Source: Streptomyces griseiscabiei
Lineage (GTDB): Bacteria; Actinomycetota; Actinomycetes; Streptomycetales; Streptomycetaceae
DNA length: 64,000 nucleotides
Assembly (NCBI RefSeq): GCF_020010925.1
Contig: NZ_JAGJBZ010000002.1
Span: 2,046,001 to 2,110,000, forward strand
Direction of reading: 5' to 3'
Part shown: piece after piece, positions 1 to 64,000 of the stretch
Position numbering within the stretch: the stretch's first letter is position 1
Layout: every line of letters begins with the position of its first letter
Translations under genes and position numbers: made by a program
Notes under the pieces: model-generated
What the model was told of the DNA's origin: nothing
The model's input: only the letters and a program-made list of their open reading frames with translations
The model's database searches: none

Positions 1-1230
1 GCCGAGGTCGTTGCCGCGCCCCGAGCGGTCCCGGATCGTGCCGCTGACGGCCGCCCCGTCCTCCTGCCCGTCGAACCGCCAGTAGGCGACCGTGCCGGGT
101 ATCAGCATCTTCGACGCCGGGCGGGCCGCCCGCGCGGGCACCGGCGCGAAACCGGCGAACCGCTTCTCGAAGTCGATCTCGACGGTGAACCGGTCGGCGT
201 CGCCGGAGAGTTCGCTCTCCTGCCGCTCCAGCTCGTTGAGGCCCTTCGCGGCCCGGCCCAGGATCCAGGGGGAGACCGTCTCCACGTCGATGGTGTTCCG
301 GTCCAGGTCGAAGCGGTAGAGCCGGATCATCGCCGCACCGCCGAAGTACCGGTTCTGGTAGTTCGTGAGATGCAGTTCGACATCGTTGTCAGCGCTGTTC
401 TTCCGTGTCGCGCGCCCCGCCGGCCAGTAGTGCCCGTTGAGGGTCAGGAAGATCTGGTCGTGGTCCTTGACCAGCTGGTCCCACAGCGTCTGCCCGTACG
501 AGGAGAGGGAGTCGTCCCCGTCGACCAGTTCGTGCGTGGTGAGGACGACGGGTGTTCTCGGGTGCCGGGCCAGGACGTCCTTCGCCCAGGCGAAGCCCTT
601 CGCGGAGAGCCGCCAGTCCAGGGCCAGCACCATCCACTGCCGACCGCCCGCCTCGAACAGGTGGAAGGAGTTGTAGCCGTCCGGGGAGGCACCCCCGAAC
701 GTCGGCTTCCCCTTGAACCGGGAGGGCCCGAAGGCATCCAGGTAGGGCGTCGGGCCCCGCTGGTCGTCGGTGGAGGAACGCACGTCGTGGTTGCCCGCGA
801 GGACGCTGTAGCCGACGCCCTTGCGGTCGAGGAGCCGGAAGGCCTCGCCGATCGCCGCGCACTCCTCCTTCGCGCCGTTCTGGGTGAGGTCGCCCAGGTG
901 GGAGAGGAAGACGATGTTCTCCTCCCGCCCGTGCTCCAGCAGATAGCGCAGCGACGCCTCGACGGGCTCCTTGTCGATGCTCGGCCCGTCGAAGAGGTAC
1001 TGGGTGTCGGGCATGACGGCGAGCGTGAACCGGCGGCTGTCCTGGTCCGGCCGCCATCGGTCGGCGGACGCGGCGGCGACGGGCGCCCCGGCGGCGGCCT
1101 GCGCGGCACCGGCCGCCGGGAGCACGGCCGCCGCCGCACCCATCAGCGCGGTCGCCCGCAGGAAGTTGCGTCGGCCGGCGCCGGCCTGCGGGGCCGCCCC
1201 GCCTTGGTCGTGCTCATGCGAAGTACACAC
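1..1230 (-). CDS. Exported metallophosphoesterase with C-terminal LamG-like domain (3' part beyond window)
   Basis: Calcineurin-like phosphoesterase exported by the twin-arginine route; the 3' end lies beyond the left edge, so only 410 codons are visible. I chose the GTG at 1230 because a GGAG lies five bases upstream and the frame then gives a twin-arginine signal (GRRNFL at residues 19-24) followed by an Ala-rich hydrophobic stretch. The metallophosphatase signature is clear: DTQYLF, then GDLTQN, GNHDVRS and a late GHYW. Near the visible end YWRFDG looks like the start of a laminin-G/concanavalin-like module. It is the last visible gene of the leftward sugar operon, 59 bp after the beta-galactosidase. 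The substrate is unknown; a sugar phosphate or phosphodiester outside the cell is plausible. Confidence 0.85.
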   Translation of the reverse strand, partial: MCTSHEHDQGGAAPQAGAGRRNFLRATALMGAAAAVLPAAGAAQAAAGAPVAAASADRWRPDQDSRRFTLAVMPDTQYLFDGPSIDKEPVEASLRYLLEHGREENIVFLSHLGDLTQNGAKEECAAIGEAFRLLDRKGVGYSVLAGNHDVRSSTDDQRGPTPYLDAFGPSRFKGKPTFGGASPDGYNSFHLFEAGGRQWMVLALDWRLSAKGFAWAKDVLARHPRTPVVLTTHELVDGDDSLSSYGQTLWDQLVKDHDQIFLTLNGHYWPAGRATRKNSADNDVELHLTNYQNRYFGGAAMIRLYRFDLDRNTIDVETVSPWILGRAAKGLNELERQESELSGDADRFTVEIDFEKRFAGFAPVPARAARPASKMLIPGTVAYWRFDGQEDGAAVSGTIRDRSGRGNDLG

Positions 1231-1289
1231 ATGTGCTCCGTAGGAAGGTCCGTGAGTGAAGGGGAGAAGGGGGAGGGAGGGGGGTGGGA

Positions 1290-4258
<2,969 letters not shown>

Positions 4259-4262
<4 letters not shown>

Positions 4263-5545
4263 GACCGTTCCGAAGAGAGTGGTGGGACGGGGGACAGGAC
4301 CGGCCGGGGCAGCGCCCGGCCCACCAGACCCCATGCGGGGTCCACAGGGATGCCGAGCCGGTCCAGGACGGTGGGCGCGATGTCGACGAGCGCGGGGGAG
4401 TCGAGCGGGGTGGTGCCGGGGGTGCCGACAGCCCTCGCGGCGCCGGACGAACTGCCGACGCCGGGCAGGCCGGGCAGGCCGGGGGTGTCGAGTGGGCCGG
4501 GCAGGCCGGGCTTGCGAGAAGTGTCGAGCGGGCCGGTGGCGCTGGTTGTGCTGGTGACGCCGGCTGTGTCGAACGTGCTGGGCGTGCCGACCACGCCGGT
4601 CGTGCCAGTCGTGCCAGCCACGCAAGGCCCGCCACTCGCGCCGTTCGTGCCGTCCGAGCCCGACGAGCCGTCCGCGTCGGCCCTCGGTCCGGGCCCCTCG
4701 TCCGTTCCGGACTCGTCGACCACCCCCCGCCCTCCCCTTGATCCCGCCCCCGGCTCGGCCAGGACCACGAAGACCTCCCGCTCGGCGTGGGTGTCGCCGC
4801 CGTGGCCGCCGGTGTCGAGGTGGCCGTGGTCCGTGGTGACCAGGACCGTCCAGTGCTCGTCCGCGCGGCCGGGGTCCGAGCGCCGGGTGGCGATCGCGTC
4901 CAGCAGTCGTCCGAGGTGGGCGTCCTGGGCGAGGAGGGCCCGGTCGTACGCCGGACTGAGCGGGCCCGTGGTGTGGCCGGCCTCGTCGGTGGCGCCGAAG
5001 TAGACGAACAGCACGTCCGGGTCGCCCTCGGTGAGCCAGCGCACGGCGGTACGGGCGACCAGGTGGTCCGCGCCCTCGTAACCGTCGGACTCGCCGTCGA
5101 ACCACACACGGGTGCCGACGCCGGGGCCGAGGGTGCCGCGCAGCACCAGTTCCGGCCAGGACACCGCGGCCGCCGTACGCAGACCGGGCCGCGCGGCGGC
5201 GGCCCGGCTGAGGAAGTCGGGGTGCCGGGCGTAGTCGGCGCCGGTGAAGTCGTTTCCGGTCACCCCGTGCCGGTCGGGCCACACCCCGGTCAGCACGCTC
5301 GACCAGCCGGGCCCGGAGTCGGTGTAGGCCATGGAGGTGGACGGCCCGCCCTCGGCCTGGCCGTCCGCCTCGCCGTACGGCAGCAGACTGCTGCCGTACG
5401 CGCCCGAGGCGAGCAGCCTGTGCAGTACCGGGGCCGCCGCCGGTGTCCGGGTCAGGACGTCGAAACGCAGCCCGTCCATCCCCACCACGAGCACCTTGCC
5501 GTGCTCCGGGAGCTTTCCCTCACCCACGTCCTCACCCACGCCCAC
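4259..5545 (-). CDS. Alkaline phosphatase/nucleotide pyrophosphatase family protein with low-complexity insert
   Basis: Type I phosphodiesterase/nucleotide pyrophosphatase superfamily enzyme, 428 residues. The N-terminal VLVVGMDGLR carries the first metal-binding Asp, GPGWSSVLTG supplies the nucleophile region (Ser/Thr), and later ligands are in FGATDEAGH and TTDHGHLDTGGHGG. Between the last metal motif and the closing DSPALVDIAPTVLD segment is a stretch of about 115 residues rich in Gly, Thr, Pro and Ser, with GTTGTTG and GLPG runs that look expanded. The first GTG at 5545 was chosen for its GGGAGAGG ribosome site nine bases upstream; in-frame GTGs a few codons later are alternatives. It follows the permease genes and overlaps the beta-galactosidase start. 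Confidence 0.8.
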
Positions 5546-5571
5546 GCTCGCGCACCTCTCCCGGGAGCGGT

Positions 5572-6459
5572 TCAACTGCCCTGGACCGCGCCCTCGGTGG
5601 CCCCCGCGATGAAGCCGCGCGCGAAGACCGCGAAGACGATCACCAGGGGGAGGGAGGCCATGAGCACACCGGCCATGACCATGCTGTAGTCGGTGTTGTG
5701 ACCGACGTTGAGCTGGGCCAGCTCCACCTGGAGCGTGACGTGGTCGGGGTTGGTGAGCACGATGAGAGGCCAGACGTAGTCGTTCCAGGCGCCGACGAAG
5801 GCGTAGATGGCGAGGAAGGACATCGCGGGTCTGATCATCGGCAGCGCGACGTTCCAGTACTGGCGGAAGAACCCGGCGCCGTCGATCCGGGCCGCGTCCA
5901 GCAGTTCGTCGGGCACCCCGTTCTCGATGTACTGGCGCAGCCAGAAGATGCCGAAGGCGTTGGACAGCGCGGGCCACACCAGGGCCTTGAGCATGCCGAC
6001 CCAGCCGAGCTCGGACATCAGGATGAACTGCGGCAGGACGGCCAGCTGCAGCGGCAGCATCATGAACACCAGCAGCAGGCCGAAGAGCAGCTTGCGCCCG
6101 GGGAACTCGAACTTGGCGAAGGCGAAGGCCGCCAGGGAGTCGACGAAGAGCACCAGGACCGTGGTCACGGTCGCGATGACGACCGTGTTGAGCATCGACC
6201 CGAAGAAGTCGACCGTGTTCAGCACACCCCGGATGTTCTCCAGCAGATGCGAGCCGAAGGTCAGCTTCGGCGGGCTCTTGTAGATGTCCCGGGTCGTGTT
6301 GGTCGCCATCACGATCGTCCACACGAACGGGAAGACGGAGATCACGACGGCCAGGATCAGGAAGACGTGCGGGGTCAGGCCCTTGGGGCGGCGCCGCCGC
6401 TCGGCGCCCGGGTCCGGCTTCGCGGCCGTGGCCGGTCGCGGCGTGGTGGCGGTCGTCAT
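5572..6459 (-). CDS. Sugar ABC transporter permease (MalG-type)
   Basis: Inner-membrane permease of a CUT1-family carbohydrate importer, 295 residues, with six predicted membrane helices and the cytoplasmic coupling (EAA) loop at DAARIDGAGFFRQYW. A short charged N-terminus (RRRRPKG) precedes the first helix, as in MalG homologues. The ATG at 6459 overlaps the stop codon of the partner permease by four bases (ATGA). No ATPase gene is present in the operon, so it probably uses a shared ATPase such as MsiK, which is known to energise several Streptomyces sugar importers. Confidence 0.92.
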   Translation of the reverse strand: MTTATTPRPATAAKPDPGAERRRRPKGLTPHVFLILAVVISVFPFVWTIVMATNTTRDIYKSPPKLTFGSHLLENIRGVLNTVDFFGSMLNTVVIATVTTVLVLFVDSLAAFAFAKFEFPGRKLLFGLLLVFMMLPLQLAVLPQFILMSELGWVGMLKALVWPALSNAFGIFWLRQYIENGVPDELLDAARIDGAGFFRQYWNVALPMIRPAMSFLAIYAFVGAWNDYVWPLIVLTNPDHVTLQVELAQLNVGHNTDYSMVMAGVLMASLPLVIVFAVFARGFIAGATEGAVQGS

Positions 6460-7463
6460 GACTTCCTCCCTCGTTGCACGATCCGCCAGTTGATGACGAC
6501 GAGCACGATGATCAGTACGAAGAAGGCCCAGACGATGGCCGCGCCGTAGCCGTAGTCGTTGTCGAGGAAGGCCGACTGGTAGAAGTACAGCAGTGTGGTC
6601 AGGCCCGCCTGTCCGGGACCGCCGAGGTTCTGGTTGGCGGCGTTGCTGGCGAAGAGGACCTGGGGTTCGCTGAAGCTCTGCAGACCGTTGATGGTCGAGA
6701 TGACGACGGTGAACAGGATGATCGGCCGCATGATCGGAATGGTGATCTGGAAGAACGTGCGGATCGGTCCGGCGCCGTCCATCTTGGCCGCCTCGTAGAC
6801 CGACTGCGGGATGGCCTGGAGGCCGGCCAGATAGATGATCATGTTGTAGCCGGTCCACATCCAGGTCATCAGCAGCGCGATGACCACCTTGATCAGCCAT
6901 GGATCGCTCAGCCACGGCACGGGTGAGATGCCGACCGTGCCCAGGATCGCGTTGACCAGACCGAAGTCGTTGCTGAACACCGCGCCGAAGAAGATCGCGA
7001 CGGCGACGATCGACGTCACGTTCGGGACGTAGAGGGCGATGCGGTAGAAGCCCTTGAAGCGGCGCACCGAGTGCAGCAGCGTCGCGAGGACCAGGGCGCC
7101 GAAGAGGGTGGGCACGGTCGACAGCACCCAGATGACCAGGGTGTTGCGGATCGACAGCCAGAAGACCGGGTCGCTCCAGAGGAACTCGAACTGCTGGAGG
7201 CCCACGAACTGCTTGGTGCCCAGGCCGTCGTAGCGCTGGAACGCCAGATACAGCGAGTAGAAGACGGGGACGAACGAGAAGACGAGGAAGACCAGATAGA
7301 AGGGCGAGATCGCCAGGTACTGCCGCCAGTACGACAGCACCCCGCGACGTGTGGGCCGCACGGCGCCCGCGGGCGGGGTGCGCCGCGGGCGGAAGCGGGC
7401 CGGGCCCGGCCCGCCACGGTGCTTGTGCACCGTGGCGGAGCCGGTGACCGGAGGTGATGACAC
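6456..7463 (-). CDS. Sugar ABC transporter permease (MalF-type)
   Basis: First permease of the carbohydrate importer, 335 residues. After a basic, Pro-rich N-terminus of about 45 residues, six hydrophobic helices follow, and the coupling loop reads EAAKMDGAGPIRTFF. It lies a single base after the stop-to-start junction with the substrate-binding protein gene (7465) and overlaps the next permease by four bases, so all three are one transcription unit. It should form a heterodimeric channel with the 5572-6459 product and receive sugar from the lipoprotein encoded just upstream. Confidence 0.92.
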   Translation of the reverse strand: MSSPPVTGSATVHKHRGGPGPARFRPRRTPPAGAVRPTRRGVLSYWRQYLAISPFYLVFLVFSFVPVFYSLYLAFQRYDGLGTKQFVGLQQFEFLWSDPVFWLSIRNTLVIWVLSTVPTLFGALVLATLLHSVRRFKGFYRIALYVPNVTSIVAVAIFFGAVFSNDFGLVNAILGTVGISPVPWLSDPWLIKVVIALLMTWMWTGYNMIIYLAGLQAIPQSVYEAAKMDGAGPIRTFFQITIPIMRPIILFTVVISTINGLQSFSEPQVLFASNAANQNLGGPGQAGLTTLLYFYQSAFLDNDYGYGAAIVWAFFVLIIVLVVINWRIVQRGRKS

Positions 7464-7464
7464 C

Positions 7465-8745
7465 TCAGTTCACCCCCTGTCGCCTGGCGATCTGCTTGGC
7501 CTGCGAGACCGCGTCCTTCCAGGCGTCGTCGGGCTTCTTGCCCTTGGCCTCGATGCTGGTCAGCTCGGCCATGAAGGGGGCCATCACGGCGGAGTCGGCG
7601 GGCGCCTCGTAGCTGACCGGGATCGCCTCGGCGGCCGGGCCGAAGACCTCGATGATCTTCTGCCCGCCGAAGAAGGCGTCGGGGCCCGTCATGGCCGGCA
7701 TCGCGTACGTCTCCGGGGAGGCGGGGAAGATCGCGGCGTCGGTGAAGCTCTTGGCGTTGTTCTCCGGGCTGAGGATCCAGCTGATGATCTTGAACGCCTC
7801 TTCGGGGTTGCGGCACTGCTTGGGCAGCGTCAGGTAGGAGCCGCCCTGGTTGGCCGGTCCGCCCGGGGTCGCGGTGACCCGCCACTTGCCCTTGGTGTTC
7901 GGTGCGGCCGACTCGATGTCCAGTGCGTGCCAGGCGGCGCCGACCTCGGTGGTCAGGCTCTTGCCGACGGCCGCGTTCCAGCTCTGGTCGTTGATCTTGG
8001 CGTCGATGCCGAGCGTGTAGGCGCGGACCGCGTGGTCCCACGCGGCGCGGATGTGGTCCTGGTCGCCGATGAAGTGGTTGTCCTGGTCGATGAACCGCTT
8101 GGTGCCCTGGCCGACCGCGATGCTGAACACCGATCCCATGTTGTTGATGAGGAAGGTGCCGGGCAGCGCCTTCTTCAGCTCGGTGCCGAGCGCGAAGTAG
8201 TCGTCCCAGGTCTTCGCCTCTGCGGCGACCTTCGCCGGGTCGGAGGGCAGCCCCGCCTTCTCGAACTGGTCCGCGCGGTAGAAGAGCGCGGTGGGGCCGA
8301 TGTCGATCGGGAAGCCGACCTGCTTGCCGTCCTCGGTCTGGGCGAGCTTGGTCTTCCACTCCAGGTACTGCGAGGAGATCTTCTTGAAGCCCAGGTCGTT
8401 CAGGTCGAGGAAGCGGTCGGCGTTGGGCAGGAAGGAGGCGATGTCCTCGCCCTTGATCCCGGTGATGTCCGGCACGGAGGAGCCGCCGGCCGCGAGGGTG
8501 GTGGTCAGCTTCTGCTTGAAGTCGCCGCCGATGGAGGAACTGGTCAGCTTGATCTGGCTCTTGAAGTGCGTCTTGGCCTCGGCGACCACCTTGTCGCTGA
8601 GGGCGCCGCCCCAGTACCACAGGGTGAGGTTCTTGCCGTTCTTGGTGCCGCCGGAATCCGAGCCGCCGCCACAGGCGACGGTCAGTCCGGAGGCCGCCGC
8701 GGTGAACACGGCAGCCTGGAGGAAGCCTCTACGAGAAAGGTCCAC
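7465..8745 (-). CDS. Extracellular sugar-binding lipoprotein of ABC transporter
   Basis: Family 1 solute-binding protein, 426 residues, anchored outside the membrane. The GTG start at 8745 follows an AGGAGTG ribosome site. The N-terminus combines a twin-arginine-like SRRGFLQ with a lipobox TVAC whose Cys would be lipidated; a Gly/Ser linker follows. The mature part has the usual SBP_bac_1 pattern: LTLWYWGG near the start and a C-terminal helical segment after VIDQ-like regions. It sits between the kinase gene and the permeases. The ligand is not evident; the downstream beta-galactosidase suggests a galactose-containing oligosaccharide. Confidence 0.92.
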   Translation of the reverse strand: MDLSRRGFLQAAVFTAAASGLTVACGGGSDSGGTKNGKNLTLWYWGGALSDKVVAEAKTHFKSQIKLTSSSIGGDFKQKLTTTLAAGGSSVPDITGIKGEDIASFLPNADRFLDLNDLGFKKISSQYLEWKTKLAQTEDGKQVGFPIDIGPTALFYRADQFEKAGLPSDPAKVAAEAKTWDDYFALGTELKKALPGTFLINNMGSVFSIAVGQGTKRFIDQDNHFIGDQDHIRAAWDHAVRAYTLGIDAKINDQSWNAAVGKSLTTEVGAAWHALDIESAAPNTKGKWRVTATPGGPANQGGSYLTLPKQCRNPEEAFKIISWILSPENNAKSFTDAAIFPASPETYAMPAMTGPDAFFGGQKIIEVFGPAAEAIPVSYEAPADSAVMAPFMAELTSIEAKGKKPDDAWKDAVSQAKQIARRQGVN

Positions 8746-8799
8746 GGGTCACTCCTGTTGTTCCTGTTCGTGGTACTTCGGGGCTGTGGTGCGGGGGGT

Positions 8800-9843
8800 C
8801 TAGTGGGGCCGGGCGGGCGGGGTGACCGGGGCGTGGCGCACCGGTGGTCCGACGTCGGCGGGGATGCGGTCCGCGAGGAAGCCGTACGCCTTCCGCAGAC
8901 CGGGGTCGGTCAGCGAGCGCCACCAGCGGTCGACGCCGTACCAGCCGGGCGCGGCCAGGCCTCCGCCGTGGTGGCCCACGGAGAGTCCGGCGGCGAGGAC
9001 GGCGAACCGCAGCCGCTCCGCCAGCGGCCAGCCGCCGAGGGAGGCGGCGACGAAGCTCGCGCCGAAGACGTCGCCGGCGCCCGTCGCGTCGAGCACGTCG
9101 ACGTCCAGGGCCGGGACCTCCGCGTACTCGCCGGTCGTCTGGTCCACCGCGACCGCGCCCTCGCCGCCGCGGGTGACCACGGCCACCGGCACCAGCTCGC
9201 TGAGCGTGCCGAGCGCGGCGACCGCGCTGTCGGTGCGGGTGTACGCCATCGCCTCGGTCTCGTTGGGGAGGAAGGCGTGGCACAGGGCGAGTTGGTCGAG
9301 CAGGTCGCGGGACCAGCGCTGGGTGGGGTCCCAGCCGACGTCGGCGTAGATGTGCGTGCCGTTCGCGGCGGCCTTGGCGAGCCACTCGCGCGGCTCGGCC
9401 TCGATGTGCACGAGCGCCGTGCGCGACTCGGGCGGGTCGCCCATGAGCACGTCCTGCGAGTACGGCGGTTCCTGGCCGTGGGTGACCAGGGCCCGGTCGT
9501 GGCCGTGTGCCAGGGAGACGGTGACGGGGGTGTGCCAGCCGTCGGCGGTGCGCGAGAGGGAGAGGTCGACGCCCTCCTGGCCGGCGAGGACCTCACGGCA
9601 GTACGCGCCGTAGTAGTCGTCGCCGAAGACCGTGGCCAGGGAGGTCCGCAGGCCGAAACGGGCGGCGGCGACCGCCAGGTTGGCGATGCCGCCCGGGCCG
9701 CAGCCCATGCCGTCGGTCCAGATCTCCTCGCCGGGGGTGGGCGGCTTTCCCAGCCCCGTGAGCACGAGGTCGTAGAAGAGCAGCCCGGTCAGCAGCACGT
9801 CGGGCCGGTCGTCGTCCACGCGCGCACCCTCTCGTCGAGACAT
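8800..9843 (-). CDS. PfkB-family carbohydrate kinase
   Basis: Ribokinase-like sugar kinase, 347 residues. The N-terminal substrate-binding part contains GPGGIANLAVAAARFG, and the C-terminal ATP site carries the PfkB signature DATGAGDVFG, whose last Asp is the catalytic base. The ATG at 9843 has GAAGGG six bases upstream; a GTG seven codons earlier (9864) has no better ribosome site. It is the first gene of the leftward operon, divergent from the DeoR regulator. It may phosphorylate the monosaccharide released by the glycosidases; the exact sugar (fructose, tagatose, adenosine-like) is not readable from sequence. Confidence 0.88.
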   Translation of the reverse strand: MSRREGARVDDDRPDVLLTGLLFYDLVLTGLGKPPTPGEEIWTDGMGCGPGGIANLAVAAARFGLRTSLATVFGDDYYGAYCREVLAGQEGVDLSLSRTADGWHTPVTVSLAHGHDRALVTHGQEPPYSQDVLMGDPPESRTALVHIEAEPREWLAKAAANGTHIYADVGWDPTQRWSRDLLDQLALCHAFLPNETEAMAYTRTDSAVAALGTLSELVPVAVVTRGGEGAVAVDQTTGEYAEVPALDVDVLDATGAGDVFGASFVAASLGGWPLAERLRFAVLAAGLSVGHHGGGLAAPGWYGVDRWWRSLTDPGLRKAYGFLADRIPADVGPPVRHAPVTPPARPH

Positions 9844-9851
9844 GCGAAGCC

Positions 9852-9880
9852 CTTCGAAGATCACTCTTCAAAAGTCTTCA
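9852..9880. promoter_or_regulatory. Candidate DeoR operator in the kinase/deoR divergent region
   Basis: The 115-bp gap between the kinase start and the DeoR gene holds TCTTCA twice, at 9865-9870 and 9875-9880, exactly one helical turn apart. A palindromic CTTCGAAG (9852-9859) lies beside them and overlaps the ribosome site of the kinase gene. DeoR-family proteins often bind short direct repeats, so this is a reasonable operator candidate, but it is inferred only from position and pattern. Confidence 0.4.
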
Positions 9881-9958
9881 ATTTCGGTGCACAGATCGTG
9901 CGCGCCTCCGGGAAGTTTGGCAAGAGTCGAGCAGAAGTGAGCATGGATTTGATTGGGA

Positions 9959-10729
9959 ATGACGAGTACTGTTCAGCGCGTGCTGGCAGAGCGACGACAC
10001 CAACTCATCCTGCGGGCCCTGAGATCAGGGGGTCCGGCGGCAGTCACCGACCTGTCCGAACAGCTCGGTGTGAGCCCCGCCACCATCCGGCGTGACCTCG
10101 TCCGGCTGGAGGAGGAGGGGCTGCTCACCCGTGTGCACGGCGGCGCCGTCGTCGACGAGGGGGATCAGCCCTTCGCCGAGGTCGCCGAGGTACGGGTGGC
10201 CGAGAAGGACGCGATAGCGGCGAAGGCCGCCTCGATGGTCCACGACGGCCAGTCCGTGCTCCTCGACATCGGGACCACCGCCTTCCGGCTGGCCCGGCAG
10301 CTGCACGGCCGCCGGCTCACCGTGATCACCAGCAATCTGGTGGTCTACGAGGAGCTGGCCGACGACGAGGGCATCGAACTGGTGCTGCTCGGCGGCATGG
10401 TCCGCCGTGAGTACCGTTCCCTCGTCGGCTTCCTCACCGAGGACAACCTCCGTCAACTGCACGCCGACTGGCTCTTCCTCGGTACGAGTGGAGTGCGCCC
10501 CGGCGGACAGGTGATGGACACGACCGTCGTCGAGGTCCCCGTCAAACGCGCGATGATCAGGGCGAGCGACAAGGTCGTCCTGCTCGCCGACTCCGCGAAG
10601 TTCCCCGGCACGGGCATGGCGAAGGTCTGCGGACCCGGGGAACTCGACGTGGTCGTGACCAACGGGTCGGTGGACGCGGGCACCCGGTCGTCGTTCGAGG
10701 ACGCGGGGGTCGAAGTGGTCACCGTATGA
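9959..10729 (+). CDS. DeoR/GlpR-family transcriptional regulator
   Basis: Sugar-phosphate-responsive regulator, 256 residues. The N-terminal winged helix has the family pattern (VTDLSEQLGVSPATIRRDL, then GLLTRVHGGAV), and the C-terminal sensor domain shows DIGTTA, VITSN and LLGG motifs of the DeoRC fold that binds phosphosugars. ATG 9959 was selected; a TTG two codons earlier and weak ribosome-site complementarity leave the start open, and leaderless translation is possible. It is divergent from the kinase-transport operon and is followed 93 bp later by the GH4 gene, so it probably controls both directions. Confidence 0.9.
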   Translation: MTSTVQRVLAERRHQLILRALRSGGPAAVTDLSEQLGVSPATIRRDLVRLEEEGLLTRVHGGAVVDEGDQPFAEVAEVRVAEKDAIAAKAASMVHDGQSVLLDIGTTAFRLARQLHGRRLTVITSNLVVYEELADDEGIELVLLGGMVRREYRSLVGFLTEDNLRQLHADWLFLGTSGVRPGGQVMDTTVVEVPVKRAMIRASDKVVLLADSAKFPGTGMAKVCGPGELDVVVTNGSVDAGTRSSFEDAGVEVVTV

Positions 10730-10822
10730 CCGCCCCCGGAAGGGGAGGACTGACACGTGTCGGACGGTCCGCAGGGTCCGCACGGCCCGCACACATGCAC
10801 GATCGGCAAAGGTGGTAGTTGA

Positions 10823-12163
10823 GTGAAGCTGACGATTCTGGGCGGCGGAGGATTCCGTGTGCCCCTCGTGTACGGGGCGCTCCTCGGGGACCGCGCCGAG
10901 GGCCGGGTCACCCATGTCGTCCTGCACGACCTGGACGCCGAACGGCTCTCCGCCGTCACCCGGGTCCTCGCCGAGCAGGCCGCGAGCGTCCCGGGCGCCC
11001 CCGAGGTGGCCGCCACCACCGACCTCGACGAGGCCATCACCGGCGCCGACTTCATCTTCTCCGCGATCCGCGTCGGCGGCCTGGAGGGCCGCGCGAACGA
11101 CGAGCGGGTGGCCCTCGACGAGGGCGTCCTCGGGCAGGAGACCGTCGGCGCCGGCGGTGTCGCCTACGGTCTGCGCACGGTCCCCGTCGCCGTGGACATC
11201 GCCCGGCGCGTGGCCCGCCTCGCCCCCGACGCCTGGCTCATCAACTTCACCAACCCGGCCGGACTCGTCACCGAGGCCATGTCCCGCCACCTCGGCGACC
11301 GTGTGATCGGCATCTGCGACTCACCCGTCGGCCTCGGCCGCCGCATCGCCCGCGTCCTCGGAGCGGCCAAGCCCGCCGAGGCCTGGATCGACTACGTCGG
11401 CCTCAACCACCTCGGCTGGGTCCGCGGTCTGCACATCGCCGGCCGCGACGAACTGCCGCGCCTCCTCGCCGACCGCGACCTGCTCGGCTCCTTCGAGGAG
11501 GGCAAGCTCTTCGGCGTCGACTGGCTGCAGTCCCTCGGCGCGATCCCCAACGAGTATCTGCACTACTACTACTTCAACCGCGAGGCCGTCCGCGCCTACC
11601 AGGCGGTCGACAAGACCCGCGGCGCCTTCCTCAAGGACCAGCAGGCCCACTTCTACGAGGAGATGCGCCGCCCCGACGCCCACGCCCTCAAGGCATGGGA
11701 CCGCACCCGCGCCGAGCGCGAGGCCACCTACATGTCGGAGAACCGGGAGACGGCCGGCGCCGGCGAACGCGACGCCGACGACCTCTCCGGCGGCTACGAG
11801 AAGGTCGCCCTCGCCCTGATGCGGGCCATCGCCCGCGACGAGCGCACCACCCTCATCCTCAACGTCCGCAACAAGGGCACCCTCGCCGCCCTCGACACCG
11901 AGGCCGTCATCGAGGTGCCCTGCCTGGTCGACGCCAACGGCGCCCACCCGGTCTCCGTCGCCCCCCTGCCCGACCACGCCACCGGCCTGGTCTGCGCGGT
12001 CAAGGCCGTCGAGCGCGAAGTCCTGGCCGCCGCCGAGGCGGGTTCCCGCAACGCCGCGGTGAAGGCCTTCGCCCTGCACCCGCTGGTCGACTCGGTCAAC
12101 GTCGCACGCCGTCTGGTCGAGGGCTACACGGCCGTGCACCCTGGCCTGGGCTACCTGAAGTAG
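10823..12163 (+). CDS. Family 4 glycoside hydrolase (6-phospho-beta-glucosidase/alpha-galactosidase type)
   Basis: NAD+- and Mn2+-dependent glycosidase, 446 residues, working by oxidation-elimination rather than classical hydrolysis. The N-terminal Rossmann motif is ILGGGGFRVP; INFTNPAG follows, and the metal ligands are expected in GICDSPVG (Cys) and GLNHLGW (His). The GTG at 10823 has AAAGGTGG upstream. Family 4 includes 6-phospho-beta-glucosidases, alpha-galactosidases and alpha-glucuronidases. The nearby kinase fits a phosphorylated substrate, but no PTS gene is present. Together with the downstream mannosidase it appears to be the second arm of the glycan-use locus. Confidence 0.88.
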   Translation: MKLTILGGGGFRVPLVYGALLGDRAEGRVTHVVLHDLDAERLSAVTRVLAEQAASVPGAPEVAATTDLDEAITGADFIFSAIRVGGLEGRANDERVALDEGVLGQETVGAGGVAYGLRTVPVAVDIARRVARLAPDAWLINFTNPAGLVTEAMSRHLGDRVIGICDSPVGLGRRIARVLGAAKPAEAWIDYVGLNHLGWVRGLHIAGRDELPRLLADRDLLGSFEEGKLFGVDWLQSLGAIPNEYLHYYYFNREAVRAYQAVDKTRGAFLKDQQAHFYEEMRRPDAHALKAWDRTRAEREATYMSENRETAGAGERDADDLSGGYEKVALALMRAIARDERTTLILNVRNKGTLAALDTEAVIEVPCLVDANGAHPVSVAPLPDHATGLVCAVKAVEREVLAAAEAGSRNAAVKAFALHPLVDSVNVARRLVEGYTAVHPGLGYLK

Positions 12164-12174
12164 GCTCCCGCCCA

Positions 12175-12186
12175 GAAAGCGCTTTC
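12175..12186. promoter_or_regulatory. LacI/cre-type palindrome GAAAGCGCTTTC
   Basis: Perfect 12-bp palindrome centred on CG, twelve bases after the GH4 stop codon and 128 bp before the alpha-mannosidase start. It has the form of LacI-family and cre operators (centre AGCGCT or AACGTT). No LacI gene is in the window, so the binding protein would be encoded elsewhere. It suggests separate control of the mannosidase gene. Confidence 0.55.
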
Positions 12187-12204
12187 CGACCCGTCCTCCC
12201 CTCG

Positions 12205-12279
12205 CCCCTCCTCCCCTTCCTCTCTTCCCTCCCTCTCTTCCCTCCCTCTCTCCCTTCTTCTCTCCGCCTCTCCCTCTCC
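12205..12279 (+). other. Polypyrimidine tract upstream of the alpha-mannosidase
   Basis: An uninterrupted 61-base C/T run (12205-12265), extended to 12279 with a single G, fills most of the leader of the alpha-mannosidase gene. Inside it the 13-mer TCTCTTCCCTCCC is repeated in tandem at 12231 and 12244. Such tracts can form triplex DNA when supercoiled, and they leave the mRNA leader unstructured. Function is unknown. Confidence 0.6.
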
Positions 12280-12314
12280 ACCCGCTACTGCACCGCCCTC
12301 TCTGGAGACCTCAC

Positions 12315-15300
12315 ATGCATGACGAACGCCGCCGGATCGAGGAACGCGTAGAGCGCGTCCACACCCAACGCATCAGGCCCGCGATCTACGCCGCCTCCGC
12401 GCCCTTCGAGGTCGAGGCCTGGCAGGCACCGGGCGAGCCGGTCCCCTTCGCGGAGGCCGCCGCCGCCTCGTACACCCCGTTCGCGATGGACACCCCCTGG
12501 GGTCCGCCGTGGGGCACCACCTGGTTCCGGATGCGCGGGCAGGTCCCCGCCGCGTGGGCGGGCCGCCGGGTCGAGGCCGTCATCGACCTCGGCTTCGTCG
12601 GCGACTGGCCCGGCAACCAGGCCGAGGCCCTGGTCCACCTCGCCGACGGCACGCCGCTGAAGGCGGTCAACCCGCTCAACCAGTACGTGCCGATCGGCAA
12701 CCCCGTACGCGGTGGTGAGGTGATCGACTACCTGGTCGAGGCGGCCTCCAACCCCGACATCCTCGCCGACAACTTCTCCAAGATCACGCCGATGGGTGAC
12801 ATCCTCACCGCCGGCGACAAGCCCCTCTACACCTTCCGGCGCGCCGACCTCGCCGTCCTCGACGAGGAGGTCTTCCACCTCGACCTGGACCTCCAGGTGC
12901 TGCGCGAGCTGATGGTCCACCTCGCCGAGCACGAGCCCCGCCGCCACGAGATCCTGCACGCCCTGGACCGGGCCATGGACGCCGTCGACCTCGACGACGT
13001 CTCCGGCAGCGCCACGGCCGTCCGCGAGATCCTCGCCCCGGTCCTCGCCAAGCCCGCCCACGCCAGCGCCCACACCATCTCCGGCGTCGGCCACGCGCAC
13101 ATCGACTCCGCCTGGCTCTGGCCCATCCGCGAGACCAAGCGCAAGACCTCCCGCACCTTCTCCAACGTCACCGCGCTGGCCGACGAGTACGAGGACTTCA
13201 TCTTCGCCTGCTCCCAGGCCGTGCAGTACGAGTGGGTGCGCGACAACTACCCGCAGGTGTGGGAGCGGATCAAGAAGGCCGTCGACAAGGGCCAGTGGGT
13301 CCCGGTCGGCGGTATGTGGGTCGAGTCCGACGGCAATCTGCCGGGCGGCGAGGCCATCGCCCGCCAGCTGGTCCACGGCAAGCGGTTCTTCATCGAGCAC
13401 TTCGGCATCGAGACCAAGGGCGTCTGGCTGCCGGACTCCTTCGGCTACAACGCCTCCTACCCGCAGCTCGCCAAGCTCGCCGGCAACGACTGGTTCCTCA
13501 CCCAGAAGATCTCCTGGAACCAGACCAACCGCTTCCCCCACCACACCTTCTGGTGGGAGGGCATCGACGGCACCCGGATCTTCACGCACTTCCCGCCGGT
13601 CGACACCTACAACGCCCGCTTCAGCGGCGAGGAGATGGACCGCGCGGTCCGCAACTACCAGGAGAAGGGCGCAGGGAAGCGCTCCCTGGCCCCCTTCGGC
13701 TGGGGCGACGGCGGTGGCGGCCCCACCCGCGAGATCATGGAGCGGGCCCGCCGGCTGGCCGACCTCGAAGGCTCCCCGAAGGTCGTCGTCGAACACCCCG
13801 ACGAGTTCTTCGCCAAGGCCCGCGCCGAGTACGAGGACGCCCCCGTCTGGAACGGCGAGCTGTACCTCGAACTCCACCGCGCCACCTACACCTCCCAGGC
13901 CCGCACCAAGCAGGGCAACCGCCGCAGCGAGCACAAGCTGCGCGAGGCGGAGCTGTGGGCGACGACGGCCGCGCTGAACGCGCCGGAGTACACCTACCCC
14001 CACGAGAAGCTCGACCGCCTCTGGAAGACGGTCCTCCTCCACCAGTTCCACGACATCCTGCCGGGCTCGTCCATCGCCTGGGTGCACCGCGAGGCCGAGG
14101 CCGAGTACGCGCGGGTGGCCAAGGAGCTGGAGGAGCTGACCACCGAGGCCGTCGCGGCGCTCGGCACGGGCGACGCCCGCGTCTTCAACACCAGCCCCCG
14201 CGACCGGTCCGAAGTGGTCCGTACGACCGCGGGCGCCCCGGCGTACGTCACCGTCCCCGCGAACGGCAGCGCGCCCCTCACCCCCGCCGAACCCCCGCAC
14301 CCCGTCACCGTCTCCGGCCGGGTCCTCGACAACGGCCTGGTCCGGGTCGAGATCGCCGAGGACGGCACCCTCGCCTCGGTCCGCGACCTGGTGGCCGACC
14401 GCGAGGTCCTCGGTGACAAGGGCAACCTGCTCCGGCTGCACACCGACCTCCCCAACTACTGGGACGCCTGGGACGTCGACAAGCACTACAAGAACCGCTA
14501 CACGGACCTGCTGGACCCCGAGTCGATCACCGTGGTCGAGGAGGACCCCCTCCTCGGGGCCATCCGCGTCGAGCGCTCGTTCGGCAAGGGCTCCCGCGTC
14601 ACCCAGACGATCACCCTGCGCGCCGGCAGCCCCCGGATCGACTTCGAGACGGACATCGACTGGCACGAGGCCGAGAAGTTCCTCAAGGCCGGCTTCCCGA
14701 TCGACGTCCGCGCGGCCCACTCCTCCGCCGAGATCCAGTTCGGCCACATCCAGCGCCCCACCCACACCAACACCAGCTGGGAGGCGGCCCGCTTCGAGGT
14801 CTCCGGCCACCGCTGGGTGCACGTCGGCGAACCCGGCTACGGCGTCGCGGTCATCAACGACTCGACGTACGGCCACGACGTCTCCCGCACGGTCCGCGAG
14901 GACGGCGGTACGACCACCACGGTCCGCCTCAGCCTGGTCCGCGCCCCGCGCATCCCGGACCCCGAGGCCGACCAGGGCAAGCACCGCATCACCTACTCCC
15001 TCCTCCCCGGCGCGAGCATCGAGGACGCGGTCGCCGAGGGCTACGCCCTCAACCTGCCGCTGCGCGTCGCGGACGCGGCGGGAGCGCCCGAGCCGGTCGT
15101 CTCCGTGGACGGCGACGGCGTCACCGTCGAGGCGGTCAAGCTCGCCGACGACGGCTCCGGCGATGTCGTGGTCCGGATCTACGAGTCCGGCGGCGGCCGG
15201 GCCCGGGGCGTCCTGCGCACCGGCTTCCCGCTCGCCGGCGCCCAGATCACCGACCTGCTGGAGCGCCCGCTGTCGGAGACGGCCACGGAGGGCAACGGCG

Positions 15301-15368
15301 TCCCGGTGACGCTGCGACCCTTCGAGGTCCAGACGCTGCGGCTGGCGGTTCTTCCCACGAAGAATTAA
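12315..15368 (+). CDS. Alpha-mannosidase, glycoside hydrolase family 38
   Basis: Zinc-dependent alpha-mannosidase, 1017 residues, typical for bacterial GH38 enzymes. After an N-terminal ancillary domain, the catalytic barrel starts near residue 250 with GHAHIDSAWLWP (H260, H262, D264 as likely zinc ligands). The nucleophile is D374 in VWLPDSFGYN. A three-helix bundle and C-terminal beta domains (from about 650) follow. Start ATG 12315 has GGAGA upstream. It acts on alpha-mannosides, probably in the cytoplasm because no signal peptide is seen. Presence beside GH2 and GH4 enzymes suggests breakdown of mixed mannose/galactose glycans. Confidence 0.92.
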   Translation: MHDERRRIEERVERVHTQRIRPAIYAASAPFEVEAWQAPGEPVPFAEAAAASYTPFAMDTPWGPPWGTTWFRMRGQVPAAWAGRRVEAVIDLGFVGDWPGNQAEALVHLADGTPLKAVNPLNQYVPIGNPVRGGEVIDYLVEAASNPDILADNFSKITPMGDILTAGDKPLYTFRRADLAVLDEEVFHLDLDLQVLRELMVHLAEHEPRRHEILHALDRAMDAVDLDDVSGSATAVREILAPVLAKPAHASAHTISGVGHAHIDSAWLWPIRETKRKTSRTFSNVTALADEYEDFIFACSQAVQYEWVRDNYPQVWERIKKAVDKGQWVPVGGMWVESDGNLPGGEAIARQLVHGKRFFIEHFGIETKGVWLPDSFGYNASYPQLAKLAGNDWFLTQKISWNQTNRFPHHTFWWEGIDGTRIFTHFPPVDTYNARFSGEEMDRAVRNYQEKGAGKRSLAPFGWGDGGGGPTREIMERARRLADLEGSPKVVVEHPDEFFAKARAEYEDAPVWNGELYLELHRATYTSQARTKQGNRRSEHKLREAELWATTAALNAPEYTYPHEKLDRLWKTVLLHQFHDILPGSSIAWVHREAEAEYARVAKELEELTTEAVAALGTGDARVFNTSPRDRSEVVRTTAGAPAYVTVPANGSAPLTPAEPPHPVTVSGRVLDNGLVRVEIAEDGTLASVRDLVADREVLGDKGNLLRLHTDLPNYWDAWDVDKHYKNRYTDLLDPESITVVEEDPLLGAIRVERSFGKGSRVTQTITLRAGSPRIDFETDIDWHEAEKFLKAGFPIDVRAAHSSAEIQFGHIQRPTHTNTSWEAARFEVSGHRWVHVGEPGYGVAVINDSTYGHDVSRTVREDGGTTTTVRLSLVRAPRIPDPEADQGKHRITYSLLPGASIEDAVAEGYALNLPLRVADAAGAPEPVVSVDGDGVTVEAVKLADDGSGDVVVRIYESGGGRARGVLRTGFPLAGAQITDLLERPLSETATEGNGVPVTLRPFEVQTLRLAVLPTKN

Positions 15369-15385
15369 GGAACCGGTAAATCAGC

Positions 15386-15418
15386 TGGTCGCGGCGGGCG
15401 CGCAGCCCGCCGCGACCA
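15386..15418 (+). terminator. Hairpin after the alpha-mannosidase gene
   Basis: A 14-bp perfect GC-rich stem (15386-15399 with 15405-15418) with a five-base loop GCGCA, beginning 18 bases after the mannosidase stop. There is no T-run, as is common for Streptomyces terminators. Confidence 0.6.
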
Positions 15419-15511
15419 CTGTGCTTCTCCTCCACGACACCTCCGGTTCGCCCACTGCCCGTGTGATACGGGGCAACGCGACAGTGCGAAGAAGAGGTGT
15501 GAGGTGTCATC

Positions 15512-16393
15512 GTGCGAGATCCGCGCATGAACGCGATCGGTAAGGGGCTGCGGCGCCGGGGCAGACTGATCGCCGAGGCGGTGAGCCCGCCGCGCAAGCC
15601 GCTGAACGCCGTGCCCGCGCCCAGGGCCGACACCGCGCCCGTGGAACCGCCGTACGTGGCACCGCGCGCGTCCCGGCTGGTGGACGCGCCCGTGTTCGTC
15701 CTCTCCTCGGTACGCTCCGGCTCGACACTGCTGCGGGTCGTCCTCAACAGCCACAGTCAGATCCGGGCCCCGCACGAGATGCATCTGCGGACCGTGCACG
15801 TCCATCTCTCCCGGGACTTCACCGGCGACGCGATGAAGGCGCTGGAACTCGACAAGTCCGAGCTGGAGCATGTGCTGTGGGACCGGATCCTGCACCATGA
15901 GCTGACCCGCAGCGGCAAGACGATCATCGTCGACAAGACGCCGCCCAACACGCTCATCTGGCCCCGGCTGCACCGATGTTGGCCGAACGCGCGGTACATC
16001 CTGCTGCTGCGGCACCCCGGCGCGGTGGTCCGGTCCCTCACCAGCCGCCGTACCGACCCGGACCATGCCGCGATCCAGGCCGAAGTCCTCTCCTACAGCG
16101 AGAAGTTGGAGGAGGCGCGGCGGAATCTTCCCGTCCATGTGATCCGTTACGAGGAGCTGACCGCCGATCCCGAGAAGGTCACCCGGGGTATCTGCGATCA
16201 CCTGGGCGTTCCCTGGGAGGCCGGGATGCTCGACTACGGCACGAAGGACCACGGCACGTTCCGCCCCCAGCTCGGTGACTGGTCCACCACCATCAAGTCC
16301 GGCCGCATCCAGCCGGCCCGCGAGGCGGACCCCACGGCGGAACTCCCGCCCCGGCTGAGCGAACTGGCCGAAGCCTGGGGCTACCCCACCTGA
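15512..16393 (+). CDS. PAPS-dependent sulfotransferase family protein
   Basis: Sulfotransferase-fold protein, 293 residues. The 5'-phosphosulfate loop is VLSSVRSGSTLLR (about residues 67-79) and the 3'-phosphate site is ILLLRHPGAVVRSL; the late YEELTADPEKV is also characteristic of this family. GTG 15512 has GAGGTG five bases upstream; an ATG five codons later is an alternative start. It should transfer sulfate from PAPS to a hydroxyl or amine of a small molecule or glycan. It is monocistronic, between a terminator and a palindromic repeat, and its acceptor is unknown. Confidence 0.85.
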   Translation: MRDPRMNAIGKGLRRRGRLIAEAVSPPRKPLNAVPAPRADTAPVEPPYVAPRASRLVDAPVFVLSSVRSGSTLLRVVLNSHSQIRAPHEMHLRTVHVHLSRDFTGDAMKALELDKSELEHVLWDRILHHELTRSGKTIIVDKTPPNTLIWPRLHRCWPNARYILLLRHPGAVVRSLTSRRTDPDHAAIQAEVLSYSEKLEEARRNLPVHVIRYEELTADPEKVTRGICDHLGVPWEAGMLDYGTKDHGTFRPQLGDWSTTIKSGRIQPAREADPTAELPPRLSELAEAWGYPT

Positions 16394-16422
16394 GAGGTAC
16401 GTCGTCGGCTGCGGGCCCGGTG

Positions 16423-16535
16423 GAGCTTCTCGCGCAGTTCCCCGCGCCCCTGAAAGAGGCATGCGGCCCTTTCGGGGAAAAGCACGGGGCGCAGCCCCTG
16501 CTTTTCAGGGGCGCGGGCAACTGCGCGACCAGCTC
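16423..16535. repeat. Long imperfect inverted repeat of a Streptomyces intergenic family
   Basis: Arms of about 34 bases (16423-16455 and 16501-16535) differ at only three aligned positions plus one indel, and enclose a smaller hairpin around GGGGC-GCA-GCCCC. The core GCGCAGTTCCCCGCGCCCCT recurs at 35338-35357, and a shortened version occurs near 57057-57075, so this is a dispersed repeat. It lies between the convergent sulfotransferase and ATP-grasp genes and may end both transcripts. The differences between arms are transversions, so there is no sign of strand-specific RNA pairing. Confidence 0.7.
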
Positions 16536-16603
16536 CCACCGAACCCGCACGTCCCCACCCACCCCCGCGCGGAGCGCGAAAAGGGGGGCGAGACCCTTCC
16601 GGG

Positions 16604-17743
16604 TCAGACCGCGAGAGGGCGGTCGGCGGTGGCCGGCTTGCAGGCCGTGGACGCCGGAGCGACAGGCAGCGGCAGCGGCTCCGCGGGAACCGCCACCTCG
16701 GCCACCTGATGCGGCAAGGTCACCGACCGCACCGGCCGAGGCCCCGACACCACGGTGTAGTCCTGCCCCAGCCGAGCCGGCACCACATCCCCCGTCTCCT
16801 CACCGAGGGCCAACCGCACAGCCGCCCACGGCGCGTTGATCCCGCACAGCGCCAGCTGATGCAGCCCACCCGCCGGCCGCGTGTTGACATCCATCAGCAC
16901 CGGCTCGTCCCCGTACATCCGGAACTGGATGTTCGTCAGATAGTGCAACTGGAACCGCTGCGCGATCAGCCGCGCCGGCTCGATCCACGCCGGATTCAGC
17001 GTGAAGCCCCGCCGCCGCCCGTTCTTGGTACGGCCCACGGCCATCCGGACCCGCCCGTCGGGCCCGGTGAGACAGTCGACGGACACCTCCGGCTGCTCCA
17101 GCCGTGGCATCACCATCCAGTCGACGGATTCCTCGGCCGACCGCACCGCCTCCACCACCATGTCGAGCTGCACATAGGGGCTCGGGAAGCCGCTGAGGTG
17201 CGAGAGCGAGAAGGGGGCGCGTGTCACGACACGGAAGCCCACACCACCCGCCCCGGCCGCCGGCTTGAAGCACGCCTTGTGCCCGGCCTCCTCCAACTCC
17301 TCGACCGCGGCGATCAGTTCGTCGGCGTCGGTCACCCGGAACCACGGCGGCACCGGAACCCCGTGCTCCCGGACCGCCTCGTACGCGGTCACCTTGTCCT
17401 CGAAGACCTCGATCCCGGCGACGGGCGGCGCCAGCAGCGCCGTACCCACGGCCGCGAACTCCTCGCGGTGCGCGGCCAGCGCGGCCTGGTGCAGCCGGGG
17501 CACGAACACATCGATGGAGCGCTTGGCGCACTGGTCGAGCGCGTACTCGACGTACGCGGCGGGGGAGAGGCCCTCGGGCTCCAGATCGGCGGTGTCGGCG
17601 GCGGCCAGTACGGGGGAGTCGGCGTCACCGTGCGTTGCGTGGATGTCCACCGGACGAGCCTGCGGATTATGCCGCAGCTGATCCATGAAGAAGACGTTCT
17701 CCGCGTACGTGCGGTTGAGCCAGACGCGTACGCGAGAGACCAT
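16604..17743 (-). CDS. ATP-grasp domain carboxylate-amine ligase of unknown substrate
   Basis: ATP-grasp enzyme, 379 residues, resembling the carbamoyl-phosphate synthase large-subunit/PylC type. The N-terminal pre-ATP-grasp part spans about 1-110. The ATP-binding Gly-rich loop is FKPAAGAGGVGF, and the metal-binding end is VLMDVNTRPAGGLHQ (Asp and Asn ligands). ATG 17743 has GGAAAGGCGG upstream; the frame stays open further upstream but looks non-coding. Such enzymes join a carboxylate to an amine or thiol through an acyl phosphate. There is no partner biosynthetic gene beyond the convergent sulfotransferase, so the product is unknown. Confidence 0.82.
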   Translation of the reverse strand: MVSRVRVWLNRTYAENVFFMDQLRHNPQARPVDIHATHGDADSPVLAAADTADLEPEGLSPAAYVEYALDQCAKRSIDVFVPRLHQAALAAHREEFAAVGTALLAPPVAGIEVFEDKVTAYEAVREHGVPVPPWFRVTDADELIAAVEELEEAGHKACFKPAAGAGGVGFRVVTRAPFSLSHLSGFPSPYVQLDMVVEAVRSAEESVDWMVMPRLEQPEVSVDCLTGPDGRVRMAVGRTKNGRRRGFTLNPAWIEPARLIAQRFQLHYLTNIQFRMYGDEPVLMDVNTRPAGGLHQLALCGINAPWAAVRLALGEETGDVVPARLGQDYTVVSGPRPVRSVTLPHQVAEVAVPAEPLPLPVAPASTACKPATADRPLAV

Positions 17744-18033
17744 GCAGGCCGCCTTTCCAGGGTTCGCGGGCACGGCGGAGCAGGCCGTGCCCGGCCAGGG
17801 GGGATGGAGGTACGCCGAACCGCCGTACGCGAAAGAGAGGCGTGGCGGTGGTGTAGGACGGATCATACGGCCACCGGAGCCCATGTTTCTGTCACGCGCG
17901 TGTTAATCCTTGCGCGGCGGGATCACCGGGGGGCTCACGGGGGCACTGGTGCCAGAGCCCGGCAGGTCGGTCTTGTCCACCGGCGTACCCGTGTGGTCTC
18001 GTGTCGATGTTCGGTGTTCCGAAGGGAGTACGG

Positions 18034-18945
18034 GTGAAGTCGAGGGTCGGCCGGCACGGAAATCTGCTGGCCATCAGTGATCTGCACATCGGCTATCCCG
18101 AGAACCGCGCCCTCGTCGAACAGATGCGTCCGCAGACCGAAGGCGACTGGCTCCTCGTGGCCGGTGACGTCTCCGAGACCGTCGCCGACATCCGCTGGGC
18201 CCTCACCACACTCGCCGGCCGTTTCGCCAAGGTCGTCTGGGCGCCGGGCAACCACGAGCTGTGGACCCACCCCAGCGAGACCGTCCCGTACAAGGGCGTC
18301 GAGCGGTACGAGCATCTCGTCGCCCTCTGCCGGGAGTTGGGCGTCGTCACCCCCGAGGACCCGTACCCCCTCTGGGAGGGACCCGGCGGTCCGGTGGTGG
18401 TCGCGCCGCTGTTCCTGTTGTACGACTACTCCTTCCTGCCCAAGGGCTGCGCCACGAAGGAGGAGGGCCTGGAGTACGCGCACGGCACCGGTGTGATCTG
18501 CACCGACGAGCATGTGCTGTACCCCGACCCCTACCCGAGCCGCGACGACTGGTGCCGCGCCCGGGTCGCCGAGACCGAACGCAGGCTCGCCGAACTGCCG
18601 CCCGACCTGCCCAAGGTGCTGGTCAACCACTACCCGCTGGACCGGCACCCGACGGACGTCCTGACCTACCCCGAGTTCGCCATGTGGTGCGGCACGGACC
18701 TGACCGCCGACTGGCACCGGCGTTTCCACGTCGAGGTCATGGTCTACGGCCATCTGCACATTCCGCGGACCACCTGGCTGGACGGGGTCCGCTTCGAAGA
18801 GGTGTCCGTGGGTTACCCCCGCGAGTGGCGCCCCCGTCCGGGACCGCCGGGCAGGCTGCGCCGCATTCTGCCGATGGAGGATCAAGCCGGTGATCGAGGA
18901 ACTGCTTCCGGGAGCGGTCGTGGTCGTGGAGGCGCACGGCCCTGA
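18034..18945 (+). CDS. Metallophosphoesterase, PptH-like (phosphopantetheinyl hydrolase candidate)
   Basis: Calcineurin-type phosphoesterase, 303 residues, cytoplasmic. Metal motifs are visible in order: ISDLHIGYP, VAGDVSET, APGNHELW, LVNHYP and VYGHLHIPR. GTG 18034 has GAAGGGA seven bases upstream; an earlier GTG at 18001 is in frame but has no ribosome site. The 3' end overlaps the phosphopantetheinyl transferase gene by 56 bp. In Mycobacterium tuberculosis a similar phosphoesterase, PptH, lies next to PptT and removes 4'-phosphopantetheine from carrier proteins. The same gene order here supports that role by context; it is an inference. Confidence 0.8.
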   Translation: MKSRVGRHGNLLAISDLHIGYPENRALVEQMRPQTEGDWLLVAGDVSETVADIRWALTTLAGRFAKVVWAPGNHELWTHPSETVPYKGVERYEHLVALCRELGVVTPEDPYPLWEGPGGPVVVAPLFLLYDYSFLPKGCATKEEGLEYAHGTGVICTDEHVLYPDPYPSRDDWCRARVAETERRLAELPPDLPKVLVNHYPLDRHPTDVLTYPEFAMWCGTDLTADWHRRFHVEVMVYGHLHIPRTTWLDGVRFEEVSVGYPREWRPRPGPPGRLRRILPMEDQAGDRGTASGSGRGRGGARP

Positions 18946-19576
18946 CGCGGCCGACGCCGAGGGGATCGAGCTGTACCCCGAGGAGGAGGCGGTCGTGGCG
19001 CGGGCGGTGGCGAAGCGGCGCCGTGAGTTCACCGTCGTCCGGGCCTGCGCCCGGCGGGCCATGGAGAAGCTCGGCGTGCCGCCCCGGCCGATCGTGCCCG
19101 GCGAGCGTGGCGCACCGGGCTGGCCGGACGGGCTGACGGGCAGCATGACCCACTGCGAGGGGTTCGCCGCCGCGGCCCTGGTGCGCGCCCGCGACCTCGC
19201 CTCCCTCGGCGTCGACGCCGAACCCCACGACGCCCTGCCCGAGGGCGTCCTGACGGCGATCGCCCTCCCCGCGGAGGAGCTCCGGCTGCGCCGTCTGACC
19301 GCCGACCACCCCGCGGTCCACTGGGACCGGCTGCTCTTCAGCGCCAAGGAGTCCGTCTACAAGGCGTGGTTCCCGCTCACCGGGCGGTGGCTGGACTTCT
19401 CGGAGGCCGACATCGAGGTGACCGTCGACCCCGGCGGCCGCTCCGGCGCCCTGCGCGCCGAACTCCTCGTACCCGGACCGGTGGTGGACGGCCGTCGGGT
19501 CGACGCCTTCGACGGACGGTGGACCGTCCGGCAGGGGCTGGTGGCGACGGCGGTATCGGTTCCCTTCCCGACGTAG
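18890..19576 (+). CDS. 4'-phosphopantetheinyl transferase (PptT/EntD type)
   Basis: Enzyme that transfers phosphopantetheine from CoA to acyl- and peptidyl-carrier proteins, 228 residues, the usual size of EntD/PptT enzymes. The magnesium and CoA signatures are present: GSMTHCEGFAAAA, LGVDAEP and LLFSAKESVYKAW. GTG 18890 has GGAGG nine bases upstream, so the gene begins inside the 3' end of the upstream phosphoesterase in another frame. It would activate polyketide, nonribosomal peptide or fatty-acid carrier proteins encoded elsewhere. It is followed after 26 bp by the polyprenyl synthase gene. Confidence 0.92.
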   Translation: MIEELLPGAVVVVEAHGPDAADAEGIELYPEEEAVVARAVAKRRREFTVVRACARRAMEKLGVPPRPIVPGERGAPGWPDGLTGSMTHCEGFAAAALVRARDLASLGVDAEPHDALPEGVLTAIALPAEELRLRRLTADHPAVHWDRLLFSAKESVYKAWFPLTGRWLDFSEADIEVTVDPGGRSGALRAELLVPGPVVDGRRVDAFDGRWTVRQGLVATAVSVPFPT

Positions 19577-19602
19577 GACGAGGACGAGGGCGAGGACGCC
19601 AG

Positions 19603-20574
19603 ATGAACGCACTGACCTATGTGGAGCTGCACAGACGGATATCGCCGGACATCGACGCGGAGATCTCGGCCGTCCTGGAGGGGCTCGGGCCCTCGGCCGA
19701 CGCGGTACGGACAGCCATGGCCGGGCTGCTCCGCCATCAGCGGATGAAGTACCCGCTGTCCGTGCTCCCGCCGCTCGTGCACGCGGCCGAGACGGGCGCC
19801 CCGGGGCCGGCCGTTGCCCTGTCGGCCGTGCACGTCCTGTGGTGGACCTCCGCCTGCTACCTCGACGACCTGGCCGACGGCCACCGCGCGCACGCCCCCG
19901 CCGGACTCGGCCCGGACGAGGCGCTTCTCGCGGCGGTCCTCGGCGGACAGGCCCTGCCCATCAGGGTCGTCCAGTCCCAGCCGGTGCCGGACGCGGTCCG
20001 CAACGCGCTCACCGGTGAGATCGTCACCTGCTGGATCGACGCCGTGGAAGGCCAGTTGCGGGATCTGCGCGGCGACATCGCGGGCGCCTCCCGGGACACG
20101 GTCCTCGCCGCCTACCGAGGGAAGTCCGGTGCCCCCTTCGGGATGATCACGGCGATGGCCGCGATCCTCTCCGGCGCCGGGGCCGAACGGATCGCGCGGT
20201 GGCGGGAGTTCGGCGAGGTCTTCGGACTCCTCTGGCAGCTCTTCAACGACCAGGAGGACCTGCTCTCCGGCCGCGACGAGGACCTGCTCAACGGCACGGC
20301 CACCTATCTCCTCGCCTGCGCCCTGGAGGAGACGCCACCCGGATCACGGGCGGGCACCGCGGAACTCGCCGTCGCCGCACGGACCTCCGAAGGCGCCCGC
20401 GCCCGGCTCCGCGCGACGCTCCTCGCCCCCGTCGTGCTCCGGCGCTACGAGAAGGACCTCACCGCGCTCCGCGACGACGCCCACCGCGTACTCGGCGAAC
20501 TGGGCGGCGCCGAGACCTACTTGCCGACCCTGCGCCACCTGATCGACCAGACCGCCCGGATGCGCCTGCCCTAG
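19603..20574 (+). CDS. Polyprenyl synthetase family protein (isoprenoid synthase type I)
   Basis: All-alpha isoprenoid synthase, 323 residues. The first Asp-rich motif is CYLDDLADG (D88, D89, D92). The second region NDQEDLLSG (N215-D219) differs from the DDxxD normal for prenyl-diphosphate synthases, so chain elongation or a terpene-cyclase-like role are both possible. ATG 19603 is preceded by GAGGAC. The stop codon lies in the CTAG that forms the left end of the palindromic element at 20571, so the last bases of the gene belong to that element. It lies downstream of and close to the transferase gene. Confidence 0.8.
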   Translation: MNALTYVELHRRISPDIDAEISAVLEGLGPSADAVRTAMAGLLRHQRMKYPLSVLPPLVHAAETGAPGPAVALSAVHVLWWTSACYLDDLADGHRAHAPAGLGPDEALLAAVLGGQALPIRVVQSQPVPDAVRNALTGEIVTCWIDAVEGQLRDLRGDIAGASRDTVLAAYRGKSGAPFGMITAMAAILSGAGAERIARWREFGEVFGLLWQLFNDQEDLLSGRDEDLLNGTATYLLACALEETPPGSRAGTAELAVAARTSEGARARLRATLLAPVVLRRYEKDLTALRDDAHRVLGELGGAETYLPTLRHLIDQTARMRLP

Positions 20575-20713
20575 GGCCTGTCTTCACATTCCCGTCGTCG
20601 CCCGAAGGGCGGCCCCGCGGCGTCGTGGGGGTACCTCCCGGTCGAGCGAAGCCGAGAGCGGGGGAGCGTGCATGGCGTCGCGGGGCAGGCGGGAATTTGA
20701 AGACAGGCCCTAG
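20571..20713 (+). mobile_element. MITE-like palindromic element with CTAG ends
   Basis: 143-bp element with 24-base terminal inverted repeats that match at 23 positions (20571-20594 and 20690-20713), each beginning CTAGGGCCTGTCTTCA. An inner arm GCCCCGCGNCG pairs with one further inside the right half, and its three differences become G-U pairs in plus-strand RNA. No transposase is present. The ends suggest a non-autonomous element moved by an IS5-type transposase with CTAG target preference, which is inference. It supplies the stop codon of the polyprenyl synthase. Confidence 0.65.
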
Positions 20714-20743
20714 CCGCGTCCCGCCGACGGTCCGCCGGGACTT

Positions 20744-20772
20744 GACGGTCCGCCGGGACTCGGCGGACCGTC
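20744..20772. terminator. Bidirectional hairpin between convergent genes
   Basis: 11-bp perfect stem (20744-20754 with 20762-20772, arm GACGGTCCGCC) and 7-base loop. The left arm is part of a tandem 18-mer repeat that starts at 20726. It sits between the polyprenyl synthase (plus) and the small gene at 20803 (minus). Confidence 0.5.
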
Positions 20773-20802
20773 AGGACTCCGGCGCCCCGTCGGCGGAACC
20801 GC

Positions 20803-21030
20803 TCACCTCTCCGGGCACCAGCTCCGCAGCAGGCGGAAGAACTCCTCCTCGTTCCCCGACAGTCCCGCCGCGGCCAGTGCCTGCTCCGCCTCGGCGAGTG
20901 CGGCGGGCGGCACGACGGGTGGTCGGCGGGACTCGGGCGGCCCGTCGAAGGCCGCTCGTACGGTTCCCAGCAGCCGCAGATAGGCCTGTACGGCGGCGCG
21001 CTCGCGGTCGGTCAGTACGGCGGTCGGCAT
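20803..21030 (-). CDS. Small hypothetical protein (75 residues)
   Basis: Predicted soluble, helix-rich protein of 75 residues with no recognised domain. It starts MPTAVLTDRERAAVQAYL and ends LRSWCPER; the only cysteine is near the C-terminus. The ATG at 21030 has GGGGAGAG eight bases upstream, and codon bias is typical. It may be the last gene of the leftward cassette (XRE, peptidase, membrane protein, oxygenase), 128 bp after the oxygenase stop. No function can be assigned. Confidence 0.55.
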   Translation of the reverse strand: MPTAVLTDRERAAVQAYLRLLGTVRAAFDGPPESRRPPVVPPAALAEAEQALAAAGLSGNEEEFFRLLRSWCPER

Positions 21031-21158
21031 CGAACGGCTCTCCCCTGGTCGGATCGGCGGAACTCCGTGCCGCCCCGGCACACGAGGGGCACCCTCCCAG
21101 CTTGCCGCCCACCACTGACAATCCGCCCGCCCCGACGCGCGGATGCCGCCGCCAGGCC

Positions 21159-22586
21159 CTACCGAGGCGCCGCGCCCAGCACCGTCTCCCGCTCATCGTC
21201 CGTCAGGGGTGGCCCGGTCAACGGGGACTTGACGGGGCCGCGGAGCACCGCCAGGACCACGTCCGGCCGGACGAGGGCGCCGATGGGCTCGGTGAGGGTG
21301 ACCACGCCGAGATACGCCTTGAAGACCAGGGGCCGGCCCAGCGCCGTACGCGTCAGCCGCTCCACATAGCGGCCGAAGAGCCGCCGCGCGGCGTTCGGGC
21401 GCTTGCCGATGGCCTCCGGGTAACGGATGTCCGTGCCGGTGGCCAGCTCCCAGGCGAGCGTCACCGGCACCGCCACGGCCTGCTGCACCCGGCGCGCCAG
21501 CCCCGGCGCCGACAGCCCGAGGGCGGCGACCCGCTCACGCAGCAGCACGGCGCTCTGCGCGGCGACGGACATGCCGTGGCCGTATATCGGGTTGTACGTG
21601 GCGACGGAGTCGCCGATCGCGACGAAGCCTTCGGGCCAGCCGGACACCTTCTCGAAGAAGCGCCGCCGGTTGATCGTGCTGCGGGTGACCACGACATCGG
21701 TCAGGGGCTCCGCGCGGGCGATCAGCTCACCCACGACCGGGTGTCTGACGGCGCGCGCGAACGCCTCGAACTCCTCGGCGACGGCGGTCGGCTGGCCTCC
21801 CCGGGTGCCCGACAGCGTCACCAGCCAGCGCCCGCCCTCGACGGGTACCAGGGTCGCGCTGCGCCCCGGCACCGGCTGCGAGCCGTCCGGCTGCACATTG
21901 ACCACCGGGTACTCCTCGGTGCCCGCGGGCGCCCGGAAGAGCCGGGTGGCGTACACGAGCCCCGAGTCGACCTCCTCCATCGGCGCGGGCGCCACCCCGA
22001 GCGTGTCGAGCCACGCGGTGCCCCGCGAACCGCGTCCGGCGGCGTCCACCACCAGATCGGCGCCGAGCACCCGCTCCTCCCCGTCGACGGAACGGACCCG
22101 CAGCCCCGTCACCCGGGACGCGTCGCCCTCCAGCCCCAGGATCTCGGTGCGGTCGAGCACGGTGACCCCGGGCCCGGCGAGCAACTGCGCGCGGACGACC
22201 GACTCCAGCAGATCGCGGCTGCACGCGATCATGAACTCCATCTCGGGCCAGCGCCGGACCCAGCCCTGCGCCGACAGCGAGACCAGACCGGTCGGCAGCG
22301 GGATGCGCCGGGCACCCGCCGCCAGCCAGGCGTCCGTGACCCCCGGCAGCAGGTCCTCCATGGCGCGCGCCCCGCCGGACCACAGGAGATGGGCGTGTCG
22401 GGCCTGGGGGACACCCTTGCGGGGCTCCGGGCCCTCGGGCAGCGTGTCGCGTTCGACGACGACGACCTCGGCGTGGTCGCGCAGCGCGGCGGCGGCCAGC
22501 AGACCGGCCAGGCCCGCGCCGACGACGACGGCGCGCCGGGCGGTCGTGACCGCCGAGTCGTGCGGGCCGCTAACGGGTTCTTTCAT
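21159..22586 (-). CDS. FAD-dependent oxidoreductase/monooxygenase
   Basis: Flavoprotein of the PHBH/geranylgeranyl-reductase-like superfamily, 475 residues. The FAD-binding Rossmann motif is VVVGAGLAGLLAAAALR (about 19-35), and the second FAD contact is FVAIGDSVATYNPIYGHGM in the C-terminal half. A conserved Arg follows the first motif region. ATG 22586 overlaps the 3' end of the membrane-protein gene by 17 bp. Its substrate could be an isoprenoid, given the polyprenyl synthase on the other side of the small gene; this is only suggested by position. Confidence 0.85.
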   Translation of the reverse strand: MKEPVSGPHDSAVTTARRAVVVGAGLAGLLAAAALRDHAEVVVVERDTLPEGPEPRKGVPQARHAHLLWSGGARAMEDLLPGVTDAWLAAGARRIPLPTGLVSLSAQGWVRRWPEMEFMIACSRDLLESVVRAQLLAGPGVTVLDRTEILGLEGDASRVTGLRVRSVDGEERVLGADLVVDAAGRGSRGTAWLDTLGVAPAPMEEVDSGLVYATRLFRAPAGTEEYPVVNVQPDGSQPVPGRSATLVPVEGGRWLVTLSGTRGGQPTAVAEEFEAFARAVRHPVVGELIARAEPLTDVVVTRSTINRRRFFEKVSGWPEGFVAIGDSVATYNPIYGHGMSVAAQSAVLLRERVAALGLSAPGLARRVQQAVAVPVTLAWELATGTDIRYPEAIGKRPNAARRLFGRYVERLTRTALGRPLVFKAYLGVVTLTEPIGALVRPDVVLAVLRGPVKSPLTGPPLTDDERETVLGAAPR

Positions 22587-23778
22587 GGAAGTCGCTCTCT
22601 GACCTGGTCGCGGCGGCCCATTCGCGGGCGGCCGCTACGACGGGTGACTGACGCAGGGCGATGGACATCCTGACGAGGTCACGGGGGTTCTCGGCGGGCG
22701 GGGCGGGGGTGTCGGCGGTGGCCGAGTCGATGACCCGGCCCTCCGGATCGTCCTCCTTGGCCCGGACGGCCGCCGTCACCATCGCCGCGTCCGCCTCCGC
22801 CCGCGCCTGGACGGGCTCGGAACCCGACGCGACGGCCGCGTCGTAGGCCCTGGCCCGTACCTCGGAGTCGAAGTACGGGTACAGGCTGAGCATGCCGTCG
22901 TGGATGTCGGACTCCCGCTGTGTCATCCGGAGCCTGGCAGGGGCCCACCAGGAGATCCGCACCTCGTGGCTCGCCTGGCCCCAGACCGGGCGCAACTCCC
23001 GCCACAGCGGGCCGAGCCGACGGTACATGGACCAGATGGTCCACGAGTCGTCGAGGCGCTCCCCGGCCAGCGGCAGACAGAAGCCGACCGCGCCGACCTG
23101 GGCGCCGGCGGACGCCAGCAGCGGGGCGACGTCCGTGCTCAGATGGTCCAGGTCGGCGCCCTGCCAGCGGGCGACCACGGCGATCAGTTTGACCGCCGCG
23201 AACGGGACGTTGAGCAGGAAGCCGGACGCGATGATCAGCAGCCCGGCGCGCAGCCAGCCACGCACCTGCAGCGCCCAGCGCCAGCACATCACGTTCATCG
23301 CGACACCCGCGACGGTGAAACCGACCAGGTAGAGCACGATCATCTCGCGCAGGAACGGGGTGTCGGCGTAGTACGTGTCGAAGTCCCGCACCCGCTCCAC
23401 GGGCGCCTCGCCGAGCACGAACAGCAGCACGATCGCCGCGCACACCGCGCCGTACCCGGCGATCCAGCGGCGGGAGAGCCTGCGGGTCGTCTCGGGCGGG
23501 CCGCCCCGCCAGTTGGTGATCAGCACCAGACAGGAGCCGCTGAACGCGCTCAGCAGGAAGTAGACGACGGGCGCCGAGATGTTGGTGACGCCGGTGACGT
23601 GGTTGAGCTGGGTGATCGTCGGCGGTGCGGCGAAACAGAAGACCAGGGCGGCCAGGGTCATCAGCGCGCACACGGACCTGATCAGCGGGTCGCGCCGGTT
23701 CCGCAGCAGCGCGGGCGTCTTCGAGGCCAGCGCGATCGTCATCGCGACGGCCGGGATGTAGTAGCTGGGCCCGTCCAT
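22570..23778 (-). CDS. MAB_1171c-like multi-pass membrane protein
   Basis: Integral membrane protein, 402 residues. About seven hydrophobic segments span residues 5-245, and a soluble C-terminal part (about 250-402) ends with a Ser-rich charged tail. It resembles the actinobacterial MAB_1171c family that is annotated as a putative transporter without experimental proof. Members are often found next to XRE regulators and ImmA/IrrE peptidases, as here. It begins 45 bp after the peptidase gene. It could be a sensor or exporter rather than a transporter. Confidence 0.75.
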   Translation of the reverse strand: MDGPSYYIPAVAMTIALASKTPALLRNRRDPLIRSVCALMTLAALVFCFAAPPTITQLNHVTGVTNISAPVVYFLLSAFSGSCLVLITNWRGGPPETTRRLSRRWIAGYGAVCAAIVLLFVLGEAPVERVRDFDTYYADTPFLREMIVLYLVGFTVAGVAMNVMCWRWALQVRGWLRAGLLIIASGFLLNVPFAAVKLIAVVARWQGADLDHLSTDVAPLLASAGAQVGAVGFCLPLAGERLDDSWTIWSMYRRLGPLWRELRPVWGQASHEVRISWWAPARLRMTQRESDIHDGMLSLYPYFDSEVRARAYDAAVASGSEPVQARAEADAAMVTAAVRAKEDDPEGRVIDSATADTPAPPAENPRDLVRMSIALRQSPVVAAAREWAAATRSESDFHERTR

Positions 23779-23823
23779 GTCCGCCGTGTCTCTGCGTCTC
23801 GTGCGTCTCGGAGTTCCGGCCGC

Positions 23824-24387
23824 TCAGCCCTGCGGCCCGCGGTAGCCCAGCGAGGCCCCGATACGGCCCGCCAGATGGTCGCGGCGCACCGGCCCGCGCA
23901 GCGCCGAACCGGCCAGCCACGTACGGCACTTGCTGGCCAGCAGCAGGCCGAAGCTCTCGGCGTCCTGCTCGTCCCTGAGGTCGAAACGGGTACGGGCGGC
24001 GACCTTCAGCACGGTCTCCCGCAGTTCGGTGTCCCGCAGATCCGCGTCCCGGCTCAATAAGCGCGCGGCGACCGCCACGCCCTCGACCTGCCGGCCGCAG
24101 TGCCCGGCCTGCATGTGCCACAGCTCGTGGCCGAGGATCACCAACTGGTGGTCGGGCGCGGTGCGTTCCTCGATGACGACCAGGTCCTGCTCGGCCATGT
24201 CCAGCCACAGCCCGCTGGCCGTGCCCGGCGGGAACGCGGCCGTACGGTAGTGGACGGGCCGGCCGCGGCGTCTGCTCATGGCGTCGCACAGGGCGCCGTA
24301 GAGGTCGGCGGGGTCCGCCGGTGCCGGCAGGTCGATCTCGCCGACCAGCTCGCCGCACAGACGGCGCATTTCCTTTCCGATGCTCAA
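23824..24387 (-). CDS. ImmA/IrrE-type zinc metallopeptidase with TTA codon
   Basis: Small gluzincin-like peptidase, 187 residues from the TTG at 24387, which has GGGGGAG six bases upstream; the ATG at 24369 is the main alternative. The zinc site is ILGHELWHMQAGH (HExxH). ImmA/IrrE proteins cleave partner XRE repressors, and an XRE gene lies 14 bp upstream in the same operon. A TTA leucine codon at 24058-24060 is in frame, so translation should depend on the bldA tRNA and occur mainly during differentiation. TTA is otherwise absent from the window's genes as far as I could see. Confidence 0.8.
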   Translation of the reverse strand: MSIGKEMRRLCGELVGEIDLPAPADPADLYGALCDAMSRRRGRPVHYRTAAFPPGTASGLWLDMAEQDLVVIEERTAPDHQLVILGHELWHMQAGHCGRQVEGVAVAARLLSRDADLRDTELRETVLKVAARTRFDLRDEQDAESFGLLLASKCRTWLAGSALRGPVRRDHLAGRIGASLGYRGPQG

Positions 24388-24401
24388 CTGATCTCCCCCG
24401 G

Positions 24402-25058
24402 TCAGGACTCGGGCCGCTTGACGCTCTCCAGCAGCATGTCCAGCCACTCCGCCACCTTGTCACGGTGCTGGTCGGTGGGCAGCTGGGCCGCCCGCCAGGC
24501 GATGGAGCGCACCCCGTGGTTCTGCAGCAGCCGCTGCAGCGGGTCGTCCACGGCCTCGGCCGCCGCGCGCTCACGGTCGGCGAGCTGCTGGAGGAGCTCC
24601 TGCTCGGTCCGCATCAGGGCGCTCGCCAGCGCCTCGGGGTCCTCGGCGGTGAGGAAGCCGGCGTGCACTCTGAAGAAGCGCTGGATGGCGTCGCAGTGCT
24701 CCATCGTGGGACGCCGGTCCCCGTTGATCAGGGCACCCGCCTGCTGGCGCGACATCCCGGCGCCGTCGGCGATCTCCTGCTGGGTGTACTTGCGGCCGCC
24801 CGGCTTGAGGCGGGTGCGGCGCAGCAGGCCCAGCCGCTGCAGAAAGCGGGCCTGGACGTCCGGTTCACCGGCGCGCTGGCCGCTCAGCAGGGCCTTCACC
24901 ACCGCCTCCGGCACGCCCGAGGCGACCGAGAGCCGCCGGGAGTCGAAGACCTCCGTGTGCCGTACGCGCAGCTTGTCGGCGAGCGCGGTGACACGGGCCA
25001 CGACGGCCGGCAGCAGAACCGTCGCCGCGGCGTCCGGAACCTCGAAGCCATCCGTCAC
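24402..25058 (-). CDS. XRE-family helix-turn-helix regulator
   Basis: Probable repressor, 218 residues, starting at GTG 25058 with GGAG nine bases upstream. The HTH lies in the middle (about 100-150): YTQQEIADGAGMSRQQAGALI followed by DRRPTMEHC, so the motif is embedded between two helical domains rather than at the N-terminus. The C-terminal part is acidic and Gln-rich. It is the first gene of the leftward cassette, and its own promoter region contains the 22-bp palindrome at 25201. It is the natural candidate target of the adjacent peptidase. Confidence 0.82.
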   Translation of the reverse strand: MTDGFEVPDAAATVLLPAVVARVTALADKLRVRHTEVFDSRRLSVASGVPEAVVKALLSGQRAGEPDVQARFLQRLGLLRRTRLKPGGRKYTQQEIADGAGMSRQQAGALINGDRRPTMEHCDAIQRFFRVHAGFLTAEDPEALASALMRTEQELLQQLADRERAAAEAVDDPLQRLLQNHGVRSIAWRAAQLPTDQHRDKVAEWLDMLLESVKRPES

Positions 25059-25200
25059 CGACAGATCTCCTACGTCTCTCTCAGGCCAATTTCGCGGTAC
25101 TGCGGAATCCGTGGATCCAAGCCTGGCGCGAGACCCTGGTCCCGGCAAGTACACCGTGAACTGCGGGGAGACTAGCGGTTGGGTCGAACTCACATCCAGG

Positions 25201-25222
25201 TCTCGCCACAACTGTGGCGAGA
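25201..25222. promoter_or_regulatory. Perfect palindromic operator candidate TCTCGCCACA-AC-TGTGGCGAGA
   Basis: Two perfect 10-bp arms separated by AC, located in the 274-bp region between the XRE gene (start 25058) and the MmyB-type gene (start 25333). It lies 35 bp upstream of a -35-like TTGACA for the rightward gene. Binding of the XRE protein here would control both directions; this is inferred from symmetry and position. Confidence 0.6.
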
Positions 25223-25256
25223 TTCAGCCGTCAACCGGCGCCAAATGCCACGATAG

Positions 25257-25286
25257 TTGACACGTCTGAGGCCGGGGCAGCAGGAT
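25257..25286 (+). promoter_or_regulatory. Sigma70-type promoter for the MmyB-like gene
   Basis: TTGACA at 25257-25262 and CAGGAT at 25281-25286, spaced by 18 bases, with the start codon 47 bases after the -10. Matches the vegetative HrdB consensus well at -35 and at five of six positions at -10. Confidence 0.5.
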
Positions 25287-25332
25287 CAAGGCGCCGCGAG
25301 AAGGCCGCATAGGCAAGAGGGGTGACCTCCCG

Positions 25333-26016
25333 ATGGCATATCAGGCAGGAGGGCGGCGGTCGGTACCGCGGCCCGTCCCCGACAGTCTCGAGACCCGGGA
25401 CGCGCAGGCGTATCTGCAGGACTACGCCGTGCTGCTGGACTCCGTCCTGTTCCCGTCCGCCGTCCTCGACCACCGCTGGGACGTCGTCGTCGCCAACGCC
25501 GCGTTCCGGTCGCTGTTCGGCAATGTGGGACCGCATCCGACGGCCATGCCCGACGACAACTTCCTGCGCTTCGTGCTCTTCCACCCGGACGCCGCCACGG
25601 TCCTCGGGGACCACGAGTCCAGCTGGTGCCTGCCGATGCTCGCCCATGTCGCCGCCGCGGTGGAGCACCACCCCCAGGACCGGGGCCTGCAGTCCATCCG
25701 CCGGGACATCGCCCAGGACCCGATCATGGACGCCGCCTACCGCCACGGCCTTCCGCACTGGCTCCGTACGGTCGGCCCCGCCGCCGGCCGGCACGACGGC
25801 GCCGTACGCCCCGTCGTCCACCCGGACCCGCGCTGGGGCGCCACCGACTGCCGGATCGTCGGCGAGACCCCCGACACCCTCCGCGACCTGGGCTACCACC
25901 GGATGACTCTCGTCCTGCGCGAGGTGGGCCGCCCGGCCAACCCCGTCCGCAGACCACGGCGCCCCCGGCGGGCCGTCCTCGGCCATCTGAGCGTGGTGCC
26001 CTCTCCCGAGCGGTGA
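25333..26016 (+). CDS. MmyB-like ligand-binding domain protein without HTH
   Basis: Protein of 227 residues with the PAS-like MmyB ligand-binding domain normally found at the C-terminus of XRE regulators; typical segments are DHRWDVVVANAAF and NFLRFVLFHPDA. No N-terminal helix-turn-helix is present, so it is a stand-alone sensor module. ATG 25333 has GAGGGGTG nine bases upstream. It is divergent from the XRE regulator gene and shares its control region, so the two may act as a split regulator in which one binds DNA and the other a fatty-acid-like ligand. That pairing is inference. Confidence 0.75.
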   Translation: MAYQAGGRRSVPRPVPDSLETRDAQAYLQDYAVLLDSVLFPSAVLDHRWDVVVANAAFRSLFGNVGPHPTAMPDDNFLRFVLFHPDAATVLGDHESSWCLPMLAHVAAAVEHHPQDRGLQSIRRDIAQDPIMDAAYRHGLPHWLRTVGPAAGRHDGAVRPVVHPDPRWGATDCRIVGETPDTLRDLGYHRMTLVLREVGRPANPVRRPRRPRRAVLGHLSVVPSPER

Positions 26017-26068
26017 GCCGCACCCCCTCCGGTGCCGCCGGCGTTCAGGTCGCCGACGGCACCGGAGG

Positions 26069-26890
26069 TCAATCCTTGTCCAGGGAGACGTCCCGAGGGA
26101 CGTCCCGCGGCGCGTCCTGCGGCACCCCGCGTTTGGCCGCCTGGATCTGCTCGTACACATGGGTCCGCAGCTCCGCGAAGCGCGGGGCCACCCGGGTGTG
26201 CAGCTGATCCCGCTCGGCGGGCAGATCGATCTTCAGCTGCTCCCGTACGACGGTGGGGGAGGCGGAGAGGACCAGGACCCGCTCGCCCAGATAGACGGCC
26301 TCGTCGATGTCATGGGTGACGAACAGGATCGTCATGCCCCGCTCCCGCCACAGGCCCCGCACCAGATCCTCCAGATCGGCACGGGTCTGCGCGTCCACCG
26401 CCGCGAACGGCTCGTCCATCAGCAGCACCTGGGGCTCGTACGCCAGCGCGCGGGCGATGGCGACCCGCTGCTGCATCCCGCCCGACAGCTGCCAGGGGTA
26501 GGCGCCCGCCGCGTCCGCGAGGCCGACCGATGCGAGCGCGTCGTCGACCAGCCCGCGCCGCCGTTCCTTGCTCAACCTCTTCTGTTTCAGCGGGAGTTCG
26601 ACGTTGTCGCGGACCCGCATCCAGGGGAACAGGCTGCGCCCGTACTCCTGGAAGACCACCGCCATCCCCGGCGGCGGACCCGCCACCGGCCGTCCCCCGA
26701 GCAGGACCTGACCGGCCGTCGGATCCAGCAGCCCGGCCACACACTTCAGCAGGGTCGTCTTGCCGCAGCCCGACGGGCCCACCAGACAGACCAGTTCGCC
26801 CGCCTCGACGGTGAAGGTGAGGTCCCGCACCGCCTCCACCCGGCGCCCGGAACCCTCGTAGACCTTCTTCAGGCCCCGTACATCCAGCAT
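26069..26890 (-). CDS. ABC transporter ATPase (SsuB/TauB type)
   Basis: Cytoplasmic ATPase of a nitrate/sulfonate/taurine-type importer, 273 residues. Walker A GPSGCGKTT, signature LSGGMQQR, Walker B VLLMDEP and switch His in FVTHDIDEA are all intact. ATG 26890 has AAGGAG nine bases upstream; a longer open frame upstream belongs to the permease gene region. The C-terminal tail carries repeated DVPRDV-type units. It follows the second permease by 26 bp and completes the four-gene importer. Confidence 0.9.
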   Translation of the reverse strand: MLDVRGLKKVYEGSGRRVEAVRDLTFTVEAGELVCLVGPSGCGKTTLLKCVAGLLDPTAGQVLLGGRPVAGPPPGMAVVFQEYGRSLFPWMRVRDNVELPLKQKRLSKERRRGLVDDALASVGLADAAGAYPWQLSGGMQQRVAIARALAYEPQVLLMDEPFAAVDAQTRADLEDLVRGLWRERGMTILFVTHDIDEAVYLGERVLVLSASPTVVREQLKIDLPAERDQLHTRVAPRFAELRTHVYEQIQAAKRGVPQDAPRDVPRDVSLDKD

Positions 26891-26916
26891 GGACCGCCGC
26901 TCCTTGTCGAGTCCCA

Positions 26917-27693
26917 CTACGACCGCCGGGATGACGCGCGCACACCGTGGTACCAGCCGAGCACGCGCCGCTCGACCAGCCGGAAAACGACGGACAGCAG
27001 AAAGCCGAGCAGACCGAGGACGAGGATGCCGGTCCACATGTCCGGGATCGCGAAACCGCGTTGGAACTGGACGATGGTGTACCCCAGCCCGTTGCTGGAC
27101 GCGGTCATCTCGCTGATGACCATGAGGATGATGCCGATGGACAGCGCCTGCCGCAGCCCCGCGAAGATCTGCGGGCTCGCCGAGCGCAGCACCACGTTCC
27201 GCAGCCGGGCGACGCCGGTGATGCCGTACGACCGGGCCGTCTCGGACAGCACGGGGTCCACCGCGCGGACGCCCTCGACCGTGTTGAGCAGGACCGGCCA
27301 GACACAGCCGCTCGCGATCACGGCGATCTTCATCGAGTCGCCGATGCCCGCGAACAGCATGATGACCGGGACGAGGACCGGCGGCGGCACGGCCCGCAGG
27401 AACTCCAGGACCGGTTCGCAGACCGCCCGCACCCGCCGGGAGGAGCCGATCACCGTGCCGAGCGCCACCCCGGCGACGGCCGCCAGGGCGTAACCGGCCG
27501 ACAGCCGCAGCAGGCTGGGCAGCACGTCGGCGCGCAGCCGCTCGGCGGTCCAGACGTCCGGGAAGGCGGTCAGGATCGTGCGCAGCGGCGGCCAGAACAC
27601 ATCGGTGCTGTCCGCCGACGCGAACCACCAGACCGTGACCAGCACGAGCGGCAGTGCGACGGCGAACAGCAGCCGCAGCAGGACCCGGCTCAC
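26917..27693 (-). CDS. ABC transporter permease (SsuC type), second
   Basis: Inner-membrane permease of the sulfonate/nitrate class, 258 residues, six helices, with the coupling loop around ETARSYGITGVARLRNVVL. GTG 27693 overlaps the stop of the upstream permease by four bases (GTGA). Two different permeases are encoded, so the channel is probably a heterodimer. Confidence 0.88.
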   Translation of the reverse strand: MSRVLLRLLFAVALPLVLVTVWWFASADSTDVFWPPLRTILTAFPDVWTAERLRADVLPSLLRLSAGYALAAVAGVALGTVIGSSRRVRAVCEPVLEFLRAVPPPVLVPVIMLFAGIGDSMKIAVIASGCVWPVLLNTVEGVRAVDPVLSETARSYGITGVARLRNVVLRSASPQIFAGLRQALSIGIILMVISEMTASSNGLGYTIVQFQRGFAIPDMWTGILVLGLLGFLLSVVFRLVERRVLGWYHGVRASSRRS

Positions 27694-28481
27694 ACCGCCA
27701 CCTCCCCGCGCACCGACTGGTGCCAGGCCAGCGCCCGCCGCTCCACCGCGCGGGCGCCCACATTGATCAGCAGCCCCAGCAGCCCGGTGACCACCACCAG
27801 GGCGTACATCTCCGGCACCGCCTGCGAGGTCTGGGCCACCGCGATGCGCTGGCCCAACCCCGGTGCCCCGATGACCAGTTCGGCGGTCACCGCCAGGATG
27901 AGGGCCACGGCGGCGGCCAGCCGGACCCCCGTCATGACGTACGGCAGGGCCGTGGGCCACAGCACGTACCGGACCCGGGCCCAGGGGCCGAGGCCGTAGG
28001 AGCGGGCGGTCTCCTCGGCGACCGGGTCGACGTCCTGGACGCCGTACAGGGTCTGGATGAGGATCTGCCAGAAGGACGCGTAGACCACCAGCAGCAGCAC
28101 CGAGCGCAGTTCGCTGCCGTAGAGCAGGACGGCGAGGGGGATCAGCGCGACCGAGGGGATCGGGCGCAGGAACTCGATCGTGGACGTGGTCGCCTCGCGC
28201 AGATACGGGACGACGGCGATGACGACCCCCGTCACGATCCCGGCCGTCACCGCGATCAGCAGGCCCACCGCCCAGCCGGTGAGGGTGTCGCCGAGCGCCG
28301 TCCAGAACGCGCCGTCGGCGAGTTCGGCGGCGAGCGCGTCGGCGACCCGGCTCACCGGCGGGAGATAGTCGTCCTCGACGAGGCCGACGCGCGGGGCGGC
28401 CTCCCACAGGGCGAGGAACCCGGCGAGCCCGGCCGCGCCGAGGGCGGCGTCGGCACCCCTCACGGCGGCGGCACCCTTCAC
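27690..28481 (-). CDS. ABC transporter permease (SsuC type), first
   Basis: Permease of 263 residues with six helices and the coupling loop around EETARSYGLGPWARVRYVLW. GTG 28481 overlaps the stop codon of the binding-protein gene by four bases. The loop sequence is similar to that of the second permease, as expected for paralogous subunits that share one ATPase. Confidence 0.88.
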   Translation of the reverse strand: MKGAAAVRGADAALGAAGLAGFLALWEAAPRVGLVEDDYLPPVSRVADALAAELADGAFWTALGDTLTGWAVGLLIAVTAGIVTGVVIAVVPYLREATTSTIEFLRPIPSVALIPLAVLLYGSELRSVLLLVVYASFWQILIQTLYGVQDVDPVAEETARSYGLGPWARVRYVLWPTALPYVMTGVRLAAAVALILAVTAELVIGAPGLGQRIAVAQTSQAVPEMYALVVVTGLLGLLINVGARAVERRALAWHQSVRGEVAV

Positions 28482-29446
28482 GGCAGCAGCTTGTCCAGGT
28501 CCGGGGCCTTCTCGAACAGGCCGTCCTGCTGCCCCAGTTCGGCCAGCCGCTCGATGGAGGCACGGTCCGGCTCCGCGGGCCAGCGGGGCAGCACGACCGT
28601 CTTCAGCAGGCTCTCCGGGATCTTCGTGTACGTGGTGATGATCTCCCGTACCTCGTCCGGGTGTTCGTCGGCGTACGCCAGCGACTCGGCCGTGGCCTCC
28701 TGGAACTTCTTCACCAACTCCGGGTTCTTCGCGGCGTACTGCTCGGAGGTGAAGTACATGGCCACGGTGAGGTCCGGGGACACGTCCACGAAGTTCGACG
28801 CCAGGACCGTGCCGCCCTGGGACTTGATGGTGGCGAGCGCGGGCTCCACGACACAGGCCGCGTCCACCTGGCCCTTGGCCAGCGCGGCCGGCATCTGGTC
28901 GAACGGCATCTCCACGTACTCGACCTTCGACGGGTCGCCGCCGTCCTTTCGGACCGACTCGTTGACCGAGGTGTCGCAGATGTTGCCCAGGGTGTTGGCC
29001 GCGACCTTCTTGCCCTCCAGCTCCTTCGCGGACTTCAGCGCGCTGCCCTTCGGCACGGCGATCTCCGCGAAGTCCGCGCCCGGCTTCCCGGTGGAGGCCA
29101 CCCCGTTCACCACGGCCTTCACCGGCACGTTCTTGGACTGGGCGACCAGCAGGGAGGTCATGTTGCTGAAGCCGAAGTCGAACTGCCCGGAGACGACACC
29201 GGGCACGATCGCCGCCCCGCCCTGCGCGAGCGTCGGCTCCAGCTTCAGCCCGCGCTCGCTGTAGAAGCCCTTCTTCTCGCCCAGGTACATCGGGGCGACA
29301 TCGATGATGGGGATCACGCCCAGCTTGAGCGTGGTGGTCCCGCCGGAGGCCGAACCCCCGCCACCCGAACCGGAGTCGGAGGAACCACAGGCGGTCGCGG
29401 CGGTGAACAAGGTGCCGGCCGCGAGGCCGATGAGCAGACGACGCAT
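28478..29446 (-). CDS. ABC transporter substrate-binding lipoprotein (SsuA/NMT1 type)
   Basis: Solute-binding lipoprotein, 322 residues. The signal ends with a lipobox-like TACG whose Cys begins a Gly/Ser linker. The mature part starts TLKLGVIP and has FGFSN and VVEPALATI motifs of the NMT1/SsuA fold. ATG 29446 has a G-rich ribosome site a few bases upstream. SsuA-like proteins bind sulfonates, nitrate, thiamine precursors or aromatic acids such as phthalate. With the neighbouring Rieske oxygenase and IclR regulator, import of an aromatic acid is the favoured guess. Confidence 0.88.
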   Translation of the reverse strand: MRRLLIGLAAGTLFTAATACGSSDSGSGGGGSASGGTTTLKLGVIPIIDVAPMYLGEKKGFYSERGLKLEPTLAQGGAAIVPGVVSGQFDFGFSNMTSLLVAQSKNVPVKAVVNGVASTGKPGADFAEIAVPKGSALKSAKELEGKKVAANTLGNICDTSVNESVRKDGGDPSKVEYVEMPFDQMPAALAKGQVDAACVVEPALATIKSQGGTVLASNFVDVSPDLTVAMYFTSEQYAAKNPELVKKFQEATAESLAYADEHPDEVREIITTYTKIPESLLKTVVLPRWPAEPDRASIERLAELGQQDGLFEKAPDLDKLLP

Positions 29447-29492
29447 GACTCCCCCAGACGGGAACGCTCTTCGACGGATGTCCTCGACAGGC

Positions 29493-29502
29493 TGTGCGCA
29501 CA
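29493..29502. promoter_or_regulatory. Candidate IclR operator TGTGCGCACA
   Basis: Perfect 10-bp palindrome just downstream of the predicted start of the leftward transporter transcript. The same GTGCGC core recurs in the rightward promoter, which suggests that the adjacent IclR protein acts on both. Confidence 0.45.
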
Positions 29503-29524
29503 CCGCACAGAAGTGCTCAGCGGG

Positions 29525-29553
29525 AAGGTAGAACGCCGTTGGTTGCGGGTCAA
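29525..29553 (-). promoter_or_regulatory. Promoter for the transporter operon
   Basis: On the minus strand TTGACC (29553-29548) and TACCTT (29530-29525) are separated by 17 bases, 79 bp before the binding-protein start codon. Fits a vegetative promoter. Confidence 0.45.
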
Positions 29554-29574
29554 TGCCCTTGCTGTGCAAGCGCG

Positions 29575-29604
29575 TTGACAGTTGCGGAAGTGTGCTCCTA
29601 GCGT
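29575..29604 (+). promoter_or_regulatory. Promoter for the IclR gene
   Basis: TTGACA (29575-29580), 18-base spacer, TAGCGT (29599-29604). A palindromic GTGCGC-AGA-GCGCAC (29603-29617) and CCGTGCGCACGG (29620-29631) cover the -10 and start point, which indicates autorepression. Confidence 0.5.
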
Positions 29605-29631
29605 GCGCAGAGCGCACCGCCGTGCGCACGG
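29603..29631. promoter_or_regulatory. Tandem IclR operator candidates over the iclR start point
   Basis: Two abutting palindromes: GTGCGC-AGA-GCGCAC at 29603-29617 and CCGTGCGCACGG at 29620-29631. Further single GTGCGC copies occur at 29655 and 29685. They overlap the -10 region of the predicted iclR promoter. Confidence 0.5.
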
Positions 29632-29717
29632 AGCGCAGCGGGCACGCTTCAGCCGTGCGCATTCCGTGTGCGTTGTGTGTTTCCGTGCGCCGGCCGCGGT
29701 GCTTCCTGGAGGCGACG

Positions 29718-30578
29718 ATGCCTGATCGAGACCGGTTCGGCGCAGACCGCGCACCGCACTTCGTCCGGTCCTTCGAGCGGGGCCTCGCGGTCATCCGGGC
29801 CTTCGACGCCGAGCACCCCGCGCTGACCCTGAGCGAGGTCGCCCGCACCTGTGAGCTGACCCGGGCCGCCGCCCGCCGCTTCCTGCTCACCCTCGTCGAC
29901 CTCGGGTACGTCCACACCGACGGCCGGCTGTTCCGGCTGACCCCGCGCGTGCTCGAACTCGGCTACGCCTATCTCGCCGGACTCGCCCTCCCCGACCTCG
30001 CCGTACCGCATCTGGAGCGGCTGGTCGCGCAGGTGGGGGAGTCGTCCTCGCTGTGCGTCCTCGACGGCGACGACATCGTGTACGTGGCGCGGGTCAGCGC
30101 GTCCCGGATCATGACGGCGACCATCACCGTGGGCACCCGCTTCCCCGCCCAGGTCACCTCGGTCGGCCGGGTGATCCTCGCGCATCTGCCGGACGAGGAG
30201 ATCGACGCCCGGCTCGCCCGCGTCGTCCCCCATCCCTTCACCCGGCGCACCCTCACCTCCGCCGACCGGCTCAGGGCCGAGCTGCGGCGGATACGACGCC
30301 AGGGGTACGCCGTCGTCGACCAGGAACTGGAGGAGGGGCTCCGCTCGGTCGCCGCGCCCGTCCGGGACCGGGACGGCGAAGTGGTGGCCGCCGTGAACAT
30401 CCCCGTCCACGCCGGCCGCACCTCGGTCGAGTCGGTACGCCGCGACCTGCTGCCCCCACTGCTCGCCACCGTCGCCCGGATCGAGGCCGACCTGTGCGCG
30501 ACGGGGGCGGCGGCGAGGACGACGACGGGACACGGCACCGCCGTGCGCCCGTCGCTACAGGTCGAGCACCAGCCGTGA
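29718..30578 (+). CDS. IclR-family transcriptional regulator (PcaR/PobR type)
   Basis: Regulator of 286 residues. The N-terminal winged helix (LTLSEVARTCELTRAAARRFL, split here as LSEVARTCELTRAAARR) is followed by the IclR effector domain with VARVSASRIM, VGRVILAHL and DQELEEGLRSVAAPV, which matches the subgroup that senses protocatechuate or 4-hydroxybenzoate. ATG 29718 has CTGGAGG upstream. It is divergent from the importer genes, and its last 24 bases overlap the convergent reductase gene. It probably regulates both the importer and the Rieske oxygenase genes. Confidence 0.88.
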   Translation: MPDRDRFGADRAPHFVRSFERGLAVIRAFDAEHPALTLSEVARTCELTRAAARRFLLTLVDLGYVHTDGRLFRLTPRVLELGYAYLAGLALPDLAVPHLERLVAQVGESSSLCVLDGDDIVYVARVSASRIMTATITVGTRFPAQVTSVGRVILAHLPDEEIDARLARVVPHPFTRRTLTSADRLRAELRRIRRQGYAVVDQELEEGLRSVAAPVRDRDGEVVAAVNIPVHAGRTSVESVRRDLLPPLLATVARIEADLCATGAAARTTTGHGTAVRPSLQVEHQP

Positions 30579-31544
30579 CCCCTGGCACCGGGAGACACAG
30601 ATGAGCATGGTCTCCCCGGCCGCGCGCTCCTCGTCGGTGAGCACCGAGTCACGGTGGTCGGGGGTGCCCTCCAGGACGTCCGTCTCGCAGGTCCCGCAGG
30701 TGCCCTCCGCGCAGGAGTACAGCACCTCGACCCCGGCCGCCCGCACGGTGTCGAGCACGGAGACCCCGACGGGGACCGTGACGGTCTTCCCCGTACGCTC
30801 CAGCACGACCTCGAACTCGCTGTCCGGACCCGTCTCCTGCTCCTTGGGCCGGAACCGCTCGACCCGGAGCGCGGCGCCGGGGCACCGCTCCTCCACCGCG
30901 TCGAGCAGCGCGCCGGGCCCGCAGCAGTAGACGAGGGTGTCCTCGGGCAGCCCGTCCAGCACGGACCCGAGGTCCAGCAGCCCCGTCTCGTCCTGCGGGG
31001 CGACGGTCACCCGGTCGCCGTACGCGTCCAACTCGGCCCGGAACGCCATGGATTCACGGTTGCGCCCGCCGTACAGCAGGGACCACTCCGCACCCGCCGC
31101 CTCGGCCGCGGCCAGCATCGGCAGGATGGGCGTGATGCCGATGCCGCCGGCCACGAACCGGTAGCGGGGCACCGGTTCCAGGGCGAAGTTGTTGCGCGGC
31201 CCGCGCACCCGGACCTTGTCGCCCGCCGCCAACTCCGTGTGCACATAGGCCGATCCGCCGCGCCCGTCGGGCTCCCGCAGGACCCCGATGCGCCATGTCG
31301 AGCGGTCCGCCGGATCACCGCACAGCGAGTACTGGCGCTCCAGCTCCGGCCCCAGCAGCACATCGATGTGCGCGCCCGGCTCCCAGCCGGGCAGTTCCTC
31401 GCCGAGCGGGTGCCGGAGCGTGAGGGCGAGCACGCCGTCGGCGGCGAACTCGCGCCCCTCGACGACGAGTTCGGCCTCGTAGACGGCCGAGGCGGCGGAC
31501 GCGGGGGCGGACGTGGAGGCGGGGGCGGACGTGGAGGCGGTCAT
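30555..31544 (-). CDS. VanB/PDR-type oxidoreductase (Rieske oxygenase reductase)
   Basis: Electron-transfer partner of the Rieske oxygenase, 329 residues. Order of domains: flavin-binding barrel with RQYSLCGD, NAD(P)H domain with VAGGIGITPILPM, and a C-terminal plant-type [2Fe-2S] ferredoxin with CAEGTCGTCETDV plus a final Cys in ICVSRC. This is the architecture of phthalate dioxygenase reductase and VanB. ATG 31544 overlaps the stop of the 60-residue gene by four bases. A Ser/Ala/Pro-rich repeat (STSAPA) forms the first 20 residues. Confidence 0.9.
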   Translation of the reverse strand: MTASTSAPASTSAPASAASAVYEAELVVEGREFAADGVLALTLRHPLGEELPGWEPGAHIDVLLGPELERQYSLCGDPADRSTWRIGVLREPDGRGGSAYVHTELAAGDKVRVRGPRNNFALEPVPRYRFVAGGIGITPILPMLAAAEAAGAEWSLLYGGRNRESMAFRAELDAYGDRVTVAPQDETGLLDLGSVLDGLPEDTLVYCCGPGALLDAVEERCPGAALRVERFRPKEQETGPDSEFEVVLERTGKTVTVPVGVSVLDTVRAAGVEVLYSCAEGTCGTCETDVLEGTPDHRDSVLTDEERAAGETMLICVSRCQGSRLVLDL

Positions 31545-31723
31545 GAGCTGTTCCCTTGCGGCTCGTGTCCCTGGGGGTGGGCGAGCATCCACTCCCACAT
31601 CTCGATGGGGTCCTGCGCGGTGTGTTCCCGCCCGCAGTGACAGGTCCCGTGCAGGATGTCCGTGCCCGGCAGCCAGTCGATGCGGTAGACCTCGCCGGTC
31701 CCGAACGTGGGCGGTGTACTCAC
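31541..31723 (-). CDS. 60-residue CHC-motif protein between oxygenase and reductase
   Basis: Small protein of 60 residues, too short for most gene finders. GTG 31723 overlaps the oxygenase stop (GTGA), and its own stop overlaps the reductase start (ATGA), so it is translationally coupled to both, which is strong evidence that it is real. It contains HGTCHCGREH, a possible metal site, and WEWMLAHPQGHE. No known domain; it could be an assembly factor or a small electron-transfer or stabilising subunit. Confidence 0.75.
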   Translation of the reverse strand: MSTPPTFGTGEVYRIDWLPGTDILHGTCHCGREHTAQDPIEMWEWMLAHPQGHEPQGNSS

Positions 31724-32784
31724 TGGACCTGCTCCACCGGCTTCTCGCCCTGCTCGACCAGCCGCGCGAGGATCCGCCGGGCCGCGAGCCCACCGGTGTC
31801 GATGTTGATGCTCAGCTCCTGGTAGCCGGTGCGCTCCGAGCCCAGCGTCTTCTGGAGCAGGTTCAGCGCGACGACGTCCTGCATGACGACCGTGTGGTTG
31901 TTGCCCTTGAGGAACTCGGTGACCTCGTCGCTCTCGGTGGCCCAGTCCCGGGAGACCATCCAGAAGTCGTACACCTTGCCGTCCGTGGACGGGGTGATCG
32001 CGTAGGTGATCTCGGTGTGGAAACCGTTCGGGTCGCTGCCGTCCGCCTCCGGGACCACGCCCACCGGGGCGATCCGGCTGTGCAGCAGATACAGGCACGG
32101 GGCGAAGTACTCGATGTCCTGCCAGCGGGTGATCCGGCCCTCGATGCCGGTCGACTTCGCGTAGAACGGCGGGCACTCGGCGTCGTCCATGTGCCGGCTC
32201 ACCCGCACCACCCCGGCGCCCTCGTCGACCTCGGTGGTGATCGGTGTCTCCGCGACCTCGGGGGTGCCGATGTAGCCGCCGTGCAGATACGTCTCGTGGG
32301 AGAGGTCGAGCAGGTTGTCGACGAGGAGCCCGTAGTCGGCGTCGATCGGCTCCATACCGCGTACGGTCGTCCAGCCCGGGGCGGCCAGGTGCTTCGCGCG
32401 CGGGATGGTCCCCGCGTCGGCGAGCGCCGGGTCGCCTATCCACACCCAGATCAGCGAATCCTGCTCCACCACCGGGTACGAGGCCACCCGCGCGGTCCGC
32501 GGTATCCGCTTCTGCCCCGGCACGTACACACAGGCGCCGGTCGTGTCGTACGTGAAGCCGTGGTACCCGCACACGATCCGGTCCCCGTCCAGCCCGCTCT
32601 CCGACAGCGGGTACCGGCGGTGCACACACCGGTCGTGCAGCGCGACCGGCGTGCCCTCCTCCTCGGTCCGGTAGAACACCAGCGGCTCCCCGAGGATCGT
32701 CCGGCCGAGCAGCTCCCGCCCGACCTCTTCGGCGTAGGCGGCGACGTACCACTGATTCCTGGCGAAGGCGGTGGTGTGAGGCAT
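31720..32784 (-). CDS. Rieske non-heme iron oxygenase, vanillate O-demethylase-like
   Basis: Oxygenase component of 354 residues, the length of VanA. The Rieske centre is CVHRRYPLSESG followed by CGYHG (C-x-H ... C-x2-H), and the mononuclear iron site is in NLLDLSHETYLHG with a later Asp. ATG 32784 is preceded by a weak ribosome site. VanA converts vanillate to protocatechuate and formaldehyde with electrons from VanB, and the downstream genes encode such a reductase. Other methoxy- or carboxy-aromatics are possible substrates. The product protocatechuate would feed the pca operon found at 45140-51685. Confidence 0.85.
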   Translation of the reverse strand: MPHTTAFARNQWYVAAYAEEVGRELLGRTILGEPLVFYRTEEEGTPVALHDRCVHRRYPLSESGLDGDRIVCGYHGFTYDTTGACVYVPGQKRIPRTARVASYPVVEQDSLIWVWIGDPALADAGTIPRAKHLAAPGWTTVRGMEPIDADYGLLVDNLLDLSHETYLHGGYIGTPEVAETPITTEVDEGAGVVRVSRHMDDAECPPFYAKSTGIEGRITRWQDIEYFAPCLYLLHSRIAPVGVVPEADGSDPNGFHTEITYAITPSTDGKVYDFWMVSRDWATESDEVTEFLKGNNHTVVMQDVVALNLLQKTLGSERTGYQELSINIDTGGLAARRILARLVEQGEKPVEQVQ

Positions 32785-33233
32785 GGCGATCCCGTCCCTG
32801 AGAACCCTGAGAACCCGGTGTGCGGAGCCGTGTCGCCCCGCGTGCCACCACATTCCTGAGCGGGCCCGGGGTCGGGCAATACCGCTTCCGTCAGACGGAA
32901 GGACCGCTTTGCCCGGCCGTGGCGCGCCCGCCCGGCGCTGTTCGCGCGGTGGACCCCGACGTGTCACACCCGCGCCACGGACCCTTCCCCGGCGTTCGTT
33001 CCTCTTGGACCATTCCCCGGGGGTGCTTCGAGAGTCCCGCACAGTGCCTGGGGCGCCCGGCACGCACCCTCGCCGCACCGGCCAAAGACCCAAGTAGCTC
33101 CGCTACGAGGGCCTTCGTCCGGCACGCCGAGGGCACGCACCGGACACCCCAGGCACCGCACAGGACTCTCGAAGCACCCCCGTCGCGCAGGTCACATCCG
33201 ACGCACCACGTCAGGACAAGAGGTCTTCCACCC
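32785..33233. other. 449-bp intergenic region between the Rieske operon and phospholipase C
   Basis: No convincing gene on either strand. It contains the 165-nt inverted repeat at 33018-33182 (listed separately) and the divergent promoters of both neighbours, which I could not place with confidence. Confidence 0.6.
33018..33182 (-). ncRNA. Long structured RNA/palindromic element, hairpin predicted on minus strand
   Basis: Outer arms 33018-33072 and 33128-33182 pair over 55 positions; an inner stem brings the total to 77 pairs around a GGA loop (GTAGC-GGA-GCTAC at the tip). Read as DNA the outer arms have ten mismatches and the inner stem four, but every one is C/A or A/C on the plus strand and so becomes a G-U pair if the minus strand is transcribed. 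The hairpin would lie 234 nt before the Rieske oxygenase start codon, in its leader or as a separate RNA. An 18-base piece of the arm recurs at 52403-52420. No promoter could be assigned. Confidence 0.6.
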
Positions 33234-35279
33234 ATGCCTGAAGTCAACCGGCGGCGATTCCTCCAGGTCGCGGGCGCCACAACGGCGTTCAGCGCACTGT
33301 CGGCCAGTATCCAGCGGGCCGCGGCGCTGCCCGCGCACCACCGTTCCGGCACGATCGAGGACGTCGAGCACATCGTCGTCCTGATGCAGGAGAACCGGTC
33401 CTTCGACCACTACTTCGGCGCGCTGAGAGGGGTACGCGGCTTCGGCGACCCGCACCCGGTGACGCTGGACAACGGCAGGAGCGTGTGGCACCAGTCGGAC
33501 GGCACGAAGGACGTGCTGCCGTTCCACCCCGAGGCCGACGATCTCGGGATGCAGTTCCTGGAGGGCCTGCCGCACAGCTGGCCGGACGGGCACGCCGCCT
33601 ACAACGGCGGCAAGTACGACAGGTGGGTGCCCGCCAAGGGCACCACGACCATGGCGTATCTGACCCGCGAGGACATCCCGTTCCACTACGCCCTCGCCGA
33701 CACGTTCACCGTGTGCGACGCCTACCACTGCTCGTTCATCGGCTCGACCGACCCCAACCGCTACTACATGTGGACCGGGTACACGGGCAACGACGGCAAG
33801 GGCGGCGGCCCCGTCCTCGGCAACGACGAACTCGGCTACGGCTGGACCACCTACCCCGAGCGCCTCGAAGCGGCCGGGGTCTCCTGGAAGATCTACCAGG
33901 ACATCGGCGACGGCCTGGACGCGGCCGGCTCCTGGGGCTGGATAGCGGACGCCTACCGGGGCAACTACGGCGACAACTCGCTGCTGTACTTCAACAAGTA
34001 CCGCGACGCCAAGCCCGGCGACCCCTGGTACGACAAGGCCCGCACCGGTACGGACGCCAAGGCCGGCGACGGCTACTTCGACCTGCTCAAGGCCGACGTG
34101 AAGGCCGGGAAGCTGCCGCAGATCTCCTGGATCGCCGCGCCCGAGGCGTTCTCCGAGCACTCCAACTGGCCCTCGAACTACGGCGCCTGGTACATCTCCC
34201 AGGTCCTCGACGCGCTGACCTCCGACCCGGCGGTCTGGGCGAGGACGGCCCTGTTCATCACCTATGACGAGAACGACGGCTTCTTCGACCACCTCGTGCC
34301 GCCGCTCCCGCCGCGCGACGCGGCCCACGGCAGGTCCACGGTCGACGTCTCCCTCGACCTCTACCAGGGCGACGCCAACCGGGTCGCCGGGCCGTACGGT
34401 CTCGGCCCGCGCGTCCCGATGCTGGTCGTCTCGCCCTGGAGCAAGGGCGGTTACGTCTGCTCGGAGACCCTCGACCACACCTCGATCCTGCGGTTCATGG
34501 AGCGCCGGTTCGGGGTGAAGGAGCCGAACATCTCGCCGTGGCGGCGGGCCGTCTGCGGTGATCTGACCTCGGCGTTCGACTTCTCCCGCAAGGACAGCCG
34601 GCCGGCCGCGCTGCCCGGCACCGACGCGTACGAGCCGCAGGACCGGGAGCGGCACCCCGACTACAGGCCCGCCGTCCCGGCGGACCCGAGCATGCCGAGG
34701 CAGGAGCGGGGGTCGCGTCCCGCCCGGCCGCTCAAGTACGCGCCCAGGGTGGACGGTTCGGCCGATCCCGGGGCCGGGACCCTCACCCTCACGTTCGCCT
34801 CCGGCGGCAGGGCGGGCGCGGCGTTCCTGGTCACCTCCGGCAACCGTACGGACGGGCCGTGGACGTACACGACCGAGGCGGGCAAGGCCGTGTCGGACAC
34901 ATGGAGTTCCGCGGCCTCCGGCGGCTCGTACGACCTCACTGTGCACGGGCCGAACGGCTTCCTGCGGGTCTTCCAGGGGCCGGGGAGGACGCGTGGGCCC
35001 GAGGTCACCGCGCGGCACGTCGGCGACGACGTGGAGCTGACCTTCACCAACAAGGGCTCCGCGGCGGTGAGCCTGAAGGTCGTCAGCGCGTACGGGGGAC
35101 GGTCCCGTACGGTCCGGGTGCGGGCCGGGGCGACCGTCCGGCAGACCGTCGAACTGCGGGCGAGCCGGCGGTGGTACGACCTGACGGTCACCGGCGGCGG
35201 GGGGTTCCTCCGGAGGTTCGCCGGACATGTGGAGAACGGGCGCGTCGGGGTGAGTGATCCGGCGCTGGGGCGGAGGTAG
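33234..35279 (+). CDS. Secreted phospholipase C, phosphocholine-specific
   Basis: Non-haemolytic-type phospholipase C, 681 residues. Signal: NRRRFLQVAG (twin-arginine, residues 4-13). The catalytic phosphoesterase domain shows QENRSFDHYFG, ADTFTVCDAYHCSFIG and TYDENDGFFDH. From about residue 500 two DUF756-type beta domains follow, as in this family. ATG 33234 has AAGAGG about ten bases upstream. It would release phosphocholine from phosphatidylcholine outside the cell. It is transcribed alone, away from the Rieske operon. Confidence 0.92.
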   Translation: MPEVNRRRFLQVAGATTAFSALSASIQRAAALPAHHRSGTIEDVEHIVVLMQENRSFDHYFGALRGVRGFGDPHPVTLDNGRSVWHQSDGTKDVLPFHPEADDLGMQFLEGLPHSWPDGHAAYNGGKYDRWVPAKGTTTMAYLTREDIPFHYALADTFTVCDAYHCSFIGSTDPNRYYMWTGYTGNDGKGGGPVLGNDELGYGWTTYPERLEAAGVSWKIYQDIGDGLDAAGSWGWIADAYRGNYGDNSLLYFNKYRDAKPGDPWYDKARTGTDAKAGDGYFDLLKADVKAGKLPQISWIAAPEAFSEHSNWPSNYGAWYISQVLDALTSDPAVWARTALFITYDENDGFFDHLVPPLPPRDAAHGRSTVDVSLDLYQGDANRVAGPYGLGPRVPMLVVSPWSKGGYVCSETLDHTSILRFMERRFGVKEPNISPWRRAVCGDLTSAFDFSRKDSRPAALPGTDAYEPQDRERHPDYRPAVPADPSMPRQERGSRPARPLKYAPRVDGSADPGAGTLTLTFASGGRAGAAFLVTSGNRTDGPWTYTTEAGKAVSDTWSSAASGGSYDLTVHGPNGFLRVFQGPGRTRGPEVTARHVGDDVELTFTNKGSAAVSLKVVSAYGGRSRTVRVRAGATVRQTVELRASRRWYDLTVTGGGGFLRRFAGHVENGRVGVSDPALGRR

Positions 35280-35331
35280 GGCGCCTGAGAGCTCGGGGGA
35301 CCTGTGATCGGGCGGCCCTGGCCGTACGTGG

Positions 35332-35400
35332 CTGAGCGCGCAGTTCCCCGCGCCCCTGGAGGCCTACGGCCCCAGGGGCGCGTCCTCCGCCGTCGCTCAG
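35332..35400. terminator. Hairpin between phospholipase C and EamA genes, with dispersed repeat core
   Basis: Stem CTGAGCG/CGCTCAG (35332-35338 with 35394-35400) and an upper stem of GCGCCCCTGG with its complement, tipped by GGCC-TAC-GGCC. It includes the GCGCAGTTCCCCGCGCCCCT core shared with 16430. The stop codon of the convergent EamA gene lies in the right arm. Likely terminates both genes. Confidence 0.6.
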
Positions 35401-36371
35401 AGCGGAGTCAGGTGTCCGGGGGGACCAGGCAGCAACGAGGGTTCCGTCGGGGCGTGGTGGGGCTCCAGGGCGAGGACGGCCGCCACGGGGTGCTCCTCGG
35501 TGAGGGGGGCGGGATCGGCCGGTCGGTCGGGGTCCATGGGCCGGATCACGACCTCCGGGGTCACCCGGGTCAGCAGCACCACGCCCCGCGCCGCGACCAC
35601 CGCCCCCGCCACGGCGAGCAGGACGCCGGCCACCCCGCCCCGCAGGCCCTCGCCGAGGAGGGAGAGACCGATCACGGCGGCGGCCAGCGGGTTCGAGAGG
35701 GTCACGACCGCGAGGGGCGCGCCCAGGCCCCCTCGGTACGCCGTCTGCGAGAGCAGCAGCCCGCCCACCGCGAACGCGGCGACCAGCAGGGCCACCACGA
35801 CGACCTCCAGGTCGAGGAGGGACCCCGAGCGGTCCGTCGCGGCGACCGTGACCGTCTGCGTGAGCGCGGAGGCCACACCCGAGGCCACGCCGGAGGCGCC
35901 GGCGTGGCGCAGTCCGGGCCTGGTGCCGGGCCGGGAGAGCAGACCGGCCAGGACGACGGTCGCACCGGCCACGGCGACGGCCTCCGGGAGACTCAGCACG
36001 TCGTCCGGGGCGGGCCCCGACGCGACGACCAGGATCGCCGCCAGCCCGGCCAGCGTGAGCGCGGTGCCCCGCCACTCGGTCGCGGTGACCCGCCGCCCGG
36101 CCACCCGCGCCCCGAGCGGCACCGCCGCCACCAGCGTGAGCGCGCCGAGCGGCTGCACGACGGTCAGGGGGCCGTACTTGAGCGCCACGACATGCAGCAG
36201 CGCGGCGCCCGCGTTCAGCGCGACCGAGGCCCACCAGGCACCGCTGGCGAGCATCCGCCGTACGCCGGCGTCGGCGCTGCGCGCGGCCAGCCGCTCCTGG
36301 GCCACGGCGGCGGTCGCGTAGCCGACGGCGGAGAGCAGCGAGAGGACGACGGCGACGAGGGTGGCGTTCAT
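35397..36371 (-). CDS. EamA/DMT-family transporter
   Basis: Ten-helix drug/metabolite transporter-type protein, 324 residues, with two EamA repeats (about 1-140 and 150-285) and a soluble Pro-rich C-terminal tail of about 45 residues. ATG 36371 overlaps the PAP2 gene stop by four bases (ATGA). The substrate is unknown. It appears to be under the same control as the PAP2 gene and so possibly under the TetR regulator. Confidence 0.85.
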   Translation of the reverse strand: MNATLVAVVLSLLSAVGYATAAVAQERLAARSADAGVRRMLASGAWWASVALNAGAALLHVVALKYGPLTVVQPLGALTLVAAVPLGARVAGRRVTATEWRGTALTLAGLAAILVVASGPAPDDVLSLPEAVAVAGATVVLAGLLSRPGTRPGLRHAGASGVASGVASALTQTVTVAATDRSGSLLDLEVVVVALLVAAFAVGGLLLSQTAYRGGLGAPLAVVTLSNPLAAAVIGLSLLGEGLRGGVAGVLLAVAGAVVAARGVVLLTRVTPEVVIRPMDPDRPADPAPLTEEHPVAAVLALEPHHAPTEPSLLPGPPGHLTPL

Positions 36372-37168
36372 CGGCCCGCTCCGGCCAGGACGGGCTCTTC
36401 GGCCGGTACGAGGGCCTTGGAGTGCTGCCCGGCGGTCGTGGCCGTCCGCTGCGGCAGCTGGATCACGGCGAGGGCGACGGCCAGCAGGCCACCGGCCACG
36501 ATCGCGTCCAGCCAGTAGTGGTTCGCGGTGCCGACGATCACGACCAGGGTCACCAGCGGATGCAGCAGCCACAGCCACCGCCGTCGGGAGCGGGTCGCGG
36601 CGATCAGCCCGATCGCGACCATCAGGGCCCAGCCGAAGTGCAGCGAGGGCATCGCCGCGAACTGGTTGGCCAGGGAGTCGGTCGACGGCGTCGCCGAGTA
36701 GACCGTCGGCCCGTACACCTGTCCGGTGTCGATCAGGTGCGCGCCGTCCAGCATCCGCGGCGGGGCCAGCGGGAACGCGAGGTGCAGCAGCAGGGCGGCG
36801 CCGGTGAGGGCGGCCAGGACCCGGCGTGCCCAGACGTAGTGCGCCGGGCGCCGCAGGTACAGCCAGACCAGGAAGGCCGCGGTGGCCGGGAAGTGGACGG
36901 TCGCGTAGTAGACGTTCGCGACGTGGACCAGCGTGTCGCCGTGCAGCAGGGCCTCCTGCACGGAGGCCTCGTCCGGCAGGCCGAGGGCACGCTCCCAGCT
37001 CCACACGTCGTGGGCGTTGCGGAAGGCCTCGGCGGTGTGGCCGTTGGCCAGCAGCCGTCCGAACTTGTAGACGAGGAAGAGCCCTGCGACGAGCAGGAAC
37101 TCACGGACGAGGGGCGGCCGCGCTATCGCGGCGGCCGGCTCTTCCACAGGCTCGGTGCGGCATTCCAT
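36368..37168 (-). CDS. PAP2-superfamily membrane phosphatase (AUR1-like)
   Basis: Six-helix membrane protein, 266 residues. Conserved PAP2/AUR1 motifs are MPSLHFGW (first catalytic His) and NHYWLDAIVAG (second His and Asp) in the last third. Actinobacterial homologues act as lipid phosphatases or inositol-phosphate transferases. ATG 37168 follows a G-rich ribosome site. The start lies 70 bp from the operator-like array, so it is divergently paired with the TetR gene. Confidence 0.82.
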   Translation of the reverse strand: MECRTEPVEEPAAAIARPPLVREFLLVAGLFLVYKFGRLLANGHTAEAFRNAHDVWSWERALGLPDEASVQEALLHGDTLVHVANVYYATVHFPATAAFLVWLYLRRPAHYVWARRVLAALTGAALLLHLAFPLAPPRMLDGAHLIDTGQVYGPTVYSATPSTDSLANQFAAMPSLHFGWALMVAIGLIAATRSRRRWLWLLHPLVTLVVIVGTANHYWLDAIVAGGLLAVALAVIQLPQRTATTAGQHSKALVPAEEPVLAGAGR

Positions 37169-37238
37169 CCCCCGGCCCTTTCACTGACGGCGCTGGTGGC
37201 GCTGGTTCCCTTGGCGGTACTGGCGAACGCGGATCGAT

Positions 37239-37414
37239 ACATCGATACGACCTCGTACCGGTACAGCTCCGTACCGGTACAGCCTCGTACCGATACGCGC
37301 TGGTACCGATACGAGAGTGTACCGATACGCCACTGTACCGAAACGACGGGGTATCGATACGGCACTGTACCGATACGTTGGCGTTCCGGTACAGTGGCGT
37401 ATCGACAGGCCTTT
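37239..37414. repeat. Array of ten 16-bp repeats with GTACCGATAC palindromic core
   Basis: Ten units start at 37255, 37271, 37287, 37303, 37319, 37335, 37351, 37367, 37383 and 37399, exactly 16 bp apart. The cores are GTACCGGTAC (twice), GTACCGATAC (four times) and close variants GTACCGAAAC, GTATCGATAC, GTTCCGGTAC and GTATCGACAG; the 6-bp spacers vary. A degenerate unit (ACATCGATAC) precedes them in phase at 37239. Each core is a palindrome or near-palindrome. The array fills the space between the PAP2 start and the TetR gene and is likely a cooperative operator for the TetR protein. Confidence 0.85.
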
Positions 37415-37446
37415 CGGCACGGGGACGACCGAAGGAGACACGGGTC

Positions 37447-38061
37447 ATGACGTCGCAGGCAGCGGACGGGCCGGAGACGGCCGTCGCCTCGCGCCGCTCC
37501 AAGCTCACGCCCGAGCGTGAGCAGGAGTTCTTCGACGCTGTGCTCGAACAGGTCCGTGAGTGCGGGTACGACTCGGTGACCATGGAGGGCGTCGCCGCGA
37601 CCACGCGGTGCAGCAAGTCGACGCTCTACCGGCAGTGGAGGACGAAACCGCAGTTCGTGGCCGCCGCGCTGCGCGCCCGCCGCAGTGTCCGCTTCGCCGG
37701 GATCGACACCGGCACCCTCGCCGGTGACCTGCGCGAGGTGGCCCGGCACGCGGGGGAGGGCTACGTCCTGGAGGGTCGGCTCTTCCAGGCCCTCGGCAAT
37801 GCCGTCGTGCAGGACGAGGAGTTGAAGACCGCCCTGCGGGACGCGCTGGTGGAACCGGAGATCGAGGCGCTCCGGGCGATGATCGCCCGGGGAGTGGCCC
37901 GGGGCGAGGTCGCCGCGGACCATCCGGCGCTGGAGTTCATCCCCGCACAGGTTTTCGGCGTCCTGCGGGCCCGGCCGGTCCTGGAGGGCAAGGACGCGGA
38001 CGAGACATACATCATCAAGTTCATCGAGGCGGCCGTGCTGCCGACGCTCGGCCTCGTATGA
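37447..38061 (+). CDS. TetR/AcrR-family transcriptional regulator
   Basis: Repressor of 204 residues. The HTH is in the N-terminal third: MEGVAATTRCSKSTLYRQW (about 55-73). The C-terminal ligand domain resembles the TetR_C_16-type group, with EALRAMIARGVARGEV late. ATG 37447 has GAAGGAGA eight bases upstream. It lies directly downstream of the ten-unit array, and opposite it are the PAP2 and EamA genes. The gene ends before a strong terminator. The ligand is unknown, probably the EamA substrate. Confidence 0.9.
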   Translation: MTSQAADGPETAVASRRSKLTPEREQEFFDAVLEQVRECGYDSVTMEGVAATTRCSKSTLYRQWRTKPQFVAAALRARRSVRFAGIDTGTLAGDLREVARHAGEGYVLEGRLFQALGNAVVQDEELKTALRDALVEPEIEALRAMIARGVARGEVAADHPALEFIPAQVFGVLRARPVLEGKDADETYIIKFIEAAVLPTLGLV

Positions 38062-38142
38062 GACTCAGGCCGCCGTCCGTGGGTTGAACCCGACGACGAC
38101 CTGATCGCGCCGCACCGTGGGGACGGGGGCGGCGCGCACCCC

Positions 38143-38189
38143 CGGCCGGGTGGGATTCCTCTGGAGCGGAGAGGAATCCCACCCGGCCG
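38143..38189 (+). terminator. Rho-independent terminator after the TetR gene
   Basis: Perfect 18-bp stem (38143-38160 with 38172-38189), 11-base loop, followed by CTTCTTTT. It also separates the convergent DUF2510 gene. Confidence 0.8.
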
Positions 38190-38216
38190 ACTTCTTTTGC
38201 GGTGCCGTCCGTCGGC

Positions 38217-39290
38217 TCACACGTCCTGGCCGCTGCCGCCCCCGCTGATCGACGCCTTCTTGATGCCCTTGGTGATCTCGTCGATCACCGACTGCCTGGG
38301 CGCCTTGTCGCTCACGTCGACGCCGAAGCGGACCACGACGAGCTTCGAGGAGTCGGCGGGGGAGGGGAAGGCCAGCGACTCGACATAGCCGTCGTCGCCC
38401 TTGCCCGTGACCACCTTCCAGCGGACGTAGTAGCCCTTCTGCCCGGCCACGGTCACCGCCTTGGAGGCCAGCTCCTCGTGCGAGGTGATCTTCCCGTAGC
38501 CCTCGGAACCGTAGGCGTCCTCGGCGGCCTGGGAGATGTCCTCCTTGGCGGCGGCCTCGGCGGTGGTGGCCTTCAGCTTCAGCAGCTCGGCGGGCGACGA
38601 GTAGGCGCCGCCGCGCGTGCAGGTCTTCGTGGCGTCGGCCGGGCACTCGTACGAGGCCTCCGTCGTCACCTGCGCACCGGCCTGCAGCGCCGAGCCGAGC
38701 CAGCCGTCCGGTACGGGGATGCTGATACCGCTGGTCGTGTCGGTGGCGTACCCCTCCTCCAGTTGCGGCGGCTGCCCGGACCCGTCCGGCGCCGGGGTCT
38801 GCCCGCCGGAACCGCCGGAGCCACCCGAGCCACCGGGTCCGCCCTGGCCGCCGGAATTGCCGCCCGGCCCGCCCTGACCACCGTCGGTGCCGCCCGTGCC
38901 GCCCGTGCCGTTCTGCCCGCCGGGGCCCTGGGACGTCGCGCTGCCCCCGCCGCCCCCGTCGTCACCGGCCAGGGCGTACACGCCCACCCCGATGCTGGCC
39001 AGCACCGCCGCCGCCACGGCCACGGCTATCCCGGTGCGCAGGCCGCGCTTCGGAGCCGCGGCCGGGTACCCGGGATACCCCGGATGCCCCGGATACCCGG
39101 GGTGGCCCCCGGGCCCCGGCGGATAGGGCGCGGCGCCCGACGGATAGGCCGGGGGCCCGAATCCCGCGGCCGGGCCCACGGGCCGGATCCGGTCCGTCCA
39201 CGCGTTGCCGTCCCACCAGCGCTCGGTGGCGGGCGCGTCACTTGTCTGCCCGGGGTCGGGATACCAGCCGGGAGGAGTCACCTGCGTCAT
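38217..39290 (-). CDS. DUF2510 domain membrane protein with Gly-rich region
   Basis: Protein of 357 residues. The N-terminal DUF2510 motif is PPGWYPDPG with RWWDGNAWTD, followed by a Pro/Gly/Tyr repeat segment (HPGYPGHPGYPG), one transmembrane helix (about 85-107), a Gly-rich extracellular linker of about 60 residues and a folded C-terminal domain (about 170-350) with a conserved ECP-type Cys pair. The C-terminal part may bind a cell-wall or peptide ligand, but no function is known. ATG start is at 39290. Transcribed alone, convergent with the TetR gene. Confidence 0.8.
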   Translation of the reverse strand: MTQVTPPGWYPDPGQTSDAPATERWWDGNAWTDRIRPVGPAAGFGPPAYPSGAAPYPPGPGGHPGYPGHPGYPGYPAAAPKRGLRTGIAVAVAAAVLASIGVGVYALAGDDGGGGGSATSQGPGGQNGTGGTGGTDGGQGGPGGNSGGQGGPGGSGGSGGSGGQTPAPDGSGQPPQLEEGYATDTTSGISIPVPDGWLGSALQAGAQVTTEASYECPADATKTCTRGGAYSSPAELLKLKATTAEAAAKEDISQAAEDAYGSEGYGKITSHEELASKAVTVAGQKGYYVRWKVVTGKGDDGYVESLAFPSPADSSKLVVVRFGVDVSDKAPRQSVIDEITKGIKKASISGGGSGQDV

Positions 39291-39657
39291 GGGGCAACCG
39301 TATGAGGCCGGAGTGAAAACCGGATGAGAGGGGAGGCATATCGGCCCGCCGCGGCCGTTCTCCGTTCCCCGGGCTGGGGGCTGGGGGCCGGTTACCGGTT
39401 GCCGGTTGCCGGATGCCGGGTGTGGTCCGCCGGGCGGGGCCGGCAGCCTGCTGATGCGGGCCGCCGGAGTCGACGCGTGGCCCGCGCGCCATGGCCCGCC
39501 GACCCGAAGTGCCGATTCCCTCGCCGCCTGTCCCGGCCTGGCCGACGGCCGTCTCCGCAGGGGCCTTCCGGCCGGGAGACGCTCCCGACGAACGGTCGGA
39601 TGCCCCGCGGCTCCCGGCCGTACCGGCCGCCTCCTTCACCCTCTCCACTCCCTCCGC
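39291..39657. other. 367-bp intergenic region with short tandem repeats
   Basis: I see no gene here. It holds five imperfect heptamers of the type CCGGTTG in tandem (39388-39422) and a weak inverted repeat GTCTCC/GGAGAC (39551-39556 with 39575-39580). It must contain the leftward DUF2510 promoter. Confidence 0.5.
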
Positions 39658-40845
39658 TCACCGCACGACCAGCCGCACCGGCGGCCCCACCCCGGGTCCG
39701 GTGCCCGCTCCCGGCAGGGGCGGCAGTCCCGGGCGGCCCGGGGTCACCGATCCCAGCACGCTCGGGTGGCGGGCGCCCGTGCTCGCCGGGGCGGTGCCCG
39801 GGAGGCCGTGGACGGTCAGGAAGCCGAGGACGGCGAAGGCGTACGCCTCCTTCGCGTCCGCAGGGAGTCCCAGTTCGTCCGACACCCGCAGCGGGACGCC
39901 CGCCAGCTCCGTGCCCAGCATCCGTGTCAGCGTCGGATTGCGGGTGCCGCCGCCCGAGGCGATCACCTCGGTGGCCCGCACCGCGCGGGTGGCGTCGGCG
40001 ACCGTACGGGCCGTGAGGAGGGTGAGCGTGGCGACGACGTCCGCCGGGCTCAGCACCGTGAACCCGGCCAGCGCGGCCCGCAGATAGCCGCCGTGGAAGA
40101 CTTCCTTGCCCGTGGTCTTCGGCGCGGGCAGCGCGTAGTACGGCTCGGCGAGCAGCCGCCGCAGCAGCGGCTCGTGGACGGTGCCGGCGGCGGCGAGCGT
40201 CCCGTCCGCGTCGTACGTCAGCCGGCCACCCGTCGCGTCCCGCACGGCCGCGTCGATCAGGGCGTTCGCGGGCCCGGTGTCGAAGGCGGTGCCGTCGGGC
40301 GCGGTGAGGTTGGCGATGCCGCCCAGGTTGAGGGCGACCGGGGTGCCGGGCCGGCCCCGCAGCCACAGCAGGTCGACGAGGCTCACCAGCGGCGCGCCCT
40401 GGCCGCCCGCGGCGATGTCCCGGGGCCGGAAGTCGGCGACCACCGGCAGCCCCGTCGCCTCGGCGATCCAGGCGGGCTGCCCGAGCTGCAGGGTGCCGAG
40501 GACCCGGGTCCCCGCGCCTGCCCCGCCCGGCTCGGTCCAGTGATGGACCGTCTGACCGTGCGAGGCCACCAACTCGGCTCGCCCGTCGCAGAGTTCACGG
40601 TTCGCCTCGACCGCCGCCGCCGCGAACGCCTGCCCGATCCGGGTGTCCAGCCGGCACACCTCGGCGACGGTCGTGGCCGCCGGCGGGAGCGCCCGGCCCA
40701 GCGCCGCGCGCAGTTCGCCGTCGTACGCCCGGCAGACCAGTCCGAGGGGCCGCAGCACGAGGGTGTCCCCGTCGAGGTCCAGGTCCGCCGCCGCGGCGTC
40801 GACGGCGTCGTACGACGTCCCGGACATCAGCCCGATCACCCGCAT
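39658..40845 (-). CDS. anmK: Anhydro-N-acetylmuramic acid kinase
   Basis: Peptidoglycan-recycling kinase, 395 residues, slightly longer than E. coli AnmK because of a Pro/Gly-rich tail. It converts 1,6-anhydro-MurNAc with ATP and water to MurNAc-6-phosphate. Signatures: RVIGLMSGTSYDAVDAA at the N-terminus, ASHGQTVHH, LNLGGIANLT and ASGGGTRNPTL. ATG 40845. It is followed in the operon order by nothing nearby; the MHS transporter gene lies 24 bp upstream and may be co-transcribed, which hints at uptake of a related compound. Confidence 0.93.
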   Translation of the reverse strand: MRVIGLMSGTSYDAVDAAAADLDLDGDTLVLRPLGLVCRAYDGELRAALGRALPPAATTVAEVCRLDTRIGQAFAAAAVEANRELCDGRAELVASHGQTVHHWTEPGGAGAGTRVLGTLQLGQPAWIAEATGLPVVADFRPRDIAAGGQGAPLVSLVDLLWLRGRPGTPVALNLGGIANLTAPDGTAFDTGPANALIDAAVRDATGGRLTYDADGTLAAAGTVHEPLLRRLLAEPYYALPAPKTTGKEVFHGGYLRAALAGFTVLSPADVVATLTLLTARTVADATRAVRATEVIASGGGTRNPTLTRMLGTELAGVPLRVSDELGLPADAKEAYAFAVLGFLTVHGLPGTAPASTGARHPSVLGSVTPGRPGLPPLPGAGTGPGVGPPVRLVVR

Positions 40846-40869
40846 GGCATCTCGACTCCCATACCCGCC

Positions 40870-42222
40870 TCAACTCCCCAGTCCGCCCTGCGACTTGCCG
40901 TCATCCGGCGACCCGCGGAGCGTCAGCAGCGCGAGGGCGCTGACCGCGCAGGTCGCGGCCGCGTAGTACGCGGGGATGTCCACACTGCCCGTCCGCTCGA
41001 TCGTCTCCGTGATGATGAGGCCCGCGCAGCCCGAGAACACGGCATTGGACAGGGCGTAGGCGAGTCCCAGGCCGGTGTAGCGCACGCTCGTAGGGAACAT
41101 CTCCGCCAGCATGGCCGGACCCGGGCCCGCCATCAGCCCGACGACCGCGCCCGCCGCGCACACCGCCAGGCCCTTCACCGCGTTCGAACTCCCGGTGTCC
41201 TGAAGCAGGTTGAGCAGCGGAACCGCCAGGACCGTCACCGACAGGGCGCCCGTGAGCATCACCGGCCGCCGTCCGACCCGGTCGCTGAGCCATCCCGCCG
41301 GGACGATCGTGACCGCGAAACCGAGATTGGCCAGCACGGTCGCCAGCAGGGCCTGGCGGAACGTGGCGTCCAGACTGCTCTGCAGATACGACGGCAGCAC
41401 CACCAGGAAGGTGTAACCCGCCGCCGCCCAGCCCATGACGCGCCCGGCCCCGAGCACCACCGCGCGGACGGTCTCACGGACCGGCGGCCGTCCCCGCGCC
41501 CCCGCCCGCTCCTGCCCCTGTTCCTGGCCCCGCTCGCGCCGGAAGGCCGGCGTCTCGTCCAGCCGCAACCGCAGCCACAGCGCGCCGAGACCGAGCGGCA
41601 GCGTCAGCAGGAACGGCAGCCGCCACCCCCACGCCGCCAGCTGGACGGGGGACAGGACGGTGGCCAGCACGGCGGCCACCCCCGCCCCGCCCAGCAGCCC
41701 CAGCGCCACCGTGAACGACTGCCACGACCCGTACAGCCCCCGCCTGCCCGGCGGCGCGAACTCCGTCATCACCGACACCGCGCCACCGAACTCCCCTCCC
41801 GCGGACAGCCCTTGGAGCACCCGCAGAAGGGTCAGCAGCCACGGCGCGAGGGCGCCGGCCGTGTCGTACGTGGGGAGCGCGCCGATCAGTGTCGTCGCCA
41901 CCGTCATCAGGGAGATCACCAGGATCAGCACCGGACGCCGCCCGATCCGGTCCCCGAGCGCGCCGAACAGCGCGGCGCCGACCGGCCGGAAGAAGAACGC
42001 CAGCGCGAACGAGGCGTACGTCCGCACCAGTCCCTCGGCCTCGCCGCCACCCTCCGGGGTGAAGAAACGGGCCGCGATGACCGTCGCGAAGTAACCGTAG
42101 ACACCGAACTCGTACCACTCGATCAAGTTGCCGACCGATCCCGCGAACAGCGCCCTGCGGGACCGTGCGGGCCCCTCGTGCCGTGCGGGGCCCGGGGTGC
42201 GGCCGGGGTCGGGTGGGCGCAT
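40870..42222 (-). CDS. MFS transporter, MHS (metabolite:H+ symporter) family
   Basis: Twelve-helix proton symporter, 450 residues. NLIEWYEFGVYGYFA at the first helix and the loop motif GALGDRIGRRPVL are characteristic of the MHS group (shikimate, proline/betaine, citrate, alpha-ketoglutarate carriers). ATG 42222. It precedes anmK by 24 bp, so the two are probably one operon. The substrate is not readable; an organic acid or amino-sugar acid is plausible. Confidence 0.88.
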   Translation of the reverse strand: MRPPDPGRTPGPARHEGPARSRRALFAGSVGNLIEWYEFGVYGYFATVIAARFFTPEGGGEAEGLVRTYASFALAFFFRPVGAALFGALGDRIGRRPVLILVISLMTVATTLIGALPTYDTAGALAPWLLTLLRVLQGLSAGGEFGGAVSVMTEFAPPGRRGLYGSWQSFTVALGLLGGAGVAAVLATVLSPVQLAAWGWRLPFLLTLPLGLGALWLRLRLDETPAFRRERGQEQGQERAGARGRPPVRETVRAVVLGAGRVMGWAAAGYTFLVVLPSYLQSSLDATFRQALLATVLANLGFAVTIVPAGWLSDRVGRRPVMLTGALSVTVLAVPLLNLLQDTGSSNAVKGLAVCAAGAVVGLMAGPGPAMLAEMFPTSVRYTGLGLAYALSNAVFSGCAGLIITETIERTGSVDIPAYYAAATCAVSALALLTLRGSPDDGKSQGGLGS

Positions 42223-42465
42223 GGCGTCTCCTGGAGGGGGTGGGGGCCGCCGGTACCGGAGATCGGGAAAACCGGCGGTGGATCACGGGCAGTTGACTGT
42301 CCATCACTTTCAACGCGGCAGGTGGGCGGCCGGATGCGTCGCCCCGGAGCCCTCCGATGTCACCCGACACGGCAATAGGTGCCCGGACCAGCCTCCACTT
42401 CGGCAGCCGGAGGGCTACGCTCAATCACCTGTACGTCGTTCGGGCGACGCTGGGGAGGTAGCGGG

Positions 42466-45138
42466 ATGACGGAGGGACGGCCCGGTGAGGCCGCCTCGGC
42501 TTTCCTGTGGGAGCGCGACGCGGAGATCGCCGCCCTCACACAGGCGATCGACGAACTCCGCGTCGACAAGGCGTCTCCGGGCAGTGTCCTGGTGTTCAGC
42601 GGTGAGGCGGGCATCGGCAAGACCGCCCTGCTGACCGAGGCCCGCCGGATCGCCGAGGAACGCGGCTGCAAGGCCTGGTACGCACGCGGCGGCGAGACCG
42701 TCACGTCCGTCCCCTTCCACGTCGTACGGCAGCTGCTGCAGCCCGCGTTGATCGGGCTGCTGGAGGAGGAGGTCCGCGAGTACCTGGGCGACTGGTACGA
42801 CATCGCCGGAGCGGCGCTGGGACTCACCGAGCCGGGCGCGGGCCCGGTCGACCCGCAGGTCGTGTGCGACGGGCTGGTCACCGTCATGAACCGCCTCTCC
42901 CGGGTGAGCTGGCCGCTCGTGCTGTTGATCGACGACGCCCACTGGGCCGACCAGGAGACCCTGCACTGGCTGTCCTCCGTCGTCGCCCGCCTGACGGAGA
43001 TGTGCGTCCTCGTCGTGGTGGCCCGTCGGCCCGGCGAGGCCACCGGTGAGCGCAGCGACCATCTCGCCCGGATCGCCGCCGAGTCCCGCCCGGTCCCCAC
43101 GCTCAAGATGCTCACGCCCGGCGCCGCCGCCGGTCTCACCCGCGCCACGGTCGGCGAGCACGCCGACGACCCGTTCTGCCGCGAGGTGTGGGCGGTGACC
43201 GGCGGCAACCCGTACGAGACCGTCGAACTCCTCGCCAAGGTGCAGGACAGCCGGCTGGAACCGGTGGAGGACTCCGCCGCCGAGCTGCGCGCCCTGAACC
43301 GCACGGCACGCGGTCGCGGCCTCGTCGCCCGTCTGGAGTCGCTCGGCATCGACGCCACCCGCTTCGCGTGGGCCGCGGCCATCCTGCACACCGGCATCTC
43401 CGTGGAGATCGTGGCCCGGCTCGCCTCGCTGAGCCGGGAGACGGCGGTGGAGTGCGCCGAACTGCTGACCGAGGCCCGCATCCTCACCGAACCCGGCCCG
43501 GTCAATCGCCGGGCGGGCGCCGGTGATCTGGAGTTCGTGCACCCGCTGATCGCCACCGAGGTCTACAAGTCGATCCCGCCGGGCATCCGCACCGCGTCCC
43601 ACGGTGTGGCCGCGACGGTCGTCACCGAGTCCGGGCGGGGCGCGGCGGCGGCCTCCCGCCACCTCGTCGAGGTGCACGCCGACGGCGACGCCGAACTGGT
43701 CGAGCAGTTGCGGACCGCCGCGCGCGAACACCTCGCCGTGGGCGCCCCCGACGCCGCCCGCCGCTGTCTGGAGCGGGCCCTCAAGGAACCCCCGCCCCAG
43801 GAGGTCCGGGTCCGCGTCCTGTACGAACTGGGCTGCGCCGGTCTCCTCACCTCCCCCGCCACCACCGTCGAATACCTCCGGTCGGCCCTCGCGGAACCGG
43901 GGCTGGACAGCGAGGAGCGGGTGGACGCGGTGTTCCGTCTCTCCCAGGCGCTGCTCCACAACGACCAGTTGGAGGAGGCGGTCCGTACCGTCGACGCGGA
44001 GGCCGCCCGGATGGAACCGGGCCCGGGGCGGATGCGGCTCCAGGCCGCGCACTACATGTGGGCGGTCATCCACGGCGACGTGGAGTTCTCGCCGACCCAC
44101 TCCCAGGAGCTGACCGCACTCGCCGCGGCCTGCACGGGACGGGACAACTCCGAGCGGGCGCTGCTCGTCCTGCGCGGCTTCGACGCGGTGGTGCGCGGCG
44201 AGAGCGCCGAGGAGGTCGTCGAGTTCTGCGACCGTGCCCTCGTCAACGGCCGGCTGGCCCCGGGCCTCGGCTGGACCGACAGCGAGTGGGGCTTCGAACT
44301 GCCGATGATGCTGGCCGTCGCGTACGCCTACGCGGACCGGCTCGACCGGGCGGAGAGCCTCTACACGGAGGCCCTGCGCACCTATGAGAGCGCCGGATGG
44401 ACCGGCGGCCACCTCGCCCTGGCCCACGCCTACGTCGGTCTCGGGCATCGCCTGCGGGGCCGTCTGAAGGAGGCGGAGAAGTCCCTGCGCAAGTCGCTGG
44501 CCTTCGCCGAGCAGGTCGGCCGCAGACTGCCCCTGCACTGGACGGCGACCTGCAACCTGGTCGACACCCTGCTCGCGCGCGGCCATGTCGAGGAGGCCTG
44601 GGCGGTGGCCGAGGAACACGGCTTCGCGCCCCCGTACCCGTCCACCGTCGTCCTGCCCGACCCCCGTTCGGTACGGGGCCGGCTGCTGCTCGCCGTCGGC
44701 CGCACCAAGGACGGCATCAACGAATTGGAGGCCGCGGAGAAGGCGGCCGCCGCCCGTGGCCATCACAACACGATCATCGCGCCCTGGGGCGGGGACCTGG
44801 CCCGCGCCCTCGCCACCGAGGACCCGCGCCGCGCCGCCGAACTCGCCCTGAGCGTCCGCCGCCGTGCCGAACGCCTCGGCACGGACACCGCCATCGGCGA
44901 GGCGCTGCGCGTCGAAGCCCGTCTGGCCACCGGCAAGCAGGCCGCCGCGCTGTACGCGAAGGCGGTCACCTATCTGGCGGCCTCGCCCTCCGCGTACGAA
45001 CACGCGGCGGCCCGTGTCGACCACGGCATCGCCATCCGCTCGGTCGCCGAACTGAAGCGGGGGCTGGACCTGGCCGACTCCTGCGGCGCTGACGGCCTCG
45101 CGGAACGGGCCAGGGAGGCGTTGGGCCGGCTCGTGTAG
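42466..45138 (+). CDS. LAL-type AAA ATPase lacking the LuxR DNA-binding domain
   Basis: Large STAND-like ATPase, 890 residues. Walker A GEAGIGKT (46-53), Walker B LVLLIDDAHWAD (about 155-166), and from about 430 a series of TPR-like helical repeats. LAL regulators normally end with a LuxR helix-turn-helix after the LAxxCGAxxLAERAREEL segment. Here the protein stops directly after LAERAREALGRLV, so the HTH is absent. ATG 42466 has GGGGAGG six bases upstream. It may sense a ligand and signal through another protein, or be a decayed regulator. It ends one base from the convergent pca operon. Confidence 0.85.
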   Translation: MTEGRPGEAASAFLWERDAEIAALTQAIDELRVDKASPGSVLVFSGEAGIGKTALLTEARRIAEERGCKAWYARGGETVTSVPFHVVRQLLQPALIGLLEEEVREYLGDWYDIAGAALGLTEPGAGPVDPQVVCDGLVTVMNRLSRVSWPLVLLIDDAHWADQETLHWLSSVVARLTEMCVLVVVARRPGEATGERSDHLARIAAESRPVPTLKMLTPGAAAGLTRATVGEHADDPFCREVWAVTGGNPYETVELLAKVQDSRLEPVEDSAAELRALNRTARGRGLVARLESLGIDATRFAWAAAILHTGISVEIVARLASLSRETAVECAELLTEARILTEPGPVNRRAGAGDLEFVHPLIATEVYKSIPPGIRTASHGVAATVVTESGRGAAAASRHLVEVHADGDAELVEQLRTAAREHLAVGAPDAARRCLERALKEPPPQEVRVRVLYELGCAGLLTSPATTVEYLRSALAEPGLDSEERVDAVFRLSQALLHNDQLEEAVRTVDAEAARMEPGPGRMRLQAAHYMWAVIHGDVEFSPTHSQELTALAAACTGRDNSERALLVLRGFDAVVRGESAEEVVEFCDRALVNGRLAPGLGWTDSEWGFELPMMLAVAYAYADRLDRAESLYTEALRTYESAGWTGGHLALAHAYVGLGHRLRGRLKEAEKSLRKSLAFAEQVGRRLPLHWTATCNLVDTLLARGHVEEAWAVAEEHGFAPPYPSTVVLPDPRSVRGRLLLAVGRTKDGINELEAAEKAAAARGHHNTIIAPWGGDLARALATEDPRRAAELALSVRRRAERLGTDTAIGEALRVEARLATGKQAAALYAKAVTYLAASPSAYEHAAARVDHGIAIRSVAELKRGLDLADSCGADGLAERAREALGRLV

Positions 45139-45139
45139 C

Positions 45140-46270
45140 TCAGTCCCGGCCCTCGTCCTCCTCCTCCGCCAGCACCCGCTGGGCCGTCGCGAAGGCGGAG
45201 TTCGCCGCCGGGACACCGCAGTACACGGCGGACTGCAGGAGGACGGCGGCGATGTCGTCGGGGGTGAGGCCGCCTCGGCGGGCGGCCCGGATGTGCATGG
45301 CGAGTTCGTCGTAGTGGCCGTGGGCGATCAGCGCGGTCAGGGTGATCATGCTGCGTTCACGGCGGGAGAGCGTGGGGTCGGTCCAGATCTCGCCCCAGGC
45401 GTAGCGGGAGATGAAGTCCTGGAAGCGGGCCGTGAAGGGCACCTGCCGGGACTGGGCACGATCCACGTGCGTGTCGCCGAGGACCTCGCGGCGGACCTCC
45501 ATGCCCCGCCGCGCGTATCCGTCGAAGTGCCCGCGCAGCGCGGCGAGCACGGCCTCCGGGCGCTCGGCGGGGGCGAGATGGGACGCCCCGGGGATCTCGG
45601 TGAGCGACGATCCGGGCACCGCGTCCGCGATCTCCCGCAGCTGCGCGGGCGGTGTCGCCGGATCCTCGCGGCCCGCCACGAGGAGCGTGGGCGCGGAGAT
45701 CCGGGACAGCTCCCCGCGGATGTCGAACGCGGCGAGCGCGTCGCAGCAGGCGGCGTACGCCCCCGGATCGGCGCGCCGATGGTCCTCGACCAGCTCCGGC
45801 ACGGTGAAGCCGGGCGTGAACCAGCGCGCGTCGGCGGTCTCCGCCAGCCCGGCCAGCCCCTCCGCGCGCACCAGCTCCGCCCGCTCCCGCCACGGCCGCT
45901 CCCCGTTGAAGTGGGCCGAGGAACAGATCACGGCGAGGGACGACACCCGCTCCGGACGGTGTGCCGCCAGCCACAGACCGACCGCGCCGCCCAGGGACAC
46001 CCCCGCGTACGCGAACCGCTCGATGCCCAGCGCGTCCGCCAGGTCCAGCACCAGGGCGGCCAGTTCGGCGACCGTCGCCCCCGGGGCGATCAGACCGGCC
46101 GGGGAATCGCCGTGGCCCGGCAGATCCCAGCGGATCACCCGGTGCGTGACCGACAGCTCGGGCGCCACCTTGTCCCACAGCCTGGTGGAGGTGCCGAGGG
46201 AGGGGCCGAGCAGCAGCGGGGGCGCCGAAGTCGGGCCCTCCGCGCGGTGGTTGAGCAGCTTGTCAGTCAA
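45140..46270 (-). CDS. pcaDC: Fused 3-oxoadipate enol-lactonase/4-carboxymuconolactone decarboxylase
   Basis: Bifunctional enzyme (called PcaL in Streptomyces and Rhodococcus), 376 residues. The N-terminal alpha/beta hydrolase (about 1-250) has GVSLGG nucleophile elbow, and the C-terminal carboxymuconolactone decarboxylase (about 255-376) has RERSMITLTALIAHGHYDEL. It carries out the two steps from 4-carboxymuconolactone to 3-oxoadipate. The TTG at 46270 overlaps the pcaB stop (TTGA), with GGAG six bases upstream. It is the last gene of the operon. Confidence 0.92.
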   Translation of the reverse strand: MTDKLLNHRAEGPTSAPPLLLGPSLGTSTRLWDKVAPELSVTHRVIRWDLPGHGDSPAGLIAPGATVAELAALVLDLADALGIERFAYAGVSLGGAVGLWLAAHRPERVSSLAVICSSAHFNGERPWRERAELVRAEGLAGLAETADARWFTPGFTVPELVEDHRRADPGAYAACCDALAAFDIRGELSRISAPTLLVAGREDPATPPAQLREIADAVPGSSLTEIPGASHLAPAERPEAVLAALRGHFDGYARRGMEVRREVLGDTHVDRAQSRQVPFTARFQDFISRYAWGEIWTDPTLSRRERSMITLTALIAHGHYDELAMHIRAARRGGLTPDDIAAVLLQSAVYCGVPAANSAFATAQRVLAEEEDEGRD

Positions 46271-47598
46271 CGTCGCTCCAGGGCACGGTCGGTGAGGGCT
46301 CCGGCGGAGCCGGTGTAGTGGGTGGGGTCGGTGAGGTCCGCGAGGTCGACGTCCTTCAACTCCGGCTCCTCCGCGAGGAGTTCGCCCAGCGTTCGCCCCT
46401 CGGAGTACACCCGCTCTGCGGTCCGGGTGAGCAGTTCCCTGGCACGGGCCCGGCCCAGCACCGGCGCCAGCCCGGCCGCCAGCCGCTCGGAGACGATCAG
46501 CCCATGGGTGAGGTCCAGGTGACGGCGCATCGCGTCGGCGTCCACCCGGAGGCCCCCCGTGAGTTCCACCGCGTCCCGCGCGGCGCCCCCGACCAGCCGC
46601 AGCAGATCGCGCAACGGTTCCCACTCCGCGTGCCACGCCCCGGCCGGCCGTTCGTCCTCGGCGGCCAGCGCGCCGTACAGCGTCGCGGCCAGCTGCGGCG
46701 CCCGCCGGGCCGCCGCCGCGATCAGCGTGGACCGTACGGGGTTCGCCTTGTGCGGCATCGCCGACGAACCGCCCCCGCCGGCCTCGGCGACCTCCGCGAT
46801 CTCCGTGCGGGCCAGGGTGAGCACGTCCACCGCGATCTTCCCCAGGGCCCCCGCGGTGAACGCCAGCGCCCCGGCCAGGTCCGCGACCGGGGTGCGCAGG
46901 GTGTGCCAGGGCAACTCCGGTGTGTGCAGGCCGAGTTCGCTGGCGTACGCGGCGCCCAGCGCGGCGGTGTCGGTCGCCCCGAACACGGTGAAGGCCGCCA
47001 AGGTGCCCGCCGCGCCCCCGAGTTGGGCGGGCACTGTCGCCCGGACGACCGCGAGCCGGTCCCTGGCGTCCAGGAGCAGCGAGCGCCAGCCCGCCGCCTT
47101 CAGCCCGAAGGTCGTGGGCACGGCGTGCTGGGTGAGGGTACGGCCGGGCATCGCGGTGTCCCGGTGCGCGGCGGCGAGCGCGGCGAGCGCGGACTCGGTG
47201 CGGCCGAGGTCGGCGAGGACGAGGTCCAGGGTGCGGGCGGCCACCAGCATCGCCGCCGTGTCCATGATGTCCTGGCTGGTCGCGCCCCGGTGGACGTACG
47301 GGCCGTACTCCGGGCCGACCGCCTTCGTGAGGTCGGCGACCAGCGGGATCACCGGGTTGCCGCCGGAGCGGGCACGGTCGGCCAGGGACCGTACGTCCAG
47401 GGCGGCCGAGTCCGCCGCCGAGGTCACCGCCGGACCGGCCGCGGCGGGGACCAGCCCCAGCGCGGCCTGGGCGCGGGTCAGCGCGGCCTCGGCGTCGAGC
47501 AGCGCCCGCAGCCAGGCGGTGTCGCTCGTCGCGGTCGCGGCCGGGGAGCCGGTCCACCCGGGGGCGAGCAGACCGGCGTCGGTGTCGGCAGACGTCAC
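46267..47598 (-). CDS. pcaB: 3-carboxy-cis,cis-muconate cycloisomerase
   Basis: Fumarase/aspartase-superfamily enzyme, 443 residues, that lactonises 3-carboxymuconate. Signature GGSSAMPHKANPV is intact. GTG 47598 overlaps the pcaG stop by four bases. Position between pcaG and pcaDC matches the known Streptomyces order. Confidence 0.92.
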   Translation of the reverse strand: MTSADTDAGLLAPGWTGSPAATATSDTAWLRALLDAEAALTRAQAALGLVPAAAGPAVTSAADSAALDVRSLADRARSGGNPVIPLVADLTKAVGPEYGPYVHRGATSQDIMDTAAMLVAARTLDLVLADLGRTESALAALAAAHRDTAMPGRTLTQHAVPTTFGLKAAGWRSLLLDARDRLAVVRATVPAQLGGAAGTLAAFTVFGATDTAALGAAYASELGLHTPELPWHTLRTPVADLAGALAFTAGALGKIAVDVLTLARTEIAEVAEAGGGGSSAMPHKANPVRSTLIAAAARRAPQLAATLYGALAAEDERPAGAWHAEWEPLRDLLRLVGGAARDAVELTGGLRVDADAMRRHLDLTHGLIVSERLAAGLAPVLGRARARELLTRTAERVYSEGRTLGELLAEEPELKDVDLADLTDPTHYTGSAGALTDRALERR

Positions 47599-48200
47599 TG
47601 GAACTCCAGGAAGACCGTTTCGCCTTCGCCCTGAAGGCGGATGTCGAAACGGTAGGCGCCGGGGCCCCGCTCCTCGGCGATCAGTGTGCCCCGGCGCGCC
47701 TCGTCCACCCGGGAGAGCAGCGGGTCGGCGGCCAGCGCGGCCTCGTCGCCCGGCAGATAGATCCGGGTGAACAGATGGACGAGCAGGCCCCGCGCGAAGA
47801 CGCAGACACTGAGGTAGGGCGCGCTCTGCCCGCGCGCGCCGGGCCGCAGCGTACGCGCCGTCCAGTGCCCGTTCGCGTCGGTCTGGATGCGCCCCCAGCC
47901 GGTGAACTCGACGCCGTTGCGGCCGAGGAAGCCGCCGCTCGCCGGGTCGCGCCGCATCGAGCCGTCGGTCCGGGAGAGGTTGCCGTCCGGGTCCGGGCCC
48001 CACAGCTCCAGGAAGGCGTCCGGCAGCGGGTCGCCCTCGCCGTCGAGGATGCGGCCCTGGAGGGAGATGGTGTCGGGGTGGCCGACGGGGGCGATGTCAC
48101 CGCCGCCGGGGAAGGGCAGGGCGTGGCCGTAGAAGGGGCCGACCGTGTGCGACGGGGTCGGGAGCACCGTCTCGGGACGGCTGGTGTCGATCTTCGTCAT
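47595..48200 (-). CDS. pcaG: Protocatechuate 3,4-dioxygenase alpha subunit
   Basis: Intradiol dioxygenase alpha chain, 201 residues, structurally like the beta chain but without the iron ligands. Motifs: SHTVGPFYGHAL and SAPYLSVCVFARGLL. It forms an oligomer with PcaH. ATG 48200 is 6 bases downstream of the pcaH stop. Confidence 0.93.
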   Translation of the reverse strand: MTKIDTSRPETVLPTPSHTVGPFYGHALPFPGGGDIAPVGHPDTISLQGRILDGEGDPLPDAFLELWGPDPDGNLSRTDGSMRRDPASGGFLGRNGVEFTGWGRIQTDANGHWTARTLRPGARGQSAPYLSVCVFARGLLVHLFTRIYLPGDEAALAADPLLSRVDEARRGTLIAEERGPGAYRFDIRLQGEGETVFLEFQ

Positions 48201-48206
48201 GGCTGG

Positions 48207-48980
48207 TCAGCGCCCTTCTTCGATCCAGGTGGCCTGCGGGCCGTCGAGCACGATGTCCCAGGCGTAGCCCATCGAGAACTCCGGCACGGACAGGCTGTGG
48301 TCGTACGTCGCGACCAGCCGCTGCCGGGCGGCGTCGTCCGTCACCGACTGGATGATCGGGTCGTAGGGGAACAGCGGGTCGGCCGGGAAGTACATCTGCG
48401 TCACCAGCCGCTGGGTGAAGGCGGTGCCGAAGAGCGAGAAGTGGATGTGCGCCGGACGCCAGGCGTTGAGGTGCTGCCGCCACGGGTACGGGCCCGGCTG
48501 GATCGTCGTGAAGTGGTAGTGCCCGTCGGCGTCGGTGAGGGTGCGGCCGACGCCGGTGAAGTTCGGGTCCAGCGGCGCGTCGTGCTGCTCGCGCTGGTGG
48601 GCGTAGCGGCCGGCCGAGTTGGACTGCCAGATCTCCACCAGCTGGCCGCGCAGCGGGCGCCCGTCGCGGTCGAGGAGCCGGCCGGAGACGGTGATGCGCT
48701 CACCGATCGGCTCGCCGTTGTGCTGCCGGGTCAGATCGTTGTCGATCTCGGTGATGTCCCGCTCCCCGAAGGCGGGCGCGGACAGCTCCACCAGCTCCGG
48801 GTCCTGGGTCACGTCGATCGCGACCGGCGGCTGCCGGGGGTGCCGCAGCACCGAGGACCGGTACGGCGCGTAGTCCCGGCGGGGCTGGTGCTCCACCGGC
48901 GCCCCGTCGGCGACCCGCTTCTCGTAGGCGGCGTGCTCGGCGGCGATCTCTTGGTCGATGTCGTGCTGGGTGAGGGTCAT
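48207..48980 (-). CDS. pcaH: Protocatechuate 3,4-dioxygenase beta subunit
   Basis: Iron-containing chain of protocatechuate dioxygenase, 257 residues. Fe3+ ligands are expected as Tyr in SAGRYAHQ and PYPW and two His in RPAHIHFS (the Tyr/Tyr/His/His pattern). It opens the protocatechuate ring between the hydroxyls. ATG 48980; 70 bp separate it from pcaF, the largest gap in the operon. Confidence 0.94.
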   Translation of the reverse strand: MTLTQHDIDQEIAAEHAAYEKRVADGAPVEHQPRRDYAPYRSSVLRHPRQPPVAIDVTQDPELVELSAPAFGERDITEIDNDLTRQHNGEPIGERITVSGRLLDRDGRPLRGQLVEIWQSNSAGRYAHQREQHDAPLDPNFTGVGRTLTDADGHYHFTTIQPGPYPWRQHLNAWRPAHIHFSLFGTAFTQRLVTQMYFPADPLFPYDPIIQSVTDDAARQRLVATYDHSLSVPEFSMGYAWDIVLDGPQATWIEEGR

Positions 48981-49050
48981 GGGGTGTCCCTGGGGGTTCC
49001 TGACGTTCACGTCGAAAGGCGGATGTCGAAGGCCGGGCTGCGGTGGAGCG

Positions 49051-50265
49051 TCAGCGCTCCAGGACGAGGGCGAGTCCCTGACCCACCCCGATGCACAGGG
49101 TGGCGACGCCGACGCCGCCTCCCTTGCGCGCCAGCTGATGAGCGACCGTCCCGGCGAGCCGCGCACCGGACGCCCCCAGCGGGTGGCCGAGCGCGATCGC
49201 CCCGCCCCGCGGATTGAGGACCGCCGGGTCGAACTCGGGCCACTCGGCGACACAGCCGAGCACCTGCGCGGCGAACGCCTCGTTCAGCTCCAGGACGTCC
49301 AGGTCGCCGAAGCCCTTGCCCGCCTTGGCGAGCGCGCGGTTGGCCGCCTCGACCGGCGCGAGCCCGAAGTACTGCGGGTCGATCGCCGAGACACCCGAGG
49401 CCGAGACCCGTGCGAGGGGTTCGCGCCCGGTGGCGGCGAGTCCCTCCTCGTCCACCAGCAGCAGCGCGGCGGCCCCGTCGTTGAGGGGTGAGGCGTTGCC
49501 CGCGGTGACCGTGCCCCCGTCGGGGCGGAACGACGGCTTCAGCTTGGCCATGGCCGCCAGGGACGCGTCCGCCCGTACGCATTCGTCGGCGTCGACGACG
49601 ACCGGGTCGCCCTTGCGCCGCGGAAGCGAGAGGGGGGCGATTTCGGCGTCGAACAGGCCCTCGGCCTGCGCCTTCGCGGCCTTCTGATGGGACGCGAGGG
49701 CGAACTCGTCCTGCTGTTCCCGGGTGATCTTGTGCTTGTCGGCGATGAGTTCGGCGGACTCGCCCAGCGGGATGGTCCACTGCGGGTCCATCGCCGGGTT
49801 GACCATGCGCCAGCCCAGCGTGGTCGAGTACAGCTCGGTGTGCCCGGCGGGGAAGGCCCGGTCGCTCTTGGGCAGGACGTACGGGGCGCGGGTCATGGAC
49901 TCGACACCACCGGCGACGGCGATCGAGGCGTCGCCGACCGCGATCGCGCGCGCGGCCTGGAGGACCGCTTCGAGGCCCGAGGCGCAGAGCCGGTTGACGG
50001 TCACGCCCGGTACGGAGGTGGGCAGCCCGGCCAGCAGCGCGGCCATCCGGCCGACGTTGCGGTTCTCCTCGCCGGCGCCGTTGGCGTTGCCGAAGTAGAC
50101 GTCCTCGATCCGCGCCGGGTCCAGGTCCGGTGTGCGGGCGAGCAGTTCACGGATGGCGTGCGCGGCGAGGTCGTCGGGGCGCACGCCCGCCAGAGCGCCG
50201 TTGTAGCGGCCGACGGGGGTGCGGACCGCGTCGACGATGTAGACGTCCTTCAGGCGGTTGCTCAT
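49051..50265 (-). CDS. pcaF: 3-oxoadipyl-CoA thiolase
   Basis: Thiolase of 404 residues that cleaves 3-oxoadipyl-CoA to succinyl-CoA and acetyl-CoA. Active-site Cys in [11 protein letters not shown], His in [14 protein letters not shown] and the C-terminal Cys in CIGVGQG. Thiolases of fatty-acid oxidation look similar, but the operon position decides. ATG 50265 overlaps pcaJ stop. Confidence 0.93.
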
Positions 50266-50909
50266 GACTGGCTCTCTTCGGGGACGTGTACCTTCGCGGC
50301 GGTCTTGGTGACGATCTCCTCGACGGTCACCCCGGGCGCGGTCTCCACCAGCACCAGGCCCTCGTCGGTCACGTCGAGCACGCCCAGGTCGGTGATGATC
50401 CGGTTCACGCACCGCTTGCCGGTCAGCGGCAGCGCGCACTCCTGAAGGATCTTCGCCGAGCCGTCCTTGGCGGTGTGGGTCATGACCACGATGACCGTGC
50501 GCGCGCCGTGCACCAGGTCCATGGCACCGCCGATCCCGGTGATCATCTTCCCGGGGATGGCCCAGTTGGCGAGGTCGCCGCCGGCGGAGACCTGCATGGC
50601 GCCGAGGACGGCGACGTCGATGTGGCCGCCGCGGATCATGGAGAAGGACAGCGCCGAGTCGAAGTAGGAGGCGCCCGGCAGGACCGTGACCGTCTCCTTG
50701 CCCGCGTTGATCAGATCGGGGTCGACCCGGTCCTCGGTCGGGTAGGGGCCGGTGCCCAGGATGCCGTTCTCCGACTCCAGGATCACCTCGACGTCGGCGG
50801 GGAGGTAGTTGGGGATGAGCGTCGGCAGACCGATGCCGAGATTGACGTACTGGCCGTCCCGCAGTTCGCGCGCGGCGCGGGCCGCCATCTGTTCACGGGT
50901 CCAGGCCAT
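50262..50909 (-). CDS. pcaJ: 3-oxoadipate CoA-transferase beta subunit
   Basis: Beta chain of the succinyl-CoA:3-oxoadipate CoA-transferase, 215 residues. The catalytic glutamate lies in [13 protein letters not shown], typical of SCOT beta chains. The ATG at 50909 follows the pcaI stop as TGATG; a GTG one codon earlier (50912) is the alternative. Confidence 0.92.
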
Positions 50910-51685
50910 CACTCGCTCACCGTTCCCTCTGCGGCGGAGACCGTCCGCTTCTCGATCTTCTTGTCGGCCGCCTGCTCGGGGGTGAGGGCGATGACCCGCT
51001 GCACGAAGATGCCGGGCAGATGCACGGCGTCCGGGTCGATCTCGCCGGGCTCGACCAGCTCCTCCACCTCGGCGATCGTGATCTTGCCGGCCATCGCGGC
51101 GAGCGGGTTGAAGTTGCGGGAGGACTTGTTGAAGACCAGGTTGCCGTGCCGGTCGCCCCTGGCCGCGCGGACCAGCGCGTAGTCGGTGCGGATGCCGTGC
51201 TCCAGCACGTACTCGGAGCCGTCGAACTCGCGGACCTCCTTGGGCGGCGAGGCCAGGGAGACGCCGCCGTTGCCGTCGTAGCGCCAGGGGAGGCCGCCGT
51301 CGGCGACCTGGGTGCCCACGCCGGCCGGGGTGAAGAACGCCGGGATGCCGGCGCCGCCCGCGCGCAGCCGCTCGGCGAGCGTGCCCTGCGGGATCATCTC
51401 GACCTCCAGCTCACCGGCCAGGTACTGTCGCGCGAACTCCTTGTTCGCTCCGATGTACGAACCGGTCACCCGGGCGATCCGGCCCGCCGCGAGGAGGACC
51501 GCGAGGCCGGACTCCATGGCACCGCAGTTGTTCGACACCACGCCGAGACCCGAGACCCCGCGCTCGTAGAGCGCCTGGATCAGCACGTTCGGCACACCGC
51601 TCAGCCCGAACCCGCCGACGGCGAGCGTCGCGCCGTCCGGCACATCGGCCACTGCCTCCAGGGCTGTGGCGACCACCTTGTCCAT
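50909..51685 (-). CDS. pcaI: 3-oxoadipate CoA-transferase alpha subunit
   Basis: Alpha chain of the CoA-transferase, 258 residues, with the SCOT alpha motif [17 protein letters not shown] near the N-terminus. First gene of the operon, so the pca promoter must lie upstream between 51685 and 51909. It is divergent from pcaV. Confidence 0.92.
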
Positions 51686-51721
51686 CCGTGAGGCCCCATC
51701 TCGTGCGCACCCGGTGACCAG

Positions 51722-51882
51722 TTAATCAGGGCACTGAGCATTTCGGTGAAGTTTCCTTCACGCTGCCACTCGTCGGCTTCGCCGTCAAGGGTCATGAGAA
51801 CGGCGAGGTCATGCGGGTACGTGGTGCTGGACACGCCGAGTCGGGTGCCGGATATTGTTCGGTGAGTTATTCAGTGCACAGA
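51722..51882. promoter_or_regulatory. pca/pcaV divergent control region with paired sequence boxes
   Basis: Two related boxes occur twice. TTCGGTGA is at 51742-51749 near pcaI and at 51858-51865 near pcaV. A 16-base box, TTAATCAGGGCACTGA at 51722 and TTATTCAGTGCACAGA at 51867, matches at 13 positions. The first TTCGGTGA overlaps a small inverted repeat GTGAAG-TTTC-CTTCAC (51746-51761). These are candidate PcaV sites, from pattern only. Confidence 0.5.
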
Positions 51883-51908
51883 CGAACCGTCCGAGTCGAG
51901 GAGCGCTC

Positions 51909-52370
51909 ATGACCGCGGTGGATCTCTCCACCCACCCCGGGCACCTGGCCCGACGGCTGCAGCAGGCCCACTATCTGCTGTGGAACGTGATGGTCTCCGA
52001 GGAGATCACCTCCCCGCAGTTCGCGGTCCTCAACACGCTCGTCGCCGAGCCGGGGCTCGACCAGCGCACGGTGGGGGAGCGGGTGGGGCTCGACCGGTCC
52101 ACGATGTCCGAGGTGATCAGCCGGCTCGGCCGCCGCGGGCTCCTGGACAAGGTGCGCGATCCGCAGGACGGGCGGCGCTTTCTGCTGCGGCTCACCGAGG
52201 ACGGCGTACGGACCCATCGCCGGCTCACGGTACGGACGGCCCGGATGAACCAGGTGTTCCTGGCACCGCTGTCGGCGCAGGAGCAGGGCGTGTTCTTCGA
52301 GCTGATCCGGCGGGTCGCGGACGCGGCGGAGGAGCTGCGCAGCCCGGCCGAGTCCCTGGGAGCGGGCTAG
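51909..52370 (+). CDS. pcaV: MarR-family repressor of protocatechuate catabolism
   Basis: MarR-type winged-helix repressor of 153 residues. HTH: VGERVGLDRSTMSEVISRLG with wing DPQDGRRFLLRLT. In S. coelicolor the homologous PcaV, divergent from pcaIJFHGBL, represses the operon and releases DNA when it binds protocatechuate; this gene is in the same place. ATG 51909 has GAGGAG five bases upstream. Confidence 0.9.
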   Translation: MTAVDLSTHPGHLARRLQQAHYLLWNVMVSEEITSPQFAVLNTLVAEPGLDQRTVGERVGLDRSTMSEVISRLGRRGLLDKVRDPQDGRRFLLRLTEDGVRTHRRLTVRTARMNQVFLAPLSAQEQGVFFELIRRVADAAEELRSPAESLGAG

Positions 52371-52402
52371 GGCCCTTCTGACGGATCTCCGCGGCGTCGC
52401 GA

Positions 52403-52420
52403 CGCCCGGCACGCACCCTC
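52403..52420. repeat. 18-bp fragment shared with the long hairpin at 33018
   Basis: CGCCCGGCACGCACCCTC is identical to 33054-33071, an arm of the long hairpin. It overlaps the stop codon of the DUF3048 gene and follows a 14-bp palindrome GGCGTCGCGACGCC at 52393-52406. It may be a remnant of the same repeat family. Confidence 0.4.
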
Positions 52421-53432
52421 ACGGCGCGGCGGCGTACACGACCCATACCTGGCCCTTCGCGAAGTTCATCGGTTTGCCCTCCGGTGTGGTGAAGGCCGTG
52501 CCGTCCGCCGGGCTCTCCCGGCGCCAGTGCGCGTCGTACGCCCTGCCGTCCCGCAGGACCTCGGCGCGGCCCGAGCCGACCGTCTCCGTGTACGGGGTGT
52601 TGTTGCCGAGGTAGTCGTGGAAGCGGGACGCGCGGATCGTCACGTACTGGACGACGACCGTGGCCGGGGCGACCCGGACGTCGTCGGTGGTGATCGTCGG
52701 GCTGCCGTCCATGGAGACCTGCCAGCGGCGGCTGTCGTCGGACCAGGTGAAGGTGAAACGGGCCGCCGGATAGCGGACGGTGCGGGACTCCTCGGGGGTG
52801 CCGCCGGCGGGGGCGGGGCCGTAGTGGAACCCGGTGGTGAGCGCCTCGGCACCGGGCGGGGTGTCGATCAGCTTCTCGGGGCGCAGATACAGGTTGTGCG
52901 GGACGGGTTTCTCGTCGCCCCGGAAGTACGCGCTCTCGGCGTCCTCGGGGGTCTCCGCGTGCAGCGGCGCCCGGTCGATGATCGGCAGCAGCTTGCCCTG
53001 CGCGCCGGAGAAGGCGAGGGTCGGCTCGTCGAACTGGCGCAGCAGCTCCAGATCGGATTCGCGGGCGCTGCGCACCGGCCCGACCGCCTCCGGGAACGTC
53101 GTCGCGTAGACGGCCATCAGCCGGCTGAGACCGCCCTCGACCTGCTCGGCGTAGACGATGTCCGCGGCGTCGATACCCGTCTGGGGACGGGCGGCCGAGA
53201 CGTTGTCGATCTTCACGGCGAGGACCGAGCCGGCCGGCGGCGCGCTCGCCCGGTCGTCCCGGCGGCCGTCGTCCCCGCCGCGGTCGTCGCCGCCGTCCGA
53301 ACCGGTCACCGTGCAGCCCGCCAGCAGGGCGGCCACCGTCAGGGCGGCGAGCAGCGGCCCCGCCGACGAGCGGCGCCGCGCCCGCCGTGCCCGGAGTCCT
53401 CTGTCTGCTGTGCTCGGCCCGTTCAAGGTCAT
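52419..53432 (-). CDS. DUF3048 (YerB-like) lipoprotein
   Basis: Lipoprotein of 337 residues, with a long basic N-terminus (RRARRR), a hydrophobic stretch and lipobox LLAGC. An Asp/Gly-rich linker follows, then two DUF3048 domains: VKIDNVSAARPQTGI and later VRYPAARFTFTW. YerB in Bacillus has no defined role; members are surface-anchored. ATG 53432. It is convergent to pcaV and divergent from the dehydrogenase gene. Confidence 0.85.
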   Translation of the reverse strand: MTLNGPSTADRGLRARRARRRSSAGPLLAALTVAALLAGCTVTGSDGGDDRGGDDGRRDDRASAPPAGSVLAVKIDNVSAARPQTGIDAADIVYAEQVEGGLSRLMAVYATTFPEAVGPVRSARESDLELLRQFDEPTLAFSGAQGKLLPIIDRAPLHAETPEDAESAYFRGDEKPVPHNLYLRPEKLIDTPPGAEALTTGFHYGPAPAGGTPEESRTVRYPAARFTFTWSDDSRRWQVSMDGSPTITTDDVRVAPATVVVQYVTIRASRFHDYLGNNTPYTETVGSGRAEVLRDGRAYDAHWRRESPADGTAFTTPEGKPMNFAKGQVWVVYAAAP

Positions 53433-53574
53433 GGTGTCTTCGATTGTGCGCTTATCCGTTCATGAATGGCTATACGGGTTCGTTTCCGACTGGTTCGGGG
53501 CGGGGGTGCCGGGTACCCGTGGCGGGCCTGTCGGCCGGGCCGAGGGAACACCGAGGGAACGGAGTGTGGGTGTG

Positions 53575-54765
53575 ATGAAGGCAGTGACATGGCAGGGCAA
53601 GCGGGACGTACGCGTGGAGACCGTGCCCGATCCGGTGATCCAGGAGCCGACGGACGCGGTCGTCCGGATCACCTCCACCGGACTCTGCGGTTCCGACCTG
53701 CATCTGTACGAGGTGCTCACCCCGTTCATGACCCCGGGCGACATCCTCGGCCACGAGCCCATGGGCATCGTCGAGGAGGTCGGCGCCGGGGTGCCGGACC
53801 TGGCGGCCGGGGACCGGGTCGTCGTACCGTTCCAGATCGCCTGCGGCAGCTGCTGGATGTGTCTCACCGGGCTTCCCACCCAGTGCGAGACCACCCAGTG
53901 CACCGGCGAGGGCATGGGCGCCGCCCTCTTCGGCTACACCCGGCTGTACGGCGCGGTCCCGGGCGCCCAGGCCGAGTATCTGCGGGTCCCGCAGGCCCAG
54001 TTCGGGCCGATCAAGGTGCCGGAGGGGCCGCCCGACGACCGCTTCCTCTACCTCTCCGACGTGCTCCCCACCGCCTGGCAGGCGGTCGAGTACGCCCATG
54101 TCCCGCCCGGCGGCAGCGTCGCCGTGCTCGGCCTCGGTCCCATCGGGGACATGGCCTGCCGGGTGGCCGTGCACCGCGGCGCCGAACAGGTCTTCGGCGT
54201 CGACCTGGTGCCCGAGCGGCTGCGCCGGGCGCGCGACCGGGGCGTCGAGACGTTCGACCTCCGGGACTTCGACAGCGAGAAGGAACTGATCGCCGCGATC
54301 CAGGACCGGACCGCCGGACGCGGCCCCGACTCCGTCATCGACGCCGTCGGCACCGAGGCCCACGGCGGCGCCGCCGCCCGGCTCGTCCAGAACGCGGCCG
54401 GACATCTGCCCCGCGCGGTCGGCGCGCGCTTCGCCGAGCATCTGAGCGTGGACCGGCTGGCCGCCCTCCACACCGCCATCGACCTCGTACGACGCGGCGG
54501 CACGATCTCCGTCTCCGGCGTCTACGGCGGCATGGTCGACCCGATGCCGATGCTCACCCTCTTCGACAAGCAGATCCGGCTGCGCATGGGCCAGGCCAAC
54601 GTCCGCGCCTGGAGCGACGACATCCTGCCCCTGCTCACGGAGGACGACCCGCTCGGTGTCGACTCCTTCGCCACCCACCGGGTGCCGCTCACCGAGGCGC
54701 CGCACGCCTACGAGATGTTCCAGCGCAAGCAGGACGGCGCGGTGAAGGTGCTGATGGAGCCCTGA
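53575..54765 (+). CDS. Zinc-dependent alcohol dehydrogenase (MDR family)
   Basis: Medium-chain dehydrogenase of 396 residues. Catalytic zinc: CGSDLH and GHEPMG; structural zinc: CGSCWMC with a later Cys in PTQCE. The NAD(P) motif is GLGPIGDMA. This length and the acidic loop after the cofactor domain match the formaldehyde-dehydrogenase-like or threonine-dehydrogenase-like group. If formaldehyde is a substrate, it could deal with the product of vanillate demethylation, but this is only a guess. ATG 53575; a GTG one codon earlier is in frame. Confidence 0.88.
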   Translation: MKAVTWQGKRDVRVETVPDPVIQEPTDAVVRITSTGLCGSDLHLYEVLTPFMTPGDILGHEPMGIVEEVGAGVPDLAAGDRVVVPFQIACGSCWMCLTGLPTQCETTQCTGEGMGAALFGYTRLYGAVPGAQAEYLRVPQAQFGPIKVPEGPPDDRFLYLSDVLPTAWQAVEYAHVPPGGSVAVLGLGPIGDMACRVAVHRGAEQVFGVDLVPERLRRARDRGVETFDLRDFDSEKELIAAIQDRTAGRGPDSVIDAVGTEAHGGAAARLVQNAAGHLPRAVGARFAEHLSVDRLAALHTAIDLVRRGGTISVSGVYGGMVDPMPMLTLFDKQIRLRMGQANVRAWSDDILPLLTEDDPLGVDSFATHRVPLTEAPHAYEMFQRKQDGAVKVLMEP

Positions 54766-54794
54766 GCGTCACCGGCCGGTGCCGGGGCCGGGCG

Positions 54795-55874
54795 TCACTG
54801 ACCGGTGCCGGGCCCGAGGATCTCCGCCAGGTCGTAGCTCACCGGCTCGTCCAGCTGCGCGTAGGTGCAGCTGTCGGCCGTGCGGTCCGGGCGCCAGCGG
54901 CGGAAGCGGGCCGTGTGACGGAACCGGACGCCGTTCTCCATGTGGTCGTAGGCGACCTCCGCGACCTGCTCGGGCCGCAGCGGCACCCAGGAGAAGTCCT
55001 TCTTCGACGACCACCGGCTCGGCGCCCCCGGCAGCCGGGCCGTCTCGTGCGCCGCCTCGTCGGACCAGGCCGCCCACGGGTGCTCCCCGACGTCCGTCAG
55101 CCGCAGCGGCTCCAGTTCCTCCACCAGCTCCGCGCGCCGCTTCATCGGGAACGCCGCGCACACCCCGATGTGCTGGAGGGTGCCCCCGTCGTCATACAGC
55201 CCCAGCAGCAGCGAGCCGACCACCGGCCCGCTCTTGTGGAGGCGGTACCCGGCGACCACCACGTCCGCCGTCCGCTCGTGCTTGATCTTGAACATGGCCC
55301 GCTCGTCCTGCCGGTACAGCAGGGTGACCGGCTTGGCGATCACCCCGTCCAGCCCCGCCCCCTCGTACTGCTCGAACCACTGCTCCGCCAGCTCGCGGTC
55401 GGTGGTGGCCGGGGCGAGATGCACCGGGGCCGTCACCTCCGACAGGGCCAGCTCCAGAAGCGCGCGGCGATCGGTGAGCGGGACGTCGAGCAGCGACTCG
55501 TCGCTCAGCGCGAGCAGGTCGAAGGCGACGAAGGAGGCGGGGGTCGTCTCGGCCAGCATCCGGACACGGGAGTCCGCGGGGTGGATGCGCTCGGTGAGGG
55601 CGTCGAAGTCCAGCCGCCGCCCGTCCCGGACGATCACGATCTCGCCGTCCATGACACAGCGCCGCGGCAAGCGCTCCCGCAGCGCCGCCACCAGCTCGGG
55701 GAAATACCTGGTCAGCGTCTTGCCCGTGCGGCTGCCGAGCTCCACCTCGTCGCCGTCGCGGAACACGATCGCCCGGAACCCGTCCCACTTCGCCTCGTAG
55801 TGCATGTCCGGCGGGATCTTCGCCACGGACTTGGCGAGCATCGGTTTCACGGGCGGCATCACCGGAAGATCCAT
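54795..55874 (-). CDS. ATP-dependent DNA ligase (NHEJ type, LigC/LigD ligase domain)
   Basis: DNA ligase of 359 residues. The AMP-accepting lysine is in motif I YEAKWDGFRA (K29); other motifs are RTGKTLTRYFPE, MDGEIVIV, FVAFDLLAL, GVIAKP and MFKIKH. After the adenylation domain comes an OB-fold domain (from about 215) with GLYDDGG. This is a single-domain nonhomologous end-joining ligase. ATG 55874 is preceded at seven bases by CAGAAT, a -10-like box in the position expected for leaderless mRNA. Divergent from the polymerase gene. Confidence 0.9.
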   Translation of the reverse strand: MDLPVMPPVKPMLAKSVAKIPPDMHYEAKWDGFRAIVFRDGDEVELGSRTGKTLTRYFPELVAALRERLPRRCVMDGEIVIVRDGRRLDFDALTERIHPADSRVRMLAETTPASFVAFDLLALSDESLLDVPLTDRRALLELALSEVTAPVHLAPATTDRELAEQWFEQYEGAGLDGVIAKPVTLLYRQDERAMFKIKHERTADVVVAGYRLHKSGPVVGSLLLGLYDDGGTLQHIGVCAAFPMKRRAELVEELEPLRLTDVGEHPWAAWSDEAAHETARLPGAPSRWSSKKDFSWVPLRPEQVAEVAYDHMENGVRFRHTARFRRWRPDRTADSCTYAQLDEPVSYDLAEILGPGTGQ

Positions 55875-55984
55875 GCCATCGATTCTGCGACCGCGGGTCC
55901 ACCACCGCGCGGTGAGCCAGGGCGAGCCATAGCGAGACATGCCCCGGTATGCGGCATATGGGCGTTCCGCCTACCGTGGCTCGC

Positions 55985-56995
55985 ATGGGCGAAGCGGTGG
56001 AGCTGGAGGCGGCGGGGCGGACGGTACGGCTGTCCAGCCCGGACAAGATCTTCTTCCCGGAGCGCGGTTTCACCAAGCTGGACCTCGCCCGGTACTACAT
56101 CGCCGTCGGCCCCGGCATCCTGCGGGCCCTGCGCGACCGGCCCACCACCCTGGAGCGGTACCCGGAGGGCGTGACGGGCGAGAACTTCTTCCAGAAACGG
56201 GCCCCCAAGAACATGCCCGACTGGATCCCCACCGCCCACATCACCTTCCCCAGCGGGCGCAGCGCCGACGAGATGTGCCCCACCGAGGTCGCCGCCGTCG
56301 TGTGGGCCGCGCAGTTCGGCACGCTCACCTTCCATCCGTGGCCGGTCCGCCGCGCCGACGTCGACCGCCCCGACGAACTGCGCATCGACCTCGACCCACA
56401 GCCCGGCACCGAGTACGCCGACGCCGTCCGCGCCGCCCATGAACTGCGCGAAGTCCTGCACGAGTACGGCGGACTGCGTGGCTGGCCCAAGACCTCCGGC
56501 GGCCGTGGCCTGCATGTCTTCGTGCCCATCCGGCCCGACTGGACCTTCACCCAGGTCCGCCGCTCGGCCATCGCCGTGGCCCGCGAGCTGGAGCGCCGGA
56601 TGCCGGAGCAGGTGACCACGGCCTGGTGGAAGGAGGAACGCGGCGCGAAGATCTTCGTCGACTACAACCAGACCGCCCGCGACCGCACCATCGCCTCCGC
56701 CTACTCCGTACGACCCCGCCCGCACGCACCCGTCTCCGCGCCCCTCACCTGGGACGAGGTGGGCGAGGCCGTACCGCGCGACTTCGACCTCGCGACGATG
56801 CCGGCGCGCTTCGCCGAACTCGGTGACGTCCACGCCGACATGGACGACCACGCCTTCTCCCTGGAGGCGCTGCTGGAGCTGGCGGCACGGGACGAGCACG
56901 ACCACGGGCTGGGCGATCTGCCGTATCCGCCGGAGTATCCGAAGATGCCGGGGGAGCCGAAGCGGGTGCAGCCGAGTCGGGCGAAGAAGGGGTGA
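55985..56995 (+). CDS. ligD: NHEJ polymerase domain protein (LigD PolDom)
   Basis: Primase-polymerase of the archaeo-eukaryotic type, 336 residues. Motifs: DKIFFPERGFTKLDLARYY near the N-terminus, the catalytic LRIDLDPQP (DxD), and TSGGRGLHVFVP. It adds nucleotides (preferentially ribonucleotides in the family) at broken ends. ATG 55985 lies exactly seven bases after TACCGT (55972-55977), suggesting leaderless transcription; an in-frame ATG at 55949 is less likely. No Ku gene is in the window. Confidence 0.9.
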   Translation: MGEAVELEAAGRTVRLSSPDKIFFPERGFTKLDLARYYIAVGPGILRALRDRPTTLERYPEGVTGENFFQKRAPKNMPDWIPTAHITFPSGRSADEMCPTEVAAVVWAAQFGTLTFHPWPVRRADVDRPDELRIDLDPQPGTEYADAVRAAHELREVLHEYGGLRGWPKTSGGRGLHVFVPIRPDWTFTQVRRSAIAVARELERRMPEQVTTAWWKEERGAKIFVDYNQTARDRTIASAYSVRPRPHAPVSAPLTWDEVGEAVPRDFDLATMPARFAELGDVHADMDDHAFSLEALLELAARDEHDHGLGDLPYPPEYPKMPGEPKRVQPSRAKKG

Positions 56996-57074
56996 GCGTC
57001 CTGACGGGGGGTGCGGGGCGTCGGTCGGCCGCGGGTGGGTGGGCGGGCGCTGGTCGCGCCGTTCCCCGCGCCCC

Positions 57075-59198
57075 CTACGAGGCGGTGGTCTCCAGCTCGG
57101 TCACTATGCGGCGGCAGGCCGCCAGCAGGTCCTCGTCCTCGGTGACGTCCCCGCGTATGTTCACGCTCGCGGCGGCGGTCATGGACGAGTTGTCGGTGCG
57201 GTGGCGGCGCGGGGACGCCAGCTCGGCCCGAATCAAGGGGAGCGCGGGTGCCGCCGCCGGGCCCATCTCGGTGAGGCAGACGGCGATCCGCGGGCGGGCC
57301 ATGGGGGTCGTGGTCCAGTGGTGGAGGAAGGCCGGCAGTGCCTCGGCGGGGTCGCCGGTCACCTTCCACAGCGCGACGGCCTCCTCGACGCCTCTGTCGC
57401 GGGCGCGCAGCTCGTCGGCCAGCGGCGTGGCCGCCGGGCCGAGGGAGCCGATCAGACGGAGGGCGAGACGGCTTTCGTACCGGCCGTCGCAGCCCAGGCC
57501 GGAGCGCAGTGCGGGAAGAACCGCCTTGGCGTCGCCGGTCACCGACCAGAGGGCCGCCGCGGTCTCCAGCCGGTCCGGCACCGGGGCGGTGGGGTCCGCG
57601 AGCAACTCCCTGAGCAGCGGCGCGGCTTCGGCCGCGGCCCGGCCGTACCGGGCCGTCGCCTTCAGCGCGTGTCGTCGGGTCGCCGGGTCGTCGTGGCTGT
57701 CCCGGAGCAGGGCGAGCACGAGGGGCAGGGACTCGGGAGGGGTGAGGACGCCGAGGCCGGCCAGCAGCCGGTGCAGGGTGTCGCCCCGGTCGTCCGGGCC
57801 GAGGGCGACGACGCGTTCATGGAGCACCGGGCCCAGCTCGGCGACCGCCTCCGGTCCGAACGCCTCCAGCCAGCGCACGATCTGCTCCGGGAGATCGAGC
57901 CGGCCGAGGATCGACGTCAGCGCGTTCACGATCCGCTCGTCGCCCTGGAGCGTGAGCACCTCGGCGGCCTTGCCGAGCGCCGTGGCGCTCCAGCCCAGGT
58001 CGGCGTCGGTCTCCTCGCGCCCGCTGTCCGCCCACCCCTCGATATAGGCGACCACCTCGTCGGCCACCATGCGCGCGATCGGGGCGAGACGGCGCAGCTC
58101 GTCCAACGCCGCTTTGTTCAGGCGTGGTTCGGGGTCGTCCAACTGCTCGGCGAGCGCGATCAACGGCTCGTCGTCCGGTACCCGCCAGCCCGTCATCAGG
58201 GCCCCCGCCATGCTGACGGCGGCCATGCGCTGTCCCCGGTCGGGGCTGCGCAACTGGCCGACGAGGAGGGCGTACCGCAGGTCCGTCCGGTCGCCGAGGG
58301 CGTGGTGCAGTTCGACGAGGAGATCGTCGGTCGCGTCGGCGTCCACGGCCGCCGCCTGGCTCGCCTTGAGCTCGCGAAGGTACGACACCATCGTGTCCGT
58401 GCGCGGACGGTCCCGCTCCGGCTCGGTCGCACGGGCACCGGACCCCTTCGCCTCGCAGGCCAGGCGCATCACGGCAAGGGCGATCGCGACCGTGTCCTCG
58501 GGCAGCGACTCCGGGGCGCAGTCGGCGAGTCGGGCGAGACCGGTCAGCCGGACCTCGGGCCCGGAGCGGTCGGAGAGCACCGACGCGCGCAGCAGCACCC
58601 CGGCCTCGGCGCCCAGCGACTCCGGGTGGCGGGCGCCCAGCCGGCCGATCGCCTCCACCAGAGCACACTGTGCCGTCGAGTCGTGCTCCACGGACAGCCG
58701 CTCACGCAGTACCCCGAAGGCCCGTGCCGGATCCGGGTGCACCCGGGACAGGGCGAGGGCCGCCGCCGCGCGTACCTCCGCTTCGGCGTCGGCGAGCAGA
58801 CCGAGGAAGCCGTCCGCGCGCTCCCGCACCGCCGCCCAGGCGTCCAGGAACGGCTGGACGAACGCCGCGTCCTCCTCCTCGTCCTCGAAGAGACCACCGA
58901 TCTCCGCCGGATCGGGCCGCTCCTCACCCCCGATGCTGCACAGCAGATGGACGAGCGCGGCCCGGTCGGCGAGACCGTCCAGCGCCGCCAGCTCGAAGAG
59001 GAACGGAACGCAGGCCACCGTGCTGTCGTACACATCCCCCTGGTGGTGCACCGCCCCGTACATCCCGTCGAGCGCGATGTCCCGCTCGGCCGGGTCGTCC
59101 GACGCCAGGCCTCGCAGCAGGCCGGGCACATCGGTCGCCGACTCGGTGTACGCATGCCCCATCGACGCCCAGTCGACGTCGTCGATCCCCGTGAGCAC
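57075..59198 (-). CDS. HEAT-repeat protein, function unknown
   Basis: All-helical protein of 707 residues, made of about fifteen HEAT/PBS-lyase-like repeats, for example AEVRAAAALALSRVH and PATRRHALKATARYG. It has no signal peptide or catalytic motif. GTG 59198 has GGGGAGG five to six bases upstream. HEAT proteins are scaffolds for other proteins. Downstream of it (57048-57077) is the last copy of the dispersed GCG-TTCCCCGCGCCCC repeat. No partner gene is visible. Confidence 0.85.
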   Translation of the reverse strand: MLTGIDDVDWASMGHAYTESATDVPGLLRGLASDDPAERDIALDGMYGAVHHQGDVYDSTVACVPFLFELAALDGLADRAALVHLLCSIGGEERPDPAEIGGLFEDEEEDAAFVQPFLDAWAAVRERADGFLGLLADAEAEVRAAAALALSRVHPDPARAFGVLRERLSVEHDSTAQCALVEAIGRLGARHPESLGAEAGVLLRASVLSDRSGPEVRLTGLARLADCAPESLPEDTVAIALAVMRLACEAKGSGARATEPERDRPRTDTMVSYLRELKASQAAAVDADATDDLLVELHHALGDRTDLRYALLVGQLRSPDRGQRMAAVSMAGALMTGWRVPDDEPLIALAEQLDDPEPRLNKAALDELRRLAPIARMVADEVVAYIEGWADSGREETDADLGWSATALGKAAEVLTLQGDERIVNALTSILGRLDLPEQIVRWLEAFGPEAVAELGPVLHERVVALGPDDRGDTLHRLLAGLGVLTPPESLPLVLALLRDSHDDPATRRHALKATARYGRAAAEAAPLLRELLADPTAPVPDRLETAAALWSVTGDAKAVLPALRSGLGCDGRYESRLALRLIGSLGPAATPLADELRARDRGVEEAVALWKVTGDPAEALPAFLHHWTTTPMARPRIAVCLTEMGPAAAPALPLIRAELASPRRHRTDNSSMTAAASVNIRGDVTEDEDLLAACRRIVTELETTAS

Positions 59199-59320
59199 AA
59201 AGCCTCCCCGTCGCGCGGCAGTGGCGTACAGCAGCCACCGATCACAGCATGCCGTACGCCACCGACAACGGGCCGGGCCGAAGCGGACCCTGCGCTTCCG
59301 GAGAGGTTCCTCGCTGTTCC

Positions 59321-61567
59321 CTACAGTTCCTTGATCCGGATGTCCCGGTAGGAGACGACATCCGTCGTGCCGTGCACCTGGAGGCCGAGGTAGCCGGAGG
59401 CGAACCGCCGCCCGTCCGTGCCCGGGTCGTCCGAGCGGGGCGGGGTGAAGTCCTGGCCGCCGGTGTTGTCGAACTCGTTGATCAGGACGCCGTTGCGGAA
59501 GACCGAGTAGTGCTGGTCGACCACCCGGATCTCGTAGTCGTTCCAGGTGCCCTTCTGGGTGACGCCCGCACCGGCGAGACCCACCCGGTCGAACCCGTAG
59601 ACCGACCCCGTCTTGTACATGTCGCCGTCGGGCCGGTCCAGGACCTGCACCTCATGGCCGTACTTGATGGCCACCCACTCCGGCCGTGACTCCTCCGGGT
59701 GGCCGTGGACCCCGGGGAAGCGCACGAACACACCGGAGTTGGCGTTGCCCGTGCCGGGCGCGTCGTCCCGCCACTGCAGGCGCAGCGAGAAGTCGCCGTA
59801 CTTCCGCTCGGGGAACCACAGCATGCCGAGCCCGGCCTTCGTCGTACCGGAGGTGATCGAGCCGTCGGAGTTCAGACCGAACGAACCACCGCCCACCTGC
59901 TGCCACTTGGCGAACGACTCGGCCGTGCCGTCGAGGATCGTGCGGTACCCCTCGGTCTGGCCCGGCCTGCCGATGCCGGACTTCTCCGCGGCCTCCTTCA
60001 CGGCGGTGTACTCGCGCAGGTCGACGACCCCTTCCCGGAACAGCTTGTCGAGGACGGTGTCCACGTGCTTCAGGAACAGGGCGTGGGACGTCCACTCCTT
60101 CTCGTCCTCGATCAACTCGTTGATCCGGCAACGGTTGTTGGTGACCCGGTTCGGCACACCCGAGTCGACCGTGCCGACGAAGACCGTCAACCGCTCGTCG
60201 TACTCCGCGCAGTTGGGCGCCGGCACCCCGCCCCCCGCGACGACCGTGAAGCTCACCGAGCGCGCGGAGGCCGTGTTCCCCGCCTTGTCGCTCGCCCGGT
60301 ACGTCACCGTGTGTGTGCCCGCGCGGTCCACCACCACGGGGGCGGAGTAGGCGAGATAGGGGCCGCCGTCCAGGGAGTACTCGACGGCGGCGACACCGGA
60401 CCCGCCGTGGTCGGTGGCGCTGACGGTGACCTTCGCGCTCTTCAGATACGCCCCGGCCGAGTTGCGGTCGCCCTCGACGGTCACCCCGGTGACCGGGGGA
60501 GTGGTGTCGTTCGCCGGCGGGGCGACGACGGTGAAGCCGACGCTCTTCACGGCCGCCACGTTCCCGGCCTTGTCCGTGGCCCGGTAGCGCACCTTGTGGG
60601 TGCCGACCTCGTGCACCATCACGGGCGCGGTGTACGGCTGCCACGCCCCCGAGTCGCCGAGCGCGTACTCGATGAGGTTGACGCCCGACCCGGTGTCCGA
60701 CGCGGAGACGGTGACCGTCGCCATGGAGACGTAGTCGCCCTGCGGATTCTTCTCACCGGCCACCGTCGCCGAGGTCTCCGGCGCGGTGGTGTCGTCCGTC
60801 GGCGGGGCGACGACGGTGAAGCCGACGCTCTTCTCGGCGGCCGTGTTGCCCGCCTTGTCGACCGCCCGGTAGCGCACCTTGTGCGTGCCGACCTGGTCGA
60901 TCACCACGGGCGTGGTGTACGGCAGCCAGGCGCCGGTGTCGCCGATCGCGTACTCGACCCGCTCGACCCCCGAACCGCCGGTGTCTGTCGCGCTCACCGC
61001 CACGGACGCCGAACCGACGTACGCACCCGAGGAGTTCTGCGTCCCGCTCACCGACGCCGCCGTCTCCGGCGCGGTGGTGTCCTCGCCGGTGCCCTCGGTC
61101 ACCACGAGGATGCCCTGCATCTGACCGTGCCCCGGGATCGTGCAGTAGTAGCGGTAGCGGCCCGGGGCGAGCGTCACCTCGGCGGTGTGCCGGCCGCCCT
61201 GGTCGTCTCCGGGATTGGCCAGGATGTTGAGCGGGACGTCGTTGTTGTACTCCGGGTCGGAGACGTCGAACGTCAGGGTGTGGGGCATCCCCATGGTGTT
61301 GCCGGTCGCCTTGCTGTTCTCGAAGACGATCGTCGTCGGGCCCGCCACCGCCGTCCGCGGGGCGGACACGTACTGGGTGATGTCGTCACCGGCGGTCCAG
61401 GTGAGCACCTGGGCGGCCGCGGCCCGGTCCGGTGCCGCCTGCGCCGTACGGCCGGACGCGGGCGTCGAGGTGAGCCCGAGGACCATCAGCAGGGCCGCCG
61501 ACAGGACCGTCCACAGCCGTCTTTCCCGTGTCGAGCGTCGCTCTCGCGTTCTTCTGCCGACCCCCAT
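59321..61567 (-). CDS. Secreted cupredoxin/Ig-like/DUF1080 multidomain protein
   Basis: Secreted protein of 748 residues. Order: signal peptide (basic N-terminus, LMVLGLTSTPASG), cupredoxin (about 55-155) with copper ligands in GMPHTLTFDV and CTIPGHGQMQG, three OmpL47-type Ig-like repeats (about 160-450; each has SATDTGGSG- and HKVRYRAVDKAGN-like segments), and a C-terminal DUF1080 (3-keto-disaccharide hydrolase-like) domain with QWRDDAPGTGNANSG. The ATG at 61567 forms TGATG with the upstream stop. It may form a pathway with the ThuA/dehydrogenase protein. Confidence 0.87.
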   Translation of the reverse strand: MGVGRRTRERRSTRERRLWTVLSAALLMVLGLTSTPASGRTAQAAPDRAAAAQVLTWTAGDDITQYVSAPRTAVAGPTTIVFENSKATGNTMGMPHTLTFDVSDPEYNNDVPLNILANPGDDQGGRHTAEVTLAPGRYRYYCTIPGHGQMQGILVVTEGTGEDTTAPETAASVSGTQNSSGAYVGSASVAVSATDTGGSGVERVEYAIGDTGAWLPYTTPVVIDQVGTHKVRYRAVDKAGNTAAEKSVGFTVVAPPTDDTTAPETSATVAGEKNPQGDYVSMATVTVSASDTGSGVNLIEYALGDSGAWQPYTAPVMVHEVGTHKVRYRATDKAGNVAAVKSVGFTVVAPPANDTTPPVTGVTVEGDRNSAGAYLKSAKVTVSATDHGGSGVAAVEYSLDGGPYLAYSAPVVVDRAGTHTVTYRASDKAGNTASARSVSFTVVAGGGVPAPNCAEYDERLTVFVGTVDSGVPNRVTNNRCRINELIEDEKEWTSHALFLKHVDTVLDKLFREGVVDLREYTAVKEAAEKSGIGRPGQTEGYRTILDGTAESFAKWQQVGGGSFGLNSDGSITSGTTKAGLGMLWFPERKYGDFSLRLQWRDDAPGTGNANSGVFVRFPGVHGHPEESRPEWVAIKYGHEVQVLDRPDGDMYKTGSVYGFDRVGLAGAGVTQKGTWNDYEIRVVDQHYSVFRNGVLINEFDNTGGQDFTPPRSDDPGTDGRRFASGYLGLQVHGTTDVVSYRDIRIKEL

Positions 61568-64000
61568 CACTCCGCCTTCCTCGCCAGCTCGTCGGCGGCC
61601 GGCGTGGGACCGCCGCCCGTGTAAGTGATCCGCCACAGAGCCGACTTGGCGTCCGAGGTGAAGAAGCCGCGTCCGTAGTCGAGGACGTACAGCGCGCCGT
61701 CCGGACCGAACTTCCAGTCCATGAGGTTGCGGATGCCGTTGTTCCCGACCGGCACGATCTTCTTCAGCGACTCCGCGTGGACCGGGAGTCCGCCGCTGCC
61801 CTGGTTCTTCGGGTCCATGACCACCGCGTGGCGCGGCTGGTCGGCGTCGTAGAAGTCGCCGACGAACCACTTGCCGTCCCAGTAGGCGGGCCAGCGGACC
61901 GAGTTGTCGCCGGAGGCGGAGTAGCGGTAGACCGGGCCGTTCATCGTGGCCTGGCCGCCGCCCTTCAGCCACGGCAGCAGATACGTGGCCTCCTCGTTCT
62001 TGTAGGAGGGGATGCCGTTCGCGTCCCGGGGGAAGTCCGGGGCGCCGCCCTGCGGTGAGTACCAGATGTTGTTGCCGGTCACCGGGGGCAGGTTGACGAG
62101 TCCGTCGTTGTTCGGGGACTCGTTCTTCGGGTGGTCGCAGTCGTACCAGCCGAGCGGCTTCGACGGGTCGGGCAGATCGCGGTCCCGGTAGGGCTGCTTG
62201 TTGCCCATGCAGAACGGCCAGCCCCGGTTGCCCGCCTCGGTGATGGCGGCGAAGGTGTCGTACTTCGCCGGGCCCCAGGTCGTCGACGGCGCGCTCGCGT
62301 CCGGGCCGACCCAGCCGGCGTACAACACGTCCGTCTGCTGGTCGACGAAGATCCGGGCGGGGTTGCGGACACCCATCACATAGATCTCGCCACGTGTCTT
62401 GCCACCGCCCTCGGCGGTCTCCCGGCCGGTGAAGAGATTGCCGGTCGGCAGGGTGTAGGTGCCGTCGGGCTCCGGGTGGATGCGGAGGATCTTGCCGTTG
62501 AGGTTGTTGGTGTTGCCCGCGGTGCGGCGGGCGTCGGCGAACGAGACGCCCTTGTAGTTCGGCTGCGGGTTGTTGCCGGAGTAACCGCCGCTGAAGCCGC
62601 TGGAGTTGTTGTCGCCGGTCGCGATGTACAGGTTGCCCTTGGAGTCCCAGGTCATCCCGCCGCCCGCGTGGCAGCAACTGTGGATCTGCACCGGCCACTT
62701 GAGCAGTGTCTTCTCACTGCCCAGGTCCAGTTTGTTCGTCGTGAGGTCGAGGGTGAAGCGGGAGACGCGGCGCTCGGCCGTCCGGGTGTCACGGTCGATC
62801 CCGGAGTGCGGCGTGTAGTGCAGATACACCCAGCCGTTCCGCTGGAAGCCCGGGTCCAGCTCGATGCCGAGCAGGCCCTCCTCGACCTTGATCAGCTCGT
62901 CGCCGCCGCCCTTGTTGCCGAAGACGGTGAGCGCGCCCGCGAGGGTCACCTTCTTCGTCCTCGGGTCGTAGACGTGGACCTCGCCCTTGCCCTTGCCGAT
63001 GTCGGGCTTGTTCCAGTCGGTGACCACGGGCTGCGACGAGTCGGCGCCGCCTCGGCCGATGTACAGGACGCGCCCGTCGGGGGCGGTGACCAGGCCGTGC
63101 GGCTCGCCGATCTGGTCGTTCTGCCCGGGCTGGTTGGGCTGGGTCAGGCGCTCCGCCTTGTAGTTGGCGTCGATCGTCGCCTTGCAGTCGGCCCGCGCCA
63201 GCCGGGACGTCCACAGCAGGGCGCCCCGCAGATGCGTACGGAAGTCGGCCTCGTCGTACGCCGAGGCGGTCCCGCCCATGCCGGTGTAGAAGGACCGGCC
63301 GCCGTCGTAGTCGCGGCACCAGCTCACCGGGTGGTCCGCGCCGTTGGCGCTCGTGCCCGGCTGGTACGTGGACTCGCGCACCCGGGCCACCGTGTGGACC
63401 GTGCCGGACGGGTTCTTCGTCCAGTTGAGCCACTTGTCGGGCCGCTTCCACTGCACCGGCAGATCCTTGGTGGCCGGATTCTGCCGGTCCCCGACCTCGA
63501 CGGTCGCGCGCTGCACGGCCGTCGGGCTGGACGCGGCCGGGCGGGCGCCGATCAGGCCCGTGAACCAGTCCGAGTAGGGCTCGGCGCGGGCCGCGTCATG
63601 GACGCCGAGGAAACCGCCGCCCGCCTCCATGTACGCCTCGAGTCCCGCTTCCTGCTCGGGATCCAGGACGTCGCCGCCGCCGGTCAGGAAGACGACGGCG
63701 TTGAAACCGCTCAGCCGGGTCTCGTCGGTGAACACGGAGGCGTCGTCGGTGGCGACGACCCCGAACCGTTCGGCGGCCGGCCCGGACAGACCGATCCGCT
63801 CGATCGCCTCGATCCCGGCGTTCACCACGGGCGACTCGTCCCCGGACGCCGCCGAACCGTGGAACAGCAGTACCCGGGGGCCGGATCCGCCCGGCGGCGA
63901 CTTGATCGACATCGTTGTCAGCGGCGGCTCCGGCGCCGGACGCGCCTGGGCCGCGGGACCTGCCAGGAGCCCCGCGGTGACGACCGAGGCGGTCACCGTG
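61567..64000 (-). CDS. Secreted ThuA/PQQ-type sugar dehydrogenase-like protein (5' end beyond window)
   Basis: Secreted enzyme whose start lies beyond the right edge; the visible part begins in the signal peptide and has 809 residues after GTG 63996. The N-terminal ThuA-like domain (about 30-255, VLLFHGSAA, GGGFLGVHDA) is followed by a glucose/sorbosone-dehydrogenase beta-propeller (about 270-800) with GEPHGLVTAPDG, CCHAGGGMTWD and RNPARIF. The combination suggests oxidation of a disaccharide to its 3-keto form, which the DUF1080 domain of the next gene would cleave. The stop overlaps the next start by one base. Confidence 0.85.
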   Translation of the reverse strand, partial: TVTASVVTAGLLAGPAAQARPAPEPPLTTMSIKSPPGGSGPRVLLFHGSAASGDESPVVNAGIEAIERIGLSGPAAERFGVVATDDASVFTDETRLSGFNAVVFLTGGGDVLDPEQEAGLEAYMEAGGGFLGVHDAARAEPYSDWFTGLIGARPAASSPTAVQRATVEVGDRQNPATKDLPVQWKRPDKWLNWTKNPSGTVHTVARVRESTYQPGTSANGADHPVSWCRDYDGGRSFYTGMGGTASAYDEADFRTHLRGALLWTSRLARADCKATIDANYKAERLTQPNQPGQNDQIGEPHGLVTAPDGRVLYIGRGGADSSQPVVTDWNKPDIGKGKGEVHVYDPRTKKVTLAGALTVFGNKGGGDELIKVEEGLLGIELDPGFQRNGWVYLHYTPHSGIDRDTRTAERRVSRFTLDLTTNKLDLGSEKTLLKWPVQIHSCCHAGGGMTWDSKGNLYIATGDNNSSGFSGGYSGNNPQPNYKGVSFADARRTAGNTNNLNGKILRIHPEPDGTYTLPTGNLFTGRETAEGGGKTRGEIYVMGVRNPARIFVDQQTDVLYAGWVGPDASAPSTTWGPAKYDTFAAITEAGNRGWPFCMGNKQPYRDRDLPDPSKPLGWYDCDHPKNESPNNDGLVNLPPVTGNNIWYSPQGGAPDFPRDANGIPSYKNEEATYLLPWLKGGGQATMNGPVYRYSASGDNSVRWPAYWDGKWFVGDFYDADQPRHAVVMDPKNQGSGGLPVHAESLKKIVPVGNNGIRNLMDWKFGPDGALYVLDYGRGFFTSDAKSALWRITYTGGGPTPAADELARKAE

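Follow-up and report, generated by a model that had tools for sequence, protein, structure and literature searches.

Two divergent genes of Streptomyces griseiscabiei, one for a Rieske oxygenase and one for a phospholipase C, are separated by a region that contains a 165-nt imperfect palindrome (33018–33182, centre 33100). Coordinates are those of the window, the whole stretch of DNA analysed here, which comprises 64,000 nt of the forward strand of contig NZ_JAGJBZ010000002.1 (positions 2,046,001–2,110,000; assembly GCF_020010925.1). The palindrome sits on the leader side of the plus-strand phospholipase C gene, among the following features.

31720..32784, minus strand: divergent Rieske oxygenase gene (ORF; PF00355, PF19112), start codon 233 nt from the element
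32982..33015, plus strand: promoter-like conserved block upstream of the phospholipase C gene (seen at 23 of 48 orthologous loci; putative promoter role)
33018..33182, minus strand as the G-U-rich strand: whole element copy, a 165-nt hairpin (pair count, folds, end-to-end alignment of relatives)
33019..33037, plus strand: outer terminal repeat, one arm, GGGGGTGCTTCGAGAGTCC; flanking TA lost (CC), as judged from relatives keeping CTA/TAG
33048..33153, minus strand: conserved 106-nt core hairpin, common to copies with other terminal repeats (match to the core model R1)
33094..33106, minus strand: hairpin tip GTAGC-GGA-GCTAC (read directly and from the fold)
33163..33181, minus strand: outer terminal repeat, second arm; flanking TA lost (GT), as judged from relatives keeping CTA/TAG
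33234..35279, plus strand: phospholipase C gene (ORF; PF04185, PF05506), whose leader region holds the element

A hairpin that folds best on one strand

Our recount of the hairpin gave figures identical to those of the original prediction, which had described 77 pairs with all 14 imperfections being G-U on the minus strand. Read on that strand, the 82 symmetric positions comprise 50 G-C or C-G, 13 A-U or U-A and 14 G-U or U-G pairs, with 5 non-pairs including the loop edge, and thus 63 Watson–Crick and 14 wobble pairs in total. The wobbles divide evenly into seven G-U and seven U-G, which read as seven C-A and seven A-C on the plus strand. Folding of both strands, proposed as a check on that prediction, favoured the minus strand: the RNA fold of 33010–33190 has an energy of −166.5 kcal/mol (z = −16.3) on the minus strand and −116.4 kcal/mol (z = −10.3) on the plus strand, and none of 200 shuffles matched the native energy on either. 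The covariance model R1, which describes the 106-nt core and was derived from 24 copies in 12 genomes, scores the window core at 101.6 bits on the minus strand and 48.0 bits on the opposite strand. No Rfam family reached its gathering score within the 64-kb window.

Four tandem U-G/G-U steps occur at minus-strand element positions 23/24, 44/45, 48/49 and 59/60; their spacings of 21, 4 and 11 pairs come close to one and two helical turns of RNA, which may be chance. Elsewhere in the window, further strong palindromes at 16419–16539 and 20714–20805 have weak R1 scores on both strands (25.7–26.6 bits). Diverged 16/32-nt repeats with the pattern CGATACG...GTAC form an array (37243–37377) some 70 nt ahead of the ORF at 37447, a putative TetR-type regulator; the repeats could be an operator array.

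A dispersed family across Streptomyces

A BLAST search returned 36 matches in the genome of origin, counting the query and its opposite strand. In a sample of 61 genomes of relatives, to which the own genome belongs, 23 had matches. With R1, at least 37 distinct places were found in the own genome (45 matches less 8 opposite-strand duplicates, among the best 150 of 25,909 candidates). Matches extend to 99 of 147 genomes across the order and 138 of 199 sampled across the genus; the genus is industrially important and copies lie at many gene ends. The four genomes from outside the genus among the matches listed have weaker matches (best E values of 2.5e-8 to 4.9e-4).

The copies are dispersed among unrelated flanks, as expected of a miniature inverted-repeat transposable element (MITE, a non-autonomous DNA transposon). 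Sets with equal core score and unrelated flanks occur in three genomes (G149, G062 and G217), and near-identical copies are numerous in G149, G062, G175, G235 and G328. Searches of the open-licence literature on Streptomyces palindromic and miniature inverted repeats, MITEs, IS630, REP, RNase III and MITE wobble did not find the family described among the titles listed, and a search with the letters of the core itself found no paper; a review of prokaryotic MITEs (PMC10969869) does not mention Streptomyces in its main text.

Element ends and candidate transposases

Both ends could be located in 126 copies. The 71 distinct elements, of 149–211 bp (median 163), have the short length and terminal inverted repeats of a MITE; this length suggests an element without coding capacity of its own. 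CTA on the left and TAG on the right bound 118 of the 126 copies, in a search that required TA at each end and not the C or G of these triplets. Copies without TA at both ends were left out of the end counts (66 of 183, and then 2 near a locus end, in arriving at the 115-copy set).

Ten end classes were compared with transposons whose PF13340 and PF13358 transposases were taken from four genomes, 60 loci being screened for ends. An IS630-type element (L376, PF13358) has ends that share 18 of 22 positions with one class, GTGCCGCGGCAGGCAACGTTTG. Four other classes share 15–20 of 22 with IS5-type (PF13340) elements (L321, L335 and L345); the class of the window copy matches L335 at 16 of 22. The remaining five classes reach only 11–13 of 22 with any transposon tested. 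Background similarity averages 6.4–7.0 of 22 over 587 CTA-following 22-mers, of which 1–15 reach the best score of a class, a background that may still include other copies of the same elements.

No autonomous copy with the MITE ends was found with the pattern TTCTGRTGGATCTCCG in genome G000 (18 sites, nine loci checked for a partner end, ORFs examined at four of the nine) or with CTAGTGCCGCGGCAGGNAACGT in six genomes (15 regions among the matches listed, six examined further); the sites turned out to be MITEs, short end-only palindromes and truncated ends. For one copy in G149 (L257), a clean empty site with a single TA was not recovered, the flank matches in G032 being rearranged.

Several variant forms accompany the family. 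At L064 and L065, palindromes of about 60 bp consist of the two terminal repeats only, flanked by CTAG, and are core-less deletion forms. A second palindrome, GTGGGGGTACCTCCCGCTCGAGCGAAGCCGAGAGTGGGGGAG, and its variants are nested in the core at a few recurrent places (L008, L009, L013–L016, L025–L027, L034, L054 and L055); its motif GAGCGAAGCCGAGA has a single exact occurrence in the window (20644), where the chance expectation is about one with up to two mismatches. A second core type, GTGCGTGCGATCGCAAGGCGCCGG, characterizes the L101-type group in G101 (L470, L471, L476, L478 and others), whose different ends, AGAGCTGCGAACAAAAGGGG, are flanked by TTA/CTA and TAA/TAG and match no transposon among those tested.

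At L270 and L285, the end of an IS630-type element begins exactly at the right-hand TAG of the MITE (as compared with L357 and L375), the end of the MITE thus having been used as a CTAG target. These two loci suggest how ends might be exchanged, given that CTAG is formed anew by the ends of the element itself.

Insertion into gene borders and stop codons

In the window, the element begins 2 nt past the conserved block and ends 51 nt short of the phospholipase C start codon. The block is recognisable at 23 of 48 examined orthologous phospholipase C loci, where 36–94 nt separate it from the start codon; in the window the separation is 218 nt, taken up by the element. All 23 of these loci lack the element, and R1 had no match upstream of the phospholipase C gene at 80 orthologous loci (two weak hits, at L095 and L078, are both downstream). 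Because the flanking TA is gone on both sides (CC and GT), the window copy looks old, and it need not have a function in the phospholipase C leader. Among the options originally offered for the hairpin was a mobile palindrome, and this one is supported. The tie to the Rieske gene was not, the hairpin being a dispersed insertion that is absent from the 23 recognisable orthologous upstream regions.

In 82 of 115 copies an element end coincides exactly with the in-frame stop of an adjacent gene, compared with 94 of the 345 other CTAG sites of the fetched loci (element ends excluded), or 46 of 186 with every locus centre also excluded. The first letter of the element is G, so that a copy entering C-TA-G re-forms TAG at each junction; a C-TAG stop codon is thereby restored, and insertions at gene ends would therefore do little harm. 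We read the stop-codon positions as probable products of target choice together with the loss of harmful insertions. At one conserved gene end (...SYAGQVIxCP-stop), present in two genomes (L264 and L299), elements at the same TAG differ in their terminal repeats, which makes two separate hits on one stop codon probable.

Orientation of the core was fixed by sequence profile and not by energy. Among 95 copies, the in-frame stop lies on the G-U-sense side in 29, the opposite side in 27, both in 8 and neither in 30, with 1 undefined; the corresponding counts for the 115 copies, a set that overlaps the 95, are 42, 27, 13 and 33. Coding frames were recognised by a home-made composition rule rather than by a gene finder. 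Gene context was assigned for 132 copies: 52 are convergent, 11 divergent, 12 inside a frame and 12 beside a single neighbour, and the co-directional copies have the G-U strand antisense in 30 cases and sense in 15. No consistent preference for the sense orientation emerges: the ratios 15:30, 29:27 and 42:27, from partly overlapping sets, point apart and are taken as no evidence.

Evolution of the core as a one-strand helix

The G-U strand gives the stronger fold in each of the 71 distinct elements whose two ends were located (mean −151.2 versus −112.4 kcal/mol). Compensatory changes, sought in related copies as a check on the predicted hairpin, are present: 17 of 44 core pairs have a two-sided change among 24 copies. 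In an ungapped count of 96 distinct cores (L317–L376, cores needing gaps and low-scoring cores excluded), the 4,224 pair cells comprise 3,223 Watson–Crick, 850 G-U, 18 A-C and 133 other combinations. The same wobble is kept in 86–92 of the 96 cores at columns 15/93, 16/92, 19/89, 30/78 and 31/77, and the conserved wobbles form tandem U-G/G-U steps in GTGC motifs on both arms. In the outer repeats the G-U versus A-C asymmetry is only 25:12.

Changes were reconstructed by parsimony on a tree of 84 well-formed cores (12 of the 96, with fewer than 90% of pairs formed, excluded). GC>GU accounts for 44.7 events and GC>AC for 5.0 (23.4 versus 5.0 on terminal branches), whereas AU>GU versus AU>AC gives 5.0:2.5 in one count and 7.4:5.5 in another. 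Pair-keeping two-sided changes (41.9) are matched by pair-breaking changes (41.3), and G-U pairs turn over to G-C in 44.4 events and to A-U in 30.2. Rates depend on the partner: G>A occurs in 30 of 760 G-U cells versus 5 of 2,349 G-C cells, and T>C in 44 of 760 G-U cells versus about 2.5 of 538 A-U cells. At unpaired positions, C>T gives 7 variants over 24 C positions and G>A gives 8 over 85 G positions. Fisher and binomial values, which ignore the relatedness of the sequences, serve only as a guide.

Private changes in young copies give a mixed picture. Whole-element counts (24:19) had suggested recent private changes without a strand bias, but the core alone speaks against this, with GC>GU versus GC>AC at 18:11 (90% clustering) and 11:3 (95%). 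The corresponding AU>GU versus AU>AC counts are 5:11 and 2:2, and the bias may act either on scattered copies or on source lineages alone. Differences compatible with the plus strand had been named as what would count against a selected RNA; at the family level, 850 G-U against 18 A-C cells do not refute it.

The original prediction put the chance that all 14 wobbles fall on one strand at about 1 in 8,000. The arithmetic is correct (2 × 0.5^14), but the events are not independent, because 12 of the 14 are shared with relatives, being already G-U in at least five of eight aligned relatives from other genomes. Alignment thus marks these 12 as inherited, and with the G-U bias being family-wide the odds do not apply; the wobbles as independent events are rejected. 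The better fold of one strand and the compensatory changes in related copies were borne out. The comparisons indicate that the core evolves as a paired structure in which one strand matters, and RNA-level selection on it is plausible.

A probable MITE with a structured core

We conclude that the hairpin is very probably a decayed Streptomyces MITE whose core evolves as a one-strand helix. Its identity as a transposable element follows from the dispersed copies, the terminal inverted repeats, the CTA...TAG ends and the absence at orthologous sites. Counting against it are the searches that found neither a transposon with identical ends nor a clean empty site with a TA duplication, the five of ten end classes with only 11–13 of 22 matches, and the loss of the TA on both sides of the window copy. 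IS5-type (DUF4096) and IS630-type (DDE_3) transposases would move the element in trans, with the TA of the CTAG target presumably duplicated on insertion; landing in a C-TAG stop codon would remake the stop, leaving insertions at gene ends nearly harmless. Core changes tend to preserve G-C, A-U and G-U on one strand, with A-C rare, and the wobbles would keep the RNA double-stranded yet break the DNA palindrome. The most likely reason, which we consider about as probable as not, is that source copies are transcribed on the G-U strand and that lineages keeping the RNA hairpin propagate or persist better. RNA selection predicts that AU>GU should be commoner than AU>AC, and it is not clearly so; the inconsistent sense orientation and the equal numbers of pair-breaking and two-sided events also count against a role of the RNA.

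The wobble asymmetry might instead be mutational, with one-strand C-to-T changes in source copies (for example, possibly, on the non-template strand) producing G-T mispairs that arm-to-arm correction turns into G-C or A-T, and with no RNA function. We consider this a possible but doubtful account. It fits an asymmetry that is clear for GC>GU and not for AU>GU, the ready conversion of G-U to both G-C and A-U, and the frequent C>T at unpaired C, but it leaves unexplained why particular U-G/G-U steps are kept in nearly all cores and why the outer repeats, with the same DNA history, show so much weaker an asymmetry. Selection of the fold as single-stranded DNA bound by a strand-specific protein, as in REP/IS200-like systems, is improbable: DNA folds of 33018–33182 do differ in the same sense (−85.7 minus, −61.0 plus), but TA-flanked terminal repeats at CTAG would indicate double-strand cut-and-paste, judging from the IS630 work (PMC2170065).

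Retention of copies as 3′-end RNA hairpins, acting as terminators or mRNA stabilisers, would suit the convergent genes around 52 of the 132 copies, the stop codons at 82 of 115 and the strong folds on both strands; we nevertheless think it unlikely, as the positions are explained by target choice and the elimination of harmful insertions, a host benefit predicts a preferred sense that is not consistently seen, and the window copy is 5′ of both genes. The earlier favourite, a leader RNA that would regulate the Rieske oxygenase gene specifically, has in its favour a hairpin upstream of the gene on the correct strand. We give it next to no credence and rejected it as a locus-specific leader, the hairpin being a dispersed repeat and an insertion relative to orthologous sites; moreover, the start codon is 233 nt away, and a simple sigma-70 and terminator scan of 32600–33400, which covers some of the Streptomyces promoter types, returned no promoter-like or terminator-like site.

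A bolder extension of the MITE interpretation, which we offer tentatively and regard as rather unlikely, is that the core, with its conserved tandem U-G/G-U steps, is a selfish structured RNA travelling as a MITE between the ends of two or more unrelated CTAG-targeting transposase families, and persisting only while its one-strand RNA folds. Transposases would then be interchangeable vehicles, the RNA fold the constant, and stop codons harmless landing sites. Two features would be new if confirmed: the sharing of a palindromic core by ends that belong to unrelated families of transposases, and the maintenance through covariation of a G-U fold on one strand, which would amount to RNA selection in a supposedly passive DNA element.

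Comparison with known systems

Correia and ERIC elements are about 100–160 bp long and have a TA target. The Correia elements of Neisseria (NEMIS) and the ERIC elements of enterobacteria are likewise short palindromic MITEs near genes. The Streptomyces element differs from both in having one core between ends like those of more than one transposase type; its G-U bias of one strand is marked. REPs are shorter than the Streptomyces element and are not known to have TA-flanked terminal repeats; those with a RAYT transposase have a conserved GTAG at the foot of the hairpin. Cleavage of Correia-containing transcripts by RNase III, and effects on transcript levels of ERIC at 3′ ends, are described in the MITE review (PMC10969869).

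Elements of the IS630/Tc1-mariner group insert at TA and duplicate it, according to one report (PMC2170065). Like these elements and their MITEs, the Streptomyces element has an end class that agrees at 18 of 22 positions with an IS630-type element; unlike them, it has other end classes, around the same core, that resemble IS5-type (DUF4096) elements.

Hairpins at gene ends also have precedents. Published studies describe short abundant RNAs from 3′ UTR palindromes in S. coelicolor RNA-seq (PMC4681348) and, for S. venezuelae, a structured phoU 3′ UTR as a proposed target of RNase III (PMC12096830). Stable intergenic stem-loops gather at gene 3′ ends in many genomes, with families from Yersiniae, Bordetellae and Enterococci, as set out in a further study (PMC1590033). 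Like such intergenic stem-loop repeats and REP/BIME, the Streptomyces element forms a stable stem-loop and is concentrated at the 3′ ends of genes.
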